Shown: positions 1-64,000 of the stretch, piece by piece
How the letters are laid out: each line of letters starts with the position of its first letter
Position numbering within the stretch: the stretch's first letter is position 1
NCBI RefSeq assembly: GCF_030128825.1
Contig: NZ_CP119127.1
Span: 1,364,001 to 1,428,000, forward strand
Length of the DNA: 64,000 nucleotides
From: Sphingobium sp. WTD-1
GTDB lineage: Bacteria; Pseudomonadota; Alphaproteobacteria; Sphingomonadales; Sphingomonadaceae
Direction: 5' to 3'
Notes under the pieces: model-generated
What the model was told of the DNA's origin: nothing
Seen by the model: the letters and a program-made list of their open reading frames with translations, nothing else
Database searches by the model: none
Translations under genes and position numbers: made by a program

Positions 1-1
1 G

Positions 2-217
2 CTCGCGGGGGCATTGGCGCGTCTGGTCATGCCGGGGCGCGATCCGGGGGGATGTGTCGTGACCATCCTGCTGGGCATGGCAGGCGCCTTGCTGGCGGCC
101 TTTGTCGGTCAGATCATGGGCTTTTATGCACCGGGTCAGCGTGCCAGCTTCATCGCCGCCGTGCTGGGCGCGATTGCGGTGCTGGCGCTCTATCGCTGGT
201 TCAGCGTCCGGCGCTGA
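2..217 (+). CDS. GlsB/YeaQ/YmgE-family membrane protein (5' end cut by window)
   Basis: Partial gene. The frame is open from the left edge and begins in the middle of the family signature, with LAGALARL-MPGRDPGG visible right at the start. Two hydrophobic segments follow, and it ends in a short basic tail WFSVRR. The family (transglycosylase-associated/YeaQ) is small three-helix inner-membrane proteins linked to general stress, with no known reaction. About 10-15 N-terminal residues are missing because of the window edge, not a mutation. It converges on a second, distinct member of the same family. Family call is firm, function is not. Confidence 0.85.
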   Translation, partial: LAGALARLVMPGRDPGGCVVTILLGMAGALLAAFVGQIMGFYAPGQRASFIAAVLGAIAVLALYRWFSVRR

Positions 218-222
218 CGCAA

Positions 223-258
223 AAAGGCCGCGTCCTTCCTGGGAAGGGCACGGCCTTT
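223..258. terminator. Bidirectional hairpin between two convergent YeaQ-type genes
   Basis: AAAGGCCG at 223-230 pairs with CGGCCTTT at 251-258, and the interior (CCTT/AAGG) also pairs. The stem is flanked by A and T runs suited to termination on both strands. It lies between the stops of two convergent genes. Confidence 0.7.
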
Positions 259-277
259 GATATTGCATGTCCGGTCG

Positions 278-535
278 TTAGCGAACCGATCCGCGCCGTA
301 CCAAGTTGACGATCGCCAGCAGGATGACAGCACCCAACAGCGAAACGAGGAAGCTGTAGAGTGTCAGTCCGGCATTGTTGATCGAGCCGCCACTGAAGAT
401 CAGGCCGCCGATGAAAGCGCCGACGATGCCGACGACGATGTTCAGTAGGATGCCCTGCTGCGCGTCCGTGCGCATGATCATGCTGGCGAGCCAGCCAATG
501 ATGCCGCCGACGATAAGCCACAAGATGATGCCCAT
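278..535 (-). CDS. GlsB/YeaQ/YmgE-family stress membrane protein
   Basis: Small membrane protein of 85 residues (MGIILWLIVGG...). It has three hydrophobic segments and the glycine-rich pattern GGIIGWLAS / GIVGAFIGG typical of the transglycosylase-associated (YeaQ) family. The start at 535 is chosen because AAGGAGAG lies at the right distance upstream; an upstream extension of six residues has no better site. It is the second family member here and only moderately similar to the neighbour at the left edge. The family is often induced by general stress; no enzymatic activity is established. Confidence 0.88.
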   Translation of the reverse strand: MGIILWLIVGGIIGWLASMIMRTDAQQGILLNIVVGIVGAFIGGLIFSGGSINNAGLTLYSFLVSLLGAVILLAIVNLVRRGSVR

Positions 536-654
536 GTTACTCTCCTTGACCACACCCCCAACGGGTTTGCTGGCTATTCAACCCGGAACATGGCTTCGCG
601 TTCCCGCATAAAATGATTCCGCCTTGGAAACCATCCCTGACCCGTAACGCGAGA

Positions 655-685
655 GGGGCCGCCGGACGGTTTGTCCAGCGGCCCC
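655..685 (-). terminator. Hairpin downstream of sciP
   Basis: GGGGCCGCCGGAC at 655-667 pairs with GTCCAGCGGCCCC at 673-685 with one internal mismatch and a five-base loop. It lies in the gap between sciP and the downstream leftward YeaQ-type gene. There is no long T run, so Rho-independent function is likely but not certain. Confidence 0.55.
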
Positions 686-730
686 CGCATCATTCGTCTC
701 TGTGCCCGCCCGTCGGCGGCACCCGATCCC

Positions 731-1030
731 TCAATATTTCTGCTGCCGCTCATAGAGCGACTTATAATATTGGATGCGCGTCACGCGCAGGCCATGCATG
801 CCCGAACGGTCCACCGCCCGCTGCCAGCTGGCAAATTCTTCCAGCGTCAGGCTGTAGCGGGCGCAGGCTTCGTCCACGGTCAGCAGGCCTCCATTGACGG
901 CAGCGACGACCTCCGCCTTGCGACGCACCACCCAGCGGGTCGTGTTCACGGGCGGCAGATTTTCCAGCGTCAGGGGTTCGCCGAGCGGTCCTACGACCTG
1001 TGCAGGCCTGATTTTCTGGTTCTCTATCAT
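731..1030 (-). CDS. sciP: SciP-type CtrA inhibitor (DUF1153)
   Basis: A 99-residue protein with the nearly invariant DUF1153 sequence: IRPAQV-GPLGEPLTL, then NTTRWVVRRKAEVVAAVNGG, then a helix-turn-helix part (DEACARYSLTLEEFASWQ). In Caulobacter this family, SciP, binds CtrA and blocks CtrA-activated transcription in G1 cells; many sphingomonads keep it. The ATG at 1030 has a GAGGG site; a TTG four codons upstream is less likely. It stands alone as a leftward gene followed by a hairpin. Family assignment is very secure; the CtrA role here is carried over from Caulobacter. Confidence 0.93.
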   Translation of the reverse strand: MIENQKIRPAQVVGPLGEPLTLENLPPVNTTRWVVRRKAEVVAAVNGGLLTVDEACARYSLTLEEFASWQRAVDRSGMHGLRVTRIQYYKSLYERQQKY

Positions 1031-1137
1031 CTTTACCCTCAATTAGCGGCATTGGCGTTGCCGAATTCAGCAGCGCAACCTTGGTGTCACATCAGCCCTG
1101 AAGATCGGCTAAAGCCCCAAGGTAAACACGGGCTTCA

Positions 1138-1434
1138 TCATTCTTGCCCCACCCCTAAATGGCTCGCGATCAACGGGTTAAAGCTTCCCGCGAGACGAAC
1201 GGCTTCGATCTTGCCGCCGGAACGTGGCGCGAAAACCTCGGCCAGTTCCTGAATCCAGTCCTCCATCCCGTCCTGCCCCCGCAGGACGCCCGCGACCGCC
1301 AGGGCCGTGGGACTTGCTGCCTGCGCCGCAGCCGAAGCTGCCCGCAGGAAAGGCCAGGCCGGGACGCGTGCCCGGCCTGTCGGCCTTGTCAGAGCGGGTT
1401 TCAGCCCGCCTGTCCGGAGAAAACTCAGATCCAT
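1138..1434 (-). CDS. Hypothetical protein, 98 residues
   Basis: Open frame upstream of sciP on the same strand. I recognise no domain. The first half is basic and Ala/Arg/Pro-rich (RTGGLKPALTRPTGRARVPAW); the second half looks more like a folded protein (EDWIQELAEVFAPRSGGKIEAVRLAGSFNPLIASHL). No strong ribosome-binding site is visible. The 530-base stretch between sciP and mnmA holds no other candidate that I can support. It may be a lineage-specific small gene or a chance frame in high-GC DNA. Confidence 0.35.
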   Translation of the reverse strand: MDLSFLRTGGLKPALTRPTGRARVPAWPFLRAASAAAQAASPTALAVAGVLRGQDGMEDWIQELAEVFAPRSGGKIEAVRLAGSFNPLIASHLGVGQE

Positions 1435-1560
1435 GACCAGGCTTCTACCGGGCTAATCGATAAGGTCCGGTAAATGCCGGACACATTTTCGTCATCGAAA
1501 CGATGCGCCTCTTGGGGAAGATGCTGGAACGCAGCGCCGCCTGCGACTATATGGGCGGCC

Positions 1561-2667
1561 ATGCAGCCCGAATTTCAGCTCCCAGAGCCGCTCTCGCAGC
1601 GGCGCATTGTCGTTGCCATGTCCGGTGGCGTGGACAGCAGCGTCGTCGCTGCGCTGGCCGCCAAGACCGGCGCGGAAGTGATCGGCGTGACGCTCCAGCT
1701 CTATGATCATGGCGCCGCCGTCGGCCGCACCGGCAGCTGCTGCGCGGGGCAGGATATCCGCGATGCGCGCGCCGTCGCCGACCGCATCGGCATTGCGCAT
1801 TATGTCTTTGATTATGAAAGCCAGTTTCGCGATTCGGTGATCGCCGACTTCGCCGATGAATATATGGCCGGCCGCACCCCCATCCCCTGCGTCAAATGCA
1901 ATATGGGGGTGAAGTTCACCGACCTGTTCCAGATCGCGCGCGACCTGGGTGCCGATTGCCTGGCGACCGGCCATTATGTCCGCCGGGTCGAAGGGCCGCA
2001 GGGCGCCGAACTGCACCGCGCCGCCGATCCGGCGCGCGACCAGAGCTATTTCCTGTTCGCCACGACTCAGGCGCAACTCGACTATCTGCGTTTCCCGCTG
2101 GGCGGCCTGCCCAAGCCGCAGGTGCGCGAGATTGCCGCCGAACTTGGCCTGTCGGTGGCGCTGAAGCCGGACAGCCAGGACATCTGCTTCGTGCCCGATG
2201 GCGATTATGCCAAGATCGTGCGCAAGCTGCGCCCGGATGCGGACGAGGGCGGCGACATCGTCCATGTCGACGGCCGGGTGCTGGGCCGGCACAAGGGGCT
2301 GATCCATTATACCGTCGGCCAGCGCAAGGGACTGGAAATTGGTGGCCAGGCCGAACCGCTCTACGTCGTGCGGCTCGATGCCGAAGGACGGCGGGTGATC
2401 GTCGGGCCGAAGGTCGCGCTGGCCGTGTCGGGCGCGCGCCTCAGCGACATCAACTGGCTCGGCCGCGGCTTTACCGGACCGCTGACCGCCAAGGTCCGCT
2501 CCATGGCAAAGCCGGTTCCGGCGCGCCTCGACGGCGATCGGCTGATCTTCGACGCGCCCGAATATGGTGTCGCGCCAGGGCAGGCCGCGGTCCTCTATGC
2601 CGGTGATCAGGTGCTGGGCGGCGGCTGGATCGCCGCGACCGAGGCTGCGCTGGCGGAGGTAGCTTAA
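1561..2667 (+). CDS. mnmA: tRNA-specific 2-thiouridylase MnmA
   Basis: Cytoplasmic enzyme that adenylates U34 of Lys, Glu and Gln tRNAs and replaces the 2-oxygen with sulfur. The PP-loop SGGVDSS is at residues 21-27. The two working cysteines are visible as Cys110 in IPCVKCN and Cys209 in the SQDICF loop. The GHY and RDQSYFLF stretches are also typical. The length of 368 residues from ATG 1561 is normal. The frame is open upstream to 1474, but that extension ([14 protein letters not shown]...) does not resemble the family, so the inner start is preferred. Single gene, not in an obvious operon. Confidence 0.96.
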
Positions 2668-2768
2668 GCCGGCCGCGCGGCCAATTGTGACAATTATATT
2701 TCCTTTCGCGCCCGATTCGATCTAGCGTCCCCGCCCCGGGGGCACCGCTCGCAACAAGGGGCGCACGG

Positions 2769-4232
2769 ATGGACAACCGCGAAGTCGAGCTGAAGCTGGA
2801 ATTTGACCCGGCCGATCGCGCCCTGCTGGCTGATGCACCGCTGTTCGCAGGGCAGAAGGGGCAGGTGGCCCATCTCGTCGCGACCTATTTCGACACGCCC
2901 GCGCTCGATCTGCATCGTGCCGGCTTTTCCCTGCGCGTCCGGCGCAAGGGGCGCGCCCATGTCCAGACGATCAAGGCTGATGGCGGCAGGGCGACTGGCC
3001 TCTTTGCCCGTTCCGAATGGGAAAAGCCGGTCGACGGCAATGTCCCATTGTTCGATTCGATTCCCGATCCGCTCGATCAGGCTGTCGGCGCCGCCACCGT
3101 TGCGACCGCCGACAAGATTTTCGTCACCGATATCGAACGTACCGTGCATCGGCTCGATCGGGACGGGCAGGGGGTCGAATGCGCGATCGACATCGGCCGG
3201 GTTCGGGTCGGCCGTCGCGCCACCCCGCTGGCAGAGGTGGAACTGGAATTATTGTCGGGTGAACCGGCCCTGCTTTTTTCGATGGCGCGCCAGCTCAACG
3301 ACCTGGTGCCGCTGCGTCTGGGCATGCGCTCCAAGTCGGATCGCGGCTATGCCCTGCTCGCGAAGGAGCGGCGCAAGCCGGCTAAGGCCGAACCCATTGC
3401 GATCGCGCCCGACGCAACCGTCGAGCAGGCCTTTCGTGCCATCGCCCAGGGCTGCATCCGCCAATTCCGCCTGAACGAGGATCTGCTGTTCACCACCGGT
3501 GCGCCCGGCGCGCTGCATCAGGCGCGGGTAGGGCTGCGCCGACTGCGCTCGGCGCTGTCGATCTTTGCGCCGGTGCTGGCGAGCGATCCGGCGCTCGCGC
3601 CGCTCAAGGATGGTCTGCGCGCGCTCGCCGCCACGCTTGGCCGGGTCCGCAATATTGACGTGCTGCTGCCCAGTCTGCCCGACGATGCCGCCGCCCGCCT
3701 TGCGCTTGTCCGGGCGGAAGTGCTGGCCGATGCCGAACTGCGCCTACAGGCGCGCGAGACCCGAATCCTGATGCTGGATCTCGCCGAATGGCTGGCGCTG
3801 GGCGACTGGTGTAGCCGACCGGCCGATGCCGCGTTGCTGCATGCGCCTGTCAGGCCCTTCGCTGCCGAAATCCTGTCGGATCGACGCAAGCGGCTTAAGC
3901 GCAAGGGGAAAAATCTTGCCAGGCGCAGCGACGAGCGGCGCCACCAGGCCCGCATCGCCGCCAAGAAGCTGCGCTACGCCAGCGAATTTTTCGCGCCGCT
4001 CTTCCCCAAGAACAAGCAGCAGCGGCGCCATGGCGCCTTCACCGCCATGCTGGAAAAGCTGCAGGATGATCTGGGCGCGCTCAACGATCTGGCGACCGCG
4101 CCCGCTACCCTCGCGGCGGTGGGTATCGACTTCGATCTGCCCGCGCCGGATGACAAGGCGCAGCGCCGCCTGCTGCGTCGCGCCGAAAAGGCCTATGCGT
4201 CTCTGCTCGACACCAGGCGCTTCTGGGGCTGA
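2769..4232 (+). CDS. CYTH-CHAD domain protein (inorganic triphosphatase YgiF-like)
   Basis: 487 residues. The N-terminal CYTH domain (about 1-200) opens with the EVELKLEF metal-binding signature (ExExK) and has alternating charged strands that form the triphosphate tunnel. The second part (about 215-480) is a CHAD domain, helical and rich in Arg, Lys and His (HQARVGLRRLRSALSIFAP, RHQARIAAKKLRYASEFF), which binds polyphosphate. The E. coli relative YgiF hydrolyses tripolyphosphate. Intact lengths of both domains suggest a working triphosphatase with polyphosphate binding. It stands between mnmA and hisG with its own spacing on each side. Confidence 0.9.
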   Translation: MDNREVELKLEFDPADRALLADAPLFAGQKGQVAHLVATYFDTPALDLHRAGFSLRVRRKGRAHVQTIKADGGRATGLFARSEWEKPVDGNVPLFDSIPDPLDQAVGAATVATADKIFVTDIERTVHRLDRDGQGVECAIDIGRVRVGRRATPLAEVELELLSGEPALLFSMARQLNDLVPLRLGMRSKSDRGYALLAKERRKPAKAEPIAIAPDATVEQAFRAIAQGCIRQFRLNEDLLFTTGAPGALHQARVGLRRLRSALSIFAPVLASDPALAPLKDGLRALAATLGRVRNIDVLLPSLPDDAAARLALVRAEVLADAELRLQARETRILMLDLAEWLALGDWCSRPADAALLHAPVRPFAAEILSDRRKRLKRKGKNLARRSDERRHQARIAAKKLRYASEFFAPLFPKNKQQRRHGAFTAMLEKLQDDLGALNDLATAPATLAAVGIDFDLPAPDDKAQRRLLRRAEKAYASLLDTRRFWG

Positions 4233-4297
4233 GCTTCCCGTTCTCCTGGCCCGAAAATCTTGTGCTTTGGCGCGTCGATGGCTAAGGCCCGCCGGTC

Positions 4298-4960
4298 ATG
4301 ACTCGCCCGATCACCTTCGCCATCCCCAAGGGCCGCATCCTCGAAGAGGCGCTGCCCCTGCTCGCCAAAGCCGGTATCGAACCGGAGGCGGAATTTCATG
4401 ACAAGAAGAGCCGGGCGCTGCGCTTCGCCACCAACCGGCCCGACGTGTCTATCATCCGCGTGCGCGCCTTCGACGTGGCGACCTTCGTCGCCCATGGCGC
4501 AGCCCAGATCGGCATCGTCGGTTCCGACGTGGTCGATGAGTTCGATTATTCCGAACTTTACGCCCCGGTTGACCTCAATATCGGCCATTGCCGCCTGTCG
4601 GTCGCCGAGCCGACGGATGCCGGGGACGAGGATCAGGCGGCGATGAGCCATGTCCGTGTCGCCACCAAATATCCGCATCTCACCCGCAAATATTATGAGG
4701 CGCGCGGGCTTCAGGCCGAATGCGTGAAATTGAATGGCGCGATGGAACTGGCGCCCTCGCTCGGCCTGTCGCGCCGTATCGTCGACCTTGTGTCCTCGGG
4801 CGCCACGCTCAAGGCCAATGGCCTGGTTGAAACCGCGATCATCATGCCGGTCTCGGCGCGGCTGATCGTCAATCGCGCCGCCTACAAGATGCGTTCGGCC
4901 GATCTCACCACGCTGGTGGAGGCGTTCCGCAAGGCTGTGGAGGTGCGCGATGCCGCTTAG
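4298..4960 (+). CDS. hisG: ATP phosphoribosyltransferase, short form
   Basis: First step of histidine synthesis, joining ATP and PRPP. At 220 residues it is the short HisG_S form, without the C-terminal regulatory domain, and such enzymes need the HisZ subunit. Family stretches visible: [25 protein letters not shown], and [14 protein letters not shown] for the PRPP site. ATG at 4298. It overlaps the start of hisD by 11 bases, so the two are translationally coupled. No hisZ lies nearby, so it must be elsewhere in the genome. Confidence 0.96.
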
Positions 4961-6236
4961 GCTCGACAGCAAGGCCGCCGGTTTCGCGGCCGATTTCACC
5001 GCTCTGGTCGATGCCCGGCGCGAAGCGGACGAGGATGTGTCGCGCGACGTCGGCGCCATATTGAAGGCCGTGCGTGCCCATGGCGACACGGCGCTCGCCG
5101 ATTATACCAGCCGCTTCGACCATCATGATCTGGACGTCAGCGGCTGGGCGGTCGACCCGGCCGACTGCCGCGCTGCGCTCGATGGCCTGTCGACGCCGCT
5201 GCGCGACGCGCTCGAACTCGCCGCTGCGCGCATCACCGCCTATCATGAAAAGCAGAAGCCGATGGACAGCGACGGTATCGACGCCGCCGGCGTGCGCCTC
5301 GGCGCGCGTTGGACCGCCGTGGACGCCGCCGGCCTCTATGTGCCGGGTGGCCGCGCCGCCTATCCCAGCTCGCTGCTGATGAACGTCATCCCGGCCAAGG
5401 TCGCGGGCGTGCAGCGCATCGCCATGGTGACGCCGACGCCAAAGGGCGAGATCAACCCGCTGGTGCTGGCCGCAGCCCAGATTGCGGGGATCGAGGAAAT
5501 CTGGCGCGTCGGTGGTGCGCAGGCCGTCGCCGCGCTGGCCTATGGCACCGAACGGATCAAGCCGGTCGACGTCATCACCGGTCCCGGCAATGCCTGGGTC
5601 GCCGAAGCCAAGCGCCAGCTCTATGGCGTGGTCGGCATCGACATGGTTGCCGGCCCGTCCGAAATCGTCGTCGTCGCCGATGGCCAGAACGACGCCGACT
5701 GGATCGCCGCCGATCTCCTGAGCCAGTCGGAACATGACCCGACCAGCCAGTCGATCCTCTTCACCGACGATGCCACCTTCGCCGATGCCGTCGAACAGGC
5801 AGTCATGCGCCGCCTGCCGCTGCTGTCGACGCAGGCAGTTGCCACCACCAGCTGGGTCGCCAACGGCGCGATCATCCTGGTGCGCGACCTCGATGAAGCG
5901 ATGCCGCTGGTCGATCGACTCGCGCCTGAGCATCTGGAACTGGCGGTGGACGATCCCGACCGTTATTTCGCGCAGGTCCGTCACGCCGGCTCGGTCTTCC
6001 TTGGCCGTATGACGCCGGAGGCGGTGGGCGATTATGTCGCTGGCCCCAATCATGTGCTGCCGACCGGTCGCCGCGCGCGCTTCTCCTCGGGGCTTTCGGT
6101 GCTCGACTTCATGAAGCGCACCAGTTTTCTTGGCCTTACCCCTGACGCGATCCAGGCGATCGGCCCCGCGGCCGTCGCGCTTGCGGAGGCGGAAGGGCTG
6201 CCCGCACACGCCGCATCGGTCGCGCTGCGGCTCTGA
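4950..6236 (+). CDS. hisD: Histidinol dehydrogenase
   Basis: Zinc- and NAD-dependent enzyme that oxidises L-histidinol twice to histidine, the last step of the pathway. 428 residues. Family signatures include [52 protein letters not shown], the zinc-ligand segment SEHDPTSQ, and LAPEHLEL near the C-terminus. It overlaps the 3' end of hisG by 11 bases and is followed by a palindromic repeat before nusB, so hisG-hisD is a two-gene unit here. Confidence 0.97.
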
Positions 6237-6245
6237 TTTCTTCCC

Positions 6246-6294
6246 GTTCGGTTCGAGCCTGTCGAGAACCGGTTATGCGGGCTTCTCGACAGGC
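6246..6294. repeat. Palindromic intergenic element (GCCTGTCGAGAA / TTCTCGACAGGC)
   Basis: An inverted repeat in which GCCTGTCGAGAA is followed about 13 bases later by TTCTCGACAGGC, lying in the short gap between hisD and nusB. Arms of this kind are common in sphingomonad intergenic regions as REP-like units. It may also end hisGD transcription. I saw no second copy in the window. Confidence 0.6.
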
Positions 6295-6320
6295 ATGATA
6301 TTCACGGATTAGAAAGCCGC

Positions 6321-6767
6321 ATGAACGACCGCTCCAAATCCCGCTCCGCCGCGCGCCTCGCCGCGGTCCAGGCGCTCTATCAGCTCGAAATGGAGGGCAC
6401 GCCGCTCCATCTGCTGTTGCACGAATTCCACGAACATCGCCTGGGCGCGACGATCGAGGACGTGACCTATGCCGAAGCCGAGCAGAATTTCTTCGACGAT
6501 GTTGTGTCGGGCGTCGATCGCCGCCGCGCCGAGATTGACGGGCTGATCAGCGCGCGCCTGTCGAGCGGCTGGACCCTCGACCGCCTCGACAAGCCGATGC
6601 GCCAGATTCTGCGCGCGGGCACCTATGAACTGCTCGCCCGTCAGGATGTCGCGACCGGCACCGTCATCAGCGAATATGTCGACGTCGCCCACGCCTTCTA
6701 CGACAAGCGCGAAGCCGGCTTCGTCAACGGCCTGCTCGACGGCGTGTCGAAGGACGTGCGGAAATAA
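6321..6767 (+). CDS. nusB: Transcription antitermination protein NusB
   Basis: 148 residues, close to the usual size. It begins with RSAARLAAVQALYQLEM, the typical first helix of the all-helical NusB fold, and has the family end region AGTYELLARQDVATGTVISEYVDVAHAFYD followed by FVNGLLDGV. With NusE (S10) it binds boxA RNA of rRNA leaders and prevents premature termination. It precedes thiL, a common alphaproteobacterial order, but a palindromic repeat separates the two. Confidence 0.95.
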   Translation: MNDRSKSRSAARLAAVQALYQLEMEGTPLHLLLHEFHEHRLGATIEDVTYAEAEQNFFDDVVSGVDRRRAEIDGLISARLSSGWTLDRLDKPMRQILRAGTYELLARQDVATGTVISEYVDVAHAFYDKREAGFVNGLLDGVSKDVRK

Positions 6768-6794
6768 GGTTGCACGGACGCGTTCTGTAATGGA

Positions 6795-6881
6795 CGTCAT
6801 CCCGGACTTGATCCGGGATCCATTCAGCGCTTCCTCGCCAACATAGCGCGCAATGGATTCCCGCGTCCGCGGGGATGACGG
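6795..6881. repeat. Palindromic repeat element between nusB and thiL
   Basis: The outer arms CGTCATCCCGG (from 6795) and GGGGATGACG (to 6880) are inverted. Inside are further pairs: TCCCGGACTT/ATCCGGGAT, and ATGGATT/GATCCATT-like segments. The pattern of a 'tcatcccgg...gggatgac' palindrome of 80-100 bases is a known type of dispersed alphaproteobacterial intergenic repeat. It ends about 40 bases upstream of thiL and could affect the transcript between nusB and thiL. Confidence 0.65.
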
Positions 6882-6922
6882 ATGATTTCTGTAGAAGCGG
6901 GTGCTGGGATAGAGATTACATC

Positions 6923-7840
6923 ATGTCCGCCGAATCCCGCTTCCTCACCCTGCTGCGCCTGCTCGCCCATGATCCCGCCGCGCAGGGGTTGCAGGACGAT
7001 GTCGCGGTGCTGCCGGTCGGCGCCACGCGCCTCATCCTCACCAGCGACACGATGGTCGAGGGCGTCCATTATCTTCCCACCGATCCGCCGGCGGATATCG
7101 GCTGGAAACTGGCGGCGGTGAATCTGTCCGACCTTGCCGCCAAGGGCGCGAAACCGGTGGGCTGCCTGCTCAACTACAGCCTGTCGGGCGACGACGGCTG
7201 GGACGCAGCTTTCCTCGAAGGTCTGGGCGAGGCGCTGGAGCGCCACGCCATGCCGCTGCTTGGCGGCGATACGGTCAGCATGCCGGCCGGCGCACCGCGC
7301 AGCTACAGCCTGACAGCGATCGGTGAGGCGACCAGCATACCGGTCCCCAGCCGCGCCGGCGCGCAGGCGGGCGATCGTCTCTATGTCACCGGGCCGGTCG
7401 GCGATGCCGGCATCGGTCTCGACCTTGCCCGCGCCGATCCTGCCGCATCCGGCCCGCTGGTCGCCGCCTATCGCCGCCCGCGCCCGCGCCTGGCAGAGGG
7501 GGCCTTGCTCGCCCGCGTCGCGACCGCGATGATGGACCTGTCCGACGGCCTGCTGATCGACGCGGCGCGCATGGGCGCGGCCAGCAACCTCGCCGTCACC
7601 ATCGACCATATCCCGCTCTCGCCCGCACTCGAAAGCGTGCGCGGCGCCAGCACCGCGATCCAGCTCGCCGCGGCGCGCGCCGGCGATGATTATGAACTGC
7701 TTTTCGCGCTGCCGCCCGGCGTGTCGCCGCCGGTGCGCGCGATCCCGATCGGCCGTTTCGCAGAAGGGGCGGGCCTGACCCTGCTGATCGACGGCGCGGT
7801 CATGCCGCTGCCCGACCGGCTTGGCTGGGAACATGGCTGA
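6923..7840 (+). CDS. thiL: Thiamine-monophosphate kinase
   Basis: ATP-dependent phosphorylation of thiamine phosphate to the active cofactor thiamine diphosphate. 305 residues from ATG 6923; a longer frame to 6875 runs into the palindromic repeat and is not used. AIR-synthase-type fold signatures are visible: the DDVAVL segment near the N-terminus, TSDTMVEGVHY, AVNLSDLAAKGAKPVG, LLGGDTVS, MMDLSDGLLIDAARM and AGDDYELLF. No TPP riboswitch is visible upstream. Confidence 0.95.
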   Translation: MSAESRFLTLLRLLAHDPAAQGLQDDVAVLPVGATRLILTSDTMVEGVHYLPTDPPADIGWKLAAVNLSDLAAKGAKPVGCLLNYSLSGDDGWDAAFLEGLGEALERHAMPLLGGDTVSMPAGAPRSYSLTAIGEATSIPVPSRAGAQAGDRLYVTGPVGDAGIGLDLARADPAASGPLVAAYRRPRPRLAEGALLARVATAMMDLSDGLLIDAARMGAASNLAVTIDHIPLSPALESVRGASTAIQLAAARAGDDYELLFALPPGVSPPVRAIPIGRFAEGAGLTLLIDGAVMPLPDRLGWEHG

Positions 7841-8067
7841 TCTCGATCATTGCGCAACCGGCTTGACGCGCGGCGCCTGACCTGTAGCTTCCTATCACCC
7901 TATTCTCAGCCGGTTGGAGCGCCCGATGCGCATCGTCCTGTTGCTGATTGACGCGGTGCCCGATGCCGGCGTTCCCCCGTCCGGCCGCCCGCTGTTGCGC
8001 CCTTCGCCCGCCCGTCATTCCCTGCGGAGCGATCGATGACAGCAACAATAGGGGGAGAGGAACAAGC
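7841..8067 (+). other. Intergenic region upstream of hppA with possible 37-codon frame
   Basis: 227 bases with no clear gene. A short frame from ATG 7926 to a TGA at 8037-8039 ([15 protein letters not shown]..., 37 residues) has GGAGC seven bases upstream and a hydrophobic start. It could be a leader peptide or chance. hppA itself begins after GGGGGAGAGG at 8051-8060, a strong ribosome-binding site. Confidence 0.3.
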
Positions 8068-10191
8068 ATGCAGATAGTCCATATTGCCATAGGGTGCGGC
8101 CTGCTGGCCGTGCTCTACGGGCTTTTCACCAGTCGCCAGGTGCTGGCCGCACCGGCGGGCAACGATACGATGCAGGCGATCGCGGGGGCGATCCAGGAGG
8201 GGGCAAAGGCCTATCTTGGCCGTCAATATACCACCATCGCGGTGGTCGGCATCGTCGTCGCCGTACTTGTCTTCCTCTTCCTCGGGATAACCTCTGCCGT
8301 CGGCTTCCTGATCGGCGCGATCCTGTCGGGAGCGGCCGGCTTCATCGGCATGAACATCTCGGTGCGCGCCAATGTGCGCACGGCGGAAGCCTCGCGCGGC
8401 ACGTTGCAGAGCGGTCTCACCGTCGCCTTCCGGGCCGGCGCGATCACCGGCATGCTGGTGGCGGGCCTTGCCTTGCTCGCGATCAGTGTCTTCTTCTGGT
8501 ATCTGACCGGTCCGGCCGGCCATGCCCCCGATGACCGGCTGGTGATCGACAGCCTGGTCGCGCTGGCCTTCGGCGCCAGCCTCATCTCCATCTTCGCACG
8601 GCTGGGCGGCGGCATCTTCACCAAGGCGGCCGACGTCGGCGCCGATCTGGTCGGCAAGGTGGAGGCGGGCATCCCGGAGGATGACCCGCGCAACCCGGCG
8701 GTGATTGCGGACAATGTTGGCGACAATGTTGGCGACTGCGCCGGCATGGCGGCCGACCTGTTCGAAACCTATGTCGTCACCGTCGGCGCCACCATGGTGC
8801 TGACCGCGCTGCTGGTGACCGGCGTCGACAACGCCTTCCTGATGCGCTTGATGGCCTTGCCGCTGATCGTCGGCGGCGTGTGCATCATCACCTCGATCAT
8901 CGGCACCTATATGGTCCGCCTGGGCGCCAGCCAGTCGATCATGGGCGCGCTTTACAAGGGCTTTTGGACCACCGCGATCCTGTCGATCCCGGCGCTCTGG
9001 TTCGTCACCCATTATACGCTGGGCGATCTCGACACGCCGTTCGGCACCGATCTGGATGGCGTCGGCGGCTATACCGGCATGGCGCTGTTCTGGTCGATGA
9101 TGGTGGGCCTTGCCGTCACCGGCCTGCTGGTCGTCATCACCGAATATTATACCGGCACCAATTATCGCCCGGTCCGCTCGATCGCCAAGGCATCGGAAAC
9201 CGGCCATGGCACCAATGTCATTCAGGGCCTCGCCATCAGCCTGGAATCGACCGCGCTGCCGACAATCGTGATCGTGATCGGCATCATCGTCGCCTATCAG
9301 CTTGCGGGCCTGATCGGCATCGCCTTTGCCGCCACCGCGATGCTGGCGCTGGCCGGCATGGTGGTCGCGCTCGACGCCTATGGCCCGGTCACGGACAATG
9401 CCGGCGGCATCGCCGAAATGGCCCATCTTGACGACAGCGTCCGGGTGAAGACCGATGCGCTCGACGCGGTCGGCAACACCACCAAGGCGGTGACCAAGGG
9501 CTATGCCATCGGCTCGGCCGGCCTGGCGGCCCTGGTGCTGTTCGGCGCCTATACGGAGGATCTGAAATTCTACAATGCGGCCCTCGGCCTTACCGAGCCG
9601 GTCGATTTCAGCCTGTCCAACCCCTATGTCATCGTCGGCCTGCTGCTGGGCGCGCTGCTGCCCTATCTGTTCGGCGCGATGGGGATGACGGCGGTCGGCC
9701 GCGCGGCCGGCGACGTGGTCCAGGATGTGCGCGACCAGTTCGCCACCAACAAGGGCATCATGGAGGGGACGTCGCGGCCCAATTATGCCCGCACCGTCGA
9801 TCTCGTCACCCGCGCTGCGATCAAGGAAATGATCATCCCTTCGCTGCTGCCGGTGCTGGCGCCGATCGCGGTCTATTTCATCATTGCGGCGGTCGCGGGC
9901 GTGCCCAACGGCTTTGCCGCGCTGGGCGCCCTGCTGTTGGGCGTCATCGTCTCGGGCTTGTTCGTCGCCCTGTCGATGACCTCGGGGGGCGGGGCCTGGG
10001 ACAATGCCAAGAAATATATCGAGGATGGCCATCATGGCGGCAAAGGCAGCGAGGCGCACAAGGCCGCAGTGACCGGCGACACGGTGGGTGATCCCTACAA
10101 GGATACCGCCGGCCCGGCGGTCAACCCGATGATCAAGATCACCAATATCGTGGCGCTCTTGTTGCTCGCGGCGCTTGCGCACGGCGCTTAA
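8068..10191 (+). CDS. hppA: K+-independent H+-translocating membrane pyrophosphatase
   Basis: Integral membrane proton pump of about 16 helices that uses pyrophosphate hydrolysis to export protons. 707 residues from ATG 8068, which has a strong upstream site; the frame is open further up without family similarity. The catalytic motif region [38 protein letters not shown] is intact. The segment [10 protein letters not shown] carries Lys where K+-dependent enzymes have Ala, pointing to the K+-independent type. The C-terminal acid/base segment [17 protein letters not shown] is intact. Single gene, followed by a strong hairpin. Confidence 0.96.
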
Positions 10192-10217
10192 CCCGGTTTT
10201 AAATCGCCGGACTGACG

Positions 10218-10247
10218 ATGACCCCGCCTGGCAACGGGCGGGGTCAT
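10218..10247 (+). terminator. Strong hairpin terminator of hppA
   Basis: ATGACCCCGCC at 10218-10228 pairs perfectly with GGCGGGGTCAT at 10237-10247 around an eight-base loop, followed by TTTG. The ATG at 10246 of the next reading frame lies inside the descending arm, which argues against its use as a start. Confidence 0.75.
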
Positions 10248-10266
10248 GTTTGACTGGGGGGTATGT

Positions 10267-12237
10267 TTGAAACTGTTTCTGTCCGTCGCGGCCTGCGCGC
10301 TCGCGACTTTTGCGCCTGCTGTCTCTGCGCAAACCGATGCGACCAAGGCCGACGCTGCCAAGGTGCCGGCGACCGCCGCCAAGACCTGGCCGGTAGAGGC
10401 CTTTGCCGAACTGCCGGCAATGGACTCACCCGAACTCTCGCCCGATGGCGCGCGCGTTGCCGCGCGGATCGCGATCAAGGGCGAGCAGCGGTTGGTGATC
10501 GCCGAAGTGAAGGGCGGCAATGTCCGTAACATGGGCTTGGGCGACAATGATCTCAACTGGTGGCGCTGGGTCAATAATGACTGGCTGATCGTCGGCATCG
10601 GCGCGGAAACCAATGTGCAGGGCGATACCTGGTCGATCAGCCGCGTTGCCAGCATCAAGGCGGATGGCACCAAGGCCAGCATCCTTGCCAAGGCTGTCGC
10701 CGCGCAAAATGGCGACGATGTCATCTGGGTCGCGCGTGACGGCAGCCCGCGCATCCTGCTCTCCTACCAGACCTCCATCTATTATGATGATCTTGGTTTT
10801 TGGCCTCAGGTCAGCGAAGTGGATGTCAGCACCGGCAAGATGCGCACCGTCGTGCCCTCGCGCCAATATGTGCGCAGCTGGTATGCCGATGCGACTGGCG
10901 CGGTGCGCATGGGGGTGGGCTATAATGACTCCAGCCGTTCCTCGAAACTGCTCTACCGCCCCGATGGTCGCGGCAGTTTTCGCGTGGTCGACAGGGCCAA
11001 TCGCCGTCGCCATGAATCACTGATCGTGCCGATGCTGTTCACGGCCGATCCGGGCAAGGCGATCGCCAGTGACGATCGCGACGGCACCGATGCCTTTTAT
11101 GAACTGGACCTCGGTACGCTGGAACTGGGCAAGAAGCTCTACGAAGCGCCCGGCTTCGATCTTGGCGGGCTGGAAGTAGACGCTGCCGGCACCGGCATGG
11201 CGGGCGTGCGCTACACCGCCGATGCGCCAGCCGTTCACTGGTTCGATCCGACCCTGGCGAAAATTCAGGCCGATATCGACAAGGCCGTGGGCGATCGCCG
11301 GGCGCGCATCGTCTCGACCAGTCAGGACTTGAAGAAACTGATCGTGCATGTCGGTGCAGCCAGCCAGCCGGGCGCCTATTATTTCTATGACACCGATTAT
11401 GGCGCCATGTCGCTGCTGTCGAAAGTCAGCGAGACGCTGGGTGTCCGGCCCCAACTCTCCCCGGTCAAGACGATCCGCTACAAGGCGCGTGACGGTCTGG
11501 AGATCGCGGCGGTGCTGACCTTGCCCTATGGCAAGGAGGCGAAGAACCTTCCCTTGATCCTGATGCCCCATGGCGGTCCGTTCGCCCGCGATGCGGAGAC
11601 ATGGGATTGGTGGGTGCAGTTCCTGGCCAATCGCGGCTATGCGGTGATCCAGCCCAATTATCGCGGTTCGTCGGGCTATGGCACGGACTTCGCGGCTAAG
11701 GGCGAGGGGCAATGGGGCCTTGCCATGCAGGATGACCTCAATGATGCGGTCGATTGGGCGGTGAAGCAGGGCATTGCGGACGCCAAGCGGGTCTGCGTCG
11801 TCGGCGCCTCCTATGGCGGCTATGCCGCGATGCGCGCGGCCCAGCGCGACGGTGGCCGCTATCGCTGCGCCGTCTCCTATGCCGGCGTGTCGGATCTGGG
11901 CGCGATGATGCGCTATGACCGGCGCTTCCTGAATTCCGGCGCCAGCGGTGACTGGCTGAAGGAGCAGGCGCCCGACTTCGGCGTCGTTTCGCCGATCAAC
12001 TATGCCGCCGGCTTCTCGACGCCGATCCTGCTGATGCATGGCAAGAAGGACCGGCGCGTCCCGGTCGGCCAGTCACGCGAGATGGCGGAAAAGCTCAAGG
12101 CTGCCGGCAAGGTGGACGGCCGCGACTATATCTATGTCGAACAGCCGCTGGCCGACCATTTCTTCTCGCGCCAGGCCGACCGGCTGGAATTCCTCCAGCA
12201 GCTCGAAGCCTTTCTGAAAGCGCATAACCCCGCCTGA
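10267..12237 (+). CDS. Secreted S9-family prolyl oligopeptidase
   Basis: Serine peptidase of the S9 (prolyl oligopeptidase/acylaminoacyl peptidase) family, exported by an N-terminal signal peptide (LKLFLSVAACALATFAPAVSA). The first part is beta-propeller-like (SPDGARVAARIAI...), and the last 250 residues are an alpha/beta-hydrolase. The nucleophile is in VVGASYGGYAAM, the acid in LMHGKKDRRVPV and the His in LADHFFS. I place the start at TTG 10267, six bases after a G-run, because ATG 10246 sits in the hppA terminator stem; the longer form (663 residues) remains possible. It probably degrades peptides in the periplasm. Confidence 0.9.
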   Translation: MKLFLSVAACALATFAPAVSAQTDATKADAAKVPATAAKTWPVEAFAELPAMDSPELSPDGARVAARIAIKGEQRLVIAEVKGGNVRNMGLGDNDLNWWRWVNNDWLIVGIGAETNVQGDTWSISRVASIKADGTKASILAKAVAAQNGDDVIWVARDGSPRILLSYQTSIYYDDLGFWPQVSEVDVSTGKMRTVVPSRQYVRSWYADATGAVRMGVGYNDSSRSSKLLYRPDGRGSFRVVDRANRRRHESLIVPMLFTADPGKAIASDDRDGTDAFYELDLGTLELGKKLYEAPGFDLGGLEVDAAGTGMAGVRYTADAPAVHWFDPTLAKIQADIDKAVGDRRARIVSTSQDLKKLIVHVGAASQPGAYYFYDTDYGAMSLLSKVSETLGVRPQLSPVKTIRYKARDGLEIAAVLTLPYGKEAKNLPLILMPHGGPFARDAETWDWWVQFLANRGYAVIQPNYRGSSGYGTDFAAKGEGQWGLAMQDDLNDAVDWAVKQGIADAKRVCVVGASYGGYAAMRAAQRDGGRYRCAVSYAGVSDLGAMMRYDRRFLNSGASGDWLKEQAPDFGVVSPINYAAGFSTPILLMHGKKDRRVPVGQSREMAEKLKAAGKVDGRDYIYVEQPLADHFFSRQADRLEFLQQLEAFLKAHNPA

Positions 12238-12243
12238 GCGAAG

Positions 12244-12273
12244 TGCGGCGCGACTGTCAGAAGTCGCGCCGCA
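12244..12273. terminator. Hairpin between S9 peptidase and TonB receptor
   Basis: TGCGGCGCGACT at 12244-12255 pairs with AGTCGCGCCGCA at 12262-12273 around a six-base loop. It sits at the junction of two convergent genes and includes the last codons of the receptor, so it can stop transcription from both sides. Confidence 0.65.
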
Positions 12274-14497
12274 ATTCCAGGAAGACGGTGCGCGGCCGGC
12301 CGACAAAGGCGCCCTTGCGCGCATCGAAGGTGGCGACGGCATAGGTCTTGTCGAAGATATTCTCGACCCGGATCATCGCTTCCGCAAAGCCCAGATCCTG
12401 GGTGATGCTGCCGTCGAACACGGTAAAGCCGGGAATATGCGCGCCGCGCCGGTCGATCTGCCCCGACACATATTGGCCGCCCAGCGCCAGCGCCGTGCCC
12501 CAAACCGGCATCTGATAGCGGGACCATAGCCCGGCCTGATGATGCGGGGCGTTGGGGAAGCGGCCGCCGACCGCATTGTCGATCGTCGCGCCGTCCGCGC
12601 TGTCGGTGATGCGCGCGTCATTATAGGCGTAATTGGCGGTCAGCACCCAATTCTTGCTGAGGTCCGCCGCCAGCGTCAGCTCGATCCCCTTGCTGGTGAC
12701 TTCGCCGACCGGCGACAACTGGTCCAGTCCGTTGACCGGTTCCAGATCGGGATCGACCTGCACGATGCCGTTGCGCACAATATGGTAGAGCGCGACCGTC
12801 GGTTGCAATTTGCCCTGCAGCAACGCGCCCTTTGCGCCGATCTCGAACTGGCGGCTGGCGATCGGGGCGAAGGGGCCGCCGACCGCCGGATTCTGGTTGC
12901 CGGCATCCTGAGGCTCGAAACTCTGGGCATAGCTGCCATAGAGGGACAGAGATTGCACCGGCTTGTAGATGCCGCCGACGCGCCAGCTCCAACGGCCCCC
13001 TTCGGCATAATCGCCACCGATCCGGTCCTTGTCGTCGAACCAGTCATGGCGCACCCCGCCGACCAGGATGACATGGTCGCCGATGTCGGCCTGTTCCTGC
13101 GCATAGGCGCCATAGCGATGGGCGAGGGTGGCCGTGACATTGGGCGTCAGGCCGGCCAGGTCCGCCTCGGTCGGGTTGCTCAGGCCATAGACGGGATTGC
13201 TCAGCGACAGGCCCGGCACGTCCTTCAGCGTCACGCCGCTGAAATCCTGCGTCTCGCGATACCAGTCGGCGCCCACCAGCAATGTATGCTTGATCCCGCC
13301 GGTCTCCAGCCTGGCGATCATGTTGCTCGCCAGGCTGGCGCCCTTGATCGTGCGATGCTGCGACCGGAATTCGCGCGGCTGGGTATCGACGACGCCATCG
13401 CCATCGGTGTCGATCGGTCCCAGCGGTTCATGATAGCGCTGATATTCGGTATAGCGGAACCAGCGGCCCGATGCATTGATGCTCACCGCATCCGACAGCC
13501 GGCTGTCGAGCCGCGTCTGCAGCACCGTGCCTTTCAGGTCCAGTCTGTCGTTCTTCTCATTATGGGTCCAGCTGCGGTCGGCCAGAAAATGGCCATCTGC
13601 GTCGATCGCCACGCCACGCAGCCGGTTGCCGGGCAGATCCTGGTCATAGCGGGTCGCCTGCACCGTCAGGCTGGTGTCGGACGCCAGCTTGAACTTCAGC
13701 CCGCCGTCCGCGACCAGGCTGCGACTGCCGGAAAAACGCTGCACCGTGTCGAAGCTTTCGTAGAACAGCCCGGTGCGCGCCGCGACAACGCCATTGGCGT
13801 CGATTGGCCCGGTCACCTCGCCTGACGCGCCATAGCGGTCATAATTGCCGATCACCGCGCGTACCGATGCGGCGAACTTGTCCTGCGGCTTCTTGGTGAC
13901 ATAATTGACCATGCCGCCCGGCGAGCTGGCGCCATAGAGCATGCCGACCGGCCCTTTGAGAAACTCCACCCGGTCGATGCTGAAAAGGTTCGGCACGGCG
14001 AAGCCCTGGAACGGGTCGCCGCGCAGTCCGTCATAGAACATCGATTCCTGCCGGAAACCGCGATAGGTGACGGTGGCATATTGGTTGGCGCTGACGCCCG
14101 CGACATTGCGATAAAGATCGGTGATGTCGCGCGCGCCCTGGTCGCGGATCAGCTCGCTGGTGATGACCTGCACCGACTGGGGAATGTCCATCGGATCGGC
14201 CGGGATTTTGCCGATCTCGCTATCCTCGGCGCGATAGAGTTTCTGCGCGCGGGCGGTAACCAGGATGTCGCTGTCGCCGGCGGCCGCATCGAGCGGGGCC
14301 TGCGCCAGCACGGGCAGTGGCGCAAACAGGGAGGGCAGGGCGCAAAGATGCGCGACACGGAGGCTGGGCAAGGCGGCGATCCCGTTGAAATGGACAAGGA
14401 ATGGAGCCGGTTCGCTCCCTCTGCCTCTCCCGAATGCTGCTTCGGCTAATGATATTGCGAGTGTATTGCAACACGTGGCTGGCTGATTTGATGCCAT
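12257..14497 (-). CDS. TonB-dependent siderophore receptor
   Basis: Outer-membrane gated channel. A plug domain follows the signal peptide (DIPQSVQVITSELIRDQGARDITDLYRNVAGVSA, FLKGPVGMLYGASSPGGMVNYVTKKP). The 22-strand barrel ends in LELRRDF with the terminal aromatic typical of barrel insertion. The match is to the FhuA/FpvA-type siderophore group. The only ATG is at 14497, but the hydrophobic signal (HLCALPSLFAPLPVLAQA) starts about 43 codons later and an operator-like repeat lies between, so a TTG start at 14371 is plausible. There is no TonB or siderophore gene nearby. Confidence 0.88.
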   Translation of the reverse strand: MASNQPATCCNTLAISLAEAAFGRGRGSEPAPFLVHFNGIAALPSLRVAHLCALPSLFAPLPVLAQAPLDAAAGDSDILVTARAQKLYRAEDSEIGKIPADPMDIPQSVQVITSELIRDQGARDITDLYRNVAGVSANQYATVTYRGFRQESMFYDGLRGDPFQGFAVPNLFSIDRVEFLKGPVGMLYGASSPGGMVNYVTKKPQDKFAASVRAVIGNYDRYGASGEVTGPIDANGVVAARTGLFYESFDTVQRFSGSRSLVADGGLKFKLASDTSLTVQATRYDQDLPGNRLRGVAIDADGHFLADRSWTHNEKNDRLDLKGTVLQTRLDSRLSDAVSINASGRWFRYTEYQRYHEPLGPIDTDGDGVVDTQPREFRSQHRTIKGASLASNMIARLETGGIKHTLLVGADWYRETQDFSGVTLKDVPGLSLSNPVYGLSNPTEADLAGLTPNVTATLAHRYGAYAQEQADIGDHVILVGGVRHDWFDDKDRIGGDYAEGGRWSWRVGGIYKPVQSLSLYGSYAQSFEPQDAGNQNPAVGGPFAPIASRQFEIGAKGALLQGKLQPTVALYHIVRNGIVQVDPDLEPVNGLDQLSPVGEVTSKGIELTLAADLSKNWVLTANYAYNDARITDSADGATIDNAVGGRFPNAPHHQAGLWSRYQMPVWGTALALGGQYVSGQIDRRGAHIPGFTVFDGSITQDLGFAEAMIRVENIFDKTYAVATFDARKGAFVGRPRTVFLELRRDF
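14455..14471 (-). promoter_or_regulatory. Possible iron-box-like inverted repeat upstream of receptor
   Basis: TTGC-N9-GCAA inverted repeat in AT-rich DNA (TTGC at 14455, GCAA at 14468). Similar repeats occur in front of iron-regulated receptor genes in related bacteria, recognised by Fur-like proteins. It would be inside the gene if ATG 14497 were the start. Weak evidence from one site only. Confidence 0.3.
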
Positions 14498-14646
14498 ATT
14501 GATCCAGCTCCGCCCGCGCTGGCTTCAATGTGCGCGCATCAGCAATGGTCCGGACTGTGGTTGTCACAAAACAGAAACTAAAATGACGCTGTCATGTAAT
14601 CGAATCGTCATAGAGGCCCGCCAACCCTGTTGGAGAGCAATGCCCG

Positions 14647-15321
14647 ATGCGCCGCCTGTCCCTCTGTCTTTTCGCCCTGTTTGCGTTGCCTGCGACCGCG
14701 CATGCCAGCGAGGATGAGCAACTCTGGACCACGACCAGTGCGACGGTGAAGCTGTCCGACCATTGGCGCCTCCAGCAGGAGATCGTCGCCCGCTTCAGCA
14801 ATGATCGCAATGGTCTGTACGAGATCGAGAGCAATACGCTGGTTGGCTACAAGCTCGACAAGCAGGTGACGGTCTGGGCCGGTTACACCCATGATCCCCA
14901 ATATGCCGGCGGCGATTTCACGGTGATGGAGCATCGCGCCCGTGAACAGGTGACCTTCGACAATATCCTCAAGCTTGGTCCAGTGTCGGTCAGCGCACGG
15001 ATGCGGATGGAGCAGCGCTGGCGGGAAGGGGTTGACGGCACCGCCTGGCGCCTGCGCCCCTATGTGAAGCTGACCCTGCCCTTCAAGGAAGGCGGCAAGA
15101 CCGCGCTGATCCTGAGCCATGAAAGCTTCATCGATCTCAACAAGACCAACTTCCAGCGTGTCCAGGGCGAGGAGCGGATGCGCAACCTGATCGCGATCAC
15201 CACGCCGCTGGCCAAGAATGTGAATGCGGAGATCGGCTATCTCCACCAGCATGGCTTCCGCCCCGATGCCGACGACAGCAACGACAATGTCGCTTCGCTC
15301 TCGCTCAGCTTCAGCTTCTGA
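14647..15321 (+). CDS. DUF2490 domain outer-membrane protein
   Basis: 224 residues with a signal peptide (RRLSLCLFALFALPATAHA). The rest has the alternating pattern of a small beta-barrel: QLWTTTSATVKLSDHWRLQQEIVARFS..., YTHDPQY, MRMEQRW, LRPYVKLTLPF. It ends in LSLSFSF with a terminal Phe for outer-membrane insertion. This is the DUF2490 family, of unknown function. It is divergent from the TonB receptor across a 150-base gap. Confidence 0.85.
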   Translation: MRRLSLCLFALFALPATAHASEDEQLWTTTSATVKLSDHWRLQQEIVARFSNDRNGLYEIESNTLVGYKLDKQVTVWAGYTHDPQYAGGDFTVMEHRAREQVTFDNILKLGPVSVSARMRMEQRWREGVDGTAWRLRPYVKLTLPFKEGGKTALILSHESFIDLNKTNFQRVQGEERMRNLIAITTPLAKNVNAEIGYLHQHGFRPDADDSNDNVASLSLSFSF

Positions 15322-15389
15322 TCGCTGTCCTGCAACGCCGCATTCCCCTATATTGGCGGGCAGCGGGAAGGGGGACGATTTGTAACGAA

Positions 15390-15447
15390 ATTTCCCGCAT
15401 TTGAATGAAGATGACAAAATGTGCGGGAAATGTGCGAAGTTAAGCGC
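15390..15447 (+). repeat. Conserved intergenic element, copy 1 (upstream of bioF)
   Basis: ATTTCCC at 15390-15396, a 20-base spacer, then a 31-base block (15417-15447) that contains AATGTGCG twice and ends GTTAAGCGC. The 31-base block occurs again, exact and inverted, at 48454-48484, and the ATTTCCC half is at the same distance there. Within the element, ATTTCCCGCA and TGCGGGAAAT are inverted. It lies about 40 bases before the bioF start. Confidence 0.7.
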
Positions 15448-15488
15448 TTGCTTGCCCGGCTCGGGGTGGGGGCCTATAGCCCGCGGCC

Positions 15489-16613
15489 ATGAGCAGCGAA
15501 CCCTTCCGCACGCAACTCGCCGCGCTTGAATCGCGGGGGCGCCTGCGCCACCTGATCCCCCGCGCCGGGCGTGATTTTGCCTCCAACGACTATCTTGGCC
15601 TCGCGTCCGATCCGATGATCGGCCAGGCCGTGGCGGACGCGGTCGCGCGCGGCGTGCCGGTCGGCTCGGGCGGGTCGCGCCTGCTGCGCGGCAATGCCCC
15701 GGAACATGAAGGGCTGGAGGCCAAGGCCGCGGAATTTTTCCGCACCCAGGCGTCGCTGTTCCTGGCCAATGGCTTTCTCGCCAACATGGCGCTGTTCGCG
15801 ACCCTGCCACAGCGCGGCGACCTGATCGTCGCGGACGAACTGATCCATGCCAGCGTTCATGACGGCATCCGCCTGTCGAAGGCGACCGCGGTCTTCGCTC
15901 GTCACAACGACCTGCAAAGCTTCGCCGACCTCATCACCGCCTTCCGCGCCGAAGGGGGCAAGGGCCGGATCTGGATCGCGGTCGAAACGCTCTATTCGAT
16001 GGACGGCGACATGGCCCCGCTCGGCGATCTCGCCAAGCTCGCCGCCACCCATGATGCGATGCTGTTGCTGGACGAAGCCCATGGCACCGGCGTCTTCGGC
16101 CCCGGCGGGCGCGGGCTTTCGGCCGGCCTCGATGGGCTGCACAATGTCATCACCCTCCACACCTGCGGCAAGGCGATGGGCGTGGAGGGCGCGCTGATCT
16201 GCGGCCCGCGCATCCATATCGACTATCTCATCAACCGCGCCCGGCCCTTCATCTTCTCGACCGCGCCGTCACCGCTGATGGCGGTCGCCGCTTCCGCCGC
16301 GATCGACCGGATCGAGACCGCCGATAATCGCCGCGACCGGCTAGCCACATTGCGGCAGGATGCGGTGGAAGCGATCTGCGCGCCGCTCGGCCTGCCCCGT
16401 CCACGCAGCCAGATCATCCCGCTGATCCTGGGCGAGGACGCGCGCACCATGGCCGCAGCCGCCGCCTTGCAGGAGGCCGGCTTCGACGTGCGCGGCATCC
16501 GCCCGCCGACGGTGCCCGCCGGCACCAGCCGGCTGCGCATCTCACTCTCGCTCAATGTCGGGCGGGCTGATGTGATCGCGCTCGGCGACGTGCTGCGCCG
16601 GGTCGCCCGATGA
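15489..16613 (+). CDS. bioF: 8-amino-7-oxononanoate synthase
   Basis: PLP enzyme of biotin synthesis that condenses pimeloyl thioester with alanine. 374 residues. It has the alpha-oxoamine synthase signatures FASNDYLGLA, GSGGSRLLRGN, LLLDEAHGTGVFGPGGRG, and the PLP lysine in HTCGKAMGVEG. It overlaps bioD by four bases (ATGA), so the two are coupled. bioA lies 6 kb downstream in another unit, and no bioB is visible in the window. Confidence 0.95.
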   Translation: MSSEPFRTQLAALESRGRLRHLIPRAGRDFASNDYLGLASDPMIGQAVADAVARGVPVGSGGSRLLRGNAPEHEGLEAKAAEFFRTQASLFLANGFLANMALFATLPQRGDLIVADELIHASVHDGIRLSKATAVFARHNDLQSFADLITAFRAEGGKGRIWIAVETLYSMDGDMAPLGDLAKLAATHDAMLLLDEAHGTGVFGPGGRGLSAGLDGLHNVITLHTCGKAMGVEGALICGPRIHIDYLINRARPFIFSTAPSPLMAVAASAAIDRIETADNRRDRLATLRQDAVEAICAPLGLPRPRSQIIPLILGEDARTMAAAAALQEAGFDVRGIRPPTVPAGTSRLRISLSLNVGRADVIALGDVLRRVAR

Positions 16614-17242
16614 CCCGCCTGATCGTTACCGGCACCGATACCGACATTGGCAAGACCGTCTTCGCAGCTGGCCTCGCCGCGACGCTCGGCGCTTATTATT
16701 GGAAGCCGATCCAGGCCGGCGTCGATCCGCAGGGCGACAAGGAACGGGTCGCCGCCCTGTCCGGCCTGCCGGCCCAACGCATTCTGCCCGAAGCCTATCG
16801 CCTTGCCACGCCCGCCTCGCCGCATCTTGCCGCGCGGATTGACGGCGTCGACATCTCGCTCGATCGCCTGGCGCTGCCCAGGGTCGATGGGCCGCTGGTG
16901 GTCGAAGGCGCGGGCGGCGTGCTGGTGCCGGTCAGCGAAAGCCTGCTGATGGCGGACCTGTTCGCCTATTGGGGTCAGCCCGCGATCCTCTGTGCCCGCA
17001 CCGGCCTTGGTACGATCAACCACAGTCTGCTCAGCATAGAAGCGTTGCGCGCGCGCGGCGTCCATGTCGTCGGCATCGCCTTCATCGGGGATGCGCATGA
17101 GGAGAATGAGCGGATCATCCCGCACATTGCCGGCGTGCCCAGCCTGGGGCGCCTGCCGCTGCTCGATCCGCTCGACCGGGACAGTCTGGCTGCCGCCTTC
17201 AGGGCGCACATACACCTTCCCGATAATTTCAACGGCCGATAA
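16610..17242 (+). CDS. bioD: ATP-dependent dethiobiotin synthetase
   Basis: Closes the ureido ring by carboxylating 7,8-diaminopelargonate. 210 residues. The P-loop TGTDTDIGKTVF is at the N-terminus; KPIQAG, the VEGAGGVLVP motif and the TGLGTINHSLL segment are present. Its start overlaps the bioF stop. The preceding step (BioA) is encoded at 22606, separated by unrelated genes. Confidence 0.95.
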   Translation: MTRLIVTGTDTDIGKTVFAAGLAATLGAYYWKPIQAGVDPQGDKERVAALSGLPAQRILPEAYRLATPASPHLAARIDGVDISLDRLALPRVDGPLVVEGAGGVLVPVSESLLMADLFAYWGQPAILCARTGLGTINHSLLSIEALRARGVHVVGIAFIGDAHEENERIIPHIAGVPSLGRLPLLDPLDRDSLAAAFRAHIHLPDNFNGR

Positions 17243-17349
17243 TTTTCGACCAACGACATGGACATGCCGCTTTGACGGGCGTTGAACTGCCCGCCAGAAC
17301 GGACAGAGCGAATGACGTCCGATCCAGACGAAGCAAGGGAATAGCCTTC

Positions 17350-19392
17350 ATGAAGTTCCTCCTGATGGGCGCTGCCGCCACCGGCCTCGCGCTCGCCGCG
17401 ACCGTTGCCTATGCCGACCAGCCCGCCACCACGACCGCCGCTGCCCCGGCCGCCAAGCCGACCTATGGCAGCTACGGCTTCGACGCCGCCGGCATGGACA
17501 GCTCGGTCAAGCCCGGCGACGATTTCTATGAATATGCCAACGGCACCTGGCTGAAGAACACGCCGATCCCGGCGGACAAGTCCAACTATGGCGCCTTCAC
17601 CGTTCTGGACGAGCTATCGCAGAAGCGCACCCGCGAGATATTGGACGGCGCCAAGACCGATCCCAACAGCAAGATCGGCGTCGCCTATGCGACCTATCTG
17701 GATTCGGCCGCGGTCGAAGCGAAGGGCCTTGCCCCGATCAAGCCCTGGCTCGCCGAAATCGGCGCGGTCAAGGATCTGAAGGCCTATGCCGCCCTGTCCG
17801 GAAAGGCGGCGCGCGCCGGCGTGCGCGGCCCGTTCCGCTTTTATGTCGGTCAGGACGACAAGGATCCCGAAACCTACATCCTCTCGATGATGCAGGGTGG
17901 CCTGGGCCTGCCCGACCGCGACTATTATCTCGACCAGGGCGAGAAGATGGCGGCGATCCGCACCGCCTATGTCGCCCATCTCGAACAGATGCTCACCCTG
18001 CTGGGTGAACCCAATGCCAAGGCGCGCGCCGCCGCGCTGATGGCGTTCGAGACCGAGATCGCCAAGGTCCACTGGACCCAGGTCGACAGCCGCGACGCGG
18101 ACAAGACCTATAACAAGATGACCCTGGCCGCGTTGCAGAAGGCTGCGCCCGGATTCGACTTCGCCGCCTATTTCGGCGCCGTCGGCCTCAAGCCCACCGA
18201 CCTGCTGGTTGCCCAGCCCTCCGCCGTCACCGGCGAAGCCGCGCTGATCGCCAAGGCGCCGATCGGCGTGCTGAAGGACAGCCTGCTGCTGCGCAGCGTC
18301 CACAGCTATGCCGATTATTTGCCCGACAATATCGCCAGCGCCGATTTCGCCTTTTTCGGCACTACCCTGTCGGGCACGCCCGAGCGCGAGGAGCGCTGGA
18401 AGCGCGGCGTCACCTTCCTCAAGGAATCGCTGGGTGAGGAAGTCGGCAAGGTCTATGTCGCCAAATATTTCCCGCCCGAAACCAAGGCTGCGATGGACCA
18501 GCTGGTCAAGAATGTCCTGTCGGCCATGGGTCGCCGCATCGATGGCCTGCCATGGATGAGCGACGAGGCCAAGGCCCGCGCCCACAAGAAGCTCGCCGCC
18601 TTCACGCCCAAGATCGGCTATCCTGATCGCTGGCGCGACTATAGCGGCCTGACGATCACGTCGGGCGACCTGTTCGGCAATGCGATGCGTGCGAACCAGT
18701 TCGACTTCGATTATAATATCGGCAAGCTGGGCAAGCCCATCTATCGCTGGGAATGGGGCATGACCCCGATGGAGATCAACGCCTATGCCAATTTCGGCAT
18801 GGTCGAGATCGTCTTCCCGGCCGCCATCCTGCAGCCGCCCTTCTTTGACCCCAATGCCGATCCGGCGGTCAATTATGGCGGTATCGGCGCGGTGATCGGC
18901 CATGAACTCAGCCATCATTTCGACGACCAGGGCGCGAAATATGACGAGACCGGCAAGCTCAATCAGTGGTGGACCGATCAGGATGTCGCCAATTTCAAGG
19001 CGCTGACCGCCAAGCTCGGCGCCCAATATGACGCCTATGAACCCTTCCCCGGCGCGCATGTGAAGGGCGCCTTCACCATGGGCGAGAATATCGGCGATCT
19101 GGGCGGCCTGGCCGTCGCGCTCGACGCCTATCATGCCTCGCTGGGCGGCAACGCCGCGCCGGTGATCGACGGCGTGACCGGCGACCAGCGCTTCTTCCTG
19201 GGCTGGGCACAGGTGTGGCGCCGCAATTATCGCGAGGCCAATCTGCGCCAGCGTCTGGTCACCGATCCGCACGCGCCGTCGCAATATCGCGCCGATATCG
19301 TGCGCAATTTCGACGCCTGGTATGACGCATTCAAGCCCGCGCCGGGCGGCAAGATCTATCTCGATCCTAAGGATCGGGTGAAGATCTGGTAA
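17350..19392 (+). CDS. Secreted M13-family (neprilysin-like) zinc metallopeptidase
   Basis: 680 residues from ATG 17350, with signal peptide MKFLLMGAAATGLALAATVAYA. The M13 N-terminal region is clear (PGDDFYEYANGTWLKNTPIP). Zinc-site motifs are intact: VIGHELSHHFDDQG with the HExxH zinc-binding sequence, and GENIGDLGG with the third ligand Glu. The end KDRVKIW resembles the family CxxW end without Cys. Likely cuts peptides in the periplasm. The frame is open 26 codons further up, but that stretch lacks a signal pattern. Confidence 0.93.
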   Translation: MKFLLMGAAATGLALAATVAYADQPATTTAAAPAAKPTYGSYGFDAAGMDSSVKPGDDFYEYANGTWLKNTPIPADKSNYGAFTVLDELSQKRTREILDGAKTDPNSKIGVAYATYLDSAAVEAKGLAPIKPWLAEIGAVKDLKAYAALSGKAARAGVRGPFRFYVGQDDKDPETYILSMMQGGLGLPDRDYYLDQGEKMAAIRTAYVAHLEQMLTLLGEPNAKARAAALMAFETEIAKVHWTQVDSRDADKTYNKMTLAALQKAAPGFDFAAYFGAVGLKPTDLLVAQPSAVTGEAALIAKAPIGVLKDSLLLRSVHSYADYLPDNIASADFAFFGTTLSGTPEREERWKRGVTFLKESLGEEVGKVYVAKYFPPETKAAMDQLVKNVLSAMGRRIDGLPWMSDEAKARAHKKLAAFTPKIGYPDRWRDYSGLTITSGDLFGNAMRANQFDFDYNIGKLGKPIYRWEWGMTPMEINAYANFGMVEIVFPAAILQPPFFDPNADPAVNYGGIGAVIGHELSHHFDDQGAKYDETGKLNQWWTDQDVANFKALTAKLGAQYDAYEPFPGAHVKGAFTMGENIGDLGGLAVALDAYHASLGGNAAPVIDGVTGDQRFFLGWAQVWRRNYREANLRQRLVTDPHAPSQYRADIVRNFDAWYDAFKPAPGGKIYLDPKDRVKIW

Positions 19393-19403
19393 GCAGAATC
19401 GGG

Positions 19404-19431
19404 AAGGGCCGCTCATCGGGTGGCCCTTTTT
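19404..19431 (+). terminator. Terminator of M13 peptidase gene
   Basis: AAGGGCC at 19404-19410 pairs with GGCCCTT at 19422-19428 and is followed by a run of T. It is 12 bases after the stop codon. Confidence 0.75.
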
Positions 19432-19596
19432 CGTTGCTGCATGGAAATGAGGACCGCGACCGATCGTTTCCCCTTCGCGGCAGGCTGACGGGAACTTTTC
19501 CGCCATCTTTCTAATGCCACGCTTCATCCTGTCCGGACTTTTCCCCGGCCTGCTTTGTCAACAGCTTTGGGCGGTAGCAAAGCCAAGGAGAAGCAC

Positions 19597-20007
19597 ATGA
19601 CGGGTCTCAACCTCTCGAACATCATCAAGACCGGTGTCGCGTCCGTCGCGCTGCTGGCCGCCTATTCCGTGTCGGCCCAGACGCCCGCTGCCCCGGCCGC
19701 GTCGGCCCCTGCCGCCGGCGCCAGCAACTTCAGCGATGCCGACATCAAGCAGTTCGCGGCCGCCGCCGTCGAAGTAACCAAGATTCAGTCGGACAATGCA
19801 ATCGCGGCCGCCGAAAAGCAGCCCAAGATGCTGGCCGCGCTGCAGTCGAAGGGCATTCCGCCCGAAAAGTTCAACGCCATCGGCCAGGCTGCGGCCGCCG
19901 ACCCGGCCCTGCAGCAGCGGATCCAGGCCGCCGCGGGCACGCCGGCACCGGCCGCGCCCGCCAGCCCGGCGACCCCGGCTGATCCGGCAACCCCGCCGCA
20001 GCAATAA
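19597..20007 (+). CDS. DUF4168 domain exported protein
   Basis: 136 residues from ATG 19597, which has AAGGAG upstream. The N-terminus is a signal peptide ending near YSVSAQ. An Ala/Pro linker follows, then the DUF4168 domain (FSDADIKQFAAAAVEVTKIQSDN ... PPEKFNAIGQAAAADPALQQRIQA), a helical domain of unknown function common in exported alphaproteobacterial proteins. It ends in a low-complexity Ala/Pro tail. Single gene with its own hairpin. Confidence 0.85.
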   Translation: MTGLNLSNIIKTGVASVALLAAYSVSAQTPAAPAASAPAAGASNFSDADIKQFAAAAVEVTKIQSDNAIAAAEKQPKMLAALQSKGIPPEKFNAIGQAAAADPALQQRIQAAAGTPAPAAPASPATPADPATPPQQ

Positions 20008-20019
20008 GCATATTTGCCA

Positions 20020-20055
20020 CGGGAATGGCGGGTTCTCCCTTGCCCGCCATTCCCG
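20020..20055 (+). terminator. Hairpin after DUF4168 gene
   Basis: CGGGAATGGCGGG at 20020-20032 pairs perfectly over 13 bases with CCCGCCATTCCCG at 20043-20055. There is no T run directly after it. Confidence 0.65.
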
Positions 20056-20132
20056 ATCTGCGATCCGGTTCCCCAGTTCGTTGAAAATAAAGGGGGTGAC
20101 CATGGCGGCTCCGCCTGTCTATGGTCCCGGCC

Positions 20133-21953
20133 ATGCATGAACAGGCCCTTGTAATCGCGCTGATCGGCATATTGGGCATCGGCGCCCAATGGATTGCCTG
20201 GCGCACCGGCTGGCCCGCCATTGCCCTGATGCTCGCCGCTGGCGTCATCGGTGGCCCGGTGACCCGCCTTATCGATCCCAAGCTCACTTTTGGCGAACTG
20301 CTCGAACCCATGGTGTCGGTGGCGGTCGCCCTGATCCTGTTCGAGGGCGGGCTCAGCCTCAATTTCCGCGAACTGCGCAAGACGGACGGCGCCGTCACCC
20401 GGCTTGTGGTGCTGGGCGCGCCGATCGGATGGGTGCTGGGCGCGCTCGCCCTTTATTATGTCGCGGGCCTTGTCTGGCCGGTGGCGATCCTGTTTGCGGG
20501 CATTCTTGTGGTGACCGGGCCGACCGTGGTGCTGCCGCTGCTGCGCCAGTCCAACGTTGCCGCCCGGCCGCGCGCCATCCTCAAATGGGAAGCGATCGTC
20601 AATGATCCGGTCGGCGCGCTGCTCGGCCTTGCCACCTATGAATATCTGCGCCGGTCGAGCGAGGGCAGCACGCTGGCGGCCGTCATCCTGTCGCTGGTCG
20701 CCGCCGCGATCATCGCCGGCCTGATCGGCTGGCTTGCCGCCCGCGCGATCGGCTGGGCGTTCCAGCGCGGCCATGTGCCGGAATATCTGAAAGCGCCGAT
20801 CCTGCTGGTCGCGGTGATCGGCGTGTTCGTCCTCTCCAACCTCATCCAGGCGGAAACCGGCCTCGTCACCGTGACGGTGATGGGCGTCGCGCTCGCCAAC
20901 ATGAAGTTCGATTCCCTGCGCGACATCCAGCCGTTCAAGGAAAATGTCACCGTCCTGCTGATCTCGGGCGTGTTCGTGATCCTGTCGGCCTCGCTCGACC
21001 TTGATGTGCTGCGCCAGTTCGAATGGCGCTTCCTGGCCTATTTGCTGGTGCTGCTGTTCGTCGTCCGTCCCGCGACGGTGCTGCTCAGCCTCGCCTTCTC
21101 GCCGGTGCCCTGGAACGAGCGACTGCTGGTCGCCTGGATCGCGCCGCGCGGTATCGTGGCGGTCGCCATTTCCGGCCTGTTTGCGCTGCGTCTCGATCGG
21201 CTGGGCTATGGCGACGGCGCAATCCTCGTCACCCTGTCCTTTTCGATCGTGGTTGCGACCATCCTGTTCCATGGCTTCTCGATCAAGCCGGTCGCCCGGT
21301 TGCTCAAGGTCACCGGCGCGCAGGACAAGGGCCTGCTGCTGGTCGGCGCCACGCCCTTCAGCCTCAGTCTTGCCGCCCAGTTGCGCCAGCTGGAGGTGCC
21401 GGTGATGATTGCCGACAATAGCTGGCAGCGGCTGGCGCCCGCCCGCCATGGCGGCATTCCGACCTATCATGGCGAGATATTGGCGGAGGCGACCGAGGAA
21501 CGGCTGGACCTCGCCCAGTTCCAGGTGCTCGCCGCCACGTCAGAGAATGAGGCCTATAACGCGCTCGTCTGCAACGAGTTCGCGCCCGAGGTCGGCCGCG
21601 ACAATGTCTATCAGCTGGGCGACGCCAGCGACGATCATGATCCGCGCGCGCTGCCGGAATCGCTGCGTGGCCGCGCGCTGTTCGACTCCGGCCTGGGCGT
21701 TGAGGAAATCATGATCCGCGAGGATGCCGGCTGGACCTTCCGCAAGACGCGGATCAGCGACCAGTTCGATTTCGAGGCGGCGAAGGCCGATCTGCCGGCC
21801 GATGCCGACATGCTGCTGTTGCTCCGCAAGAATGGCACGATGCGCTTCTTCACCCATGCGTCGCGACCGACGCCACAGCCGGGCGACACCATCCTGTCCT
21901 ATGTGCCGCCCGCATCAAAGACCCGCAAGAAACCGGAAGGAGAGGAGGAATGA
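20133..21953 (+). CDS. CPA1-type cation:proton antiporter with C-terminal TrkA-N-like domain
   Basis: About 606 residues. The first 400 have about 12 transmembrane segments with antiporter signatures (LFEGGLSLNFREL, FAGILVVTGPTVVLPLLRQ, KWEAIVNDPVGALLGL), matching NhaP-type Na+ or K+/H+ exchangers. After the membrane part a soluble Rossmann-like region follows (LLLVGATPFSLSLAAQLRQLEVPVMIADN ... VLAATSENEAYNALVCNEF), like a TrkA-N/RCK domain that binds nucleotides and gates transport. Start 20133 (MHEQALVIALIG) is preferred over 20121. It overlaps the next gene by four bases. Confidence 0.9.
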   Translation: MHEQALVIALIGILGIGAQWIAWRTGWPAIALMLAAGVIGGPVTRLIDPKLTFGELLEPMVSVAVALILFEGGLSLNFRELRKTDGAVTRLVVLGAPIGWVLGALALYYVAGLVWPVAILFAGILVVTGPTVVLPLLRQSNVAARPRAILKWEAIVNDPVGALLGLATYEYLRRSSEGSTLAAVILSLVAAAIIAGLIGWLAARAIGWAFQRGHVPEYLKAPILLVAVIGVFVLSNLIQAETGLVTVTVMGVALANMKFDSLRDIQPFKENVTVLLISGVFVILSASLDLDVLRQFEWRFLAYLLVLLFVVRPATVLLSLAFSPVPWNERLLVAWIAPRGIVAVAISGLFALRLDRLGYGDGAILVTLSFSIVVATILFHGFSIKPVARLLKVTGAQDKGLLLVGATPFSLSLAAQLRQLEVPVMIADNSWQRLAPARHGGIPTYHGEILAEATEERLDLAQFQVLAATSENEAYNALVCNEFAPEVGRDNVYQLGDASDDHDPRALPESLRGRALFDSGLGVEEIMIREDAGWTFRKTRISDQFDFEAAKADLPADADMLLLLRKNGTMRFFTHASRPTPQPGDTILSYVPPASKTRKKPEGEEE

Positions 21954-22573
21954 GGAGGCTCGCCCCCGCGCTGGCCCTGTGCGTCATGCTGGCGGCCTGT
22001 GATCGGCCCGCAGGCAATGCTGTCGACAATGCCGCCAACGCGGCCGATGCTGCCGACAATGATGCGGCCGCCAATGAATCTGGCAATGCCGCCGAGCCGG
22101 TCCGTTCGATCCTGCGCCCCGAAGTCGCCGAGCCCGAAGCGCCGAAGATCGAACCGCTCGACGCGACCATCGCCTTCGGCACGTCCGGGCTGAAGCTGGA
22201 CGATGCCGCCCGCGCGGCGCTCGATACGCTGGTCGAAACCCCGGCGATCAAGACCGGCGGGGCGATCACCTTGCGCGGCCATAGCGACAGCAAGGGCAAT
22301 GACGGCGACAATCGCGTGGCATCGCGCATCCGGGCCGAGGCGGTCGAGGCCTATCTGGTCGAAAAGGGCATCGCCAAGGATCGCATCAGCCTGATCGCGC
22401 TGGGCGAAACCCGGCCGGTCGCACCCAATGCCAAGGAGGATGGCAGCGACGATCCGGAAGGTCGCGCGAAGAATCGCCGGGTTGACATCCATGTCGCGGT
22501 GCCCACGGTCGTCGTGCCGACCGCGGCCGTGCTGCCCAGCATCTCGCCGGTGGATCGCAAGGACAAGCCATAG
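21950..22573 (+). CDS. OmpA-family lipoprotein
   Basis: 207 residues. The signal peptide ends in a lipobox (MLAAC), so Cys is lipidated. A low-complexity stretch rich in Asn, Ala and Asp follows (about 20-50). The C-terminal OmpA domain (ITLRGHSDSKGNDGDNRVASRIRAEAVEAYLVEKGI ... RAKNRRVDIHV) binds peptidoglycan. The start overlaps the antiporter stop (ATGA), suggesting co-expression. It probably anchors an envelope layer to the wall. Confidence 0.9.
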   Translation: MRRLAPALALCVMLAACDRPAGNAVDNAANAADAADNDAAANESGNAAEPVRSILRPEVAEPEAPKIEPLDATIAFGTSGLKLDDAARAALDTLVETPAIKTGGAITLRGHSDSKGNDGDNRVASRIRAEAVEAYLVEKGIAKDRISLIALGETRPVAPNAKEDGSDDPEGRAKNRRVDIHVAVPTVVVPTAAVLPSISPVDRKDKP

Positions 22574-22605
22574 CCTTGGCCGCCGATCGGGCGTAGGGGA
22601 CGCCG

Positions 22606-23895
22606 ATGACCTCTCCTGTCTGGCACCCCTTCACCCAGCACGGCCTCAACGAGCCCATCCCCCATGTCGTCCGGGCGGAGGGCGCGACCCTCCATCTGGC
22701 CGATGGCAGCAGTCTGATTGATGGCATTTCCAGCTGGTGGGTGACGACCCATGGCCATTGCCATCCGCGCATCGCCGCTGCCATCGCCCGCCAGGCCGGG
22801 CAGCTCGATCAGCTGATCTTCGCGGGCTATACCCATGAACCGGCCGAGGCAGTCGCGCGCGGCCTGGTCGATCTCATGCCACAGGCGCCGGGGCGCGATC
22901 CCCTGGCCCATCTCTTCTTTTCCGACAGCGGATCGACCGCGGTGGAAGTCGCGCTCAAGATGGCGCTCGGCTACTGGCATAATCGCGCGCTCGACGGGCT
23001 GGGCGAGGCGCGCAACCGTATCCTGGTGCTGGAACATAGCTATCATGGCGATACGATCGGGGCGATGTCGATCGGTGAGCGCGGTGTCTATAATGCCGCC
23101 TGGACGCCCCTGCTGTTCGATGTCGGCACTGTCCCTTTCCCGCATCCCGGCCGCGAGCAGGAGACGCTTGCCGCACTGGAGACGGCTTGTTCGCAGCGTC
23201 CAGCCGCCTTCATCGTCGAGCCGCTGATCCTGGGGGCAGGGGGGATGCTGATCTATCCGCCCCATGTGCTGCGGGCGATGGCCGATATCTGCGCGCGCCA
23301 CGACGTGCTGTTCATCGCCGATGAAGTGATGACCGGCTGGGGCCGCACCGGCACCCTGTTCGCGTGCGAGCAGGCCGGCGTGGTGCCCGACATCATGGCG
23401 GTGGCCAAGGGGATTACCGGCGGCGCCATCCCGCTCGCCGCGACGCTGGCGACCCCGCGCATCTTCGAGGCGCATCGCTCGACCGACCGGGCGCGGCTCT
23501 TCTACCATTCGTCCAGCTACACCGCGAACGCGATTGCCTGTGCCGCTGCTGCTGAAAATCTCGCCATCTGGGCCGAGGAGGATGTGCGGGGACGGATCGC
23601 TGCGCTGGCGCAGGGCATCACCGATCGGCTGGCCTCGCTGGCCGACCACCCCGCCTTCGCCAACTCGCGCCAGATCGGCACGATCATGGCGATCGACCTG
23701 ATTGCGGCCGACGCTGGCTACCTCTCCGACCTCGCGCCGCGCCTGCGTGCCTTCTTCCTGGAACGGGGCCTCTTGCTAAGGCCGCTCGGCAACACCATCT
23801 ACCTCATGCCGCCCTATTGCATCGATGCGGAGCAGCTCGATGCCGTCTTCGCGGCCCTCGTCGCAGCCGGTGATTATTTCGGTTCTGCGTCCTGA
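22606..23895 (+). CDS. bioA: Adenosylmethionine-8-amino-7-oxononanoate aminotransferase
   Basis: PLP enzyme that converts KAPA to 7,8-diaminopelargonate using S-adenosylmethionine as amino donor. 429 residues. Visible signatures are WHPFTQH, DGISSWWVTTHGHCHP, SYHGDTIGAMSIGE, the class-III motif LFIADEVMTGWGRTGTLFACE, and the PLP lysine in AVAKGITGGAIPLA. It is separated from bioF-bioD by the peptidase, DUF4168, antiporter and OmpA genes. No promoter element shared with bioF was seen. Confidence 0.95.
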   Translation: MTSPVWHPFTQHGLNEPIPHVVRAEGATLHLADGSSLIDGISSWWVTTHGHCHPRIAAAIARQAGQLDQLIFAGYTHEPAEAVARGLVDLMPQAPGRDPLAHLFFSDSGSTAVEVALKMALGYWHNRALDGLGEARNRILVLEHSYHGDTIGAMSIGERGVYNAAWTPLLFDVGTVPFPHPGREQETLAALETACSQRPAAFIVEPLILGAGGMLIYPPHVLRAMADICARHDVLFIADEVMTGWGRTGTLFACEQAGVVPDIMAVAKGITGGAIPLAATLATPRIFEAHRSTDRARLFYHSSSYTANAIACAAAAENLAIWAEEDVRGRIAALAQGITDRLASLADHPAFANSRQIGTIMAIDLIAADAGYLSDLAPRLRAFFLERGLLLRPLGNTIYLMPPYCIDAEQLDAVFAALVAAGDYFGSAS

Positions 23896-23952
23896 CTTCC
23901 ATTTTCCACGTTTTGGCGCTATGGCGGCGCGATTTTTCGATTCTGGGATATT

Positions 23953-24171
23953 ATGGCCAAAGAAGAACTGCTTGAAATGCGCGGACAGGTTGTGGAGCTT
24001 CTCCCCAACGCCATGTTCCGCGTGCGCCTTGAGAATGATCATGAAATTCTCGGCCACACCGCTGGCAAGATGCGCAAGAACCGCATCCGCGTGCTGGTCG
24101 GTGACGAAGTGCTGGTCGAACTGACCCCCTACGACCTGACCAAGGGTCGGATCACCTACCGCTTCAAATAA
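23953..24171 (+). CDS. infA: Translation initiation factor IF-1
   Basis: 72 residues, the standard size, with the S1/OB-fold sequence [22 protein letters not shown] and the family centre [24 protein letters not shown]. It binds the ribosomal A site during initiation. It begins the alphaproteobacterial order infA-maf-RNase-yacG. Confidence 0.98.
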
Positions 24172-24183
24172 GCCGCATTTTCG

Positions 24184-24771
24184 ATGCGACTCATTCTAGC
24201 TTCGGCTTCCCCCAGACGGCGTGACCTTCTGGGGCAGATTGGCGTGCTTCCTGATGCCGTCGATCCTGCGGACATTGACGAAACCCCGCGCAAGGCGGAA
24301 TTGCCGGCCGCTTATGCGGCGCGTGTCGCCGCCGAAAAGGGCGCGCTGGTCGCTGCCCGTCATCCCGGCGCGCTGATCCTGTCGGGCGATACGGTGGTGG
24401 CCGCTGGCCGCCGCATCCTGCCCAAGGCGGAAAGCGAGGCGGAGGTCCGCGCCTGTCTCGACCTGCTGTCGGGGCGCCGGCACCGCGTCTACAGCGCCAT
24501 CACCCTGATCGACGGTGCGGGCGTGGCACGGCACCGCCTGTCCACCAGCATCGTCATCTTCAAGCGGCTGGAGCGCAGCGAGATCGACCGCTATATTGCC
24601 AGCGGCGAAGGGCTGGGCAAGGCGGGTGGCTATGCCATCCAAGGCCGTGCCGCGGGCCTCATCCGCAGCATCCAGGGCAGCCATAGCGCGATCATGGGCC
24701 TGCCGCTTTACGAAACCCGCACGCTGCTTGAGGCAGCGGGCTATCCACTGGACCGTCGGGATTTCGAGTGA
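24184..24771 (+). CDS. maf: Maf-family nucleotide pyrophosphatase
   Basis: 195 residues. The N-terminal MRLILASASPRRRDLL signature, the LSGDTVV segment and the C-terminal KAGGYAIQGRAA are typical of Maf/YceF/YhdE proteins, which hydrolyse modified or canonical (d)NTPs in the cytoplasm. It begins 13 bases after infA. Confidence 0.93.
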   Translation: MRLILASASPRRRDLLGQIGVLPDAVDPADIDETPRKAELPAAYAARVAAEKGALVAARHPGALILSGDTVVAAGRRILPKAESEAEVRACLDLLSGRRHRVYSAITLIDGAGVARHRLSTSIVIFKRLERSEIDRYIASGEGLGKAGGYAIQGRAAGLIRSIQGSHSAIMGLPLYETRTLLEAAGYPLDRRDFE

Positions 24772-24820
24772 AATGGTACATTTCGCGGCTCGGAAATCAC
24801 GACAAGTAGGTAACTGAACG

Positions 24821-25810
24821 ATGGCCGAATGGCTCTATGAAGAAGGCATTGGCGAGGCCCGTGCCGCGCTCATCGAAAAGGGGCGCATCGTCGAGGCACT
24901 GATCGAGCGCGAGGGCGAGGCTGCCCGCGCCGGTGCCATCCTTCAGGGGCGTCTGGTCCAGACCATCATTCCGCGCAAGCGCGGCGTCGTCCGTCTGATC
25001 TCGGGCGAGGAAGTGCTGATCGAGCCGATCCCGCCCAAGGTGGCCGAGGGCGCCAATGTGCTGGTCGAAATCTTCCGCGAGGCGATCGCCGAGGAAGGCC
25101 GGGGCAAGCGCGCCAAGGGCCGCATCGCCCAGCCCGGTTCCAAGGTTCATCCCGGCCCAAGCCTGCTGCAGCGGCTGCGCGCCACCGATGTCGCCATCCG
25201 TCCCTGTCCCGCCCATGAGGAGGACCGGCTCGAAGCCCTTGGCTGGAGCGAGCTGATGGAGGAAGCGGTGACCGGTGAAGTCGGCGCCGAGGATGCGGCG
25301 CTGCGCATCTTCCTGACCCCTGCCATGATCCTGATCGACATCGACGGCAGCCTGCCGCCGGCGCAGCTCGGTCCCAAGGGCGCGAAGCTTTCTGCCCAGG
25401 CGATCCGCCGCATGGGGCTGGCGGGATCGATCGGCATCGACCTGCCGACCATGAACAACAAGGACGAGCGCATCGTCGCGGCCGCGCAGATCGACAAATA
25501 TCTGCCGCTGCCGTTCGAGCGGACGGCCGTCAACGGCTTCGGTTTCGTCCAGATCATCCGCCGCCGGGATCGCGCCAATCTGATGGAACTGCTCCGCGAA
25601 GATCCGGTGCTGACCGCTGCGCTGGCGCTGCTGCGCCGCGCCGAACGGCACGGCACGGGCGGTGCGGCGACGATCACCGCGGCGCCGGCGATCATCGACC
25701 TGCTGCACAAGCGCGCCGACTGGATCGAGCAGCTTGCCCGTCGTCGTGGCGGCGAGGTGACGCTGCGCGCTGATTCTGCGCTGTCGCTGGCGGCTGGCCA
25801 TGTCGCCTAA
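24821..25810 (+). CDS. Short RNase E/G-family endoribonuclease
   Basis: 329 residues, much shorter than RNase E or G. It has the core (GEEVLIEPIPPKV, catalytic acidic segment MILIDIDGSLPP, GSIGIDLPTMNNKDERI) but lacks the zinc-link CPxCxG region found in full-length enzymes. Such short forms are usual in sphingomonads at this position and are annotated as ribonuclease E/G. Whether it cuts RNA without the zinc-link is unknown. It overlaps yacG by 11 bases. Confidence 0.88.
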   Translation: MAEWLYEEGIGEARAALIEKGRIVEALIEREGEAARAGAILQGRLVQTIIPRKRGVVRLISGEEVLIEPIPPKVAEGANVLVEIFREAIAEEGRGKRAKGRIAQPGSKVHPGPSLLQRLRATDVAIRPCPAHEEDRLEALGWSELMEEAVTGEVGAEDAALRIFLTPAMILIDIDGSLPPAQLGPKGAKLSAQAIRRMGLAGSIGIDLPTMNNKDERIVAAAQIDKYLPLPFERTAVNGFGFVQIIRRRDRANLMELLREDPVLTAALALLRRAERHGTGGAATITAAPAIIDLLHKRADWIEQLARRRGGEVTLRADSALSLAAGHVA

Positions 25811-25994
25811 GGCCGGCGCCTGCCCGGTTTGCGGGCAGCCGGCACAGCCGGAAACCCGTCCGTTCTGCGGCAAGGGATGCCGTGATCGCGACCTGCTGCA
25901 ATGGCTGGGTGAGGGCTATCGCCTGCCTGGCTTGCCGGGTGAAGAAGCCCTGCAAAAAAATGATAATTATGGGCTGGACAGCGAGCCGGATTGA
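25800..25994 (+). CDS. yacG: DNA gyrase inhibitor YacG (zinc-binding)
   Basis: 64 residues. Four cysteines in CPVCG and FCGKGC form the zinc site, followed by RDRDLLQWL, which is the family core. In E. coli YacG binds GyrB and blocks gyrase. The acidic tail (GLDSEPD) varies among species. It overlaps the upstream RNase gene and ends about 50 bases before tRNA-Phe. Confidence 0.92.
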   Translation: MSPKAGACPVCGQPAQPETRPFCGKGCRDRDLLQWLGEGYRLPGLPGEEALQKNDNYGLDSEPD

Positions 25995-26043
25995 CGCCTA
26001 TAGGCACGCCTCCATCCGGCGGTGACCTCCGCCGAGACCCGAT

Positions 26044-26119
26044 GCCCGGGTAGCTCAGTTGGTAGAGCATGCGATTGAAAATCGCAGTGTCGGCGGTTCG
26101 AATCCGTCCCCGGGCACCA
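26044..26119 (+). tRNA. tRNA-Phe (GAA), with encoded CCA
   Basis: The acceptor arm GCCCGGG (26044-26050) pairs with CCCGGGC (26109-26115), then A and CCA. The D loop has GCTCAGTTGGTAGAGC, the anticodon stem is TGCGA/TCGCA with loop TTGAAAA (anticodon GAA), and the T arm has GGTTCGAATCC. Total 76 bases. An accessory block begins just downstream, but I found no repeated tRNA 3' end that would mark an att site. Confidence 0.97.
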
Positions 26120-26552
26120 TTTTTGCAGTAGCGGAAATTAGTCGGAATAGTCCAAGGGACGATCTTCGACCGTTCGCGCGTCAGCGGTCCTGCTGTATAG
26201 TGGGGTAGCCGAGAGCGCTGAATGCCTTTGGCAGCACGGGCAGTGGCTTCGAAGAACAGCTACTCAAATGGCGTTCAGGCATAGGTTCTCGAACTGGCAA
26301 ATTCTATTTCGTGCGCCATATCTCCACGATGCCCCCCCCGGCATATGGGCCTTGCCGAAATTGGGCTGGCTGTTCTTTGCCTCCTATCCTCAAATCAGGA
26401 TGCAAGGCGTGTGAAACGCTGGCGGGCGGGCGGTGCCATCAACAACTCGCGATATTCGCCTGCCGAACCAAAAAAATAGCCCGGAGACACTTTGATCTCC
26501 GGGCTAAGAAAAAGGCTGCCCCATCGGGCCTCCTTCGGGTCGCGCGCCTTCC
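26120..26552. other. Gene-poor stretch downstream of tRNA-Phe
   Basis: About 430 bases without a supportable gene. Frames of 48-81 codons exist here but lack a ribosome-binding site, domain pattern or start support. It contains the terminator at 26477-26506. No integrase remnant or direct repeat of the tRNA end was found. Confidence 0.5.
26477..26506 (-). terminator. Canonical Rho-independent terminator (leftward)
   Basis: TAGCCCGGAGA at 26477-26487 pairs with TCTCCGGGCTA at 26496-26506 around an eight-base loop. On the minus strand it is followed by seven T residues. It must end a leftward transcript starting between here and the crp-type gene. Confidence 0.85.
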
Positions 26553-26609
26553 TTAAGAGGTTGTCATCGCCGTGGCCGTGATCGAGATCACATATTTTCC
26601 GAGAATCAT
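26553..26609 (-). CDS. Possible 18-codon small ORF or leader/sRNA
   Basis: MILGKYVISITATAMTTS, with a strong ribosome-binding site (AGGAGGGCAGG) just before its ATG at 26609. A second weak hairpin followed by T5 and then the canonical terminator lie downstream, so a leftward transcript of about 150 bases is likely. It is divergent from the Crp/Fnr gene. It may be a small protein, a leader peptide or simply part of an sRNA. Confidence 0.35.
   Translation of the reverse strand: MILGKYVISITATAMTTS
26577..26592. promoter_or_regulatory. Crp/Fnr-type operator
   Basis: The sequence cGTGATCGAGATCACA is a near-perfect GTGA-N6-TCAC palindrome of the Crp type (consensus TGTGA-N6-TCACA). It is about 95 bases upstream of the Crp/Fnr gene whose recognition helix has the matching R-E-T-A-S-R pattern, and it lies inside the small ORF. 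Autoregulation or control of the divergent transcript is inferred. Confidence 0.55.
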
Positions 26610-26686
26610 CCTGCCCTCCTGTTCATCCTGGGCGCATCGGCTATGCCAATGCCTGGACGATCCATTTTCACCAGGGAGCGGCGGAT

Positions 26687-27340
26687 TTGCAGGTCGAGGA
26701 GCAGGTCGAGGTGTTGGCAGCGGTTTTCCGATGTGATCGGAAGGCCGCGAACGCGCTGCGTCGCGTCCTGATTCCACAGCCGGTTGCCGCTAAGCAGATA
26801 CTGGCCCGTCAGGGAGAGACATCCCATCATTGCTGGCTGATCGTCGATGGCTGCGTGGCGGTCCAGACCTTTGGTATCGACGGTCAGCGCCAGCAATTGG
26901 CAAGGCATGGGCCAGGTGAGTTTTTTGGCGCATATCCGGCGCCCACGACGCATCGGGCGGAAATTGAGGTGTTGGTCGATAGCCGTCTGCTGCGGGCGGA
27001 TGCGCAATCCTTGGCATCGCTCGTGGCGGGAGACGCCCAGATTGGCGCAGGCATGGCTTGGCTGCTGGCCCGGCAACTGGATCGCGCGCTTGATCGGATG
27101 GCGACGCGCTCCACTTATAGTGCGGCTGGGCGGGTTTATAGCGAATTGCTTGCCCTGGCGGACGGGCGCGACCATATCGTGCCCGCGCCGCAGATCACCA
27201 CCTTGGCCCTTAGTGCCAATACCACCCGCGAAACAGCGTCACGGGCGATCGCCGTGCTGATCCGGCGTGGCATTGTCAGCCGGGAGGACGGGCAGATGCA
27301 GATTCATGCGCCTCGCATGCTGGCAGACATGGTGATATAA
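26687..27340 (+). CDS. Crp/Fnr-family transcriptional regulator
   Basis: 217 residues from a TTG start with GGGAG eight bases before; no ATG is in frame upstream. The N-terminal cyclic-nucleotide-binding-like beta domain (about 25-115) includes LARQGETSHHCWLIVDGCVAVQ. The C-terminal winged HTH (about 145-210) has ALSANTTRETASRAIAVLIRRGIV, with RETASR as recognition helix, as in E. coli Crp (RETVGR). There is no cluster of Cys for an FeS site. The effector is unknown. It converges with the TPR/SLOG gene and may regulate the accessory block. Confidence 0.88.
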   Translation: MQVEEQVEVLAAVFRCDRKAANALRRVLIPQPVAAKQILARQGETSHHCWLIVDGCVAVQTFGIDGQRQQLARHGPGEFFGAYPAPTTHRAEIEVLVDSRLLRADAQSLASLVAGDAQIGAGMAWLLARQLDRALDRMATRSTYSAAGRVYSELLALADGRDHIVPAPQITTLALSANTTRETASRAIAVLIRRGIVSREDGQMQIHAPRMLADMVI

Positions 27341-27352
27341 ACAGGGGGGTCG

Positions 27353-28804
27353 TCAGTGTGATGACGAATAATAGTGACCGACCGGGCAATCGCCCTGACG
27401 AGTCATCACTTCCCCGGCGATTTCGAAACGATAGCCATCGCCCTGGAGCGCCATGGCGGCGGCCTGTGGCCAGGGCATGCAGAGGCAGCCGGCGGGCGCT
27501 GCCGGTGCCAGAAGCATAGCCAGCCACTCTTCGCTATCGATATTATCCGTCCGTGGGAGCGTTTTGTATTCCAGCGCCAGGCCATGGTCTGGCCTGGCCT
27601 TCAGCAGGGCGCAACCTTGCAGCAAGGCAGTCGCCACATCGTCGAACATCAGGAAATGCAGGCCGTTGCTGCTTTCTTGCATGGTAGGGGCAAGGCGTGT
27701 CGTGGCCACAAGCATGGCCTTGTTGACGGCCATCGCCAGCCTGTTGCCCGGCGGGGGGAGAGATTGGGTCAGGACGATGTCATGTATCGGCAGCCCTCGC
27801 GCTTGCCAGAGGCGATGGGAGGGGGCGGGCGTGTCCGATGCGCGGCCGACATGGAGGGCGATGGCTTGGGTCGCGAGGGCTTCTGCCCGACGCAGCGCTA
27901 GTCCCATGGCGATTTCGCTACCCTTGTCGATTGCGGCACCGGACAAGGTAGCGATGTTTTCGGGGGCCTCCAGGCTGTCCGCCATCTCTATCAGCCGGTC
28001 GAAGCGGGCAAGCCAATGGTTGCCGAACTGGCCAACCGATGTCTGACGGAAGATGTCGAGCGCGGTCGGCAGGACAACATGCAATTGGGCGCCCCGGGCG
28101 ATAACGCATTCGGCGATGACTATGTCGGCTCCAGCCGCCAAGGCGCCAAAGGCGGCGCCCGGCCCGATGTCGTCGAGCGCGGCCTCGATCTTGCGATGCG
28201 CTTCGGCCTCATTTTCCGGTAGGCCGATAATGCCGCTGAAATAGAGGCTAGGCGGTGGACGCAGGGGATCAAGGATCGCGGTGGGGCGTCCCTGTCTCGT
28301 CAGGATTTGATGAAATTGACGCAAGGTTGCAGCATGATCTTCCCACGCTTCGGGCGCGGCTGCCATCGCTTGGCGCAAGGCGGTCTGGCTGGCCGCCTCC
28401 TCTCCGAGCAGCAGATGGGCTTCGGCCGCCGTGGCGGCCAGCCAGTAGCGCGTTTCCTGTTCATGGTCGCCGCTGTCGAGCAGCGCCAGCACCTTGCGCG
28501 CGAGGTCGGCCGCCGCCGCCGACTGATCGTTGAGAAAGGCGAGGGTGGCAGCATTGATTAGCGGATAGGTCGCGCGGCAACCGCCCGCAGCCTGGAGATA
28601 GGCCTGCTGTGCCTCGTCTAGCAATGTCGTGCGCTCCGCGCCTTCGCTGCGCAGCGCTTGATCCTTTAGCAGCCGACCCTTCAGGGTCAGGGCTTCGGTG
28701 TCGTTCGATTGCAGCAAACCGGCCGTGCCGAACATCGCCCAGGCACGGACGGTATCGCCGCTGCGTGCGACCCTACGGATCTGCGCGAGGATCGGAAGGA
28801 TCAT
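27353..28804 (-). CDS. TPR / SLOG-like / degenerate class III cyclase protein
   Basis: 483 residues, no signal or membrane segment. Residues 1-175 are helical and TPR-like (LLDEAQQAYLQAAGG, EAHLLLGEEAASQTALRQAM). Residues 186-345 resemble the SLOG-like (TRAF-binding/DUF4071-type) domain: SLYFSGIIGLPE, FGALAAGADIVIAECVIARGAQLHVVLP, then W-ARF and a second half (IAMGLALRRAEALATQAIALHVG). Residues 351-483 look like a class III nucleotidyl cyclase that lost its catalytic residues: SSNGLHFLMFDD where GDG is expected, and a family-like end EIAGEVMTRQGDCPVGHYY. Domain reading is from memory of related proteins. It is the last gene of the leftward TIR set. Confidence 0.6.
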   Translation of the reverse strand: MILPILAQIRRVARSGDTVRAWAMFGTAGLLQSNDTEALTLKGRLLKDQALRSEGAERTTLLDEAQQAYLQAAGGCRATYPLINAATLAFLNDQSAAAADLARKVLALLDSGDHEQETRYWLAATAAEAHLLLGEEAASQTALRQAMAAAPEAWEDHAATLRQFHQILTRQGRPTAILDPLRPPPSLYFSGIIGLPENEAEAHRKIEAALDDIGPGAAFGALAAGADIVIAECVIARGAQLHVVLPTALDIFRQTSVGQFGNHWLARFDRLIEMADSLEAPENIATLSGAAIDKGSEIAMGLALRRAEALATQAIALHVGRASDTPAPSHRLWQARGLPIHDIVLTQSLPPPGNRLAMAVNKAMLVATTRLAPTMQESSNGLHFLMFDDVATALLQGCALLKARPDHGLALEYKTLPRTDNIDSEEWLAMLLAPAAPAGCLCMPWPQAAAMALQGDGYRFEIAGEVMTRQGDCPVGHYYSSSH

Positions 28805-28828
28805 AATGTTACCACCCTGTTCCTGGAA

Positions 28829-29311
28829 TCAATCGTCCTTGGGTGGCGGATTTTTGATGTCGGGATCGATCGACAACGGAATCCATTTCGGCTCGGTGGC
28901 ACTGGGGTTTTGCAGCAGGTCGATATTGATGTTGAAGCCGTGCCGCGTGCCATATTTGCCGCCCTGGTTGTAGCGTGCCTGGAACCGGACGGTCTTGTAG
29001 CGGTCCTGTTCGGCGCGATAATCATCGTAGGTCAAGCCGCCGTAAAAGGAAGACAGTGGTTCTTCGGTCGTGATGGCGTCATAATTTTTCGAGAAGAAGA
29101 GCTGTTCGCCGATCAGTTTGATCTCCACGATAGAATTTTGGGAGATGGCGATATAGTCGTGATCGGTCACGCCGGGTTGTTCATAGCGCAACGATATCCA
29201 GCCGTCCTTCGCCTCCAGCACCACATTGAACTTAAGTAGCGTGGCTGTGTCATCGAGTTCGACGTCAATCAACGGCGCCAGGCCATATTGGGTATAATTC
29301 AACGTCGACAT
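28829..29311 (-). CDS. Uncharacterised 160-residue protein between TIR and SLOG genes
   Basis: I do not recognise this protein. It is likely beta-rich and soluble, with many aromatic and acidic residues (ISLRYEQPGVTDHDYIAISQNSIVEIKLIGEQLFF, FQARYNQGGKYGTRHGFNINIDLLQN) and a Pro/Lys/Asp tail. No signal, Cys pairs or known motif. Its DNA is clearly more AT-rich than the neighbours by eye, which suggests separate acquisition. It begins two bases after the TIR gene stop, so it is almost certainly co-translated with it. Confidence 0.75.
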   Translation of the reverse strand: MSTLNYTQYGLAPLIDVELDDTATLLKFNVVLEAKDGWISLRYEQPGVTDHDYIAISQNSIVEIKLIGEQLFFSKNYDAITTEEPLSSFYGGLTYDDYRAEQDRYKTVRFQARYNQGGKYGTRHGFNINIDLLQNPSATEPKWIPLSIDPDIKNPPPKDD

Positions 29312-29313
29312 CG

Positions 29314-30909
29314 TTACTTGCTCCCCTTCGTCAATGGTTTGGCCAGTTTGTTCTGCCAGACGCGCCAGTCCCTGTTTGCCGGATCACGTGCGACCAGTTG
29401 GGCAACGTCGGCCTGGGCCTCGGCCCGCAATGCCCGGGCGCGATCCGTCGCGCCCAGATTGTAAAGCAAGTTGGACATGGAGTAACGCGCCAGCATCCAG
29501 TCCTGCAAATGGCCCGCATTCTTTGGATCGCGCCGAAGCAGTGATCGGAGGATCGCGGCCTGTTTCTCACGCTGATCCAATGCCGCGCGGTCGGCGCCCT
29601 GCATCCGCAAGGCGTCCGCCATCCAGGCATGGCGGTTGGCCAGATCGGCGGCGATGTTGGCATCGTCGGGGGCCAGTTGCCGGACCCGCATCATGGTATC
29701 GAGTGCCCCCTGACAGCTTTGCAAAGCCCGATCGCGCGCTTTTTGTGCCAGGGCGATGGTGCAGATATTGCCTTGGGCGTAACCGAGTTCCTGCCAGTAA
29801 GCGCGGTTGCCCGGCCGCAGTTGTACCATTCGTTCGGCGAGGGTCTGATAGGAACGGAAGCGTGACAGCGCGGCGTCGTTCCGGTCGCGCATGAAGTCTA
29901 CATAGCCTAGCCAGAATTCGCTCTGGGCATGAGCGAATAGTCGTTTCGGGTCATTCGGCGCGGCCGACAACAGGGTCTCGGTGACGCGATAGGCTTCGCG
30001 AAACTGGGCAATGGCTGCTGCTGTATCGCCGCGTTTGAAATCATCCTCGCCCATCGCCTGGAGGATACGGGTCCGCCGTTCCAGCGAATCGGTCGGCAAT
30101 GCCTGCAGGTCAGGCTGGTCGGCATAATAAGCGAGCGCGCGCTTGTTCACCGTCTGCAGAACGTCGAGCCTGCCAACGCCCTCCAGTTTTTCCCGCAGAT
30201 CGGTCAGCATGAATTCGATCAGTCCCTCTGCCTGCTGGCGCTGGCTTTCTGCCTCGCTCCTCGCCCGCGCGACGAAGACCAGCATCGCTGCCATCAATAG
30301 GGTAAGAAAAAGCGCAACAAATGTGACGGCGATCACGCGCCGCAACTGACGCTGGGCGTCGCGCTGGATGATCTGGTCGAGCGGCACGCCTGTCAGGCCG
30401 GCGACGATCTTCAGCCGCGCCAGTTTCGGCCCGTCACTGTCGGTGCGAAAATCGGCGGCGATCGGTTCATGTTCGACGCCATTGGCATCGCGGGAGATCA
30501 GGGCGGTAGGAAAGCTGTCGGCTGGTTCGCCTTCGATCAGCGCCGCAATGATTGGCCGATCGGGATGGAGTTCGCGAAACAGTGCGATCTCGGCATTGAC
30601 CCAGCGGGATGCTTTGGCAGCCGGGGAGCAGAGTACCAGCAATGCCTCCGACTGGAACAGGGCCATCCGCACCTGCTCGTCAAGGCTGGAGGCGGCTGGT
30701 AGTTCGGCACGATCGCGAAAGATGGGCGACAGACGGCGGGGGACGGCAGCCCCTCCGGTCAGGGTGCCGACCAATCGCTTCGGTATCCGATAGGTTTCCA
30801 GCCAATGATGCAATTTCCCGGCCGCATGCTCATTGGCATGGCTGTAGCTCAGAAAGGCGCGATAATGCTGCGTGCTGCCTGCGGCAATCGCGTCCTTGCC
30901 CTCGATCAT
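29314..30909 (-). CDS. Membrane-anchored TIR domain protein with TPR tail
   Basis: 531 residues from ATG 30909; the frame is open to 31038 without a better start. The TIR domain (about 16-130) has YRAFLSYSHANE, IFRDRAELPA, and LLVLCSPAAKASRWVNAEI with Glu107 at the catalytic position of NAD-cleaving TIR proteins. A transmembrane helix lies at about 192-214, then a linker (LIEFMLTDLREKLEGVGRLDVLQ) and TPR-like helices to the end. The TIR part should face the cytoplasm and the TPR part the periplasm, if one helix is correct. Similar TIR-TM-TPR proteins occur in many alphaproteobacteria; role in defence or signalling is inferred. Confidence 0.88.
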   Translation of the reverse strand: MIEGKDAIAAGSTQHYRAFLSYSHANEHAAGKLHHWLETYRIPKRLVGTLTGGAAVPRRLSPIFRDRAELPAASSLDEQVRMALFQSEALLVLCSPAAKASRWVNAEIALFRELHPDRPIIAALIEGEPADSFPTALISRDANGVEHEPIAADFRTDSDGPKLARLKIVAGLTGVPLDQIIQRDAQRQLRRVIAVTFVALFLTLLMAAMLVFVARARSEAESQRQQAEGLIEFMLTDLREKLEGVGRLDVLQTVNKRALAYYADQPDLQALPTDSLERRTRILQAMGEDDFKRGDTAAAIAQFREAYRVTETLLSAAPNDPKRLFAHAQSEFWLGYVDFMRDRNDAALSRFRSYQTLAERMVQLRPGNRAYWQELGYAQGNICTIALAQKARDRALQSCQGALDTMMRVRQLAPDDANIAADLANRHAWMADALRMQGADRAALDQREKQAAILRSLLRRDPKNAGHLQDWMLARYSMSNLLYNLGATDRARALRAEAQADVAQLVARDPANRDWRVWQNKLAKPLTKGSK

Positions 30910-31132
30910 GTGCGTCCCGCACTCACTATAACATTCCTCCTCTGGCGATACCCTGTCAGGCATTGGCCATGCCGTGGGCAGGTCTGCCAGAAAAACATGA
31001 ATCATCAAGGGGAAGCATCCGATTCTTCGTGGGAACAAGCCTCTGTCTCACCCATTCGGATCGTCTTGGTGCGTACCCAAAACAGGCCCTTCGACAACAC
31101 CATGCCGTTGCCAATAAGGCGGGCGACAGATT

Positions 31133-32569
31133 TTAACGGGTAACGAAACCGGGCCTGCGCTGTCCCAGGATGATGTGGGCCAGAAGGGCGGCGTTCCGGT
31201 TGAAATGATGGTCGCCGGGCACCAGGAATTGATCTGCGTGATTGCGGGGAATGGCAGGGCAGGCGCTGTCCGTTTCTGTCTGGCCGCGTATGCATCGCAA
31301 AGGGATGCCGTTGATGTGCAGGATGGCCGGTACCGTCGGCAGTGCCTTGTCCGATGCGATGTCCAGCCAGGATGACAGGTGGAATTGAAAGTCGGCGCTG
31401 GCGCTGAGGCCCAGCAGCGAGACGCTGGCGATCCGGCTGCGCGTCTGCGCATCTAGTGTGCCGATCATGTGCGGCAGCACGTCTGCGCCGAAACTATATC
31501 CGATCAGCAGCACGCGCTTCTTGTGCCAGCGCTCGCCAAAGCCCTGGATCAACTGCGCCAGGTCATGCCCGGCACCTTGGGGCGTGCGGGCCGTCCAGAA
31601 ATAGGAGAGGCTGTCGACGCCCACGACCGGAATGCCGGCGGCGGCGATCTGGGCCGCGATGTCTCGATCGATGCCGACCCAGCCACCATCGCCGGAATAG
31701 GCGATGGCCATCAGGTCTTGCGGTCCATGACCCGTTGCCGGGACCAGGGTCAGCGGCATGTCGGGCAGCGGGATCTGGCCGGGCGGTGGGGATGGCGCTG
31801 GGGTTGGCAGGAGAGAGAGGGTGGCGTTGCTCAATTGGTTGCGCAACTGGACCATGCCGTCTCGTGCATTGCTGGAACGGGGCAATTGGATAAGGCGCGC
31901 GCCGGGGACGGAAGAGGCGAAGCGCAGCAGGGGTTTGGGCGCGATTCTGCTGACGCCGGCTTGCTGCAATATGATCCACGCAACGCGGTTGCGCGGGTTG
32001 GGGGCGAAGCGCCATCCCGATTGAGGTTTTGCAACATGCCCGGTCGCGAAGCCGGGCGCCGCGCACCAGGGCTTGTGACCAGCGACGCTCGCCGTCGGGT
32101 TGACCGATATCACGCCCTGATAGCTGGCGTCGGGCCATTGGGCGAGCGCGCCAAAGGCCAAAGTCGCGCCAGCGCCATAGCCGATGAGTATGGGTTGCCG
32201 ATAGCGCACGACGCCTGCGCGATGCTGGATGTCTCGTGCCAGGGCAATCAGCGCATAATTGGGATTGATGCATTTGCCCGGCGCCTTTTCCAGGCCATGG
32301 ATCAAGGCCGGTGCCGACGCGCCCGCTACCAGCAGGCCGTGATCGGCAAGGCCCCGTGCCAGTTCCGTCTCATCCTGGCTCCAGCCATCATGGTCGGACA
32401 ATAGCAGGGCGATGCCCCGAGGATCGCTGACGGGACGGTACAGATGAATCTGGCCGAAGGGGGCAAAACCATAGCTATTGTCACGCCCATCGAGCGCTTC
32501 GCCATGGCTGCTGCTTGGTAATAAAAACAACAGGATGATCGAGGCGATAATCTGGCGGATGTGCCTCAT
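31133..32569 (-). CDS. AcvB/VirJ-family alpha/beta hydrolase
   Basis: 478 residues from ATG 32569 (GGGGA site upstream), with signal peptide IRQIIASIILLFLLPSSSHG. It consists of two tandem alpha/beta-hydrolase-like halves; the second has LLIGYSFGADVLPHM with the serine nucleophile and D-H residues near the end (LVPGDHHFNR), as in AcvB/VirJ. In Agrobacterium AcvB is a periplasmic lysyl-phosphatidylglycerol hydrolase. Usually a lysyl-PG synthase lies next to it; none is here. It is upstream of the TIR gene on the same strand, with a 220-base gap. Confidence 0.88.
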   Translation of the reverse strand: MRHIRQIIASIILLFLLPSSSHGEALDGRDNSYGFAPFGQIHLYRPVSDPRGIALLLSDHDGWSQDETELARGLADHGLLVAGASAPALIHGLEKAPGKCINPNYALIALARDIQHRAGVVRYRQPILIGYGAGATLAFGALAQWPDASYQGVISVNPTASVAGHKPWCAAPGFATGHVAKPQSGWRFAPNPRNRVAWIILQQAGVSRIAPKPLLRFASSVPGARLIQLPRSSNARDGMVQLRNQLSNATLSLLPTPAPSPPPGQIPLPDMPLTLVPATGHGPQDLMAIAYSGDGGWVGIDRDIAAQIAAAGIPVVGVDSLSYFWTARTPQGAGHDLAQLIQGFGERWHKKRVLLIGYSFGADVLPHMIGTLDAQTRSRIASVSLLGLSASADFQFHLSSWLDIASDKALPTVPAILHINGIPLRCIRGQTETDSACPAIPRNHADQFLVPGDHHFNRNAALLAHIILGQRRPGFVTR

Positions 32570-32666
32570 GATTTTCCCCTGCTTGATGCCCGTTGCCATC
32601 TTGATATCGCTATCCCGCTCGCTGCCGACTCCGCAAGGAGAGCCAATTCTCCTCTCGTCTGAACAT

Positions 32667-32702
32667 TTCTAAAAAATAGAACATTTCAGATTATTTTATA
32701 CG
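32667..32702 (+). promoter_or_regulatory. LysR-type box, copy C (upstream of YcaC-like gene)
   Basis: TTCTA-N7-GAAC (TTC-N9-GAA) followed by nine bases and TATTTTATACG. Same spacing as the boxes at 36599, 41056 and 41915. GAACATTTC also occurs twice nearby, 18 bases apart. It lies about 90 bases before the start of the operon at 32789. Confidence 0.65.
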
Positions 32703-32788
32703 CCTGTTTCGCAAAGATGCTTCGCCATAGACCTGTTTTCAGCCCAGACGCACCGGGCGCCACAGAGTTTCAGGAAGGAGTTTCTCTC

Positions 32789-33448
32789 ATGTCGATCACC
32801 GCAACCCCGACCCCCGCCAAGGCCCTGCTGAGCCCCAGCAACCACGCCCTGGTCCTTATCGATTTCCAGTCGCAGATGGCCTTCGCTACCAAGTCGATCG
32901 CGCCCGAATTGCTGCGCAACAATGCCGCGCTGGTTGCCAACAGCGCCGCCGGTTTCAAGGTTCCCACCATCCTCACCACCGTTGCCGAAAAGAGCTTCTC
33001 CGGCCCGATGTTCAGTGAAATTACCGAAGCCTTCGACAATCAGCCGATGCTCGACCGCACCTCGATGAACACCTGGGCAGATGCAGCCGTGATCGAGGAA
33101 GTGAACCGCATCGGCAAGGATCGCCTGGTGTTTGCCGGCCTGTGGACCAGCGTCTGCATCGTCGGCCCGGTCCTCTCGGCGATCGAACAGGGGTTCGAAG
33201 TCTATGTTATCACCGACGCGAGCGGCGACATCAGCGAGGAAGCGCATGAGCGCGCCGTCGAGCGGATGATCCAGGCCGGCGCCAAGCCCGTCACCGCGCT
33301 GCAATATCTGCTGGAACTGCAGCGCGATTGGGCACGCACCGAAACCTACGACATGACCACCGGCATCGCCCGCAAATGGGGTGGCGCCTATGGCCTGGGC
33401 ATCACCTACGCCAAGGCCATGTTCAACGCCTCCGAGGGCGCTCACTAA
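32789..33448 (+). CDS. YcaC-like isochorismatase-family cysteine hydrolase
   Basis: 219 residues from ATG 32789 with AGGAAGGAG upstream. Catalytic residues seen are Asp25 in LVLIDFQSQM and Cys123 in FAGLWTSVCIVGPV, in the alpha/beta fold of cysteine hydrolases. It matches the YcaC group, whose substrate is not established. First gene of a unit with the alpha/beta hydrolase, XapX and amidohydrolase. Confidence 0.9.
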   Translation: MSITATPTPAKALLSPSNHALVLIDFQSQMAFATKSIAPELLRNNAALVANSAAGFKVPTILTTVAEKSFSGPMFSEITEAFDNQPMLDRTSMNTWADAAVIEEVNRIGKDRLVFAGLWTSVCIVGPVLSAIEQGFEVYVITDASGDISEEAHERAVERMIQAGAKPVTALQYLLELQRDWARTETYDMTTGIARKWGGAYGLGITYAKAMFNASEGAH

Positions 33449-33526
33449 ATCCTCCTTTGGCCGGGCGTCCCTCTCCCTCCGCCCGGCCATCCTCCTCCCC
33501 CGATATTCTCTCCGAAAGGATTTCCC

Positions 33527-34366
33527 ATGACCAACTTCGTCACCACCAAGGACGGCGTCCAGATTTTCTACAAGGATTGGGGCAGCAAGGATGCCCAGCC
33601 GATCATGTTCCATCATGGCTGGCCGCTCTCGTCGGACGACTGGGACGCGCAGATGCTGTTCTTCCTTTCGAAGGGCTATCGCGTCATCGCCCATGATCGT
33701 CGCGGTCATGGCCGCTCCGCCCAGGTCGATTTCGGTCATGATATGGATCACTACGCTGCCGACGCAGCTGCCGTCGCCGAACATCTCGATCTCCGTAACG
33801 CCATTCATATCGGCCATTCGACCGGCGGCGGCGAAGTCGCGGCCTATGTCGCCCGTCATGGCCTGCCGCAGGGTCGCGTCGCCAAGGCGGTGCTGGTCAG
33901 CGCGGTGCCGCCGATCATGCTGAAGACCGATCGCTATCCGGGTGGCCTGCCGATCGAGGTGTTCGACGGTCTGCGCGCCGGCCTGGCTGCCAATCGCGCG
34001 CAATTCTTCCATGATGTCGCGGCCGGACCCTTCTATGGCTATAACCGCGAAGGGGCTGATGTGAAGCCGGCGGTGATCGACAATTGGTGGCGCCAGGGCA
34101 TGATGGGCAGCGCGCTCGCCCATTATGAGGGGATCAAGGCCTTCTCGGAAACCGACCAGACCGACGATCTTGCCGCGATCACTGTGCCGACTCTGGTTCT
34201 GCATGGCGACGATGATCAGGTCGTGCCCTACAAGAATGCCGGCGTCCTTCAGGCTGAAATCCTGCCGGACGCGACGCTCAAAATCTATGAAGGCTATTCG
34301 CATGGCATGCTGACGGTGAATGCCGATGTGCTGAACGCGGACATCCTCGCCTTCATCCAAGCCTGA
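33527..34366 (+). CDS. Alpha/beta hydrolase, non-haem chloroperoxidase type
   Basis: 279 residues. Ser98 is in the nucleophile elbow IGHSTGGGEV, Asp is in LHGDDDQVVP and His in GYSHGML. The oxyanion segment FHHGWPLSSDDWD is typical of cofactor-free haloperoxidases and esterases. It lies 78 bases after the cysteine hydrolase with its own site (GAAAGGA). Peroxidase activity may be a side reaction of an esterase fold. Confidence 0.92.
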   Translation: MTNFVTTKDGVQIFYKDWGSKDAQPIMFHHGWPLSSDDWDAQMLFFLSKGYRVIAHDRRGHGRSAQVDFGHDMDHYAADAAAVAEHLDLRNAIHIGHSTGGGEVAAYVARHGLPQGRVAKAVLVSAVPPIMLKTDRYPGGLPIEVFDGLRAGLAANRAQFFHDVAAGPFYGYNREGADVKPAVIDNWWRQGMMGSALAHYEGIKAFSETDQTDDLAAITVPTLVLHGDDDQVVPYKNAGVLQAEILPDATLKIYEGYSHGMLTVNADVLNADILAFIQA

Positions 34367-34389
34367 TCGAAACAGGGGAGAACGGACCC

Positions 34390-34638
34390 ATGAAAGCCTA
34401 TCTTCTCTCGCTGGGCGCCGGGTTGCTGGTCGGCATCGTCTACAGCCTGCTGGGTGTCCGTTCTCCCGCACCCCCGGTCATCGCCCTGATCGGGCTGGCC
34501 GGGATACTGGTCGGGGAACAGGTCGTGCCGGTCGCCAAGCGGCTGCTTGATCGCAAGGAACTGGCCGCCTTCGTCACCACCGACTGCGCCCATCACATAC
34601 TCGGGCCATTGCCGACAAACCGGAAACAGGACGCATGA
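34390..34638 (+). CDS. XapX-domain (DUF1427) small membrane protein
   Basis: 82 residues with two hydrophobic segments (YLLSLGAGLLVGIVYSLLGV, PPVIALIGLAGILVGEQVVP), the DUF1427/XapX pattern, ending in a soluble tail. The function is unknown, but the family is often found beside isochorismatase-like hydrolases and YtcJ-type amidohydrolases, as here. Its stop overlaps the next start (ATGA). Confidence 0.88.
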   Translation: MKAYLLSLGAGLLVGIVYSLLGVRSPAPPVIALIGLAGILVGEQVVPVAKRLLDRKELAAFVTTDCAHHILGPLPTNRKQDA

Positions 34639-36560
34639 TCACTCGTCGCCAGGCGCTCGCCAGCGCCGCCACCACTGCTATGCTCACCGCCACCGAAAGC
34701 TTCGCCATGACCCGTAAGGACATTCTCATCACCAATGCCAAGGTCACGACGCTGGACCGGGAAAATCCCGTGGCTGATACGGTTGCGATCCGCGACGGCA
34801 AGTTTCTGGCCGTCGGGACCGAAGGCGAAGTGCGGGCCGTCGCCGGCAGCGACGCGATCGTCATCGATGCCAAGGGCCGCCGCCTGATCCCCGGCCTGAT
34901 CGACAGCCACATCCATGTCATCCGGGGTGGGCTCAATTATAATATGGAATTGCGCTGGGAAGGCGTGCCGAGCCTGGCCGAGGCGATGGCGATGCTGAAG
35001 CGGCAGGCCGAAAATACGCCGCCGCCGCAATGGGTGCGTGTCGTTGGCGGCTTTACCGAGCATCAGTTTGCCGAGAAGCGCCTGCCCACGATCGACGAGA
35101 TCAATGCCGTCGCGCCGGAAACTCCGGTCTTCATCCTGCACCTGTACGACCGCGCGCTGTTGAATGCCGCTGCGCTGCGGGCGGTGGGCTATACCAAGGA
35201 TACGCCCAATCCGCCGGGCGGCGAGATCGTCCGCGATGCACAGGGCAATCCGACCGGCCTGCTGCTGGCCCAGCCCAATGCGACGATCCTCTATGCGACG
35301 CTGGCCAAGGGGCCGAAGCTGCCGCCGGAATATCAGTTGAACAGCACGAAGCATTTCATGCGCGAACTGAACTCCCTGGGTGTCACCAGCGTGATCGACG
35401 CAGGGGGTGGTTCGCAAAATTATCCGGACGATTATGAGATCATCGACAAGCTGCACAAGGATGGCGAGCTGACGCTGCGCATCGCCTATAATCTCTTCAC
35501 CCAGAAGCCCAAGGAAGAGCTGAAGGACTTCGCCACCTGGTCGACCAAGATCAAGCCGGGCGACGGTGATGACAGCTACCGCCATAATGGCGCAGGCGAG
35601 ATGCTGGTCTATTCGGCCGCCGACTTCGAGGATTTCCGCGTCGCCCGTCCCGACATGCCGCCGGAAATGGAGGGCGATCTGGAACCGGTCATCCGCCTGC
35701 TTGCCGAACGGCGCTGGCCATGGCGCATGCACGCCACCTATGACCAGACGATCGGTCGCGCCCTCGACGTATTCGAGAAGGTCAATCGCGACATTCCCCT
35801 GCAGGGCCTGAACTGGTTCTTCGACCATGCGGAGACGATCAGCGAGCGCAATATCGACCGGATCGCAGCGCTGGGTGGCGGCATTGCCGTGCAGCATCGC
35901 ATGGCGTTTCAGGGCGAATATTTCGTCGAACGCTATGGCGCCAAGGCGGCCGAGGCGACGCCGCCGATCAAGCGGATGATGGCGGCAGGCCTGCCGGTGG
36001 GCGCGGGCACCGATGCGACGCGCGTGGCGAGCTACAATCCCTGGGTCTCGCTCAGCTGGCTGGTGACGTCGAAGACGGTCGGCGGGCTGGCCCTCTATCC
36101 GGTCCGCAACCGGCTGGACCGGGAGACCGCGCTGCGCCTGTGGACCGAGAAGAACACTTGGTTCTCGAACGAGGTCGGCAAGAAGGGCCAGATCAAGGCC
36201 GGGCAGCTGGCCGACTTTGCCCTGCTGTCGGACGACTATTTCTCCGTGCCCGAAGACGAGATCGCCCATCTTCGTTCGGTTCTGACCATGCTGGGCGGCA
36301 AGATCGTCTATGGCGAGGGCGATTATGGCCCGCTGGCGCCGGTCGCGCCCAAGGCGATGCCGGACTGGTCGCCGGTCGCGACCTTTGGCGGCTATTATCG
36401 CCGGGACGAGACTGCCAAGAAGCTCGCCTCGGCCTGCGGTTGCCATTCGGCCTGTGGCGTGCATGGCCATGATCATGCCGCCGCGCTGGGCGCCAATGTG
36501 CCTGCGGCCGATGTCCAGAGCTTCTGGGGCACGCTGGGCTGCGGCTGCTGGGCCGTTTGA
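34635..36560 (+). CDS. YtcJ-like metal-dependent amidohydrolase
   Basis: 641 residues. The N-terminus ITRRQALASAATTAMLTATESFA looks like a Tat-type export signal. The body is of the amidohydrolase_3 family: LIPGLIDSHIHVIRGG, LYDRALLNA, MHATYDQTIGRALDVFEK, FDHAETIS and GAGTDATRVASYNPW. The last 47 residues are unusual: rich in Cys and His (ACGCHSACGVHGHDH, then GCGCW), suggestive of a metal site. The substrate is unknown. Coupled to XapX by a four-base overlap. Confidence 0.88.
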   Translation: MITRRQALASAATTAMLTATESFAMTRKDILITNAKVTTLDRENPVADTVAIRDGKFLAVGTEGEVRAVAGSDAIVIDAKGRRLIPGLIDSHIHVIRGGLNYNMELRWEGVPSLAEAMAMLKRQAENTPPPQWVRVVGGFTEHQFAEKRLPTIDEINAVAPETPVFILHLYDRALLNAAALRAVGYTKDTPNPPGGEIVRDAQGNPTGLLLAQPNATILYATLAKGPKLPPEYQLNSTKHFMRELNSLGVTSVIDAGGGSQNYPDDYEIIDKLHKDGELTLRIAYNLFTQKPKEELKDFATWSTKIKPGDGDDSYRHNGAGEMLVYSAADFEDFRVARPDMPPEMEGDLEPVIRLLAERRWPWRMHATYDQTIGRALDVFEKVNRDIPLQGLNWFFDHAETISERNIDRIAALGGGIAVQHRMAFQGEYFVERYGAKAAEATPPIKRMMAAGLPVGAGTDATRVASYNPWVSLSWLVTSKTVGGLALYPVRNRLDRETALRLWTEKNTWFSNEVGKKGQIKAGQLADFALLSDDYFSVPEDEIAHLRSVLTMLGGKIVYGEGDYGPLAPVAPKAMPDWSPVATFGGYYRRDETAKKLASACGCHSACGVHGHDHAAALGANVPAADVQSFWGTLGCGCWAV

Positions 36561-36563
36561 CTT

Positions 36564-36597
36564 GAACAGGCCCTGCTCGACGGGGTGGGGCCTGTTC
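36564..36597 (+). terminator. Terminator of the YcaC-amidohydrolase operon
   Basis: GAACAGGCCC at 36564-36573 pairs perfectly with GGGCCTGTTC at 36588-36597. It ends right before LysR-type box D. Confidence 0.7.
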
Positions 36598-36598
36598 G

Positions 36599-36634
36599 TT
36601 CGAAAATTTGGAATGTTATCGTCGATATTATTCG
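36599..36634 (+). promoter_or_regulatory. LysR-type box, copy D (upstream of VOC gene)
   Basis: TTCGA-N7-GAAT (TTC-N9-GAA), nine bases, then GATATTATTCG. The layout matches the other three boxes exactly in spacing. It is followed about 85 bases later by the VOC gene. Confidence 0.6.
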
Positions 36635-36718
36635 GATCGATCGTCTTCTGACCTCTGCCTAGACAGGCTTTGCCACATCGACCGAGAGGCCTGGTCCTCT
36701 CCAACCGGAGCAACAGAC

Positions 36719-37618
36719 ATGAAGCGTTTCACCCTGATGGTGGCGACGGCCCTGGTCGCCATCAGCCCTGCCGTCGCGCCTGCGAAAGGCCCCGCACCCG
36801 TAACCGCCGACTATTCGGTCGGTCCGCAATATGACACCACCCATGTCTATGTCGCGCCGGAGGATTTCGATCGCTTCGTCGCCAGCTTCACCGCGACTTT
36901 TGGCGGCACCACCAGCAAGCAGGGCGCGTTTCAGGTCACGCCGACCGCCAGCAAGACCAAGTCGCAGCTCGCCTTGACGCCGGCCGGCACCATCTCCGTC
37001 TTCGGCTTCCTGACGCCCATGCCCTATCCCTTCGGCGCGGAGCGGACCGGCTACCTTGTCAGCGACCTGGACGGGGCGGTCGCTTCGGCGCTCAAGCATG
37101 GCGCAACCCGCCTGATCACGACCTTCCCCGATCCGATCGGTCGTGACGTCGTGGTGCAATGGGCCGGCGGCGTGAACATGCAGCTCTATTGGCACACCAC
37201 CAAGCCGAACTATCCAGCGCTGGCGACGGTGCCGGAAAACCGCATCTACCTGACCACCGACGCGGCCGATACCTTCATCAAGCAATGGACCGGCTTTGCC
37301 CACGCCAAGGTGACGTCCGATGACAAGGCCGCACCCGGCGCCGAGATCGGCCAGCCCGGCAAGACCTATCGCCGCATCCGCCTGACATCGGGCTATGGCA
37401 AGATGAGCGTGATCGTGTCCGACGGGCAACTGCCCTGGCCCTATGGCCGCGACATGACCGGCTACGAAGTCGCCAACCTGTCGGTGACGCTGGACAAGGC
37501 CAAGGCGGCGGGCGTCGAGACGCTGGTCCCGGTTCATGCCGAAGGTGATCGCCAGGCTGCGATTGTCCGCTTTCCCGGCGGCTATATCGCCGAAGTTCAC
37601 AGTGTCGCCGGGGAGTGA
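36719..37618 (+). CDS. Exported VOC (glyoxalase-like) protein
   Basis: 299 residues from ATG 36719 with signal peptide KRFTLMVATALVAISPAVAPA. Two similar halves (about 35-160 and 180-299) have the strand-helix pattern of the vicinal-oxygen-chelate fold: THVYVAPEDFDRFVASFTATFGG, GYLVSDLDGAVASALKHGA, and later YEVANLSVTLDKAKAAGVETLV. The substrate cannot be told. It is the first gene of a unit with DoxX and the barrel gene; its stop overlaps the DoxX region. Confidence 0.82.
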   Translation: MKRFTLMVATALVAISPAVAPAKGPAPVTADYSVGPQYDTTHVYVAPEDFDRFVASFTATFGGTTSKQGAFQVTPTASKTKSQLALTPAGTISVFGFLTPMPYPFGAERTGYLVSDLDGAVASALKHGATRLITTFPDPIGRDVVVQWAGGVNMQLYWHTTKPNYPALATVPENRIYLTTDAADTFIKQWTGFAHAKVTSDDKAAPGAEIGQPGKTYRRIRLTSGYGKMSVIVSDGQLPWPYGRDMTGYEVANLSVTLDKAKAAGVETLVPVHAEGDRQAAIVRFPGGYIAEVHSVAGE

Positions 37619-37623
37619 AGGGC

Positions 37624-38046
37624 ATGGCTTTCACCCCCCCTTTCGTCGGCGCCATCCTGGCATGGCGGCCGACCTGGTTCATCGCCCGGCTGGCGCTGAC
37701 CAGTGCCTATCTGCTGGGCGGCATCATCAAGCTGACCGACTGGCATGGCGCCGTTGCCGAACAGGCGAATTTCGGCATGAGCCCGCCAGCTTTCTGGGCC
37801 GCGCTGACGATCGGCCTTGAACTGGTCGGCCCCGTGCTGATCCTGACCGGCCGTCTGGTCTGGCTGGGCGCGGGGATGCTGGGCGTCTTCACCCTGCTGG
37901 CGGCCTTTACCGCCAACGCTTTCTGGACGATGCCGATGGGGCAGGAGCGCTTCATGGCGACCAACGCGTTTTTCGAGCATATCGGCCTGATCGGCGGTTT
38001 CATCGCGGTCGCCATGATCGCGCAGCGGCGTGAGGCCAATGCCTAA
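37624..38046 (+). CDS. DoxX-family membrane protein
   Basis: 140 residues with four hydrophobic segments. The first has the DoxX signature WFIARLALTSAYLLGGIIKLTD and the rest has FWAALTIGLELVGPVLILTGRLVWLGA and FFEHIGLIGGFIAVAMIA. DoxX proteins are linked to redox or sulfur stress. I chose ATG 37624; a GTG at 37615 overlaps the VOC stop and is possible. Its end overlaps the barrel gene. Confidence 0.88.
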   Translation: MAFTPPFVGAILAWRPTWFIARLALTSAYLLGGIIKLTDWHGAVAEQANFGMSPPAFWAALTIGLELVGPVLILTGRLVWLGAGMLGVFTLLAAFTANAFWTMPMGQERFMATNAFFEHIGLIGGFIAVAMIAQRREANA

Positions 38047-39397
38047 GCGTTGCCTGCCCTTTCTCGCGCTGTTGGCGCTGCCGATCCCGGCCGCTGCCCA
38101 GCAGCGCGAGGCGTGGCAGGCGCCGACGCTCAGCATCACCCGCTATGAAGAGGATTGGTCCGACTTGGCCGATGCCGAGAAACGGGAGCATCACTGGACC
38201 GGTCCGTTCAAATATATCCCGCTGGGCGATGACGCATGGCTTTCGACCGGTGTCGAGCTGCGCGCCCGGGTCGAAAGCTATGACGATAATCTCTGGGGTG
38301 GCGCGACTGCGCCCGACGACGCCTATCTCTGGTTGCGGGCGCTGCCTTATGCCGATCTCCATGCCGGTAAGCTGCGCGCCTTCGTCCAGCCGATGATCGC
38401 CTATGCCGTCGGTGTCGCACCATCGGCCGGGCCGGTCGATCAAAACCATATCGACCTGCTGCAGGGCTTTGCCGAGGCGGATCTTGGACCGGTCACGCTG
38501 CGCGCGGGGCGGCAGATGCTGTCGCTCGGGACCGAACGGCTGGTGGGCACCCGCTATGGTCCCAATGTCCCGCTCGCCTTTGACGGCGCCCGCGCCGACA
38601 TGCGGATCGGCAAGGCGACGGTCAGTCTTCTCGCTGTGAAGCCCGTGCAGCCCGGCCTCCACAATTTCGATGATGCGACCTCCGACACCAAGGCCCTGTG
38701 GGGCGCCTACGCGACCCTGCCCGAACTCGACCTTTACTATCTGGGCTATCGTAACCGTGTCGCCCGGTTCGGCGGCGACGCGGGGCGGGAAGTGCGGCAT
38801 AGCCTGGGCCTTCGCAGCCATGGCGTGCGGGGCGACTGGCACTGGAATGTCGAGGGCGTCTATCAGTTTGGCGACTATGAGGGGCAGCGCATTGCCGCCT
38901 GGACGCTGGGCACCGAAATCGGCCGCAGCTTTCCCGCCTTGCCCATGGCGCCGGACGCGACCCTGCGCTTCAATGTCGTGAGCGGCGACAGGAAAGCGGA
39001 TGACGACAAGCTTGGCACCTTCAACGCGCTGTTCCCGAAGGGCAAATATTTCGGTGAATTATCGCCTGTCGGCCCGACCAACATCATCAGCCTCAATCCG
39101 CGGGTTAGTGCCAATCTGGGCAAGGACGTTTCTGCCAGCGTCGCGGCCATGGCCTATTGGCGCTATTCCACGGGGGATGGCGTCTATGACATTCCCGGCA
39201 ACCTGATCCGCGCGCCGGGCGACAGCGACGCGCGCTTCATCGGCAAGGAGGCCGAGGCGACCATCGCCTGGCAGGCCAGCGCGGAATGGGAATTGTCCGC
39301 CTCGCTTTCCGCCTTCGCGCCCGGTGCCTTCATTCGCAACACCGGCCCGGCCAAGACCATCACCATGCTGGGCCTGGAAAGCAATTTCCGTTTCTGA
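38039..39397 (+). CDS. Alginate-export-family outer-membrane beta-barrel
   Basis: 452 residues from ATG 38039 with signal peptide CLPFLALLALPIPAAAQ. It has the pattern of a large barrel, alternating strands and the AlgE-type core (LRAGRQMLSLGTERLVGTRYGPNVPLAFDGAR), ending in LESNFRF with a terminal Phe. In Pseudomonas AlgE exports alginate, but homologues in sphingomonads are general porins. The start overlaps the DoxX stop by eight bases, so the two are coupled. Confidence 0.88.
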   Translation: MPKRCLPFLALLALPIPAAAQQREAWQAPTLSITRYEEDWSDLADAEKREHHWTGPFKYIPLGDDAWLSTGVELRARVESYDDNLWGGATAPDDAYLWLRALPYADLHAGKLRAFVQPMIAYAVGVAPSAGPVDQNHIDLLQGFAEADLGPVTLRAGRQMLSLGTERLVGTRYGPNVPLAFDGARADMRIGKATVSLLAVKPVQPGLHNFDDATSDTKALWGAYATLPELDLYYLGYRNRVARFGGDAGREVRHSLGLRSHGVRGDWHWNVEGVYQFGDYEGQRIAAWTLGTEIGRSFPALPMAPDATLRFNVVSGDRKADDDKLGTFNALFPKGKYFGELSPVGPTNIISLNPRVSANLGKDVSASVAAMAYWRYSTGDGVYDIPGNLIRAPGDSDARFIGKEAEATIAWQASAEWELSASLSAFAPGAFIRNTGPAKTITMLGLESNFRF

Positions 39398-39431
39398 CGG
39401 CCATTTTGACATTGAACCAAGGGATAGTGCC

Positions 39432-40127
39432 ATGACCGCCACCAAAGCCTCCGCCGCGCCCTTGCCTTGGCTGCTGTTGCTCCTGTCCGTGACCACGGGT
39501 TTGGTCGACGCGATCAGCGTGCTGGGCCTGGGCAAAGTGTTTACGGCGAACATGACAGGGAACATCGTCTTCCTGGGCTTCGCCGCTGCGGGCACGCCGG
39601 GCTTCCGCGTCGCGCCCTATCTGGTGGCGATTGCCGCTTTCCTGATCGGCGCGCTCGTGGCCGGGCGCGTGGGGAAGGGGCATGCCGGTCTGCCGCTGCG
39701 CCGCTGGCTGATGCTGGCTGCCCTGATCGAGGCGGTATTGCTCTGGATCGCTGCCGGTGTCGCCGTAGGTTTCGACATTCCCGCCCAGTCACCCGGCACC
39801 AGCCTCTATGCGATCATCGCGCTGACCGGCCTCGCCATGGGCTTTCGCAATTCCACTATCCGCCAGCTCAAGGTGCCCGACCTCACCACCACGGTGCTGA
39901 CACTAACGCTGACCGGCATCGCGGCGGATTCCAGTCTGGCTGGCGGCAGCAACCCCAATATCGCGCGCCGTATCGGCAGCGTGGCTGCCATCTTCCTGGG
40001 CGCGGCGATTGGCGCGGCGCTGGTGACCCATGGCGGGCTGGTCGCGCCGCTGCTTCTGGCCGGTGCGCTGGTCCTTACCGGTACGGCGGCCTGCGCGCTG
40101 CATCCGGCCGCTAGCGAACCCGCTTAA
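39432..40127 (+). CDS. YoaK-family (DUF1275) membrane protein
   Basis: 231 residues from ATG 39432, with about six hydrophobic segments and the DUF1275 sequence SVTTGLVDAISVLGLGKVFTANMTGNIVFLGFA and MGFRNSTIRQLKVPDLTTTVLTLTLTGIA. The function is unknown. It is the last gene of the VOC-DoxX-barrel unit and overlaps the convergent lysR stop by four bases. Confidence 0.9.
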   Translation: MTATKASAAPLPWLLLLLSVTTGLVDAISVLGLGKVFTANMTGNIVFLGFAAAGTPGFRVAPYLVAIAAFLIGALVAGRVGKGHAGLPLRRWLMLAALIEAVLLWIAAGVAVGFDIPAQSPGTSLYAIIALTGLAMGFRNSTIRQLKVPDLTTTVLTLTLTGIAADSSLAGGSNPNIARRIGSVAAIFLGAAIGAALVTHGGLVAPLLLAGALVLTGTAACALHPAASEPA

Positions 40128-41053
40128 ACATCGCTCATGCCGGCCGCCTCGCGATCGTCGGCGCCCAGCGCGACGAACTGCGCGATCAGCCAGGACGCGG
40201 CGGGGCCGGGCGGGGTGTCGCGGCGCCAGATGCCGGAGAAGCGATAGGTGCCGCCGGGATGATCGGGCATGGCGAGGCGCACCAATGTGCCCGCGACCAG
40301 ATCCGCCTCGATCATCGGCAGCGGCATATTGCCCCAGCCAATGCCTTCGCGCAGCAGCGCATGTTTGGCGCCCAGATCGGCGAGGCGCCAGGTCTTGGGG
40401 CTGCTGACCGAAAAATCGCGGCCTTCGGTAAAGCGCGACCGGTCGGTCAGCACCAACTGGGTATAATCGCGCCCGGCGCCCGGCGCGATCGCCTCCATCC
40501 GGCCGAGCGGATGGTCGGGGGCGGCGACGGGAACCATCGGCACCAGCCCGGCCGCCATGCTTTCAATTCCTTCGACCCCGGCCGACAGTGGCCCGGACAG
40601 GCCGATCACCGCGCCCCGGTCCAGCACCATCGCCACGATCGCGCCCAGTGCTTCGGCATGGAGGCGCAGCTGCACAGTGGGAAATTCCCTCGCGAAAGCG
40701 CGCAGCACCTTGCCCAGCCGTTCGGCCGGCAACATCACGTCGACCGCCAGATTGACCTCCGCCTCCAGTCCGTCGAGCAACCCCTTCACCTTGGCGCGCA
40801 GGCCATCCATGCCATGGGCGATGCTGCGCGCCTCCGCCAGCAGCGCGCGGCCGGCGACGGTGAGCTGCGGCTTGCGCGTGCCTTCACGCTCGAACAGCAG
40901 CACGCCCAGCTGCGCCTCCAGATTGGCGATACCATAGCTGATGACCGATACGGCGCGATTGAGCTTGCGCCCGGCGGCGGCGAAGCTGCCGGTGTCGACG
41001 ATGGTGAGGAAGATGCGCAACTGGTCGAAGGTCGGAGTGCCGGGATTGTTCAC
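40124..41053 (-). CDS. LysR-family transcriptional regulator
   Basis: 309 residues from GTG 41053, which has AGGA upstream. An N-terminal winged HTH is seen (FDQLRIFLTIVDTGSFAAAGRKLNRAVSVISYGIANLEAQLGVLLFER), then a LysR substrate domain (about 90-300). The frame is open to an ATG at 41092, but that would put the operator-like element inside the gene. It is divergent from the first pirin gene, and the box between them has three further copies in the neighbouring operons, so it is the likely regulator of the regulon. Effector unknown. Confidence 0.9.
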   Translation of the reverse strand: MNNPGTPTFDQLRIFLTIVDTGSFAAAGRKLNRAVSVISYGIANLEAQLGVLLFEREGTRKPQLTVAGRALLAEARSIAHGMDGLRAKVKGLLDGLEAEVNLAVDVMLPAERLGKVLRAFAREFPTVQLRLHAEALGAIVAMVLDRGAVIGLSGPLSAGVEGIESMAAGLVPMVPVAAPDHPLGRMEAIAPGAGRDYTQLVLTDRSRFTEGRDFSVSSPKTWRLADLGAKHALLREGIGWGNMPLPMIEADLVAGTLVRLAMPDHPGGTYRFSGIWRRDTPPGPAASWLIAQFVALGADDREAAGMSDV

Positions 41054-41055
41054 TG

Positions 41056-41091
41056 TTCGATTTCCTGGAACGTTTCGATGGATTTTATCCA
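41056..41091. promoter_or_regulatory. LysR-type box, copy A (lysR / pirin divergent region)
   Basis: TTCGA-N7-GAAC (TTC-N9-GAA, 41056-41070), nine bases, then GATTTTATCCA (41081-41091). The last part also lies in a palindrome GATGGAT-TTT-ATCCATC. It is directly in front of lysR GTG 41053 and about 85 bases before the pirin start, the classic place for a LysR autoregulatory site. Confidence 0.7.
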
Positions 41092-41175
41092 TCTGAACGG
41101 AAATGCGTTCAAGCGCTAATTGGGTCTTCGACAGGGCGGCCCCATGATGGATGCGCCGCCCGCAGGAGACACAAG

Positions 41176-41874
41176 ATGATCGAACTTCGTCCTTTCGACA
41201 GCCTGGGTGGTGCCAATCATGGCTGGCTGGATGCCAAGCATCATTTCTCGTTCGCCGGCTATCATGATCCCGCCCGCGTTCATTGGGGCAATCTGCGCGT
41301 CTGGAATGACGACACGATCGCGCCGGGCACCGGCTTTCCGCCGCATCCGCACCGCGACATGGAAATCATCACCTATGTCCGCGAAGGCGCGATCACCCAT
41401 CAGGACAATCTGGGCAACAAGGGCCGGACCGAGGCGGGCGATGTGCAGGTCATGTCGGCCGGCACCGGCATCACCCATTCGGAATATAATCGCGAGGATG
41501 TGACGACGCAGATCTTCCAGATCTGGATCATCCCGACCCGCGACGGTGAAGCGCCCAGCTGGGGCTCGCGTCCCTTCCCCAAGGGCGAGCGCAGCGGTCA
41601 GTTCGTGACGCTGGCGTCGGGTTACGGGAATGACAATGACGCACTGCCGATCCGCACCGATGCGCGGGTTGTCGCCGCGACGCTGAAGGCGGGCGAGAGC
41701 GCCGAATATCCGATCGGCAAGGATCGCAAGGCCTATCTGGTGCCGGCGACCGGCGCGATCCAGATCGACGATGTGCGGGCCAATGCCCGTGACGGCGTGG
41801 CGATCCAGGATCTGGATGTCATCCGCGTGACGGCGATCGAGGATAGCGAGATCGTGCTGGTCGACGCGGCCTGA
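41176..41874 (+). CDS. Pirin-family protein (YhaK-type)
   Basis: 232 residues, bicupin fold. The N-terminal cupin has HFSFAGYHDPARVHWGNLRVWNDDTIAPGTGFPPHPHRDMEIITYVREG, with His and Glu residues for iron (PHPHRDMEI), then GDVQVMSAGTGITHSEYN. YhaK-type pirins may act as quercetin dioxygenases or redox sensors. Start after AGGAGA. First member of a pair; followed by a hairpin and a second box. Confidence 0.92.
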   Translation: MIELRPFDSLGGANHGWLDAKHHFSFAGYHDPARVHWGNLRVWNDDTIAPGTGFPPHPHRDMEIITYVREGAITHQDNLGNKGRTEAGDVQVMSAGTGITHSEYNREDVTTQIFQIWIIPTRDGEAPSWGSRPFPKGERSGQFVTLASGYGNDNDALPIRTDARVVAATLKAGESAEYPIGKDRKAYLVPATGAIQIDDVRANARDGVAIQDLDVIRVTAIEDSEIVLVDAA

Positions 41875-41887
41875 CGATAAAAAGGGG

Positions 41888-41916
41888 AGGGGCGCGGGTG
41901 CTGCGCCCCTTCTTTT
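41888..41916 (+). terminator. Terminator of first pirin gene
   Basis: AGGGGCGC at 41888-41895 pairs with GCGCCCCT at 41903-41910, followed by TTCTTTT. It abuts the LysR-type box at 41915. Confidence 0.7.
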
Positions 41917-41950
41917 CGAAAATATAGAACAGAGTGACCGATTTTATCCA
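41915..41950 (+). promoter_or_regulatory. LysR-type box, copy B (upstream of second pirin operon)
   Basis: TTCGA-N7-GAAC (TTC-N9-GAA, 41915-41929), nine bases, GATTTTATCCA (41940-41950), the last 11 bases identical to copy A. An AAGCGCTA segment follows in both A and B. It begins the small-protein/pirin/OsmC unit. Confidence 0.7.
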
Positions 41951-42021
41951 GATGATCCTGAAAGCGCTATCGCGCTAGAAGAAAGCCAACGAAACGGTCC
42001 AGACGAACAGGGAGCCTTCTC

Positions 42022-42342
42022 ATGCTGAACATCGCCACCCCGCGCCTCAGCTCCGCCGAATGGCAGGACGTGAAGGCCACATTGAGCGCCGTTGCCGATT
42101 GCGGCTGTGGCGAACCGGCGGCGGCCGGCCCGGTCCGCTCGCGGATCGGCCATGCGCTCGACGCGATCCTGGGGCCGAAAACGGTCCAGCCGGTGATGCT
42201 GGCTCCGCATCTGCATGATGTCCGCGAATTTCTCTGCGAATCCGGCCGCACCCGCGCGATCGCCGAACGCCATGTCCCCACACTCGTCGCGCAGGGCTAT
42301 AGCCGCGCCCAGATCGAAGCACTGGCGCTGCTCGGCGCCTGA
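42022..42342 (+). CDS. Uncharacterised small Cys-containing protein
   Basis: 106 residues, no signal or membrane part. I recognise no domain. The N-terminal part has an ADCGCGEP motif with two cysteines and another Cys in EFLCES; His residues occur in PHLHD. The end ([18 protein letters not shown]) looks helical. It begins an operon with pirin and OsmC and lies behind a copy of the LysR-type box, so a redox or electrophile role is inferred. Confidence 0.7.
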
Positions 42343-42371
42343 CCCTATTTTCCGAAAAGAGGATAAGTCCC

Positions 42372-43268
42372 ATGTCCATCCGCACTTCAGAAGTCGACGG
42401 CGTCGATCTGGTCATCCTGCCCCCGGTCCGCGATCTGGGCGATGGCTTCTCGGTCCGCCGCGCGCTGCCGTCGGCGCATCGCCGCATGGTCGGCCCCTTC
42501 ATCTTCTTCGACCAGATGGGCGAGGCGACCTTCAACAGCGGCGAGGGGCTGGATGTGCGACCGCACCCGCATATTGGCCTCGCCACCGTCACCTATCTGC
42601 TGGAGGGCGAAATCCTGCACCGCGACAGCGTCGGATCGGTCCAGTCGATCCGCCCTGGCGAGGTCAACTGGATGACTGCGGGCAGTGGCATCGTCCATAG
42701 CGAGCGCACCAGCGAGGAAAATCGCGCCAAGGGTGGCAAGCTGTTCGGTCTGCAGACCTGGGTGGCGTTGCCGACTCAGGCGGAGGAAGTCGATCCGGGT
42801 TTCGCCCATCACAAGGCCGACGAAATCCCGACGATCGAGGATGCGGGCACGCGCCTGACCCTGATCGCCGGCAGTTCCGACGGTCTGGTATCGCCGGTGA
42901 AGACCTTCTCCGACATGGTCTATGCCGATATCGTGCTGCAGGACGGCGCCCGCTATCAGCTCAAGGCCGAGCATGTCGAACGCGCCATCTATGTGGTGCA
43001 GGGCGAAGTCGAGGTGATCGGCCAGACCGGTGGCTTCGCGACCGGCGAACTGGTGGTGTTCAAGCCCGGCGCGGAGATCATCCTTCGGGCCAAAGGCGCG
43101 ACCCGGCTGATGCTGATGGGCGGCGAGCCGCTGCCCGAGAAGCGCCATATCTTCTGGAATTTCGTCTCGTCCTCGCCCGATCGGATCGAGCAGGCCAAGG
43201 CCGACTGGCAGGCGCAGCGCTTCGCCCCGGTGCCGGACGAGCATGAATTCATCGCCCTCCCGGCATAA
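42372..43268 (+). CDS. Pirin-family protein (second copy)
   Basis: 298 residues, bicupin. The pirin core is visible: [62 protein letters not shown]. It belongs to a different pirin subgroup from the first copy 500 bases upstream (about 66 residues longer), so the two are not a simple recent duplication. It lies between the small Cys protein and OsmC in one unit. Confidence 0.92.
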
Positions 43269-43279
43269 GGAGCAGCATC

Positions 43280-43660
43280 ATGGCCCAGGGTAGCGCCCAT
43301 ATCGGCAAGGACCGGTATCGCACGGAGATCGTCGTCGGCGGTCATGCCATCACCGCCGACGAGCCGGAGGCGCTGGGCGGCGCCAATCTTGGCCCGGCCC
43401 CCTATGACCTGCTGCTGGCGGCGCTGGGGGCCTGCACCGCGATCACGCTGCGCATGTATGCGGAAAAGAAGGGCTGGCCGCTTGAATCGCTCGACGTGGC
43501 GCTGCGCCTGTCGGGCAAGGAGGAAAAGCGTATCGACCGGACACTGGCGATCGTCGGGCTGGACGCGGAGCAACGGGCACGGCTGGCCGATGTCGCCGAG
43601 CGGACCCCGGTCACCCTGACCTTGAAGCAGGGCCTGCCGATCGCGACGACGCTGGCCTGA
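43280..43660 (+). CDS. OsmC-family protein lacking the second cysteine
   Basis: 126 residues of the OsmC/Ohr fold (EALGGANLGPAPYDLLLAALGACTAITLRMYAEKKGWPLESLDVALRL). The first redox Cys is Cys52 in GACTAIT. The second would be expected in a 'C-P-V' motif near the end, where this protein reads ERTPVTLTL with Thr109. The family reduces organic peroxides with both Cys; this member may use one Cys or have another role. It starts 11 bases after the pirin gene. It converges on the phosphatase gene. Confidence 0.88.
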   Translation: MAQGSAHIGKDRYRTEIVVGGHAITADEPEALGGANLGPAPYDLLLAALGACTAITLRMYAEKKGWPLESLDVALRLSGKEEKRIDRTLAIVGLDAEQRARLADVAERTPVTLTLKQGLPIATTLA

Positions 43661-43679
43661 TCGCGTTGGTGGTCAGGCC
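43654..43679. terminator. Shared hairpin of OsmC and phosphatase genes
   Basis: GGCCTGA at 43654-43660 pairs with TCAGGCC at 43673-43679. It holds both stop codons of two convergent genes. Short stem, weak evidence. Confidence 0.4.
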
Positions 43680-44137
43680 TGGAGCCTGGTCACGATCGCC
43701 CTGGCGGCGCGGGTGACATCGTCCCAGGTGATGTCGAAACCGGCATCAATGCCATAATAGGGGTCGGTGACCCCGCTGCCTTCCCACCCCGGTACCAGGT
43801 CCATCAGCAGCGACAGGCTGGCGGTGCCATCGGCGGGGCGGATGCGGCGCAGATTGGCGAGATTGTCGCTGTCGAGCGCGAAGATATGGGTGAAGCGGTG
43901 GAAATCCGCTGGCTTCGCCTGTCGCCCGCGATAGCCACTGATGTCGATGCCATGGCGCCGCGCCACCGCCTGCGCGCGCGGATCGGGCGCATCGCCGACA
44001 TGCCAGTCGCCGGTGCCGGCCGAATCCACCACTATGTCCAGCCCGGCCTGTTCGGCCTCCGCTCGCAGCGCAGCTTCGGCGAGCGGGGAGCGACAGATAT
44101 TGCCGAGGCAGACGAACAGGACCGACGCCTGCGTCAT
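43673..44137 (-). CDS. Low-molecular-weight protein tyrosine phosphatase
   Basis: 154 residues. The CX5R active loop is in LFVCLGNICRSPLAE (Cys10, Arg16), and the general acid Asp is in the conserved TDPYYG. Full length. LMW-PTPs remove phosphate from tyrosine residues, often of exopolysaccharide kinases, but no such kinase lies nearby. Its start overlaps the stop of the upstream HerA-like ATPase gene by four bases. Confidence 0.95.
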   Translation of the reverse strand: MTQASVLFVCLGNICRSPLAEAALRAEAEQAGLDIVVDSAGTGDWHVGDAPDPRAQAVARRHGIDISGYRGRQAKPADFHRFTHIFALDSDNLANLRRIRPADGTASLSLLMDLVPGWEGSGVTDPYYGIDAGFDITWDDVTRAARAIVTRLQA

Positions 44138-45582
44138 TCGGCAGCGGCCGTGCTGAGGCCGAGCGCGGGGATACCGATCGAGCGGCGGCCGCCGAAATCG
44201 GTGCGTGCCACGATCACGCCCAGCTTCTCCATATATTCGATCAACCGGCGGACGCGGCCGGGCGAACTGGTGCCATAGGCGCGGGCCAGCACCGTGTCCT
44301 CGGGGCAGGGCTCGCCCTCCATCGCCGCACGGGCGATCAGCAGGAAGGGCGCCAGCATATCTTCGGGCACCGGATCGGCGGCGCGGATCGGCTCTTCCCA
44401 GCGCGGGTCGGCCGAATCGCTCATGCCGGCGAGCGCCATGGCGAAGCGCTTGCGGAAGGCGGGCAGGTCGAGCGGCGGCTTGCGCAGCCCCTTCATCCGG
44501 CAGCGGACGCCGAAATCCTGGAACAGAGCGGCGACGCTGGGCACCGCGTCGCCCAGATCAGCGACGATCTCGTCCAGAACGGCGATCACGATCGGCTCAT
44601 TCTCGCCGAAATCCAGCTCCGGCGCGGCGGGCTTGGCCGACGGCACATCGGCAAGCTGGCGCATGATCTCCTCGGCCGGGCGTGCCGGCGGTTCGGCGCG
44701 GGGCGGGGGCGGCGGCATCGATTCTTCCTCGACCCGCGCGAACAGCAATTCCTGAAAATCCTCGCCGGTGGTGATCGGCGGCGGCATCAGCTTGTGGGTG
44801 CCGCCGCGCGTGCCGGTCTTCACCGCCCCGATCTTCACCGCCACCGGGCGGCGCGCGATCGCCGGGCCAAGGCCCAGGAAACGGCCACGCTCCAGATCGC
44901 GGATCTGCTCCGCCTGGCGGCGCTCCATGCCCAGCAGGTCGGCGGCGCGGGCCATGTCGATGTCCAGGAAGGTGCGGCCCATCAGGAAGTTGGATGCTTC
45001 GGCCGCGACATTCTTGGCCAGTTTGGCCAGGCGCTGGGTGGCGATGACGCCGGCCAGGCCGCGCTTGCGGCCACGACACATCAGGTTGGTCATGGCCGCG
45101 AGCGACAGGCGCCGGGCCTCGTCCGACACGTCGCCGGCGGCGACCGGCGCGAACATCTGCGCCTCGTCCACCACCACCAAAGCGGGATACCAATGGTCGC
45201 GCGGCGCATCGAACAGGGTCGACAGGAAGGTCGCGGCGCAGCGCATCTGCGCTTCCAGTTCCAGCGACTCGAGGCTCAGCACCACCGAGGCGCGATGTTC
45301 GCGGATGCGGGCCGCCATCTTGACGATCTCGCGCTCATTATAGTCGCCGGCATCGATCACGACATGGCCATATTCGTCGGCCAGGGTGACGAAATCGCCT
45401 TCCGGGTCGATCACCACCTGCTGCACCATCGGCGCGCTTTCCTCCAGCAGGCGGCGCAGAAGGTGCGACTTGCCCGACCCGGAATTGCCCTGGACGAGCA
45501 GACGGGTGGCAAGCAGTTCCTCGACATCGACCAGCACGGGATTGCCCGTGCCGTCATTTCCTATGCTGATGCTGGCGGTCAC
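44134..45582 (-). CDS. HerA-like / DUF853-type ATP-binding protein
   Basis: 482 residues from GTG 45582 with AAAGGA upstream. The Walker A motif QGNSGSGKSHLLRR is at about 31-43, Walker B is ALVVVDEAQMFAP, and a later part ATNLMCRGRKRGLAGVIATQRLAKL resembles HerA/FtsK-type motors. A Pro-rich linker (about 300-320) leads to a C-terminal domain with winged-helix character (LARAYGTSSPGRVRRLIEYMEKLGVI). The frame remains open far upstream, but this is antisense to ppc. The role is uncertain: DNA handling is inferred. Coupled to the phosphatase gene. Confidence 0.85.
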   Translation of the reverse strand: MTASISIGNDGTGNPVLVDVEELLATRLLVQGNSGSGKSHLLRRLLEESAPMVQQVVIDPEGDFVTLADEYGHVVIDAGDYNEREIVKMAARIREHRASVVLSLESLELEAQMRCAATFLSTLFDAPRDHWYPALVVVDEAQMFAPVAAGDVSDEARRLSLAAMTNLMCRGRKRGLAGVIATQRLAKLAKNVAAEASNFLMGRTFLDIDMARAADLLGMERRQAEQIRDLERGRFLGLGPAIARRPVAVKIGAVKTGTRGGTHKLMPPPITTGEDFQELLFARVEEESMPPPPPRAEPPARPAEEIMRQLADVPSAKPAAPELDFGENEPIVIAVLDEIVADLGDAVPSVAALFQDFGVRCRMKGLRKPPLDLPAFRKRFAMALAGMSDSADPRWEEPIRAADPVPEDMLAPFLLIARAAMEGEPCPEDTVLARAYGTSSPGRVRRLIEYMEKLGVIVARTDFGGRRSIGIPALGLSTAAAE

Positions 45583-45696
45583 GAACGTCCTTTGGCCCAG
45601 CCTGTGGCCTGCGCGCAACCCGTATTGGGCAGTTTGCCAGCGTTGGCCGCGTAATATCTTGACCATCTGATTGTTGCGGTGCAGCATCGATCCATC

Positions 45697-48399
45697 ATGG
45701 AGAGCATAAACCCCGCCCAATCCGCGCCTGCGATCACGCAGAATCCCGACATCCGTTATCTGGGACGCCTGTTGGGCGATGTCATTCGGGCATATGGTGG
45801 GGAGAAGCTCTACAAGCAGACCGAATATATCCGCTCCGCCTCGGTCGACCGTGCGCGCGGGTTGCAAGGCGCTGACCTGACCGACACGGGCCTGGATGCC
45901 CTCAATCTCGACGACACGCTCAACTTCACCCGCGGCTTCATGCTGTTCTCGATGCTCGCCAATCTGGCCGAGGATCGGCAGGGCGTGGCGGCGGAACCCG
46001 GCGCCGATGTCGCGTCGGCGGTGGCCAGGCTCGAATCGCATGGCATCGGCAAGGATGCGGTGCTGGAATTGCTGTCGCACAGCCTGATCGTGCCGGTGCT
46101 GACCGCCCACCCGACCGAGGTGCGGCGCAAGAGCATGATCGATCACAAGAATCGCATCGCCGACCTGATGCAGCTGAAGGATGCCGGGCGGACCGAGACG
46201 GATGACGGCGAGAATCTGGACGAGGCGATCTTCCGCCAGATCGCGCTGCTGTGGCAGACGCGGCCGCTGCGTCGCGAAAAGCTGTTCGTGCAGGACGAGA
46301 TCGACAATGTCCTGACCTATTTCCGCGACATCTTCCTGCCGACGCTGCCGGCGCTCTACGGCCGGTGGGAGCGGGTGCTGGGCGCACGGCCGCACAGCTT
46401 CCTGCGGGTCGGCAACTGGATCGGCGGCGACCGTGACGGCAACCCGTTCGTCCAGGCGCCGCAGCTGCGATCGGCACTGGGCCGCGGCTGCGAGGCGGCG
46501 CTGGCCTATTATATGGAATCGATCCATGCGCTGGGCGCGGAATTGTCGGTCTCGACCGAACTCGCCCATGTGCCCGAAGCGGTGCTGGCGCTGGCGGAGG
46601 CGAGCGGCGACGCATCGCCCAGCCGGCAGGACGAGCCCTACCGCCGGGCCATTTCGGGCATTTATGCGCGACTGGCGACCACCTATGTCCATCTGGTCGG
46701 CAAGGCCCCGCCGCGCCCGTCGGCGCTGAAGGGCGAGCCTTACGCCGCGCCGGGCGATTTCCGCCGCGACCTCGTCACCGTGGCACAGGGGCTGGCGAGC
46801 GAGGGTGATGGCGCGCTGTCGACCGGCGGCGCGCTCGGCCGGCTGATCCGCGCGGTCGAAACCTTCGGCTTCCATCTCGCCACGCTCGACATGCGGCAGA
46901 ATAGCGACGTGCATCAGCGCGTGGTCGCCGAACTGCTGAAGGTCGCCGGGGTCGAGGCGGATTATGCCGGGCTCGACGAATTTGCCCGCATCGCCCTGTT
47001 GCGCAGGGAACTGGCGACCAACCGGCCGCTCGGCACGCGCTTTGCCGAATATTCCGGCGAAACGGCGTCGGAACTGGCGATCGTCCATGCCGCCGCCGAG
47101 GCGCACCGCACCTATGGGCCGCAGTGCATCACCCATTATATCATTTCCAAGGCCGAAAGCGTGTCCGACATGCTGGAAGTCAATATCCTGCTGAAGGAAG
47201 CCGGGCTGTGGCGCGCGCCGGAAAATGGCGACCCGGCCAAGGCGGCGATCATGTCGATCCCGCTGTTCGAGACGATCGGCGACCTTGAGGCCGCGCCCAA
47301 GATCATGACCGCCTATTTCGGCCTGCCCGAAATTGCCGGGGTGGTGCAGGCGCGCGGCCATCAGGAAGTGATGATCGGCTATTCCGACAGCAACAAGGAT
47401 GGCGGCTACATCACCTCGACCTGGAGCCTCTACAAGGCGAGCCAGGCGCTGGAGCCGGTCTTCGCCGAGGCCGGGGCGGCGATGCAGCTGTTCCATGGTC
47501 GGGGCGGCGCGGTCGGGCGTGGCGGTGGTTCGGCGTTCAAGGCGATCCAGGCGCAGCCGCGCGGCAGCGTGCAGGGGCGCATTCGCATCACCGAACAGGG
47601 CGAGGTGATCGCTGCCAAGTTCGGCACGCGCGACGTGGCGATGACCAATCTGGAAGCGATGACCAGCGCGACCCTGCTCGCCAGCCTGGAACCCGAGGGC
47701 GTGTCGGCGAAGGATGCCGCCCGCTTTGCCGCGGCGATGGACGAACTGTCGAAGAACGCCTTCACCGCCTATCGCGACCTGGTCTACGGCACCGATGGGT
47801 TCAAGGAATTCTTCCGCCAGCTCACCCCGATCCAGGAAATTTCCGGTCTCAAGATCGGGTCGCGCCCGGCGAGCCGGACCAAGAGCACCGCGATCGAGGA
47901 TCTGCGCGCCATTCCCTGGGTGTTCAGCTGGGCACAGGCCCGCGTGATGCTGCCGGGCTGGTATGGCTTTGGCCATGCGATCGCCGCGTTCGAGGACAAG
48001 GCGCTGCTGGCCGACATGGCGCAGCATTGGTCCTTCCTGCAGTCGGCGCTGGCCAATCTGGAGATGGTGCTGGCCAAGTCGGACCTCGGCATTGCGGCGC
48101 GATATTTGCCGCTGGTCGAGGACCAGGCCAAGGCGGAAACGCTGTTCGGGCGTATCCGCGAAGGCTGGTCGCTGACCCATGATGGGCTGCTGGCCGCCAC
48201 CGGCCAGTCGCGCCTGCTGGAACGGAGCCCGACGACCGAGACGTCGATCCGGCTGCGGCTTCCCTATATCGAGCCGCTCAATCTGTTGCAGGTGGAACTG
48301 CTCAAGCGCTATCGTGCCGGCGAGGATGATGCCCGGATCAAGGAAGGCATCGAACTGTCGATCAACGCGATCGCGACCGCGCTGCGCAACAGCGGCTGA
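45697..48399 (+). CDS. ppc: Phosphoenolpyruvate carboxylase
   Basis: 900 residues from ATG 45697; a GTG at 45679 is possible. It makes oxaloacetate from PEP and bicarbonate to refill the TCA cycle. Signatures visible: VLTAHPTEVRRKS (with catalytic His), GNWIGGDRDGNPFV, IGYSDSNKDGGYITSTW, LFHGRGGAVGRGGG. The end IATALRNSG matches the family's conserved C-terminal Asn-Ser/Thr-Gly. Followed by a strong terminator. Confidence 0.97.
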   Translation: MESINPAQSAPAITQNPDIRYLGRLLGDVIRAYGGEKLYKQTEYIRSASVDRARGLQGADLTDTGLDALNLDDTLNFTRGFMLFSMLANLAEDRQGVAAEPGADVASAVARLESHGIGKDAVLELLSHSLIVPVLTAHPTEVRRKSMIDHKNRIADLMQLKDAGRTETDDGENLDEAIFRQIALLWQTRPLRREKLFVQDEIDNVLTYFRDIFLPTLPALYGRWERVLGARPHSFLRVGNWIGGDRDGNPFVQAPQLRSALGRGCEAALAYYMESIHALGAELSVSTELAHVPEAVLALAEASGDASPSRQDEPYRRAISGIYARLATTYVHLVGKAPPRPSALKGEPYAAPGDFRRDLVTVAQGLASEGDGALSTGGALGRLIRAVETFGFHLATLDMRQNSDVHQRVVAELLKVAGVEADYAGLDEFARIALLRRELATNRPLGTRFAEYSGETASELAIVHAAAEAHRTYGPQCITHYIISKAESVSDMLEVNILLKEAGLWRAPENGDPAKAAIMSIPLFETIGDLEAAPKIMTAYFGLPEIAGVVQARGHQEVMIGYSDSNKDGGYITSTWSLYKASQALEPVFAEAGAAMQLFHGRGGAVGRGGGSAFKAIQAQPRGSVQGRIRITEQGEVIAAKFGTRDVAMTNLEAMTSATLLASLEPEGVSAKDAARFAAAMDELSKNAFTAYRDLVYGTDGFKEFFRQLTPIQEISGLKIGSRPASRTKSTAIEDLRAIPWVFSWAQARVMLPGWYGFGHAIAAFEDKALLADMAQHWSFLQSALANLEMVLAKSDLGIAARYLPLVEDQAKAETLFGRIREGWSLTHDGLLAATGQSRLLERSPTTETSIRLRLPYIEPLNLLQVELLKRYRAGEDDARIKEGIELSINAIATALRNSG

Positions 48400-48408
48400 G
48401 TTGGAACG

Positions 48409-48445
48409 CTACGGAGCGGGTGGGGATGGCCGACCCGCTCCGTAG
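48409..48445 (+). terminator. Terminator of ppc
   Basis: CTACGGAGCGGGT at 48409-48421 pairs perfectly (13 bases) with ACCCGCTCCGTAG at 48433-48445, followed by GATTT. It begins 10 bases after the stop codon. Confidence 0.8.
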
Positions 48446-48453
48446 GATTTGCC

Positions 48454-48511
48454 GCGCTTAACTTCGCACATTTCCCGCACATTTCGATCTTATCGATCAA
48501 TTGTGGGAAAT
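48454..48511 (-). repeat. Conserved intergenic element, copy 2 (between ppc and GNAT gene)
   Basis: The 31-base block at 48454-48484 is the exact reverse complement of the block at 15417-15447; the ATTTCCC half lies 20 bases further, as in copy 1. It sits between two convergent genes, so it cannot be a promoter for either one. This argues for a dispersed element, an sRNA, or a protein-binding site. Confidence 0.7.
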
Positions 48512-48578
48512 CATGTTGCGAGCCGCCAGCCGGTCCATTCCCCTTATAGCATCGCTTCGCTGGATAGGACAGGCGCGG

Positions 48579-49493
48579 TCAGGGATGGAGGGCGATGCGC
48601 CAGGTCTCGCCCTCGATCGGGTCGCCGAAGACGGTGTGGACGTCGCTCGATACGCAGACGAAGCCATGCCGGGCATAGATGCGGCGCGCAGGTTCCAATA
48701 TCTTGTGCGTCCAGAGGGTGACGGCGCGATAATGTTTGTCGCGGGCGAATTGCAGGCAGTTGGCGACCAGCGCGTCACCAATGCCGCGCCGCCGGGCAAA
48801 GGGCTCGACATGGAGCAGGCGCAGCCGGGCGAGGCCGTCGCCCTCGTCGGTCAGGAATATCGCGCCCGCCATGACGCCGTCGATCTCCGCGATCCAGCAT
48901 TGTTCGCGATCCGGCTTGAAGTCGCGCAGGAAGGCGGCGACGGTTTCGGCCTCCAGCGTTTCGAGCGGCCGGCCCCAGCCATGGCTGGCGGCGTAGAGGA
49001 TCGACTGGCGGGTGACGACCTGGCTGACCTCGCCGGTGCGGAAGGGGCGGATGGTGAAGGGGCCGCCGCTGGCGGGATCGAGCAACAGCCGGGCGCGGGT
49101 GAGCGCCTGGAGCAGATCCTGCTGCTCGACGCTGTCGAGCCGGTCCAGATCCTGGGCGACGACGGCGCGCTGGCGGCTGTCGATCTGCTCGAAGGCGGCG
49201 CGGCCGGCGGTGGTGAGGCGGATCGGACGGACGCGGGCGTCGGCCGCTTCCTGATCACGGACGATCCACTCCTTCTTCTCGAAACGCGCGATCATGCGGC
49301 TCAGATAGCCGCGATCCAGGTCCAGTTCGGCCTGGAGCGTGCTGGCCAGCACCGGTTCCAGCCGGGCGATCTCGAACAGCAGCCGCGCCTCGGGCAGGTT
49401 GGCGTCGCTGTCGAGGAAGCGCGCGTCGATCGCCCCCACATGGCGGGTGAAGAAGCGGTTGAAGGTGCGGATGGTTGCAATGGCCTGTTCCAT
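48579..49493 (-). CDS. MarR-type regulator fused to GNAT acetyltransferase
   Basis: 304 residues. The MarR winged HTH is N-terminal (about 1-145: LASTLQAELDLDRGYLSRMIARFEKKEWIVRD, DARVRPIRLTTAG). The GNAT domain is C-terminal (about 150-304: CWIAEIDGVMAGAIFL, LLHVEPFARRRGIGDALVANCLQFARD with the acetyl-CoA motif RRRGIG, then ARRIYARHGFV). Such fusions regulate themselves and modify small molecules or proteins; the substrate is unknown. A perfect palindrome sits just upstream. Confidence 0.92.
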   Translation of the reverse strand: MEQAIATIRTFNRFFTRHVGAIDARFLDSDANLPEARLLFEIARLEPVLASTLQAELDLDRGYLSRMIARFEKKEWIVRDQEAADARVRPIRLTTAGRAAFEQIDSRQRAVVAQDLDRLDSVEQQDLLQALTRARLLLDPASGGPFTIRPFRTGEVSQVVTRQSILYAASHGWGRPLETLEAETVAAFLRDFKPDREQCWIAEIDGVMAGAIFLTDEGDGLARLRLLHVEPFARRRGIGDALVANCLQFARDKHYRAVTLWTHKILEPARRIYARHGFVCVSSDVHTVFGDPIEGETWRIALHP

Positions 49494-49514
49494 GCCGATG
49501 CTTCAGCATGGATT

Positions 49515-49529
49515 GTTGACGCAGTCAAC
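49515..49529 (-). promoter_or_regulatory. Palindromic MarR-type operator
   Basis: GTTGAC-GCA-GTCAAC is a perfect six-base inverted repeat 22 bases upstream of the MarR-GNAT start, where a MarR protein would block its own promoter. Confidence 0.65.
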
Positions 49530-49548
49530 TATATTGGAACAGGCGAAT

Positions 49549-49643
49549 GCGGGACGGCCGCAGTCCATGGCCGTCCCGCACCCCAGATCCCTCGGCAGAG
49601 GGATGAAGCCTTGGCAGATGGGCCGATCCCTGACCGGCCCATC
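49549..49643 (-). terminator. Three tandem hairpins after the barrel gene
   Basis: GCGGGACGGCC/GGCCGTCCCGC (49549-49579), ATCCCT/AGGGAT (about 49587-49604) and GATGGGCCG/CGGCCCATC (49617-49643). All lie between the leftward barrel gene and the next leftward gene. The number of hairpins is unusual, but each may act as a terminator or RNA stability element. Confidence 0.6.
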
Positions 49644-49654
49644 CGTTCATGCGA

Positions 49655-50209
49655 TCAATATTTGACGACGACGCCGGCCATCGGGCGGATCGAATGGAAA
49701 TTGCCGGTCGTGTCGGCCTGGACGCGCAGGCGGACATTGCTGCGCTCGGCCGAGCTGCCAAGGTCGGCGGGCGACAGTTCGAGGCCCGCGCCATAGGTCA
49801 TGCCATGATAGTCGCGGCTATCCTTGCCCAGCGCATCGAAATTGGTCCACTGATAGCCGACCTTGCCGAAGAACATGCTGTCCTTGCCGGCCTTCACGCC
49901 GACGCGGCCGGCCGCGCCATATTCCCAGTCGATGTCGCCGCTGACGCCCTTGGACACGGTGCCTTCGACGCCCAGCACGAGCGGGCCGGCGACATTATAG
50001 TTCACGCCCGCGACGCCTTCGACCATGCGGCCCTTGTAGCCGACGGGGGGAATACCCTCCTTGCTGGTCTCGCTGTCATAGTTATGCACGCCCGCCATCA
50101 CGCCGACATAGGGTTCGATGCGGCGGGTGGAGCTGCTGTCTTCCTGCGCCATGGCGGCGGCAGGCAACAGGGTGGCGGCAGCAACTGCCGTGAAAAGCAG
50201 TGTCTTCAT
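49655..50209 (-). CDS. Outer-membrane beta-barrel (porin-like) protein
   Basis: 184 residues with signal peptide KTLLFTAVAAATLLPAAAMAQ. Alternating beta strands (IEPYVGVMAGVHNYDS, VEGVAGVNYNVAGPLVLGVEGTVSKG, FFGKVGYQWTNFDAL) end in MAGVVVKY, with an aromatic at the end, as in small eight-strand OmpA/OmpW-like barrels. No ligand can be predicted. It is divergent from the lipoprotein gene at 50525. Confidence 0.85.
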   Translation of the reverse strand: MKTLLFTAVAAATLLPAAAMAQEDSSSTRRIEPYVGVMAGVHNYDSETSKEGIPPVGYKGRMVEGVAGVNYNVAGPLVLGVEGTVSKGVSGDIDWEYGAAGRVGVKAGKDSMFFGKVGYQWTNFDALGKDSRDYHGMTYGAGLELSPADLGSSAERSNVRLRVQADTTGNFHSIRPMAGVVVKY

Positions 50210-50524
50210 GGGGGTGACCCTTTATCTGTTTCTGAAAATTGGGCCGGGGTGTGGACCCGCCGGCATGTCCCGTGCGCTGCAAGCGTCTGCGAGGACATGG
50301 GGCATCAATGGTCGGGGCCTGCGGAAGGTTTCCTGAACGAAATGCGAAATATTGCCCAGGCCATGATTATGTGTTGGAAACGACACGGTTTCTGTCAGGG
50401 GGATGAACGAAAGTCGCTTTTTCTGAACCACAGATAAATGCCCGATCTTGAACCGCTTTTCATTCACCGCCAATTCAACCGCGCGGCGTTAACCGGGGTC
50501 ATGAAGCATATGAGGAGACAGGCA
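50210..50524. other. Divergent regulatory region between barrel and lipoprotein genes
   Basis: 315 bases with no supportable gene. It must hold the two divergent promoters. A small frame from 50438 runs into the lipoprotein gene but has no site at its start. I see no clear operator. Confidence 0.5.
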
Positions 50525-51229
50525 ATGATGCGGACCGGATCACGATTCCTGGCTGCGCTTGGTCTCGCGAGCGCTATGGCCCTGGGGGGCTGCGCCTATG
50601 ATGACGGCTATGGCTATGGCGGCGTGAGCGTCGGGACCGGCTATTATGGCGGTGGCGGCTATTATGGCGACGGCTATTACGGGCCCTATGGCTATGCGCC
50701 CGGCGGCTATGGCGGCTGGTACAATGACTATTATTATCCCGGCAGCGGCTATTATGTCTATGATCGGGGCGGGACGCGGCATCGCTGGAACGATGGCCAG
50801 CGTCGCTACTGGGAAGCGCGCCGCAAGGATCGGCCGGGCAATGGTCGGCCCGGTGACGGCAGGCCCGGTTATGGGCGACCCGGTGATGGACGTCCGGGCT
50901 GGGATCGTCCCGGTGACGGGCGCCCCGATGGTAATCGGCCGGGGGACGGACGCCCTGGCGGTCGCCCCGGCTGGAATGGCGGTGATGGTCGGCCCAATGA
51001 CGGCAATTGGAACCGTCCGCGTCCGCCGCGCGGCAATGACACGCCGGGCCGTGGGCGTCCCGGCGCCAGCGGCGGCGACCAGCGTTATGTGCCGCAGCCT
51101 GGCCAGCGCCCGCCCCAGGCGAGCCGCCCGCCGCGCGACATGGGCGGCAGCGCCCGTCCGGCACCGCGCATGCGGACCGATGGCACAAGAGGCGGTGGGC
51201 GCGAACCGATCCGGACTCAGCCCAATTGA
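50525..51229 (+). CDS. Lipoprotein with Tyr/Gly-rich part and GRPGDGRPG repeats
   Basis: 234 residues from ATG 50525, with AGGAG upstream. The signal peptide ends in a lipobox (LGGCAY). Then comes a Gly/Tyr-rich region (YGYGGVSVGTGYYGGGGYYGDGYYG), a short folded part (TRHRWNDGQRRYWEARRKD), and a Gly-Arg-Pro-Asp repeat region. I recognise no enzyme domain. The repeats suggest an extended, basic surface or periplasmic segment. Coupled closely to the next lipoprotein gene. Confidence 0.8.
   Translation: MMRTGSRFLAALGLASAMALGGCAYDDGYGYGGVSVGTGYYGGGGYYGDGYYGPYGYAPGGYGGWYNDYYYPGSGYYVYDRGGTRHRWNDGQRRYWEARRKDRPGNGRPGDGRPGYGRPGDGRPGWDRPGDGRPDGNRPGDGRPGGRPGWNGGDGRPNDGNWNRPRPPRGNDTPGRGRPGASGGDQRYVPQPGQRPPQASRPPRDMGGSARPAPRMRTDGTRGGGREPIRTQPN
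50835..51000 (+). repeat. Degenerate tandem repeat (9-18 base unit) within lipoprotein gene
   Basis: A unit coding for GRPGDGRPG recurs with changes (GRPGYGRPG, GRPGWDRPG, GRPDGNRPG, GRPGGRPG). Such coding repeats can change number by slippage. Confidence 0.7.
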
Positions 51230-51243
51230 TGTGGGAGAAATCT

Positions 51244-51930
51244 ATGAGGGGTATGGCCGGCGCCGCGTTGCTGCTGGGCCTGATGAGCCTGACTGCCTGC
51301 GACGGGCGGGAGGAAAGCGCTATCGACAATCTGGCCAATGGCGCCAATGCCAGCCAGGTCGAGAATAATGTCCGGGCCGAGGCGCAGGCGCTGATGGAGC
51401 CGCTGGCGCCGCCGGCGCCCGGCACGCCCGGCGGGCTGCCGGTCGAACCGGCACCGGCCGAGGAAGGCGCGATCGACCCCGACAGCGCGCAGGGCGCGGC
51501 GCAGGTGGTGCAGGGCTATTATGGCTTGCTGGAGGAAAAGCGCTTCAGCGACGCGCAGGATCTGTGGAACGACAAGAGCGCGATCGGCGCGCAGGATGAT
51601 GCGCATTTTGCCGGCCGCTTCCGTGGTTTCAGCGAGATCCATGCCAATATCGGCAGCCCGGCCGAGATCGAGGGCGCGGCCGGATCAAGCTTCGTGACGG
51701 TGCCGGTGCAGGTCTATGGCCGGCTGAAGGCGAACGGCAAGCCTTGGTATCGGCTGCGCCAGGTGGTGCTGCGCCGGGTCGATGCGGTGCCGGGCGCGAG
51801 CGAGGCGGAGCGGCGCTGGCATATCGAATCGATCGGCGCCTATGTCGCGCCGCCGGCGGACGAGGCGGACAATGCGACCCAGACCGCGCAGTTGATTTCC
51901 GCGACCGACGGCATGGCCCGGAAACACTGA
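51244..51930 (+). CDS. Lipoprotein, function unknown
   Basis: 228 residues from ATG 51244. The signal peptide has a lipobox (LMSLTAC). A short low-complexity linker follows, then a domain (about 85-205) with the pattern of a NTF2- or YybH-like periplasmic part (AQVVQGYYGLLEEKRFSDAQDLWNDKSAIGAQ, FVTVPVQVYGRLKANGKPWYRLRQVVLRRV). I do not recognise a family for certain. It begins 14 bases after the repeat lipoprotein, so the two probably form an operon. Confidence 0.75.
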   Translation: MRGMAGAALLLGLMSLTACDGREESAIDNLANGANASQVENNVRAEAQALMEPLAPPAPGTPGGLPVEPAPAEEGAIDPDSAQGAAQVVQGYYGLLEEKRFSDAQDLWNDKSAIGAQDDAHFAGRFRGFSEIHANIGSPAEIEGAAGSSFVTVPVQVYGRLKANGKPWYRLRQVVLRRVDAVPGASEAERRWHIESIGAYVAPPADEADNATQTAQLISATDGMARKH

Positions 51931-51942
51931 CCCGGAAACGCA

Positions 51943-51973
51943 GACACCGGCGCGGCGGGGCCGCACCGGTGTC
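51943..51973 (+). terminator. Terminator of lipoprotein operon
   Basis: GACACCGG at 51943-51950 pairs with CCGGTGTC at 51966-51973, and CGCGGC/GCCGCA pairs inside. No T run. Confidence 0.6.
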
Positions 51974-52031
51974 GGGGCTTGGCCCGCCGCCACGCCCATG
52001 AGGGCTGGCGGTGGCCTTGACGGCGTATCGC

Positions 52032-52484
52032 TTAGGCGACGGTCGCCTTGACGATCTTGCCCGGCGTCTTGGGCGGCTCGCCCTTGGGCAGCGCGTCGAC
52101 ATGTTCCATGCCCGAGGTGACTTCGCCCCAGACGGTATATTGGCCGTCGAGGAAGGTGGCGTCGTCGAAGCAGATGAAGAACTGGCTGTTGGCGCTGTTC
52201 GGGTTCATCGCACGCGCCATCGAGCACACGCCGCGGACATGCGGTTCGCGGCTGAATTCGGCCTTGATGTCGGGCAGCTTGGAACCGCCCATGCCGGTGC
52301 CGGTCGGATCGCCGCCCTGCGCCATGAAGCCGGGGATGACGCGGTGGAAGACCACGCCGTCATAGAAGCCGTCCTTGGCAAGGGTGGTGATGCGTTCGAC
52401 ATGGCCGGGCGCCAGATCCGGGCGCAGCTTGATCACGACGTCGCCGCCGCTGTCGAGGGAAAGGGTAAGGGTTTCGTCGGCCAT
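52032..52484 (-). CDS. Cyclophilin-type peptidylprolyl isomerase
   Basis: 150 residues from ATG 52484. The cyclophilin core is clear: FYDGVVFHRVIPGFMAQGGDPTGTGMGG, CSMARAMNPNSANSQFFIC, and FLDGQYTVWGEV. There is no signal peptide, so it acts in the cytoplasm. It catalyses proline cis-trans change during folding. It lies opposite to and upstream of mgtE. Confidence 0.95.
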   Translation of the reverse strand: MADETLTLSLDSGGDVVIKLRPDLAPGHVERITTLAKDGFYDGVVFHRVIPGFMAQGGDPTGTGMGGSKLPDIKAEFSREPHVRGVCSMARAMNPNSANSQFFICFDDATFLDGQYTVWGEVTSGMEHVDALPKGEPPKTPGKIVKATVA

Positions 52485-52666
52485 GAAAGATCCTCTCATT
52501 GGGGAAGGCGTTGATCGCCTCATATAGAGGCTTGGGATGGGGATGGAAGCGGCGTTTGGCAAAGCCTGTCCCATCTGTTGCCAAAGCGCGTCCAACCCCA
52601 TTGCAATTATATTGTGCATCGGCGAAAGCATCGACATGTTACAGGAACCGGACAGTTGCGCGCGCC

Positions 52667-54118
52667 ATGACCGAACGTGGCGATTTGGCCGAGCCGCGGC
52701 CGCACGAGGAACTTGCTGACGAGACTCTGATCTCGGCTGGCGGGGAGCAGGCCGAGTCGAGCCTGGACGAGGATGACCGGCTGAAGCCCGAATTCCTGTC
52801 CGCCGTGCTGGATGCGGTGGACGAAGGTGACATAGACCATGCGCGCGAGCTGGTCTCGCCGCTGCATCCCGCCGACATTGCCGACCTTCTGGAACTGACG
52901 CCCGCCGAGCAGCGTGGCGAAGTGGCCGCCGCGCTGGGCGATCTGGTCGGCGCGGAGGTTCTGTCCGAACTCAACGACTATGTGCGCGACGACCTGATCG
53001 GCGCGCTGGCGCCCGAGCAGGTCGCCGAATTCGCCTCCGAACTCGATACCGACGACGCCGTCGCGATCATCGAGGACATGGAGGAGGCCGACCAGCAGGC
53101 GGTGCTGGAGGCGATGGAGCCGGAGGATCGCGCCGCGATCGAGTCCGCGCTGTCCTATCCCGAAGAATCCGCCGGCCGCATGATGCAGCGCGACCTGGTC
53201 GCGGTGCCCGAGCATATGACGGTCGGCCAGGTGATCGACTATCTGCGCGACAATGGCGACCTGACCCGCGATTTCTGGGAAATCTTCGTCGTCGACGAAG
53301 GGCATAAGCCGATCGGCACCTGTCAGCTGAGCTGGGTGCTGACCTGTCCGCGCGGCGTTGCCATGGCCGACCTGATGAAGCGCGAGCAGACGCTGATCCC
53401 GGTCGACATGGACCAGGAAGAAGTGGCGCTGCGCTTCCAGAAATATGCGCTGATTTCTGCTGCGGTGATCGACGGCAGCGGCCGGCTGGTCGGCATGATC
53501 ACGGTCGATGACATCGTCCACATCATTTCCGAGGAAGCGGGCGAGGATATTCTCCGCCTGTCGGGTGCGGGCGAAGGCGACATCAACGAGCCGGTGATCG
53601 ACAGCTATCGCGCGCGCGTGCGCTGGCTGCTGACCAATTTGCTGACCGCGCTGGTCGCGTCGACCATCATCGGCATTTTCGAACATACGATCGAGAAGAT
53701 GGTGGCGCTCGCCACGCTGATGCCGATCGTCGCGGGGGTGGGCGGCAATGCCGGCAGCCAGACCATGGCGGTGACGGTGCGCGCGCTGGCCACCAACCAG
53801 ATTACCGGATCGAACGCTCGTCGCACCATATTGCGCGAAATTCGCGTGGCGCTGCTCAACGGCTGCACCGTGGCGCTGGTGCTGGGGCTGGGCGTCGGGC
53901 TGGTGTTCCACAATGTCGCGCTGGGCGGCGTGATAGCCGCGGCGATGATGACCAATATCGTGACGGCCGGGTTGGCGGGCGCGGCGGTGCCGCTGGCGTT
54001 CGACCGGATGAACCTGGACCCGGCGGTGGCATCCTCCATCTTCGTCACCATGATCACGGATTCGATGGGCTTCTTCGCTTTTCTCGGGCTGGCGACGGCG
54101 GCGGGATTGACCGGCTGA
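52667..54118 (+). CDS. mgtE: Magnesium transporter MgtE
   Basis: 483 residues from ATG 52667. The N-terminal helical domain (about 45-165) has LHPADIADLLELTPAEQ and SYPEESAGRMMQRDLV. A CBS pair follows (about 170-300: VTVDDIVHIISEEAGEDI). The last 170 residues have five membrane helices (LPLATLMPIVAGVGGNAGSQTM-like segment VALATLMPIVAGVGGNAGSQTMAVTVRAL and the SSIFVTMITDSMGFFAFLGLA end). MgtE is a Mg2+-gated channel. No Mg2+-sensing riboswitch is visible upstream. Confidence 0.94.
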   Translation: MTERGDLAEPRPHEELADETLISAGGEQAESSLDEDDRLKPEFLSAVLDAVDEGDIDHARELVSPLHPADIADLLELTPAEQRGEVAAALGDLVGAEVLSELNDYVRDDLIGALAPEQVAEFASELDTDDAVAIIEDMEEADQQAVLEAMEPEDRAAIESALSYPEESAGRMMQRDLVAVPEHMTVGQVIDYLRDNGDLTRDFWEIFVVDEGHKPIGTCQLSWVLTCPRGVAMADLMKREQTLIPVDMDQEEVALRFQKYALISAAVIDGSGRLVGMITVDDIVHIISEEAGEDILRLSGAGEGDINEPVIDSYRARVRWLLTNLLTALVASTIIGIFEHTIEKMVALATLMPIVAGVGGNAGSQTMAVTVRALATNQITGSNARRTILREIRVALLNGCTVALVLGLGVGLVFHNVALGGVIAAAMMTNIVTAGLAGAAVPLAFDRMNLDPAVASSIFVTMITDSMGFFAFLGLATAAGLTG

Positions 54119-54141
54119 ACCGCCGCCCCATCTAGACGCCA

Positions 54142-54540
54142 ATGCCGCTGCACCTGACCAAGATCGCCTTCCAGAGCGAAAGCCCCGCGACCCTCAAGGC
54201 CTGGCTGGAAAGCCATGCGGACGAGGCGCGCCTGACCACCCGCTATTTGCCCAAGCGGCTGGAGGAGATGGAGGGCGGATCGCTCTACTGGATTCACGGC
54301 CATGCGCTGGTCGGCCGCAGTCCGATCCTGGGATTTCAGGAGACCGGGCAGGGGCGCTACTGGATCCGGCTGGCGCCACGGCTGATCCCGGTGCGCACGG
54401 CCCCCAAGCGCGCGCATCAGGGCTGGCGCTATCTGGAGGACAAGGATGCGCCGCCCGATCTGGGCGGGGGCGAGGCGGACGATCTGGAAGCGATGCCGCC
54501 GGCCATGCTGAACGAACTGGCCCGGCTGGGGCTGGTCTGA
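54142..54540 (+). CDS. DUF1489 family protein
   Basis: 132 residues. The sequence MPLHLTKIAF, then TTRYLPKRLEEMEGGSLYWIHGHALVGRSPILGF, RYWIRLAPRLIPVRTAPKRAHQGWRYLE, is the alphaproteobacterial DUF1489 family of unknown function. It starts 23 bases after mgtE, probably co-transcribed. Confidence 0.9.
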   Translation: MPLHLTKIAFQSESPATLKAWLESHADEARLTTRYLPKRLEEMEGGSLYWIHGHALVGRSPILGFQETGQGRYWIRLAPRLIPVRTAPKRAHQGWRYLEDKDAPPDLGGGEADDLEAMPPAMLNELARLGLV

Positions 54541-54551
54541 CGCCAGCCCCA
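54527..54551. terminator. Hairpin between DUF1489 and amidohydrolase genes
   Basis: TGGGGCTGG (54527-54535) pairs with CCAGCCCCA (54543-54551). It lies between two convergent stops. Confidence 0.55.
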
Positions 54552-54558
54552 ACCAGAA

Positions 54559-55884
54559 TCAGATCATCGGCTTGCCGTCGGCCTTGACCACGGCGCCGCC
54601 CTTCATGACGAAGCCGACCTTTTCGAGCTGGCGGACATCGGCCAGCGGATCGCCGTCGACCGCGATCAGGTCGGCATAGCGGCCGGCCTGCAACGTGCCG
54701 ACATCGGCGCTGCCCAGCAGGTCGGCGGCATTGGCGGTGGCGGCCTTGATCGCCTCCATCGTCGGCATGCCCGCGCGCACCATCAGCGCGAATTCCTGCG
54801 CATTTTCGCCATGGTCGGACAGGCCGAACGTGTCGGTGCCAAAGGCGATCTTGACCCCGGCGGCATAGGCATCGCGCAGATTCTTCTGCAGCAGCGGGCC
54901 GATCACCAGCGCCTTTTCGGCGGTCGAGGGATTGAGCTGTTCGGGATGCTCCTTGGCGCGCTGATAGACGCGCTCGCCCACCAGCATGGTCGGCACCAGA
55001 TAGGCGCCATATTGCTTGAAGATCTTGTAGCTGCCGGCGTCGGCATAGGAGCCATGCTCGATCGAATCGACGCCCAGCGCAATCGTGTGGTCGATCGCCT
55101 CCTTGCCATGGGCATGGGCCGCGACCTTCATGCCCAGGCTATGGGCGGTGTCGATCACCGCCTTGATCTCCTCGTCGGTCATCAGCTGATGCTTGGGATC
55201 GTCGCCGATCGACATGACCCCGCCCGAGGGCATGATCTTGATGAGGTCGGCGCCTTCGCGCTTCAGCCGGCGCACGGCGATGCGGGCGGCTTCCGGGCTG
55301 TCGATCACATTGTCGCTGATGTGCGGAATGTCGGCAAATTCGACGCGCAGGCCGTTGACCGCGTCGCCATGGCCGCCGGTCGGGCCGAGCGGCGTGCCCG
55401 CCACCCACAGGCGCGGGCCGGGGATGACGGCGCCGTCGATCGATTTCTTGAGCGCGACGATCACCTGGGTGTCGGCGCCGCAGTCGCGGACCGAGGTGAA
55501 GCCGGCGAGCAGCGTGTTGCGCACGAAGCCGGTTGCCTCAATCGCGTCCTCATAGGCGCTGCGCGTCACCGCGTTGCGGATCGGGTCGCCGCTGTGCCAG
55601 CCGGCGGTGATATGGTCATGGGTGTCGATCAGGCCCGGCAGCACGGTCTTGGCCGACAGGTCGATCACCTCCGCGCCGGCGGGCGTGACGAAGCCCGGCT
55701 GGATCGCGGTGATGCGATCGTCATGAATCAGGATCGACACTTTCTCGCGCGCGGCGGCGCCGGTGCCGTCGATCATCCGTCCGGCATGGACCACGACATC
55801 CTTGGCCATTACGGCCGGCGCCGACACCGCGACCAGCGCCGTCATGCTGCATGCGGCCAGCGCCGCTGCCTTCCCCCAGATCAT
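54559..55884 (-). CDS. Secreted metal-dependent amidohydrolase (Xaa-Pro dipeptidase-like)
   Basis: 441 residues with signal peptide ALAACSMTALVAVSAPAVMA. Ligand residues of the amidohydrolase superfamily are visible: His-x-His in LIDTHDHITAG, Lys in GADLIKIMPSGGV, His in KVAAHAHGKEA and SIEHGSYAD, and Asp in FGTDTFG. It is related to imidazolonepropionase-like and Xaa-Arg/Lys-Pro dipeptidases of Caulobacter (Cc2672 type). It probably acts on small peptides in the periplasm. Monocistronic. Confidence 0.9.
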   Translation of the reverse strand: MIWGKAAALAACSMTALVAVSAPAVMAKDVVVHAGRMIDGTGAAAREKVSILIHDDRITAIQPGFVTPAGAEVIDLSAKTVLPGLIDTHDHITAGWHSGDPIRNAVTRSAYEDAIEATGFVRNTLLAGFTSVRDCGADTQVIVALKKSIDGAVIPGPRLWVAGTPLGPTGGHGDAVNGLRVEFADIPHISDNVIDSPEAARIAVRRLKREGADLIKIMPSGGVMSIGDDPKHQLMTDEEIKAVIDTAHSLGMKVAAHAHGKEAIDHTIALGVDSIEHGSYADAGSYKIFKQYGAYLVPTMLVGERVYQRAKEHPEQLNPSTAEKALVIGPLLQKNLRDAYAAGVKIAFGTDTFGLSDHGENAQEFALMVRAGMPTMEAIKAATANAADLLGSADVGTLQAGRYADLIAVDGDPLADVRQLEKVGFVMKGGAVVKADGKPMI

Positions 55885-55951
55885 GTAACCCCCTGTTTAA
55901 TTTGATGGCGGCAGCGTCGCGCGCGGCGAGCCGGCCGTCAACGGATTTATG

Positions 55952-57358
55952 TCAGGTCCGGGCGTGGAGCCGTTCGCCGACCATCCGCAGATCGGCGACG
56001 AAGCGGGCCTGTTCCTGCGCCTGGCGATCGGGGTCGGGCAGGCGCAGCAGGTAGCTGGGATGGACGGTGATCCAGGCTTCGGCGCCGTGGTCGAGCGGGA
56101 GGGGACGGCTGCGCATCTGGCTGATCGTCACAGGCTTGCCCAGCAGGGCGCGAGCGGCGGTGGCCCCCAAAGCGACGATGATACGCGGGCGGATCAGGTC
56201 CAGTTCCTGTTCCAGCCACCAGCGGCAGGCCTTGATCTCCGGCACGTCGGGCGTCTGGTGCAGGCGGCGCTTGCCGCGCTGCTCATATTTGAAATGCTTG
56301 ACGGCGTTGGTGACATAGGCGCGTGCCCGATCCACGCCGGCTTCGGCCAGCGCGGCATCGAACAATTGCCCGGCGGGGCCGACAAAGGGGCGGCCAGCCA
56401 GATCCTCCTGATCGCCCGGCTGTTCGCCGATGAAGAGCAAAGATGCGTCGAGCGGACCTTCGCCGAACACGGTCTGCGTGGCCGGCCCGTGCAGCGGGCA
56501 GCGGGTGCAGGCCATCGCTTCGTTCCGCAACGCCTGCCAGGCAGCGCGGCTGTTGCCCGTGCGGGCTGCGGGGCGGGGAGCGGTGGCGATCATCGCCGCC
56601 TCGCGCGCCTGGGCGCCGGCGACCAGATCGGGGATGAGGGCGGCTTCGGGCAGGTTGCGCCAATATTTGCGCGGCATTTCTGACAGCATCGCCCCGGTCT
56701 TCAGCCGGGCCGGGTTGAAGATGGCGGCATAATAGCCCTTCCACACATCTTCGACGGGATCTTCGGCCGGGGCGTCGCCGCGCTGCGCGCCGGGGCCTTC
56801 GGTCAATATGTCGCCATCCCAGTGGATGCTGACCTCCGGCGTCAGGATCGACCAGCGCATCGAGGCGAAGCGGCGGGTGAAGAAGCCGGCATTGGCGCGG
56901 ACGATATGATGGTCCGGCTCGAACCAGGCGATGAAGCGCGGGCCGTCGCCTTCATCCAGTTCGCGGAAGCGGACGAAGGCGCGCATCTTGTGGATATCGC
57001 GCCGCACCGCCTTGGCCAGATCCTCGACCCGGCGGAGCAGCGGATCAGCGCGATCCTCCATCCGGCCGGGCGTCGCCCGGACTGCCAGCAACAGGCCGTA
57101 GAGCAGGGCGAAGCGGGCGGGGTCGCGATGGAGGATCGCGCTTTGCGCCAGTTCGACAAAGGCGCGCGGCACGGAGAAGACTGCATCCGCCGGGGGGGCG
57201 GGCAGGGGTGTTGCGTCACTGCCGAACAGGTCGGGCGTGGCGCTGCCCGCAACGTCCCAGAGAATGGCGTCGGCGGGAATGGCGGCCAGAGCCAGCGCGC
57301 GGGCCGCATCACGCCAGCCCTCGAAATCGTCCGGCCCCGCCAGCGTCACCCGATGCAT
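55952..57358 (-). CDS. UdgX-type uracil-DNA glycosylase fused to DUF4130 domain
   Basis: 468 residues from ATG 57358. The first 200 residues are the DUF4130 / SAM-linked DNA-metabolism domain (VELAQSAILHRDPARFALLYGLLLAV, RRVEDLAKAVRRDIHKMRAFVRFRE). The second half (about 265-460) is a family-4-like uracil-DNA glycosylase with four Cys for FeS (CTRCPLHG) and the UdgX loop KRRLHQTP that lets the His form a covalent bond with uracil DNA. It acts with the radical SAM protein at 58358, which usually lies next to it but is separated here by two genes. Confidence 0.92.
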   Translation of the reverse strand: MHRVTLAGPDDFEGWRDAARALALAAIPADAILWDVAGSATPDLFGSDATPLPAPPADAVFSVPRAFVELAQSAILHRDPARFALLYGLLLAVRATPGRMEDRADPLLRRVEDLAKAVRRDIHKMRAFVRFRELDEGDGPRFIAWFEPDHHIVRANAGFFTRRFASMRWSILTPEVSIHWDGDILTEGPGAQRGDAPAEDPVEDVWKGYYAAIFNPARLKTGAMLSEMPRKYWRNLPEAALIPDLVAGAQAREAAMIATAPRPAARTGNSRAAWQALRNEAMACTRCPLHGPATQTVFGEGPLDASLLFIGEQPGDQEDLAGRPFVGPAGQLFDAALAEAGVDRARAYVTNAVKHFKYEQRGKRRLHQTPDVPEIKACRWWLEQELDLIRPRIIVALGATAARALLGKPVTISQMRSRPLPLDHGAEAWITVHPSYLLRLPDPDRQAQEQARFVADLRMVGERLHART

Positions 57359-57368
57359 GGCCGTCCGC

Positions 57369-57839
57369 TCAGTCCTCGGCCTCGGCACGGGCCAGTTCGG
57401 CAGGCTTGCGCTTGGCGAACAGCTTCGCCAGCTTTTCCTCCTCGGCGGCGCTCAGTGCCTTGGCGGCGTCGGGGAACATTTCTTCTTCTTCCTCCTCGAT
57501 ATGGTGGAGGTAGCGCTTCTTCAGCTGGTCGAAGGTGCGGCGCCAGGCATCGCCATTGAATTTGAGGCCGTCCAGTTCCTCCAGAAAATCGTCGATTTCC
57601 TTATGTTCGGACACGCTGTGCTGGGCATCCTCGCGCAGGTCGGGTTGGGCGAGCATGGTGGCGTAGAGCGTCTCTTCCTCGGCGGCGGCATGGGCTGTCA
57701 CCTCGACCTTGAACTGGTCGAACAGCTTTTCCAGCCGGTCGTCATCCTTTTCGCGCGTTGCCTCCGCCATCTTGTCGAACAGCTGGCGATGGGCGTCATG
57801 ATCCTGTTTCAGGCGATCGAAAATACTGGCCTTGGCCAT
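57369..57839 (-). CDS. Hemerythrin-like domain protein
   Basis: 156 residues from ATG 57839 with AAGGAGG upstream. His and Glu residues of the di-iron bundle are visible: LKQDHDAHRQLFDKM, VTAHAAAEEETLYATM, SVSEHKEIDDFLEEL and YLHHIEEEEEEMFP. These sense or store oxygen or repair FeS damage. It lies between the UdgX and radical SAM genes, 10 bases before the UdgX start, on the same strand. Charged tail RAEAED. Confidence 0.92.
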   Translation of the reverse strand: MAKASIFDRLKQDHDAHRQLFDKMAEATREKDDDRLEKLFDQFKVEVTAHAAAEEETLYATMLAQPDLREDAQHSVSEHKEIDDFLEELDGLKFNGDAWRRTFDQLKKRYLHHIEEEEEEMFPDAAKALSAAEEEKLAKLFAKRKPAELARAEAED

Positions 57840-57918
57840 GGGCAATCCTCCTTCATGCGATGAAGGGGGAAACGATGGCCCAGTAAAAAGGGTCCGGCCT
57901 GTAAAAAGGGTTCGGCGC

Positions 57919-58275
57919 TTAGCCGAACAGCGCGTGGAAGATGATCGCCACCGGAATCCAGAGCAGCGCGCCCAGCAGGCTGGTGCCCCAGAGCTGGAGC
58001 AGGTCGCGGCGGAAGCGCAGGCGCAGGCCGGCATGGGACAGCCCGCTATGATCCAGCATCTGCCAGCGATGTTCGAGCGCACGGGCGGCGATGGCGAAAC
58101 CGCCGATCGCGATGATGACGCCAAGGTGCAGGACCAGCGAGCCGCCCATCTTGGCGACGATGAAGATCTGAAGCAGGCAGAAGACGACAAGGGCCGCCGC
58201 AAGATGCGTGCTGATGCGCTTGGCAAAGCCTGCGCCCTGCCGCTCCATGGCCTGATTGTCGAAAAGTGTCGCCAA
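57919..58275 (-). CDS. Small membrane protein, unknown function
   Basis: 118 residues from a TTG start at 58275 with GGGA upstream; an ATG at 58248 has no site. Three hydrophobic segments (HLAAALVVFCLLQIFIVAKM, SLVLHLGVIIAIGGFAIAARAL, LWGTSLLGALLWIPVAIIFHAL) are separated by basic loops. I recognise no family. It is in the same leftward set as hemerythrin, UdgX and radical SAM. Confidence 0.7.
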   Translation of the reverse strand: MATLFDNQAMERQGAGFAKRISTHLAAALVVFCLLQIFIVAKMGGSLVLHLGVIIAIGGFAIAARALEHRWQMLDHSGLSHAGLRLRFRRDLLQLWGTSLLGALLWIPVAIIFHALFG

Positions 58276-58357
58276 AGTCCCGATCCCCTTGCTGATCGTG
58301 TTACAAGAGTTTCATGAACCGTGCTTGCGATCAACCGCAAAATTGCCTCGGCTCCCC

Positions 58358-59599
58358 TTAAAAAAGTTCGAGCTGGGCGGCGGGACGCCGCAACCGCGCG
58401 GACAGATCGACTCGGTCGGCCAACTGGACCGGGCGCCAGTCGGCGGCGATCAGGAAGGGGCGCAGCTTGACGATGGATGTGGTCATGCGCGCGACATCCT
58501 CCAGCCGCAGCCGGCGATGGCGGCGACTGGCCAGGATGCGGTCGACCGCCTTCACCCCCAGGCCCGGCACCCGGAGCAGCATTTCGCGTGGCGCATGGTT
58601 GACGTCGACCGGGAAGCTGGCGCGATGCTGCAAGGCCCAGGCGAGCTTGGGGTCGATGTCGAGCGGCAGGCATCCACTGTCCCGATCGGTGGCGGCGGCG
58701 ACTTCGGTGGCGGAATAGCCATAGAAGCGCATCATCCAGTCCGACTGGTAGAGCCGATGTTCGCGCATCAGCGGCGGGCGCTTGAGCGGCAGCACGCTGC
58801 TGGGCGAGGGGATGGGGGAGAAGGCGCTGTAATAGACGCGACGCAGCCGGTGCCGGTCATAGAGGCTGCTGGCGCGCTGGATGATGGCGCGATCATCGGC
58901 GGCATCGGCACCGACGATCATCTGGGTCGACTGGCCCGCCGGGGCAAAGCGCGGGGCGTGGCGATATTTGCGGCGGGCGTCGCCCATATCGTCCATCTGG
59001 CTGCGCATCTGCGCCATCGCCCCCTCGATCCGGCGGCCGTCCTTTTCCGGCGCCAGCTGCTTGAGGCCGGGTTCGGTCGGCAGCTCGACATTGATCGACA
59101 GCCGATCGGCATGGAGGCCGGCCTGATGCAGCAGCTCCGGGTCGGCGTCGGGAATGGTCTTCAGATGGATATAGCCGCGAAAATCATGATCCTCGCGCAG
59201 GCTGCGGGCGACCTCGACCATCTGCTCCATCGTATAGTCGGACGAGCGGATGATGCCGGAGGAGAGGAACAGCCCCTCGATATAGTTGCGGCGGTAGAAG
59301 CTGAGCGTGAGGTCGACCACTTCGCGCGCGGTGAAGCGGGCGCGGCGGACATCGCTCGACCGGCGATTGATGCAATAATGGCAATCGAAGATGCAGCTGT
59401 TGGTCAGCAATATCTTCAGCAGCGAGATGCAGCGGCCATCGGGCGCATAGGCATGGCAAATGCCCATGCCTTCGGTCGAGCCTATCCCCTTGCCGTCGCG
59501 CGAATCCCGCTTGGTCGTGCCGGACGAGGCGCAGGACGCGTCATATTTGGCGGCATCGGCAAGGATTTCTAGCTTTTCACGGGTGGACAGGGCGGACAT
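58358..59599 (-). CDS. Putative DNA-repair radical SAM protein (UdgX partner)
   Basis: 413 residues. The SAM FeS motif CxxxCxxC is at Cys69, Cys73 and Cys76 (NSCIFDCHYC). Later parts are a radical-SAM barrel and a C-terminal helix-hairpin-helix (REMLLRVPGLGVKAVDRILASRRHRRLRLEDVA), which binds DNA. It is the usual genetic partner of DUF4130/UdgX proteins, so a role in DNA modification or repair is inferred. No chemistry is proven for this family to my knowledge. Confidence 0.9.
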   Translation of the reverse strand: MSALSTREKLEILADAAKYDASCASSGTTKRDSRDGKGIGSTEGMGICHAYAPDGRCISLLKILLTNSCIFDCHYCINRRSSDVRRARFTAREVVDLTLSFYRRNYIEGLFLSSGIIRSSDYTMEQMVEVARSLREDHDFRGYIHLKTIPDADPELLHQAGLHADRLSINVELPTEPGLKQLAPEKDGRRIEGAMAQMRSQMDDMGDARRKYRHAPRFAPAGQSTQMIVGADAADDRAIIQRASSLYDRHRLRRVYYSAFSPIPSPSSVLPLKRPPLMREHRLYQSDWMMRFYGYSATEVAAATDRDSGCLPLDIDPKLAWALQHRASFPVDVNHAPREMLLRVPGLGVKAVDRILASRRHRRLRLEDVARMTTSIVKLRPFLIAADWRPVQLADRVDLSARLRRPAAQLELF

Positions 59600-59643
59600 A
59601 TGTTCATGTTACGTTCCTGAATCCGGCTTGTCCATAATCCAGA

Positions 59644-61506
59644 TCAGGCCGGTTCCTCGTCCAGCACCTGGCGCACCTTGCCGGCGAGCTGGTCCATGGT
59701 GAAGGGCTTGGCCAGGAAGGCGACGCCGGGATCGAGCATGCCGTTATGGACGATGGCGTTGCGGGTATAGCCGGTGGTGTAGAGGACGCGCAGCTCCGGC
59801 CGGTCGGCACGGGCGCGGTCGGCCAGGATGCGGCCGTTTATGCCGGGCATGACGATGTCGGTGAAGAGCAGGTCGACCCGCGGTTCGATCGCCAGCATTG
59901 CCAGCGCCTGTTCGCCATCGGCGGCCTGGACGATGGTGTAGCCCAGTTCGCGCAGGGAATCGACCGACATGTGGCGCACCCGGTCCTCATCCTCGACCAC
60001 CAGGATGATCTCGTCCCCCTGGGCACGGGGCAGGTCGAGGGCGATGGCGGGCGCCACCGGATCGGCGACCGGCACGCCATAATGGCGGGGCAGATAGATC
60101 TTGATCGTGCTGCCCTGACCGGGTTCGGAATAGATTTTCACATGGCCGTGCGACTGGCGGACAAAGCCGAACACCTGGCTCAGGCCCAGGCCCGTGCCCT
60201 TGCCCACGCCCTTGGTGGTGAAGAAGGGATCGAAGGCGCGCTCGACCACGTCGGGCGTCATGCCGGTGCCGCTGTCGGTGACCGACACCAGCACATATTG
60301 GCCGGGGATCACCTCCGCATGGGCGGCGGCATAGGCATCGTCGAGATAGGCATTGCCGGTTTCGACCGTCAGCCGGCCGCCATCGGGCATGGCGTCGCGG
60401 GCATTGACGCACAGGTTCAGGATCGCCGCTTCCAGCTGGCCGGGATCGATGCTGGCCCGCCACAGGCCGCCGGCCAGCACGCTTTCCACCCGCACCCGCT
60501 CGCCGATCGTGCGGCGCAGCATGTCCGACATGCCGCCCACCAGCTTGTTCACGTCGGTCGACTGCGGCGCCAGTGGTTGCTGGCGCGAGAAGGCGAGCAG
60601 CCGCGCGGTCAGTTGCGCGGCGCGCTGCGCCCCCTCGGTCGCATTGTCGAGGCCGTTGCTGATGCGCCGATCGATGTCGGCCGGCAGGCGGCGGCGCGCC
60701 ATGTCGAGCGAGCCGATGACGACAGCGAGCATATTGTTGAAGTCATGGGCGATGCCGCCGGTCAGCTGGCCGATCGATTCCATCTTCTGGAGCTGACGGA
60801 CCTGCGCCTCCATCGCCGTGCGCTGTTCCGCTTCGCTGACCAGCCGGGCATTGGCGTCAGCGAGCGCCCGTTCGCTCGCGACCGCCTCGATCATGCGGCG
60901 GCGCGCATTGCGCAGTGCCAGCAGGCCCAGGATGATGACCAAAGCGGCACTGACCGACAGGCTGGCCGTAACCCAGAAGGTCAGCCGGTTGGCCTCGATA
61001 CTGCGCAGGCGCAGCAGGTCTGTCTCGCGCGCCTTCATGGCGGTGATATGGGCATGGATGCCGGCCATCGACATCAGGCCCGGCGCAAAGGCGTTGGGAT
61101 CGACCGGGCGGTTGCGCCGTCGCAATTCGATCCCGCCCTCCAGCAGGGTCAGGCGCTGCGCCAGCATCTGGCCCAGCCGATCGGTCGCCTGCACCTGTTC
61201 CGGATTGTCGCGCACATCGTCGCGCAATTGCGCGATCTCGCCCGGCCAGTCCGCCTTGAACGCGTCGAACGGCCCCAGGAAGGGGTCCTGCCGGGTCAGC
61301 ATATAGCCGCGCTGGGCGCTTTCGGCGGCCTGCACCCGCGACAGGATGACCGACAGGCGGTTTTCGACGCGCAACGTGTGATTGACCCAGCCGATTTCGG
61401 CTTGCTGGCTGCGGTAGAGCCAGATGGTGCCGCTCACCGCAACGACCACGGTGGCAAGAGCGAGCAGCAGAACGACGAGGGATCGTTCGGGACGGAGCGC
61501 GTTCAT
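59644..61506 (-). CDS. Hybrid sensor histidine kinase with CHASE3 and receiver domain
   Basis: 620 residues. TM1 (about 9-30), a periplasmic CHASE3 domain (about 33-170), TM2 (about 178-198), a HisKA with His254 in GGIAHDFNNMLAVV, a HATPase domain (NLCVNARDAMPDGG, VSVTDSGTGM, GKGTGLGLSQVFGFV), and a receiver domain at the end (EIILVVEDEDRVR, LLFTDIVMPG with phospho-Asp). The ligand is not known and no separate response regulator lies nearby, so the partner is elsewhere. It lies divergent from the oxidoreductase gene. Confidence 0.93.
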   Translation of the reverse strand: MNALRPERSLVVLLLALATVVVAVSGTIWLYRSQQAEIGWVNHTLRVENRLSVILSRVQAAESAQRGYMLTRQDPFLGPFDAFKADWPGEIAQLRDDVRDNPEQVQATDRLGQMLAQRLTLLEGGIELRRRNRPVDPNAFAPGLMSMAGIHAHITAMKARETDLLRLRSIEANRLTFWVTASLSVSAALVIILGLLALRNARRRMIEAVASERALADANARLVSEAEQRTAMEAQVRQLQKMESIGQLTGGIAHDFNNMLAVVIGSLDMARRRLPADIDRRISNGLDNATEGAQRAAQLTARLLAFSRQQPLAPQSTDVNKLVGGMSDMLRRTIGERVRVESVLAGGLWRASIDPGQLEAAILNLCVNARDAMPDGGRLTVETGNAYLDDAYAAAHAEVIPGQYVLVSVTDSGTGMTPDVVERAFDPFFTTKGVGKGTGLGLSQVFGFVRQSHGHVKIYSEPGQGSTIKIYLPRHYGVPVADPVAPAIALDLPRAQGDEIILVVEDEDRVRHMSVDSLRELGYTIVQAADGEQALAMLAIEPRVDLLFTDIVMPGINGRILADRARADRPELRVLYTTGYTRNAIVHNGMLDPGVAFLAKPFTMDQLAGKVRQVLDEEPA

Positions 61507-61625
61507 CTGGTCTTAATGGGCAATTAACAACGGTGGGGCAACCCGCTTGTGTCCGTTACGCGACGGACCGTTACGGTTATGTTCGGGCGCTTCGTTGAAC
61601 CGATCGACAAAGAGGGGGCAGGATC

Positions 61626-62777
61626 ATGGACAGACGCGATTTTCTGGCGCGGGGCCTGGGCGGGCTGGGCGCCCTGTCGCTGGCGGCGGGGGCGGATGCG
61701 GCAACCCTGTTCGATCCGCTGGCCGGGCTGGAGCCGATCCGCGCGACGCCCGATCGCATCTTCCGCATCACCGTCTGCCTGCGGCCCTTCCGCGCCGCCG
61801 GGCCGCGCATCGCGGCGGAAGAGGTGGGGCGCAAGCGGGTCGTCCATCATTATGGCCATGGCGGCAGCGGCTGGTCGCTGTCCTGGGGATCGGCCGAGGT
61901 TGCGGTCGGCATGGCGCTGGCGGAGGGGGTGACGGATATCGCCGTCATCGGCGCCGGTGCGATCGGCCTCACCACTGCGCTCACCGCCCAGCGCGCCGGG
62001 GCGAAAGTGACGATCTATGCCAGGGAGCAATTCCCCGACGTGCGATCGGCGCGGGCGACCGGCACCTGGTCGCCCGATTCACGGATCGCGATGGAGGGCG
62101 GCGTGGATGCCGGCTTTGGCGATCGCTGGGAGGCGATGGCGCGGCGATCCTTCGCTTTCTATCAGGGGCTGCTCGGCCTGCCGGGCGATCCGGTGGAATG
62201 GACCGACCGTTACATGCTGTCGGACGGTCTGGCCGTGGCGCCCGCCGTCCAGAGGGTGACGCCGGAGCGGCCCGATCGCTTCATCCGGCTGGAGGAGCGG
62301 CTGCATGACATCATGCCGCGATCGGTCGAGCTGGAGCCGGGCACCCATCCCTTCCGCACCGAGCGGGCCCGGCGCAGCAGTTCGCTGACCTTCAATGTCG
62401 CCGATCTCGCCCATCAACTGACCACGGATTTCCTGATCGGCGGCGGCCGCATCGTGCCGATGGAATTGCACGAACCCCAGGACGTGATGCGGCTGAAGCA
62501 GAAGACAGTCATCAACTGCACCGGCTATGGCGCGCGGGCTTTGTGGCGGGACGAGAGCATCGTGCCGGTGCGCGGCCAGATCGCCTGGCTGATCCCGCAG
62601 GCGGGCGCCACCTATGGCGTCTATCATGACAAGCTGGCGATGCTGGCGCGGCGCGACGGCATCGTGGTGCAGGAGGTCGGGGACGACGACTGGTTCGGTT
62701 ATGGCGACGCCAACGAGACGCCCGACCGCGAAGCTGCCGAGGCGTCGGTGCGCAAGCTGGCGGGCTTCTGGAAATAG
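61626..62777 (+). CDS. D-amino-acid-oxidase-like FAD oxidoreductase with export signal
   Basis: 383 residues. The N-terminus DRRDFLARGLGGLGALSLAAGADA looks like a Tat signal (RRxFL). The FAD motif DIAVIGAGAIGLTTALTAQRAG is at about 104-125, later than usual. The rest fits the DAO family (ARATGTWSPDSRI, INCTGYGARAL, VPVRGQIAWLIP, Y-FGYGD). The substrate is unknown. It is divergent from the hybrid kinase. Confidence 0.85.
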   Translation: MDRRDFLARGLGGLGALSLAAGADAATLFDPLAGLEPIRATPDRIFRITVCLRPFRAAGPRIAAEEVGRKRVVHHYGHGGSGWSLSWGSAEVAVGMALAEGVTDIAVIGAGAIGLTTALTAQRAGAKVTIYAREQFPDVRSARATGTWSPDSRIAMEGGVDAGFGDRWEAMARRSFAFYQGLLGLPGDPVEWTDRYMLSDGLAVAPAVQRVTPERPDRFIRLEERLHDIMPRSVELEPGTHPFRTERARRSSSLTFNVADLAHQLTTDFLIGGGRIVPMELHEPQDVMRLKQKTVINCTGYGARALWRDESIVPVRGQIAWLIPQAGATYGVYHDKLAMLARRDGIVVQEVGDDDWFGYGDANETPDREAAEASVRKLAGFWK

Positions 62778-62807
62778 CGCGCCGCCGTCCAGCCCCGTCC
62801 CCGCCTG

Positions 62808-63701
62808 TCAGGCGAAGGCCAGCGACTGGTGCGCGCCGACCCCGGCCTTGACGCCCGAGGCAGAGGCAAAGGTCGCATTATGCATGGGGGAGGTGGCGTC
62901 GCCGGCGGCATAGACGCCGAGCACCGAGGTCAGGCCCCAGGCGTCGATGCTGATGAAGGGGCCGGTCGGGCCATCCTCCAGCGCGCAGCCGAGCTGGACC
63001 GCGACATCGCTGCTGAGCTGCGTTCTGGGAGCGGTGAAGACGGCGGCGATTTCTATCGTCCGGCCGTCGGCCAGTTGCACGGCGCTCAGCGCGGGCGCGT
63101 CGCCGATCAGCGCGACGACGGGCACCCGCTCGATCGCGACGCCGCGCGCTTCCAGCCGGGCGCGTTCGGCATCGTCCGGCTCATACTGGCCCTGGGTGAA
63201 ATAAGTGGATGGCCCCCAGTCGGGGATCAGCGCGGCCTGATGCGCGGACATCGGGTGGTTGGCGATGATGCCGAGCGGATGGTCGCGCACTTCATAGCCA
63301 TGGCAATAGGGACAGTGCAGCACGGTCTCGCCCCAGCGTTCGGCCATGCCGGGGATCGGCGGCAGCTCGTCGGTCACGCCGGTTGCCAATATCAGCCGCC
63401 GGGCCAGTCGGGTTTCGCCGCTGGCCAGGGTCAGGGCGAAGCCGTCGCTGGTCTTGGTGGCATGGCGCACTTCGCCGGCCAGCATCCGCGCGGTGGGATA
63501 GGCAAGCAACTGGCGTTCGGCATCGCGGATGATGGCGCGGGGCGTGCGGCCATCCTGCCCCAGGAAGCCATGGGCAGCGTCGGCAAAGCGGTTCCGCGGC
63601 AGGCCGGCATCAATCAGCAGCACATCCTGCCGCGCGCGGGCGAGCTGCATCGCCGCCGACTGGCCGGCAAAGCTGCCGCCGATCACGATCACGTCATGCA
63701 T
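62808..63701 (-). CDS. Thioredoxin-reductase-like FAD/NAD(P) oxidoreductase
   Basis: 297 residues from ATG 63701 with AAAGGA upstream. The FAD motif VIVIGGSFAGQSAAMQLARARQDVLLIDAG is N-terminal, ATGVTDELPPIPGM follows, and a redox Cys pair is in HCPYCHGYE (Cys130, Cys133). The C-terminal FAD segment GVYAAGDATSP is present. It resembles thioredoxin reductase but with a CPYC pair instead of CATC; the partner is unknown. It is divergent from an Rrf2-type regulator, which probably controls it. Confidence 0.9.
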   Translation of the reverse strand: MHDVIVIGGSFAGQSAAMQLARARQDVLLIDAGLPRNRFADAAHGFLGQDGRTPRAIIRDAERQLLAYPTARMLAGEVRHATKTSDGFALTLASGETRLARRLILATGVTDELPPIPGMAERWGETVLHCPYCHGYEVRDHPLGIIANHPMSAHQAALIPDWGPSTYFTQGQYEPDDAERARLEARGVAIERVPVVALIGDAPALSAVQLADGRTIEIAAVFTAPRTQLSSDVAVQLGCALEDGPTGPFISIDAWGLTSVLGVYAAGDATSPMHNATFASASGVKAGVGAHQSLAFA

Positions 63702-63736
63702 GGGTCTTCCTTTCAATGGCTGCGTCGAATCACGAT

Positions 63737-63788
63737 ACTTGATAAGTTACATAATCGCGCCTCGCGCATTTGCAACAAATGATGTTGC
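63737..63788. promoter_or_regulatory. Two operator-like palindromes in Rrf2 divergent region
   Basis: ACTT-GAT-AAGT (63737-63747) and GCAAC-N7-GTTGC (63772-63788) lie between the oxidoreductase start and the Rrf2 start, the expected place for an Rrf2 site. Confidence 0.4.
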
Positions 63789-63820
63789 GTGATAGGCGGG
63801 CGGGAAAGGAGACGCCTGCG

Positions 63821-64000
63821 ATGCAGCTGGATGCGCGCCTGTCGAGAATGCTGCATATCCTGATCCATATGGATCGACTGGACGGCCCGATGACGTCGGA
63901 GCTGGCGGCGCAGATGCTGCGTACCAATCCGGTGGTGGTGCGACGGACCATGGCGGGCCTGCGCGACGCAGGCTATGTTCGCTCGGAAAAGGGGCATGGC
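63821..64000 (+). CDS. Rrf2-family transcriptional regulator (3' end cut by window)
   Basis: The first 60 codons from ATG 63821, with AAAGGAGA upstream, up to the right edge. The sequence [60 protein letters not shown] is the Rrf2 winged HTH, with the recognition helix NPVVVRRTM. Sensing cysteines, if any, lie beyond the edge. Divergent pairs of Rrf2 and thioredoxin-reductase-like genes are common in alphaproteobacteria. Confidence 0.85.

Follow-up and report, generated by a model that had tools for sequence, protein, structure and literature searches.

The window, a 64,000-nucleotide stretch of Sphingobium sp. WTD-1 DNA, carries three adjacent leftward genes that encode a membrane-bound TIR protein, a small protein of 160 residues and a TPR-SLOG protein. 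The intergenic gaps are 2 and 24 bases, as the first-pass annotation had stated. A CRP/FNR-family gene on the opposite strand converges on the TPR-SLOG gene (Table 1). The first-pass annotation described a four-gene set. Its grouping of the TIR, small-protein and TPR-SLOG genes into one unit stands, but the set overlooked the convergent CRP/FNR gene and included a VirJ-type hydrolase gene that is better left out. The hydrolase, which has solved AcvB relatives, is not conserved at other loci, and in the relative G841 it is present without the cassette. The reported adjacency to a tRNA gene is real.

Table 1. Features of the cassette and its immediate neighbours (window coordinates)
Feature	Position	Strand	Basis
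tRNA-Phe, neighbour outside the unit	26044..26119	+	ARAGORN
Shared cassette block: CRP, TPR-S, pNTSase1 and TIR genes	26470..30930		~82% DNA identity, edges equal within 3 bases in G018, G016 and G029
CRP-type palindrome upstream of the CRP/FNR gene, CGTGA-N6-TCACA	26577..26592	+	9/10 consensus bases
CRP/FNR-family regulator, convergent with the set; pocket Glu78 and Arg90	26687..27340	+	PF00027 52.7 bits, PF13545 32.3 bits
TPR-S protein: ASK1-like TPR, YpsA-like SLOG, class III cyclase domain predicted to be dead	27353..28804	-	PF20308 35.8 bits; model and fold matches; lacks metal-Asp motifs
pNTSase1 (PF20301), read here as a DP-EP-like all-beta partner	28829..29311	-	209.7 bits; model; SO1698 fold matches
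pNTSase1 codons 149-160, tail DPDIKNPPPKDD, proposed Asp149-Pro150 site	28832..28867	-	DP in all rows of alignments A1 and A4
TIR-TM-TPR membrane protein	29314..30909	-	PF13676 36.8 bits, PF08937 31.7 bits; one strong hydrophobic stretch
TIR domain, codon of presumed catalytic Glu	30589..30591	-	Glu in 37/37 rows
VirJ/AcvB-type hydrolase, neighbour outside the unit	31133..32569 (or to 32599)	-	PF06057 223.4 bits

Related loci were gathered with PF20301 and a 27-row alignment of relatives, and duplicates were removed by identity of the last 150 residues. This left 46 distinct TIR loci, including the one in the window; those named are from Sphingobium, Novosphingobium, Sphingomonas, Rhizorhabdus, Alteraurantiacibacter and Sphingorhabdus. 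One locus that ends at a contig end (L019) was scored as lacking TIR by the script and was left out of the 46. Nearly all of the loci were found via the small protein, and thus its pairing with TIR is measured from one side. A same-strand TPR-S gene lies downstream at 45 of the 46 loci (44 by the script rule and L028 by inspection; L062 has none). The gene order recurs in other sphingomonad genomes, the check that the first reading had suggested, with no sign of the scattering that would have refuted it. The three-gene unit is strongly supported. A convergent CRP gene is present within 4.5 kb at 35 of the 46 loci and elsewhere at two, and none occurs at nine within the stretch examined per locus.

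The reading frame of the TIR gene extends from 29314 and is open to 31038. Relatives align from about residue 44 onward, which makes the ATG at 30909 the probable start codon and would give a protein of 531 residues. Both TIR profiles, including ThsB_TIR (PF08937, cut-off 21.2), score above cut-off. One strong hydrophobic stretch (residues 188-218) separates the TIR domain from the TPR half. Bacterial TIR domains are mostly known as NAD+-consuming effectors, and the domain in the window is a putative NADase.

Conservation of key residues was counted in alignments in which some genomes are entered twice: the Glu that we take to be the catalytic residue of TIR is intact in the window, as first claimed, and is present in every row; Glu78 and Arg90 of the CRP protein, presumably nucleotide-pocket residues, are present in 32 of 32 rows; and both metal-binding Asp patterns of the cyclase domain are found in 0 of the 63 proteins of alignment A2. 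The TPR-S protein, which also matches PF13281 (24.9 bits), was first described as a TPR-SLOG-cyclase-like protein. Its predicted structure indeed contains TPR, SLOG and cyclase folds, the SLOG being detected by fold only, but the cyclase motifs are absent from the window protein. Two distant orthologues (L016 and L017) keep these motifs. The cassette thereby offers a cyclase that has become a pseudoenzyme, alongside orthologues with the same gene setting that retain catalytic motifs. No SIR2 match was obtained for any cassette protein at E values up to 1, and no effector domain of another kind was matched by Pfam in the SLOG protein. NCBIfam and PADLOC models yield only weak matches. The SLOG domain may be a signal receiver; a YpsA-like SLOG clade is described in PMC9503650.

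The CRP protein has a cNMP-binding domain and a Crp-type HTH, both above cut-off. Upstream of its gene, a palindrome with at least 9 of 10 consensus bases occurs in 14 of 39 loci versus 0.9% of shuffles, and one with at least 8 of 10 in 23 of 39 versus 8.7%, where the shuffles preserve base content and not dinucleotide content. The palindrome in the window is not significant when taken alone, because two such sites are reached by 20 of 100 shuffles of the window. Together with the TIR Glu and the YpsA-like SLOG, the intact-looking pocket fits the nucleotide and NAD theme noticed at the outset.

The small protein, initially called an orphan, already belongs to a Pfam family, PF20301 (pNTSase1, "predicted novel nucleotide synthetase"), whose cut-off of 25 bits it far exceeds. 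Its model is an all-beta sandwich without helices, and the best solved match, accepted as a shared fold, is SO1698 of the DP-EP family, which was deposited as a peptidase. A C-terminal Asp-Pro motif is kept in both families, although in the superposition the tail register could be off by one residue. SO1698 is reported to undergo self-cleavage at Asp-Pro. By analogy, pNTSase1 may cleave itself at Asp149-Pro150.

Close relatives of pNTSase1 share further invariant polar residues (R104, N115, H124, N127 and N129), whereas distant relatives share only I148, D149, P150 and N154, which leaves no conserved active site of several residues. Selection partly imposes the invariance of D, P and N seen in alignments A3 and A4: the pattern DPx[ILMVF]xN served to choose the ORFs behind every locus row of both (13 in A4 and 17 in A3), while the other 18 A4 rows and one A3 row are free of this effect. 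ORFs that lack the pattern and were instead found by position (L059, L065, L067, L069 and L099) all keep DP, and those of L065, L067 and L099 lose the Asn.

Several results count against reading pNTSase1 as a DP-EP-like partner of the TIR protein. The DP-EP Pfam model (PF08985) is unmatched at E values up to 1, and hhalign comparisons of the two families are not significant (Prob 35% and 7.5%). Positions aligned to K98 and D37 of SO1698 vary even within the DP-EP family, and no equivalent of Y26 could be placed in pNTSase1. Furthermore, a single TM segment with TIR inside would put the TPR half outside, which is at odds with pNTSase1, in which no signal-like hydrophobic stretch was found.

Gene context connects the two families. 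Among 197 genomes from a single order, 17 have a DP-EP gene, and in all 17 loci the gene lies directly behind one encoding a protein of 1037-1141 residues (from a 46-base overlap to 108 bases apart). The six upstream proteins that were scanned have the architecture wHTH-nSTAND1-TPR. The TM-TPR half of these partners matches the C-terminal half of the TIR protein in the window (blastp E values of 6e-33 to 7e-21 in eight of eight tested), and the match is confirmed by profile in all 17.

When the TM-TPR half alone was searched in 200 genomes, nine had hits under 1e-40. Each of the five top hits is followed by a DP-tail gene, but three of these hits are rows of the query alignment. The remaining four, at 1e-44 to 1e-51, have no DP-tail neighbour, which counts against the explanation favored below. 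Independent evidence for the pairing is thus two of six: two hits under 1e-60 have the neighbour and four weaker ones do not. At L139, a TIR-TM-TPR protein accompanies a DP-tail ORF that is nearest to DP-EP (E 0.009, scoring below the cut-off), and this locus bridges the families, if weakly by score. At L140, a wHTH-nSTAND1-TM-TPR protein accompanies a DP-tail ORF without a Pfam match, found by position, in which DP is present and Asn absent. Because of the SO1698-like fold, the Asp-Pro tail and the common TM-TPR operon partner, we read pNTSase1 as a DP-EP-like protein that partners a TM-TPR receptor whose output can be exchanged.

Carriage of the cassette is patchy. It is present in seven of 37 genomes of the same genus, its own included; conservation as core in all strains, which would have refuted the first proposal, is thus not seen. 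At family level it occurs in 26 of 397 genomes, of which 24 score above the family's cut-off, and 11 of 96 genera are represented; in a sample of the phylum it occurs in four of 398 genomes, all four from the order to which the window belongs. Third-codon-position identity to G018, G016 and G029 is 57.8-76.9% for cassette genes versus 78.4-95.3% for flanking genes, a pattern consistent with the cassette having been acquired separately or changing much faster.

The location of the cassette also differs among relatives. Homology with G016, G029 and G018 ends at 26122, just past tRNA-Phe. In G016 and G029 the cassette directly adjoins the genes found from 40121 onward in the window, and their tRNA-Phe is 116-217 kb away. 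G841 has VirJ next after tRNA-Phe, with no cassette between them, and its DNA past that point is collinear at 91%. Patchy carriage, excess divergence, differing locations and this empty site indicate that the cassette moves horizontally. A search for a direct repeat that would mark an integration gave none.

The anticipated association with defence islands is not seen among the nearest flanking genes (115 proteins from 30 loci). PADLOC assigns five models to these proteins, all of Csa3 or RtcR type and one protein each, and Phage_integrase is found in three of the 115. Among the first 25 of 124 flank families, most are metabolic or signalling. No cassette relatives were found in phage records, and none of 108 pattern matches in viral contigs was confirmed as one.

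The explanation that we favor, with a probability of roughly 0.4, is that this is a horizontally moving four-gene signalling cassette in which a TIR switch is governed by a DP-tail protein. The TIR-TM-TPR membrane protein would pair with the beta-sandwich pNTSase1, and processing of the Asp-Pro tail of this DP-EP-like protein would allow it to set the state of the TPR half. The released TIR domain would then consume or convert NAD+, and the YpsA-like SLOG of the TPR-SLOG-pseudocyclase protein might read the product. The CRP/FNR regulator, with its intact-looking cyclic-nucleotide pocket, presumably regulates its own gene and might also regulate the cassette. Computation shows the gene unit with its order, the domains and predicted folds, the missing cyclase motifs, the conserved Asp-Pro tail, the TM-TPR half in common with DP-EP operons, the patchy carriage and the excess divergence. 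Self-cleavage, NADase action, the SLOG as receiver, the CRP targets, the role of the tail or cleaved domain as the switch of the TPR half, and the biologic purpose of the cassette are inferred. An unlikely but more specific extension is that the module operates in at least two proteobacterial lineages, that the cleaved tail PDIKNPPPKDD (after Asp149) provides a peptide or neo-terminus bound by the TPR half, throwing a swappable output (TIR NADase in sphingomonads, wHTH-nSTAND1 elsewhere), and that pNTSase1 is no nucleotide synthetase.

What the TIR output achieves may be viewed in two other ways, each of which we hold as a serious if tentative possibility. The cassette could be an anti-phage abortive infection system resembling Thoeris, in which infection would prompt TIR to produce a signal derived from NAD, to which the SLOG protein would respond. 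The ThsB-type TIR profile, the YpsA-like SLOG, of a clade described in PMC9503650, patchy carriage and divergence faster than that of the flanks speak for such a system. However, the SLOG protein has neither SIR2 nor another effector domain, the nearest flanking genes are not defence genes, with only the five single-protein PADLOC models noted above, and relatives are missing from the phage records and viral contigs searched. The same flanks, mostly metabolic or signalling among the families listed, are more in keeping with a stress or physiological relay, in which the TIR protein and the CRP regulator would adjust metabolism rather than kill. Such a relay is also consistent with the conserved CRP-type site upstream of the CRP gene and with the six scanned DP-EP operons, which carry a DNA-binding wHTH and nSTAND1 in place of TIR. 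Against a relay, bacterial TIR domains are mostly known as effectors that consume NAD+, and the patchy carriage and the excess divergence are in line with conflict genes.

An improbable alternative takes the Pfam name at face value: pNTSase1 would be a nucleotide synthetase whose messenger is read by the CRP pocket, the SLOG protein or both, with TIR as the effector. The curators' choice of name, the regular presence of a CRP-type regulator (35/46) and a SLOG protein (45/46) and the five further polar residues invariant among close relatives favor this reading. However, the helix-free sandwich best matches a deposited peptidase, its model offers no support for synthetase activity, and only the four residues listed above persist among distant relatives. 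To our knowledge, no nucleotide synthetase has the beta-sandwich fold of pNTSase1. Thus, the label may be wrong.

The DP-tail explanation supplies a testable mechanism for a TIR gene set whose small protein bears a label lacking predicted-fold support. It also ties the pNTSase1 family, via fold, tail motif and operon partner, to a deposited peptidase of known structure. If it is true, the TM-TPR half and Asp-Pro tail form a receptor-partner pair that plugs into either TIR or a STAND-type regulator.

The first-pass annotation knew of no described system with this gene set. Searches of literature listings likewise showed no paper on the cassette, and passages of PMC7824862, PMC8195603, PMC9503650 and PMC11484084 do not describe it; however, pNTSase1 and TPR-S are named Pfam families.

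The gene set may have been predicted in Burroughs and Aravind 2020 (J Bacteriol), presumably the source of the names of PF20301 and PF20308; that proposal reportedly places a TPR protein that senses NAD-derived signals next to TIR. The cassette contains both families above their cut-offs, as such predicted systems do, but its small protein models as a DP-EP-like beta sandwich and not as a recognisable synthetase. Among other sandwich proteins, PixA and MakC-MakD differ in that pNTSase1 has no match to Pfam PixA (PF12306), and the gene setting in the one PixA locus seen is unlike that of the cassette. Thoeris (ThsA/ThsB) shares a ThsB-type TIR and a YpsA-like SLOG with the cassette. However, in the cassette the SLOG is joined to TPR and a dead cyclase domain, without the SIR2 of ThsA, the TIR protein is membrane-bound with TPR, and pNTSase1 and CRP are added. 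The DP-EP family (PF08985; SO1698) is alike in fold and in its conserved C-terminal Asp-Pro motif. In contrast to that family, the cassette gives no Pfam or significant profile match, has TIR rather than wHTH-nSTAND1 as the partner output, and carries additional TPR-S and CRP genes.

The 3' side of tRNA-Phe, from window position 26119 onward, is a variable site, as seen at loci L049, L051, L052 and L053 from other genomes. On this side, homology (92-95%) with the comparison genomes G016, G029 and G018 ends at window 26122, and in G841 the site is occupied instead by VirJ. Within the cassette, the pNTSase1 gene (window 28829-29311) has a GC content of 52.6%, versus 62-64% in the other three genes.

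The DP tail may predate DP-EP as well as pNTSase1, because it also ends a PixA (PF12306) protein, whose gene adjoins a second PixA-type gene. A tandem pair of DP-EP genes (L102:4811-5732) lies downstream of a wHTH-nSTAND1-TM-TPR gene, and the second DP-EP protein begins with a signal-peptide-like stretch. Four loci (L141 to L144) encode nSTAND1-TPR proteins that match the TM-TPR half more weakly, with TIR preceding nSTAND1 in that of L143; a search downstream of these four genes found no DP-tail ORF.

Genes and proteins at cassette-related and DP-tail loci of other genomes
Feature	Coordinates	Strand	Remark
TPR-S gene	L022:10496-11970		split over two reading frames
CRP gene	L029:12154-12821		split over two reading frames
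PixA protein	L055:1492-1995	minus	ends in DP tail, ...WDPFITIRN
TPR-S protein, distant cassette	L016:8017-9696	minus	both cyclase metal-Asp motifs
TPR-S protein, distant cassette	L017:10162-11841	plus	both cyclase metal-Asp motifs

The two split genes among the cassette relatives reflect either decay or sequencing error. The TPR-S proteins of the two distant cassettes provide natural controls for the dead cyclase domain of the window protein.
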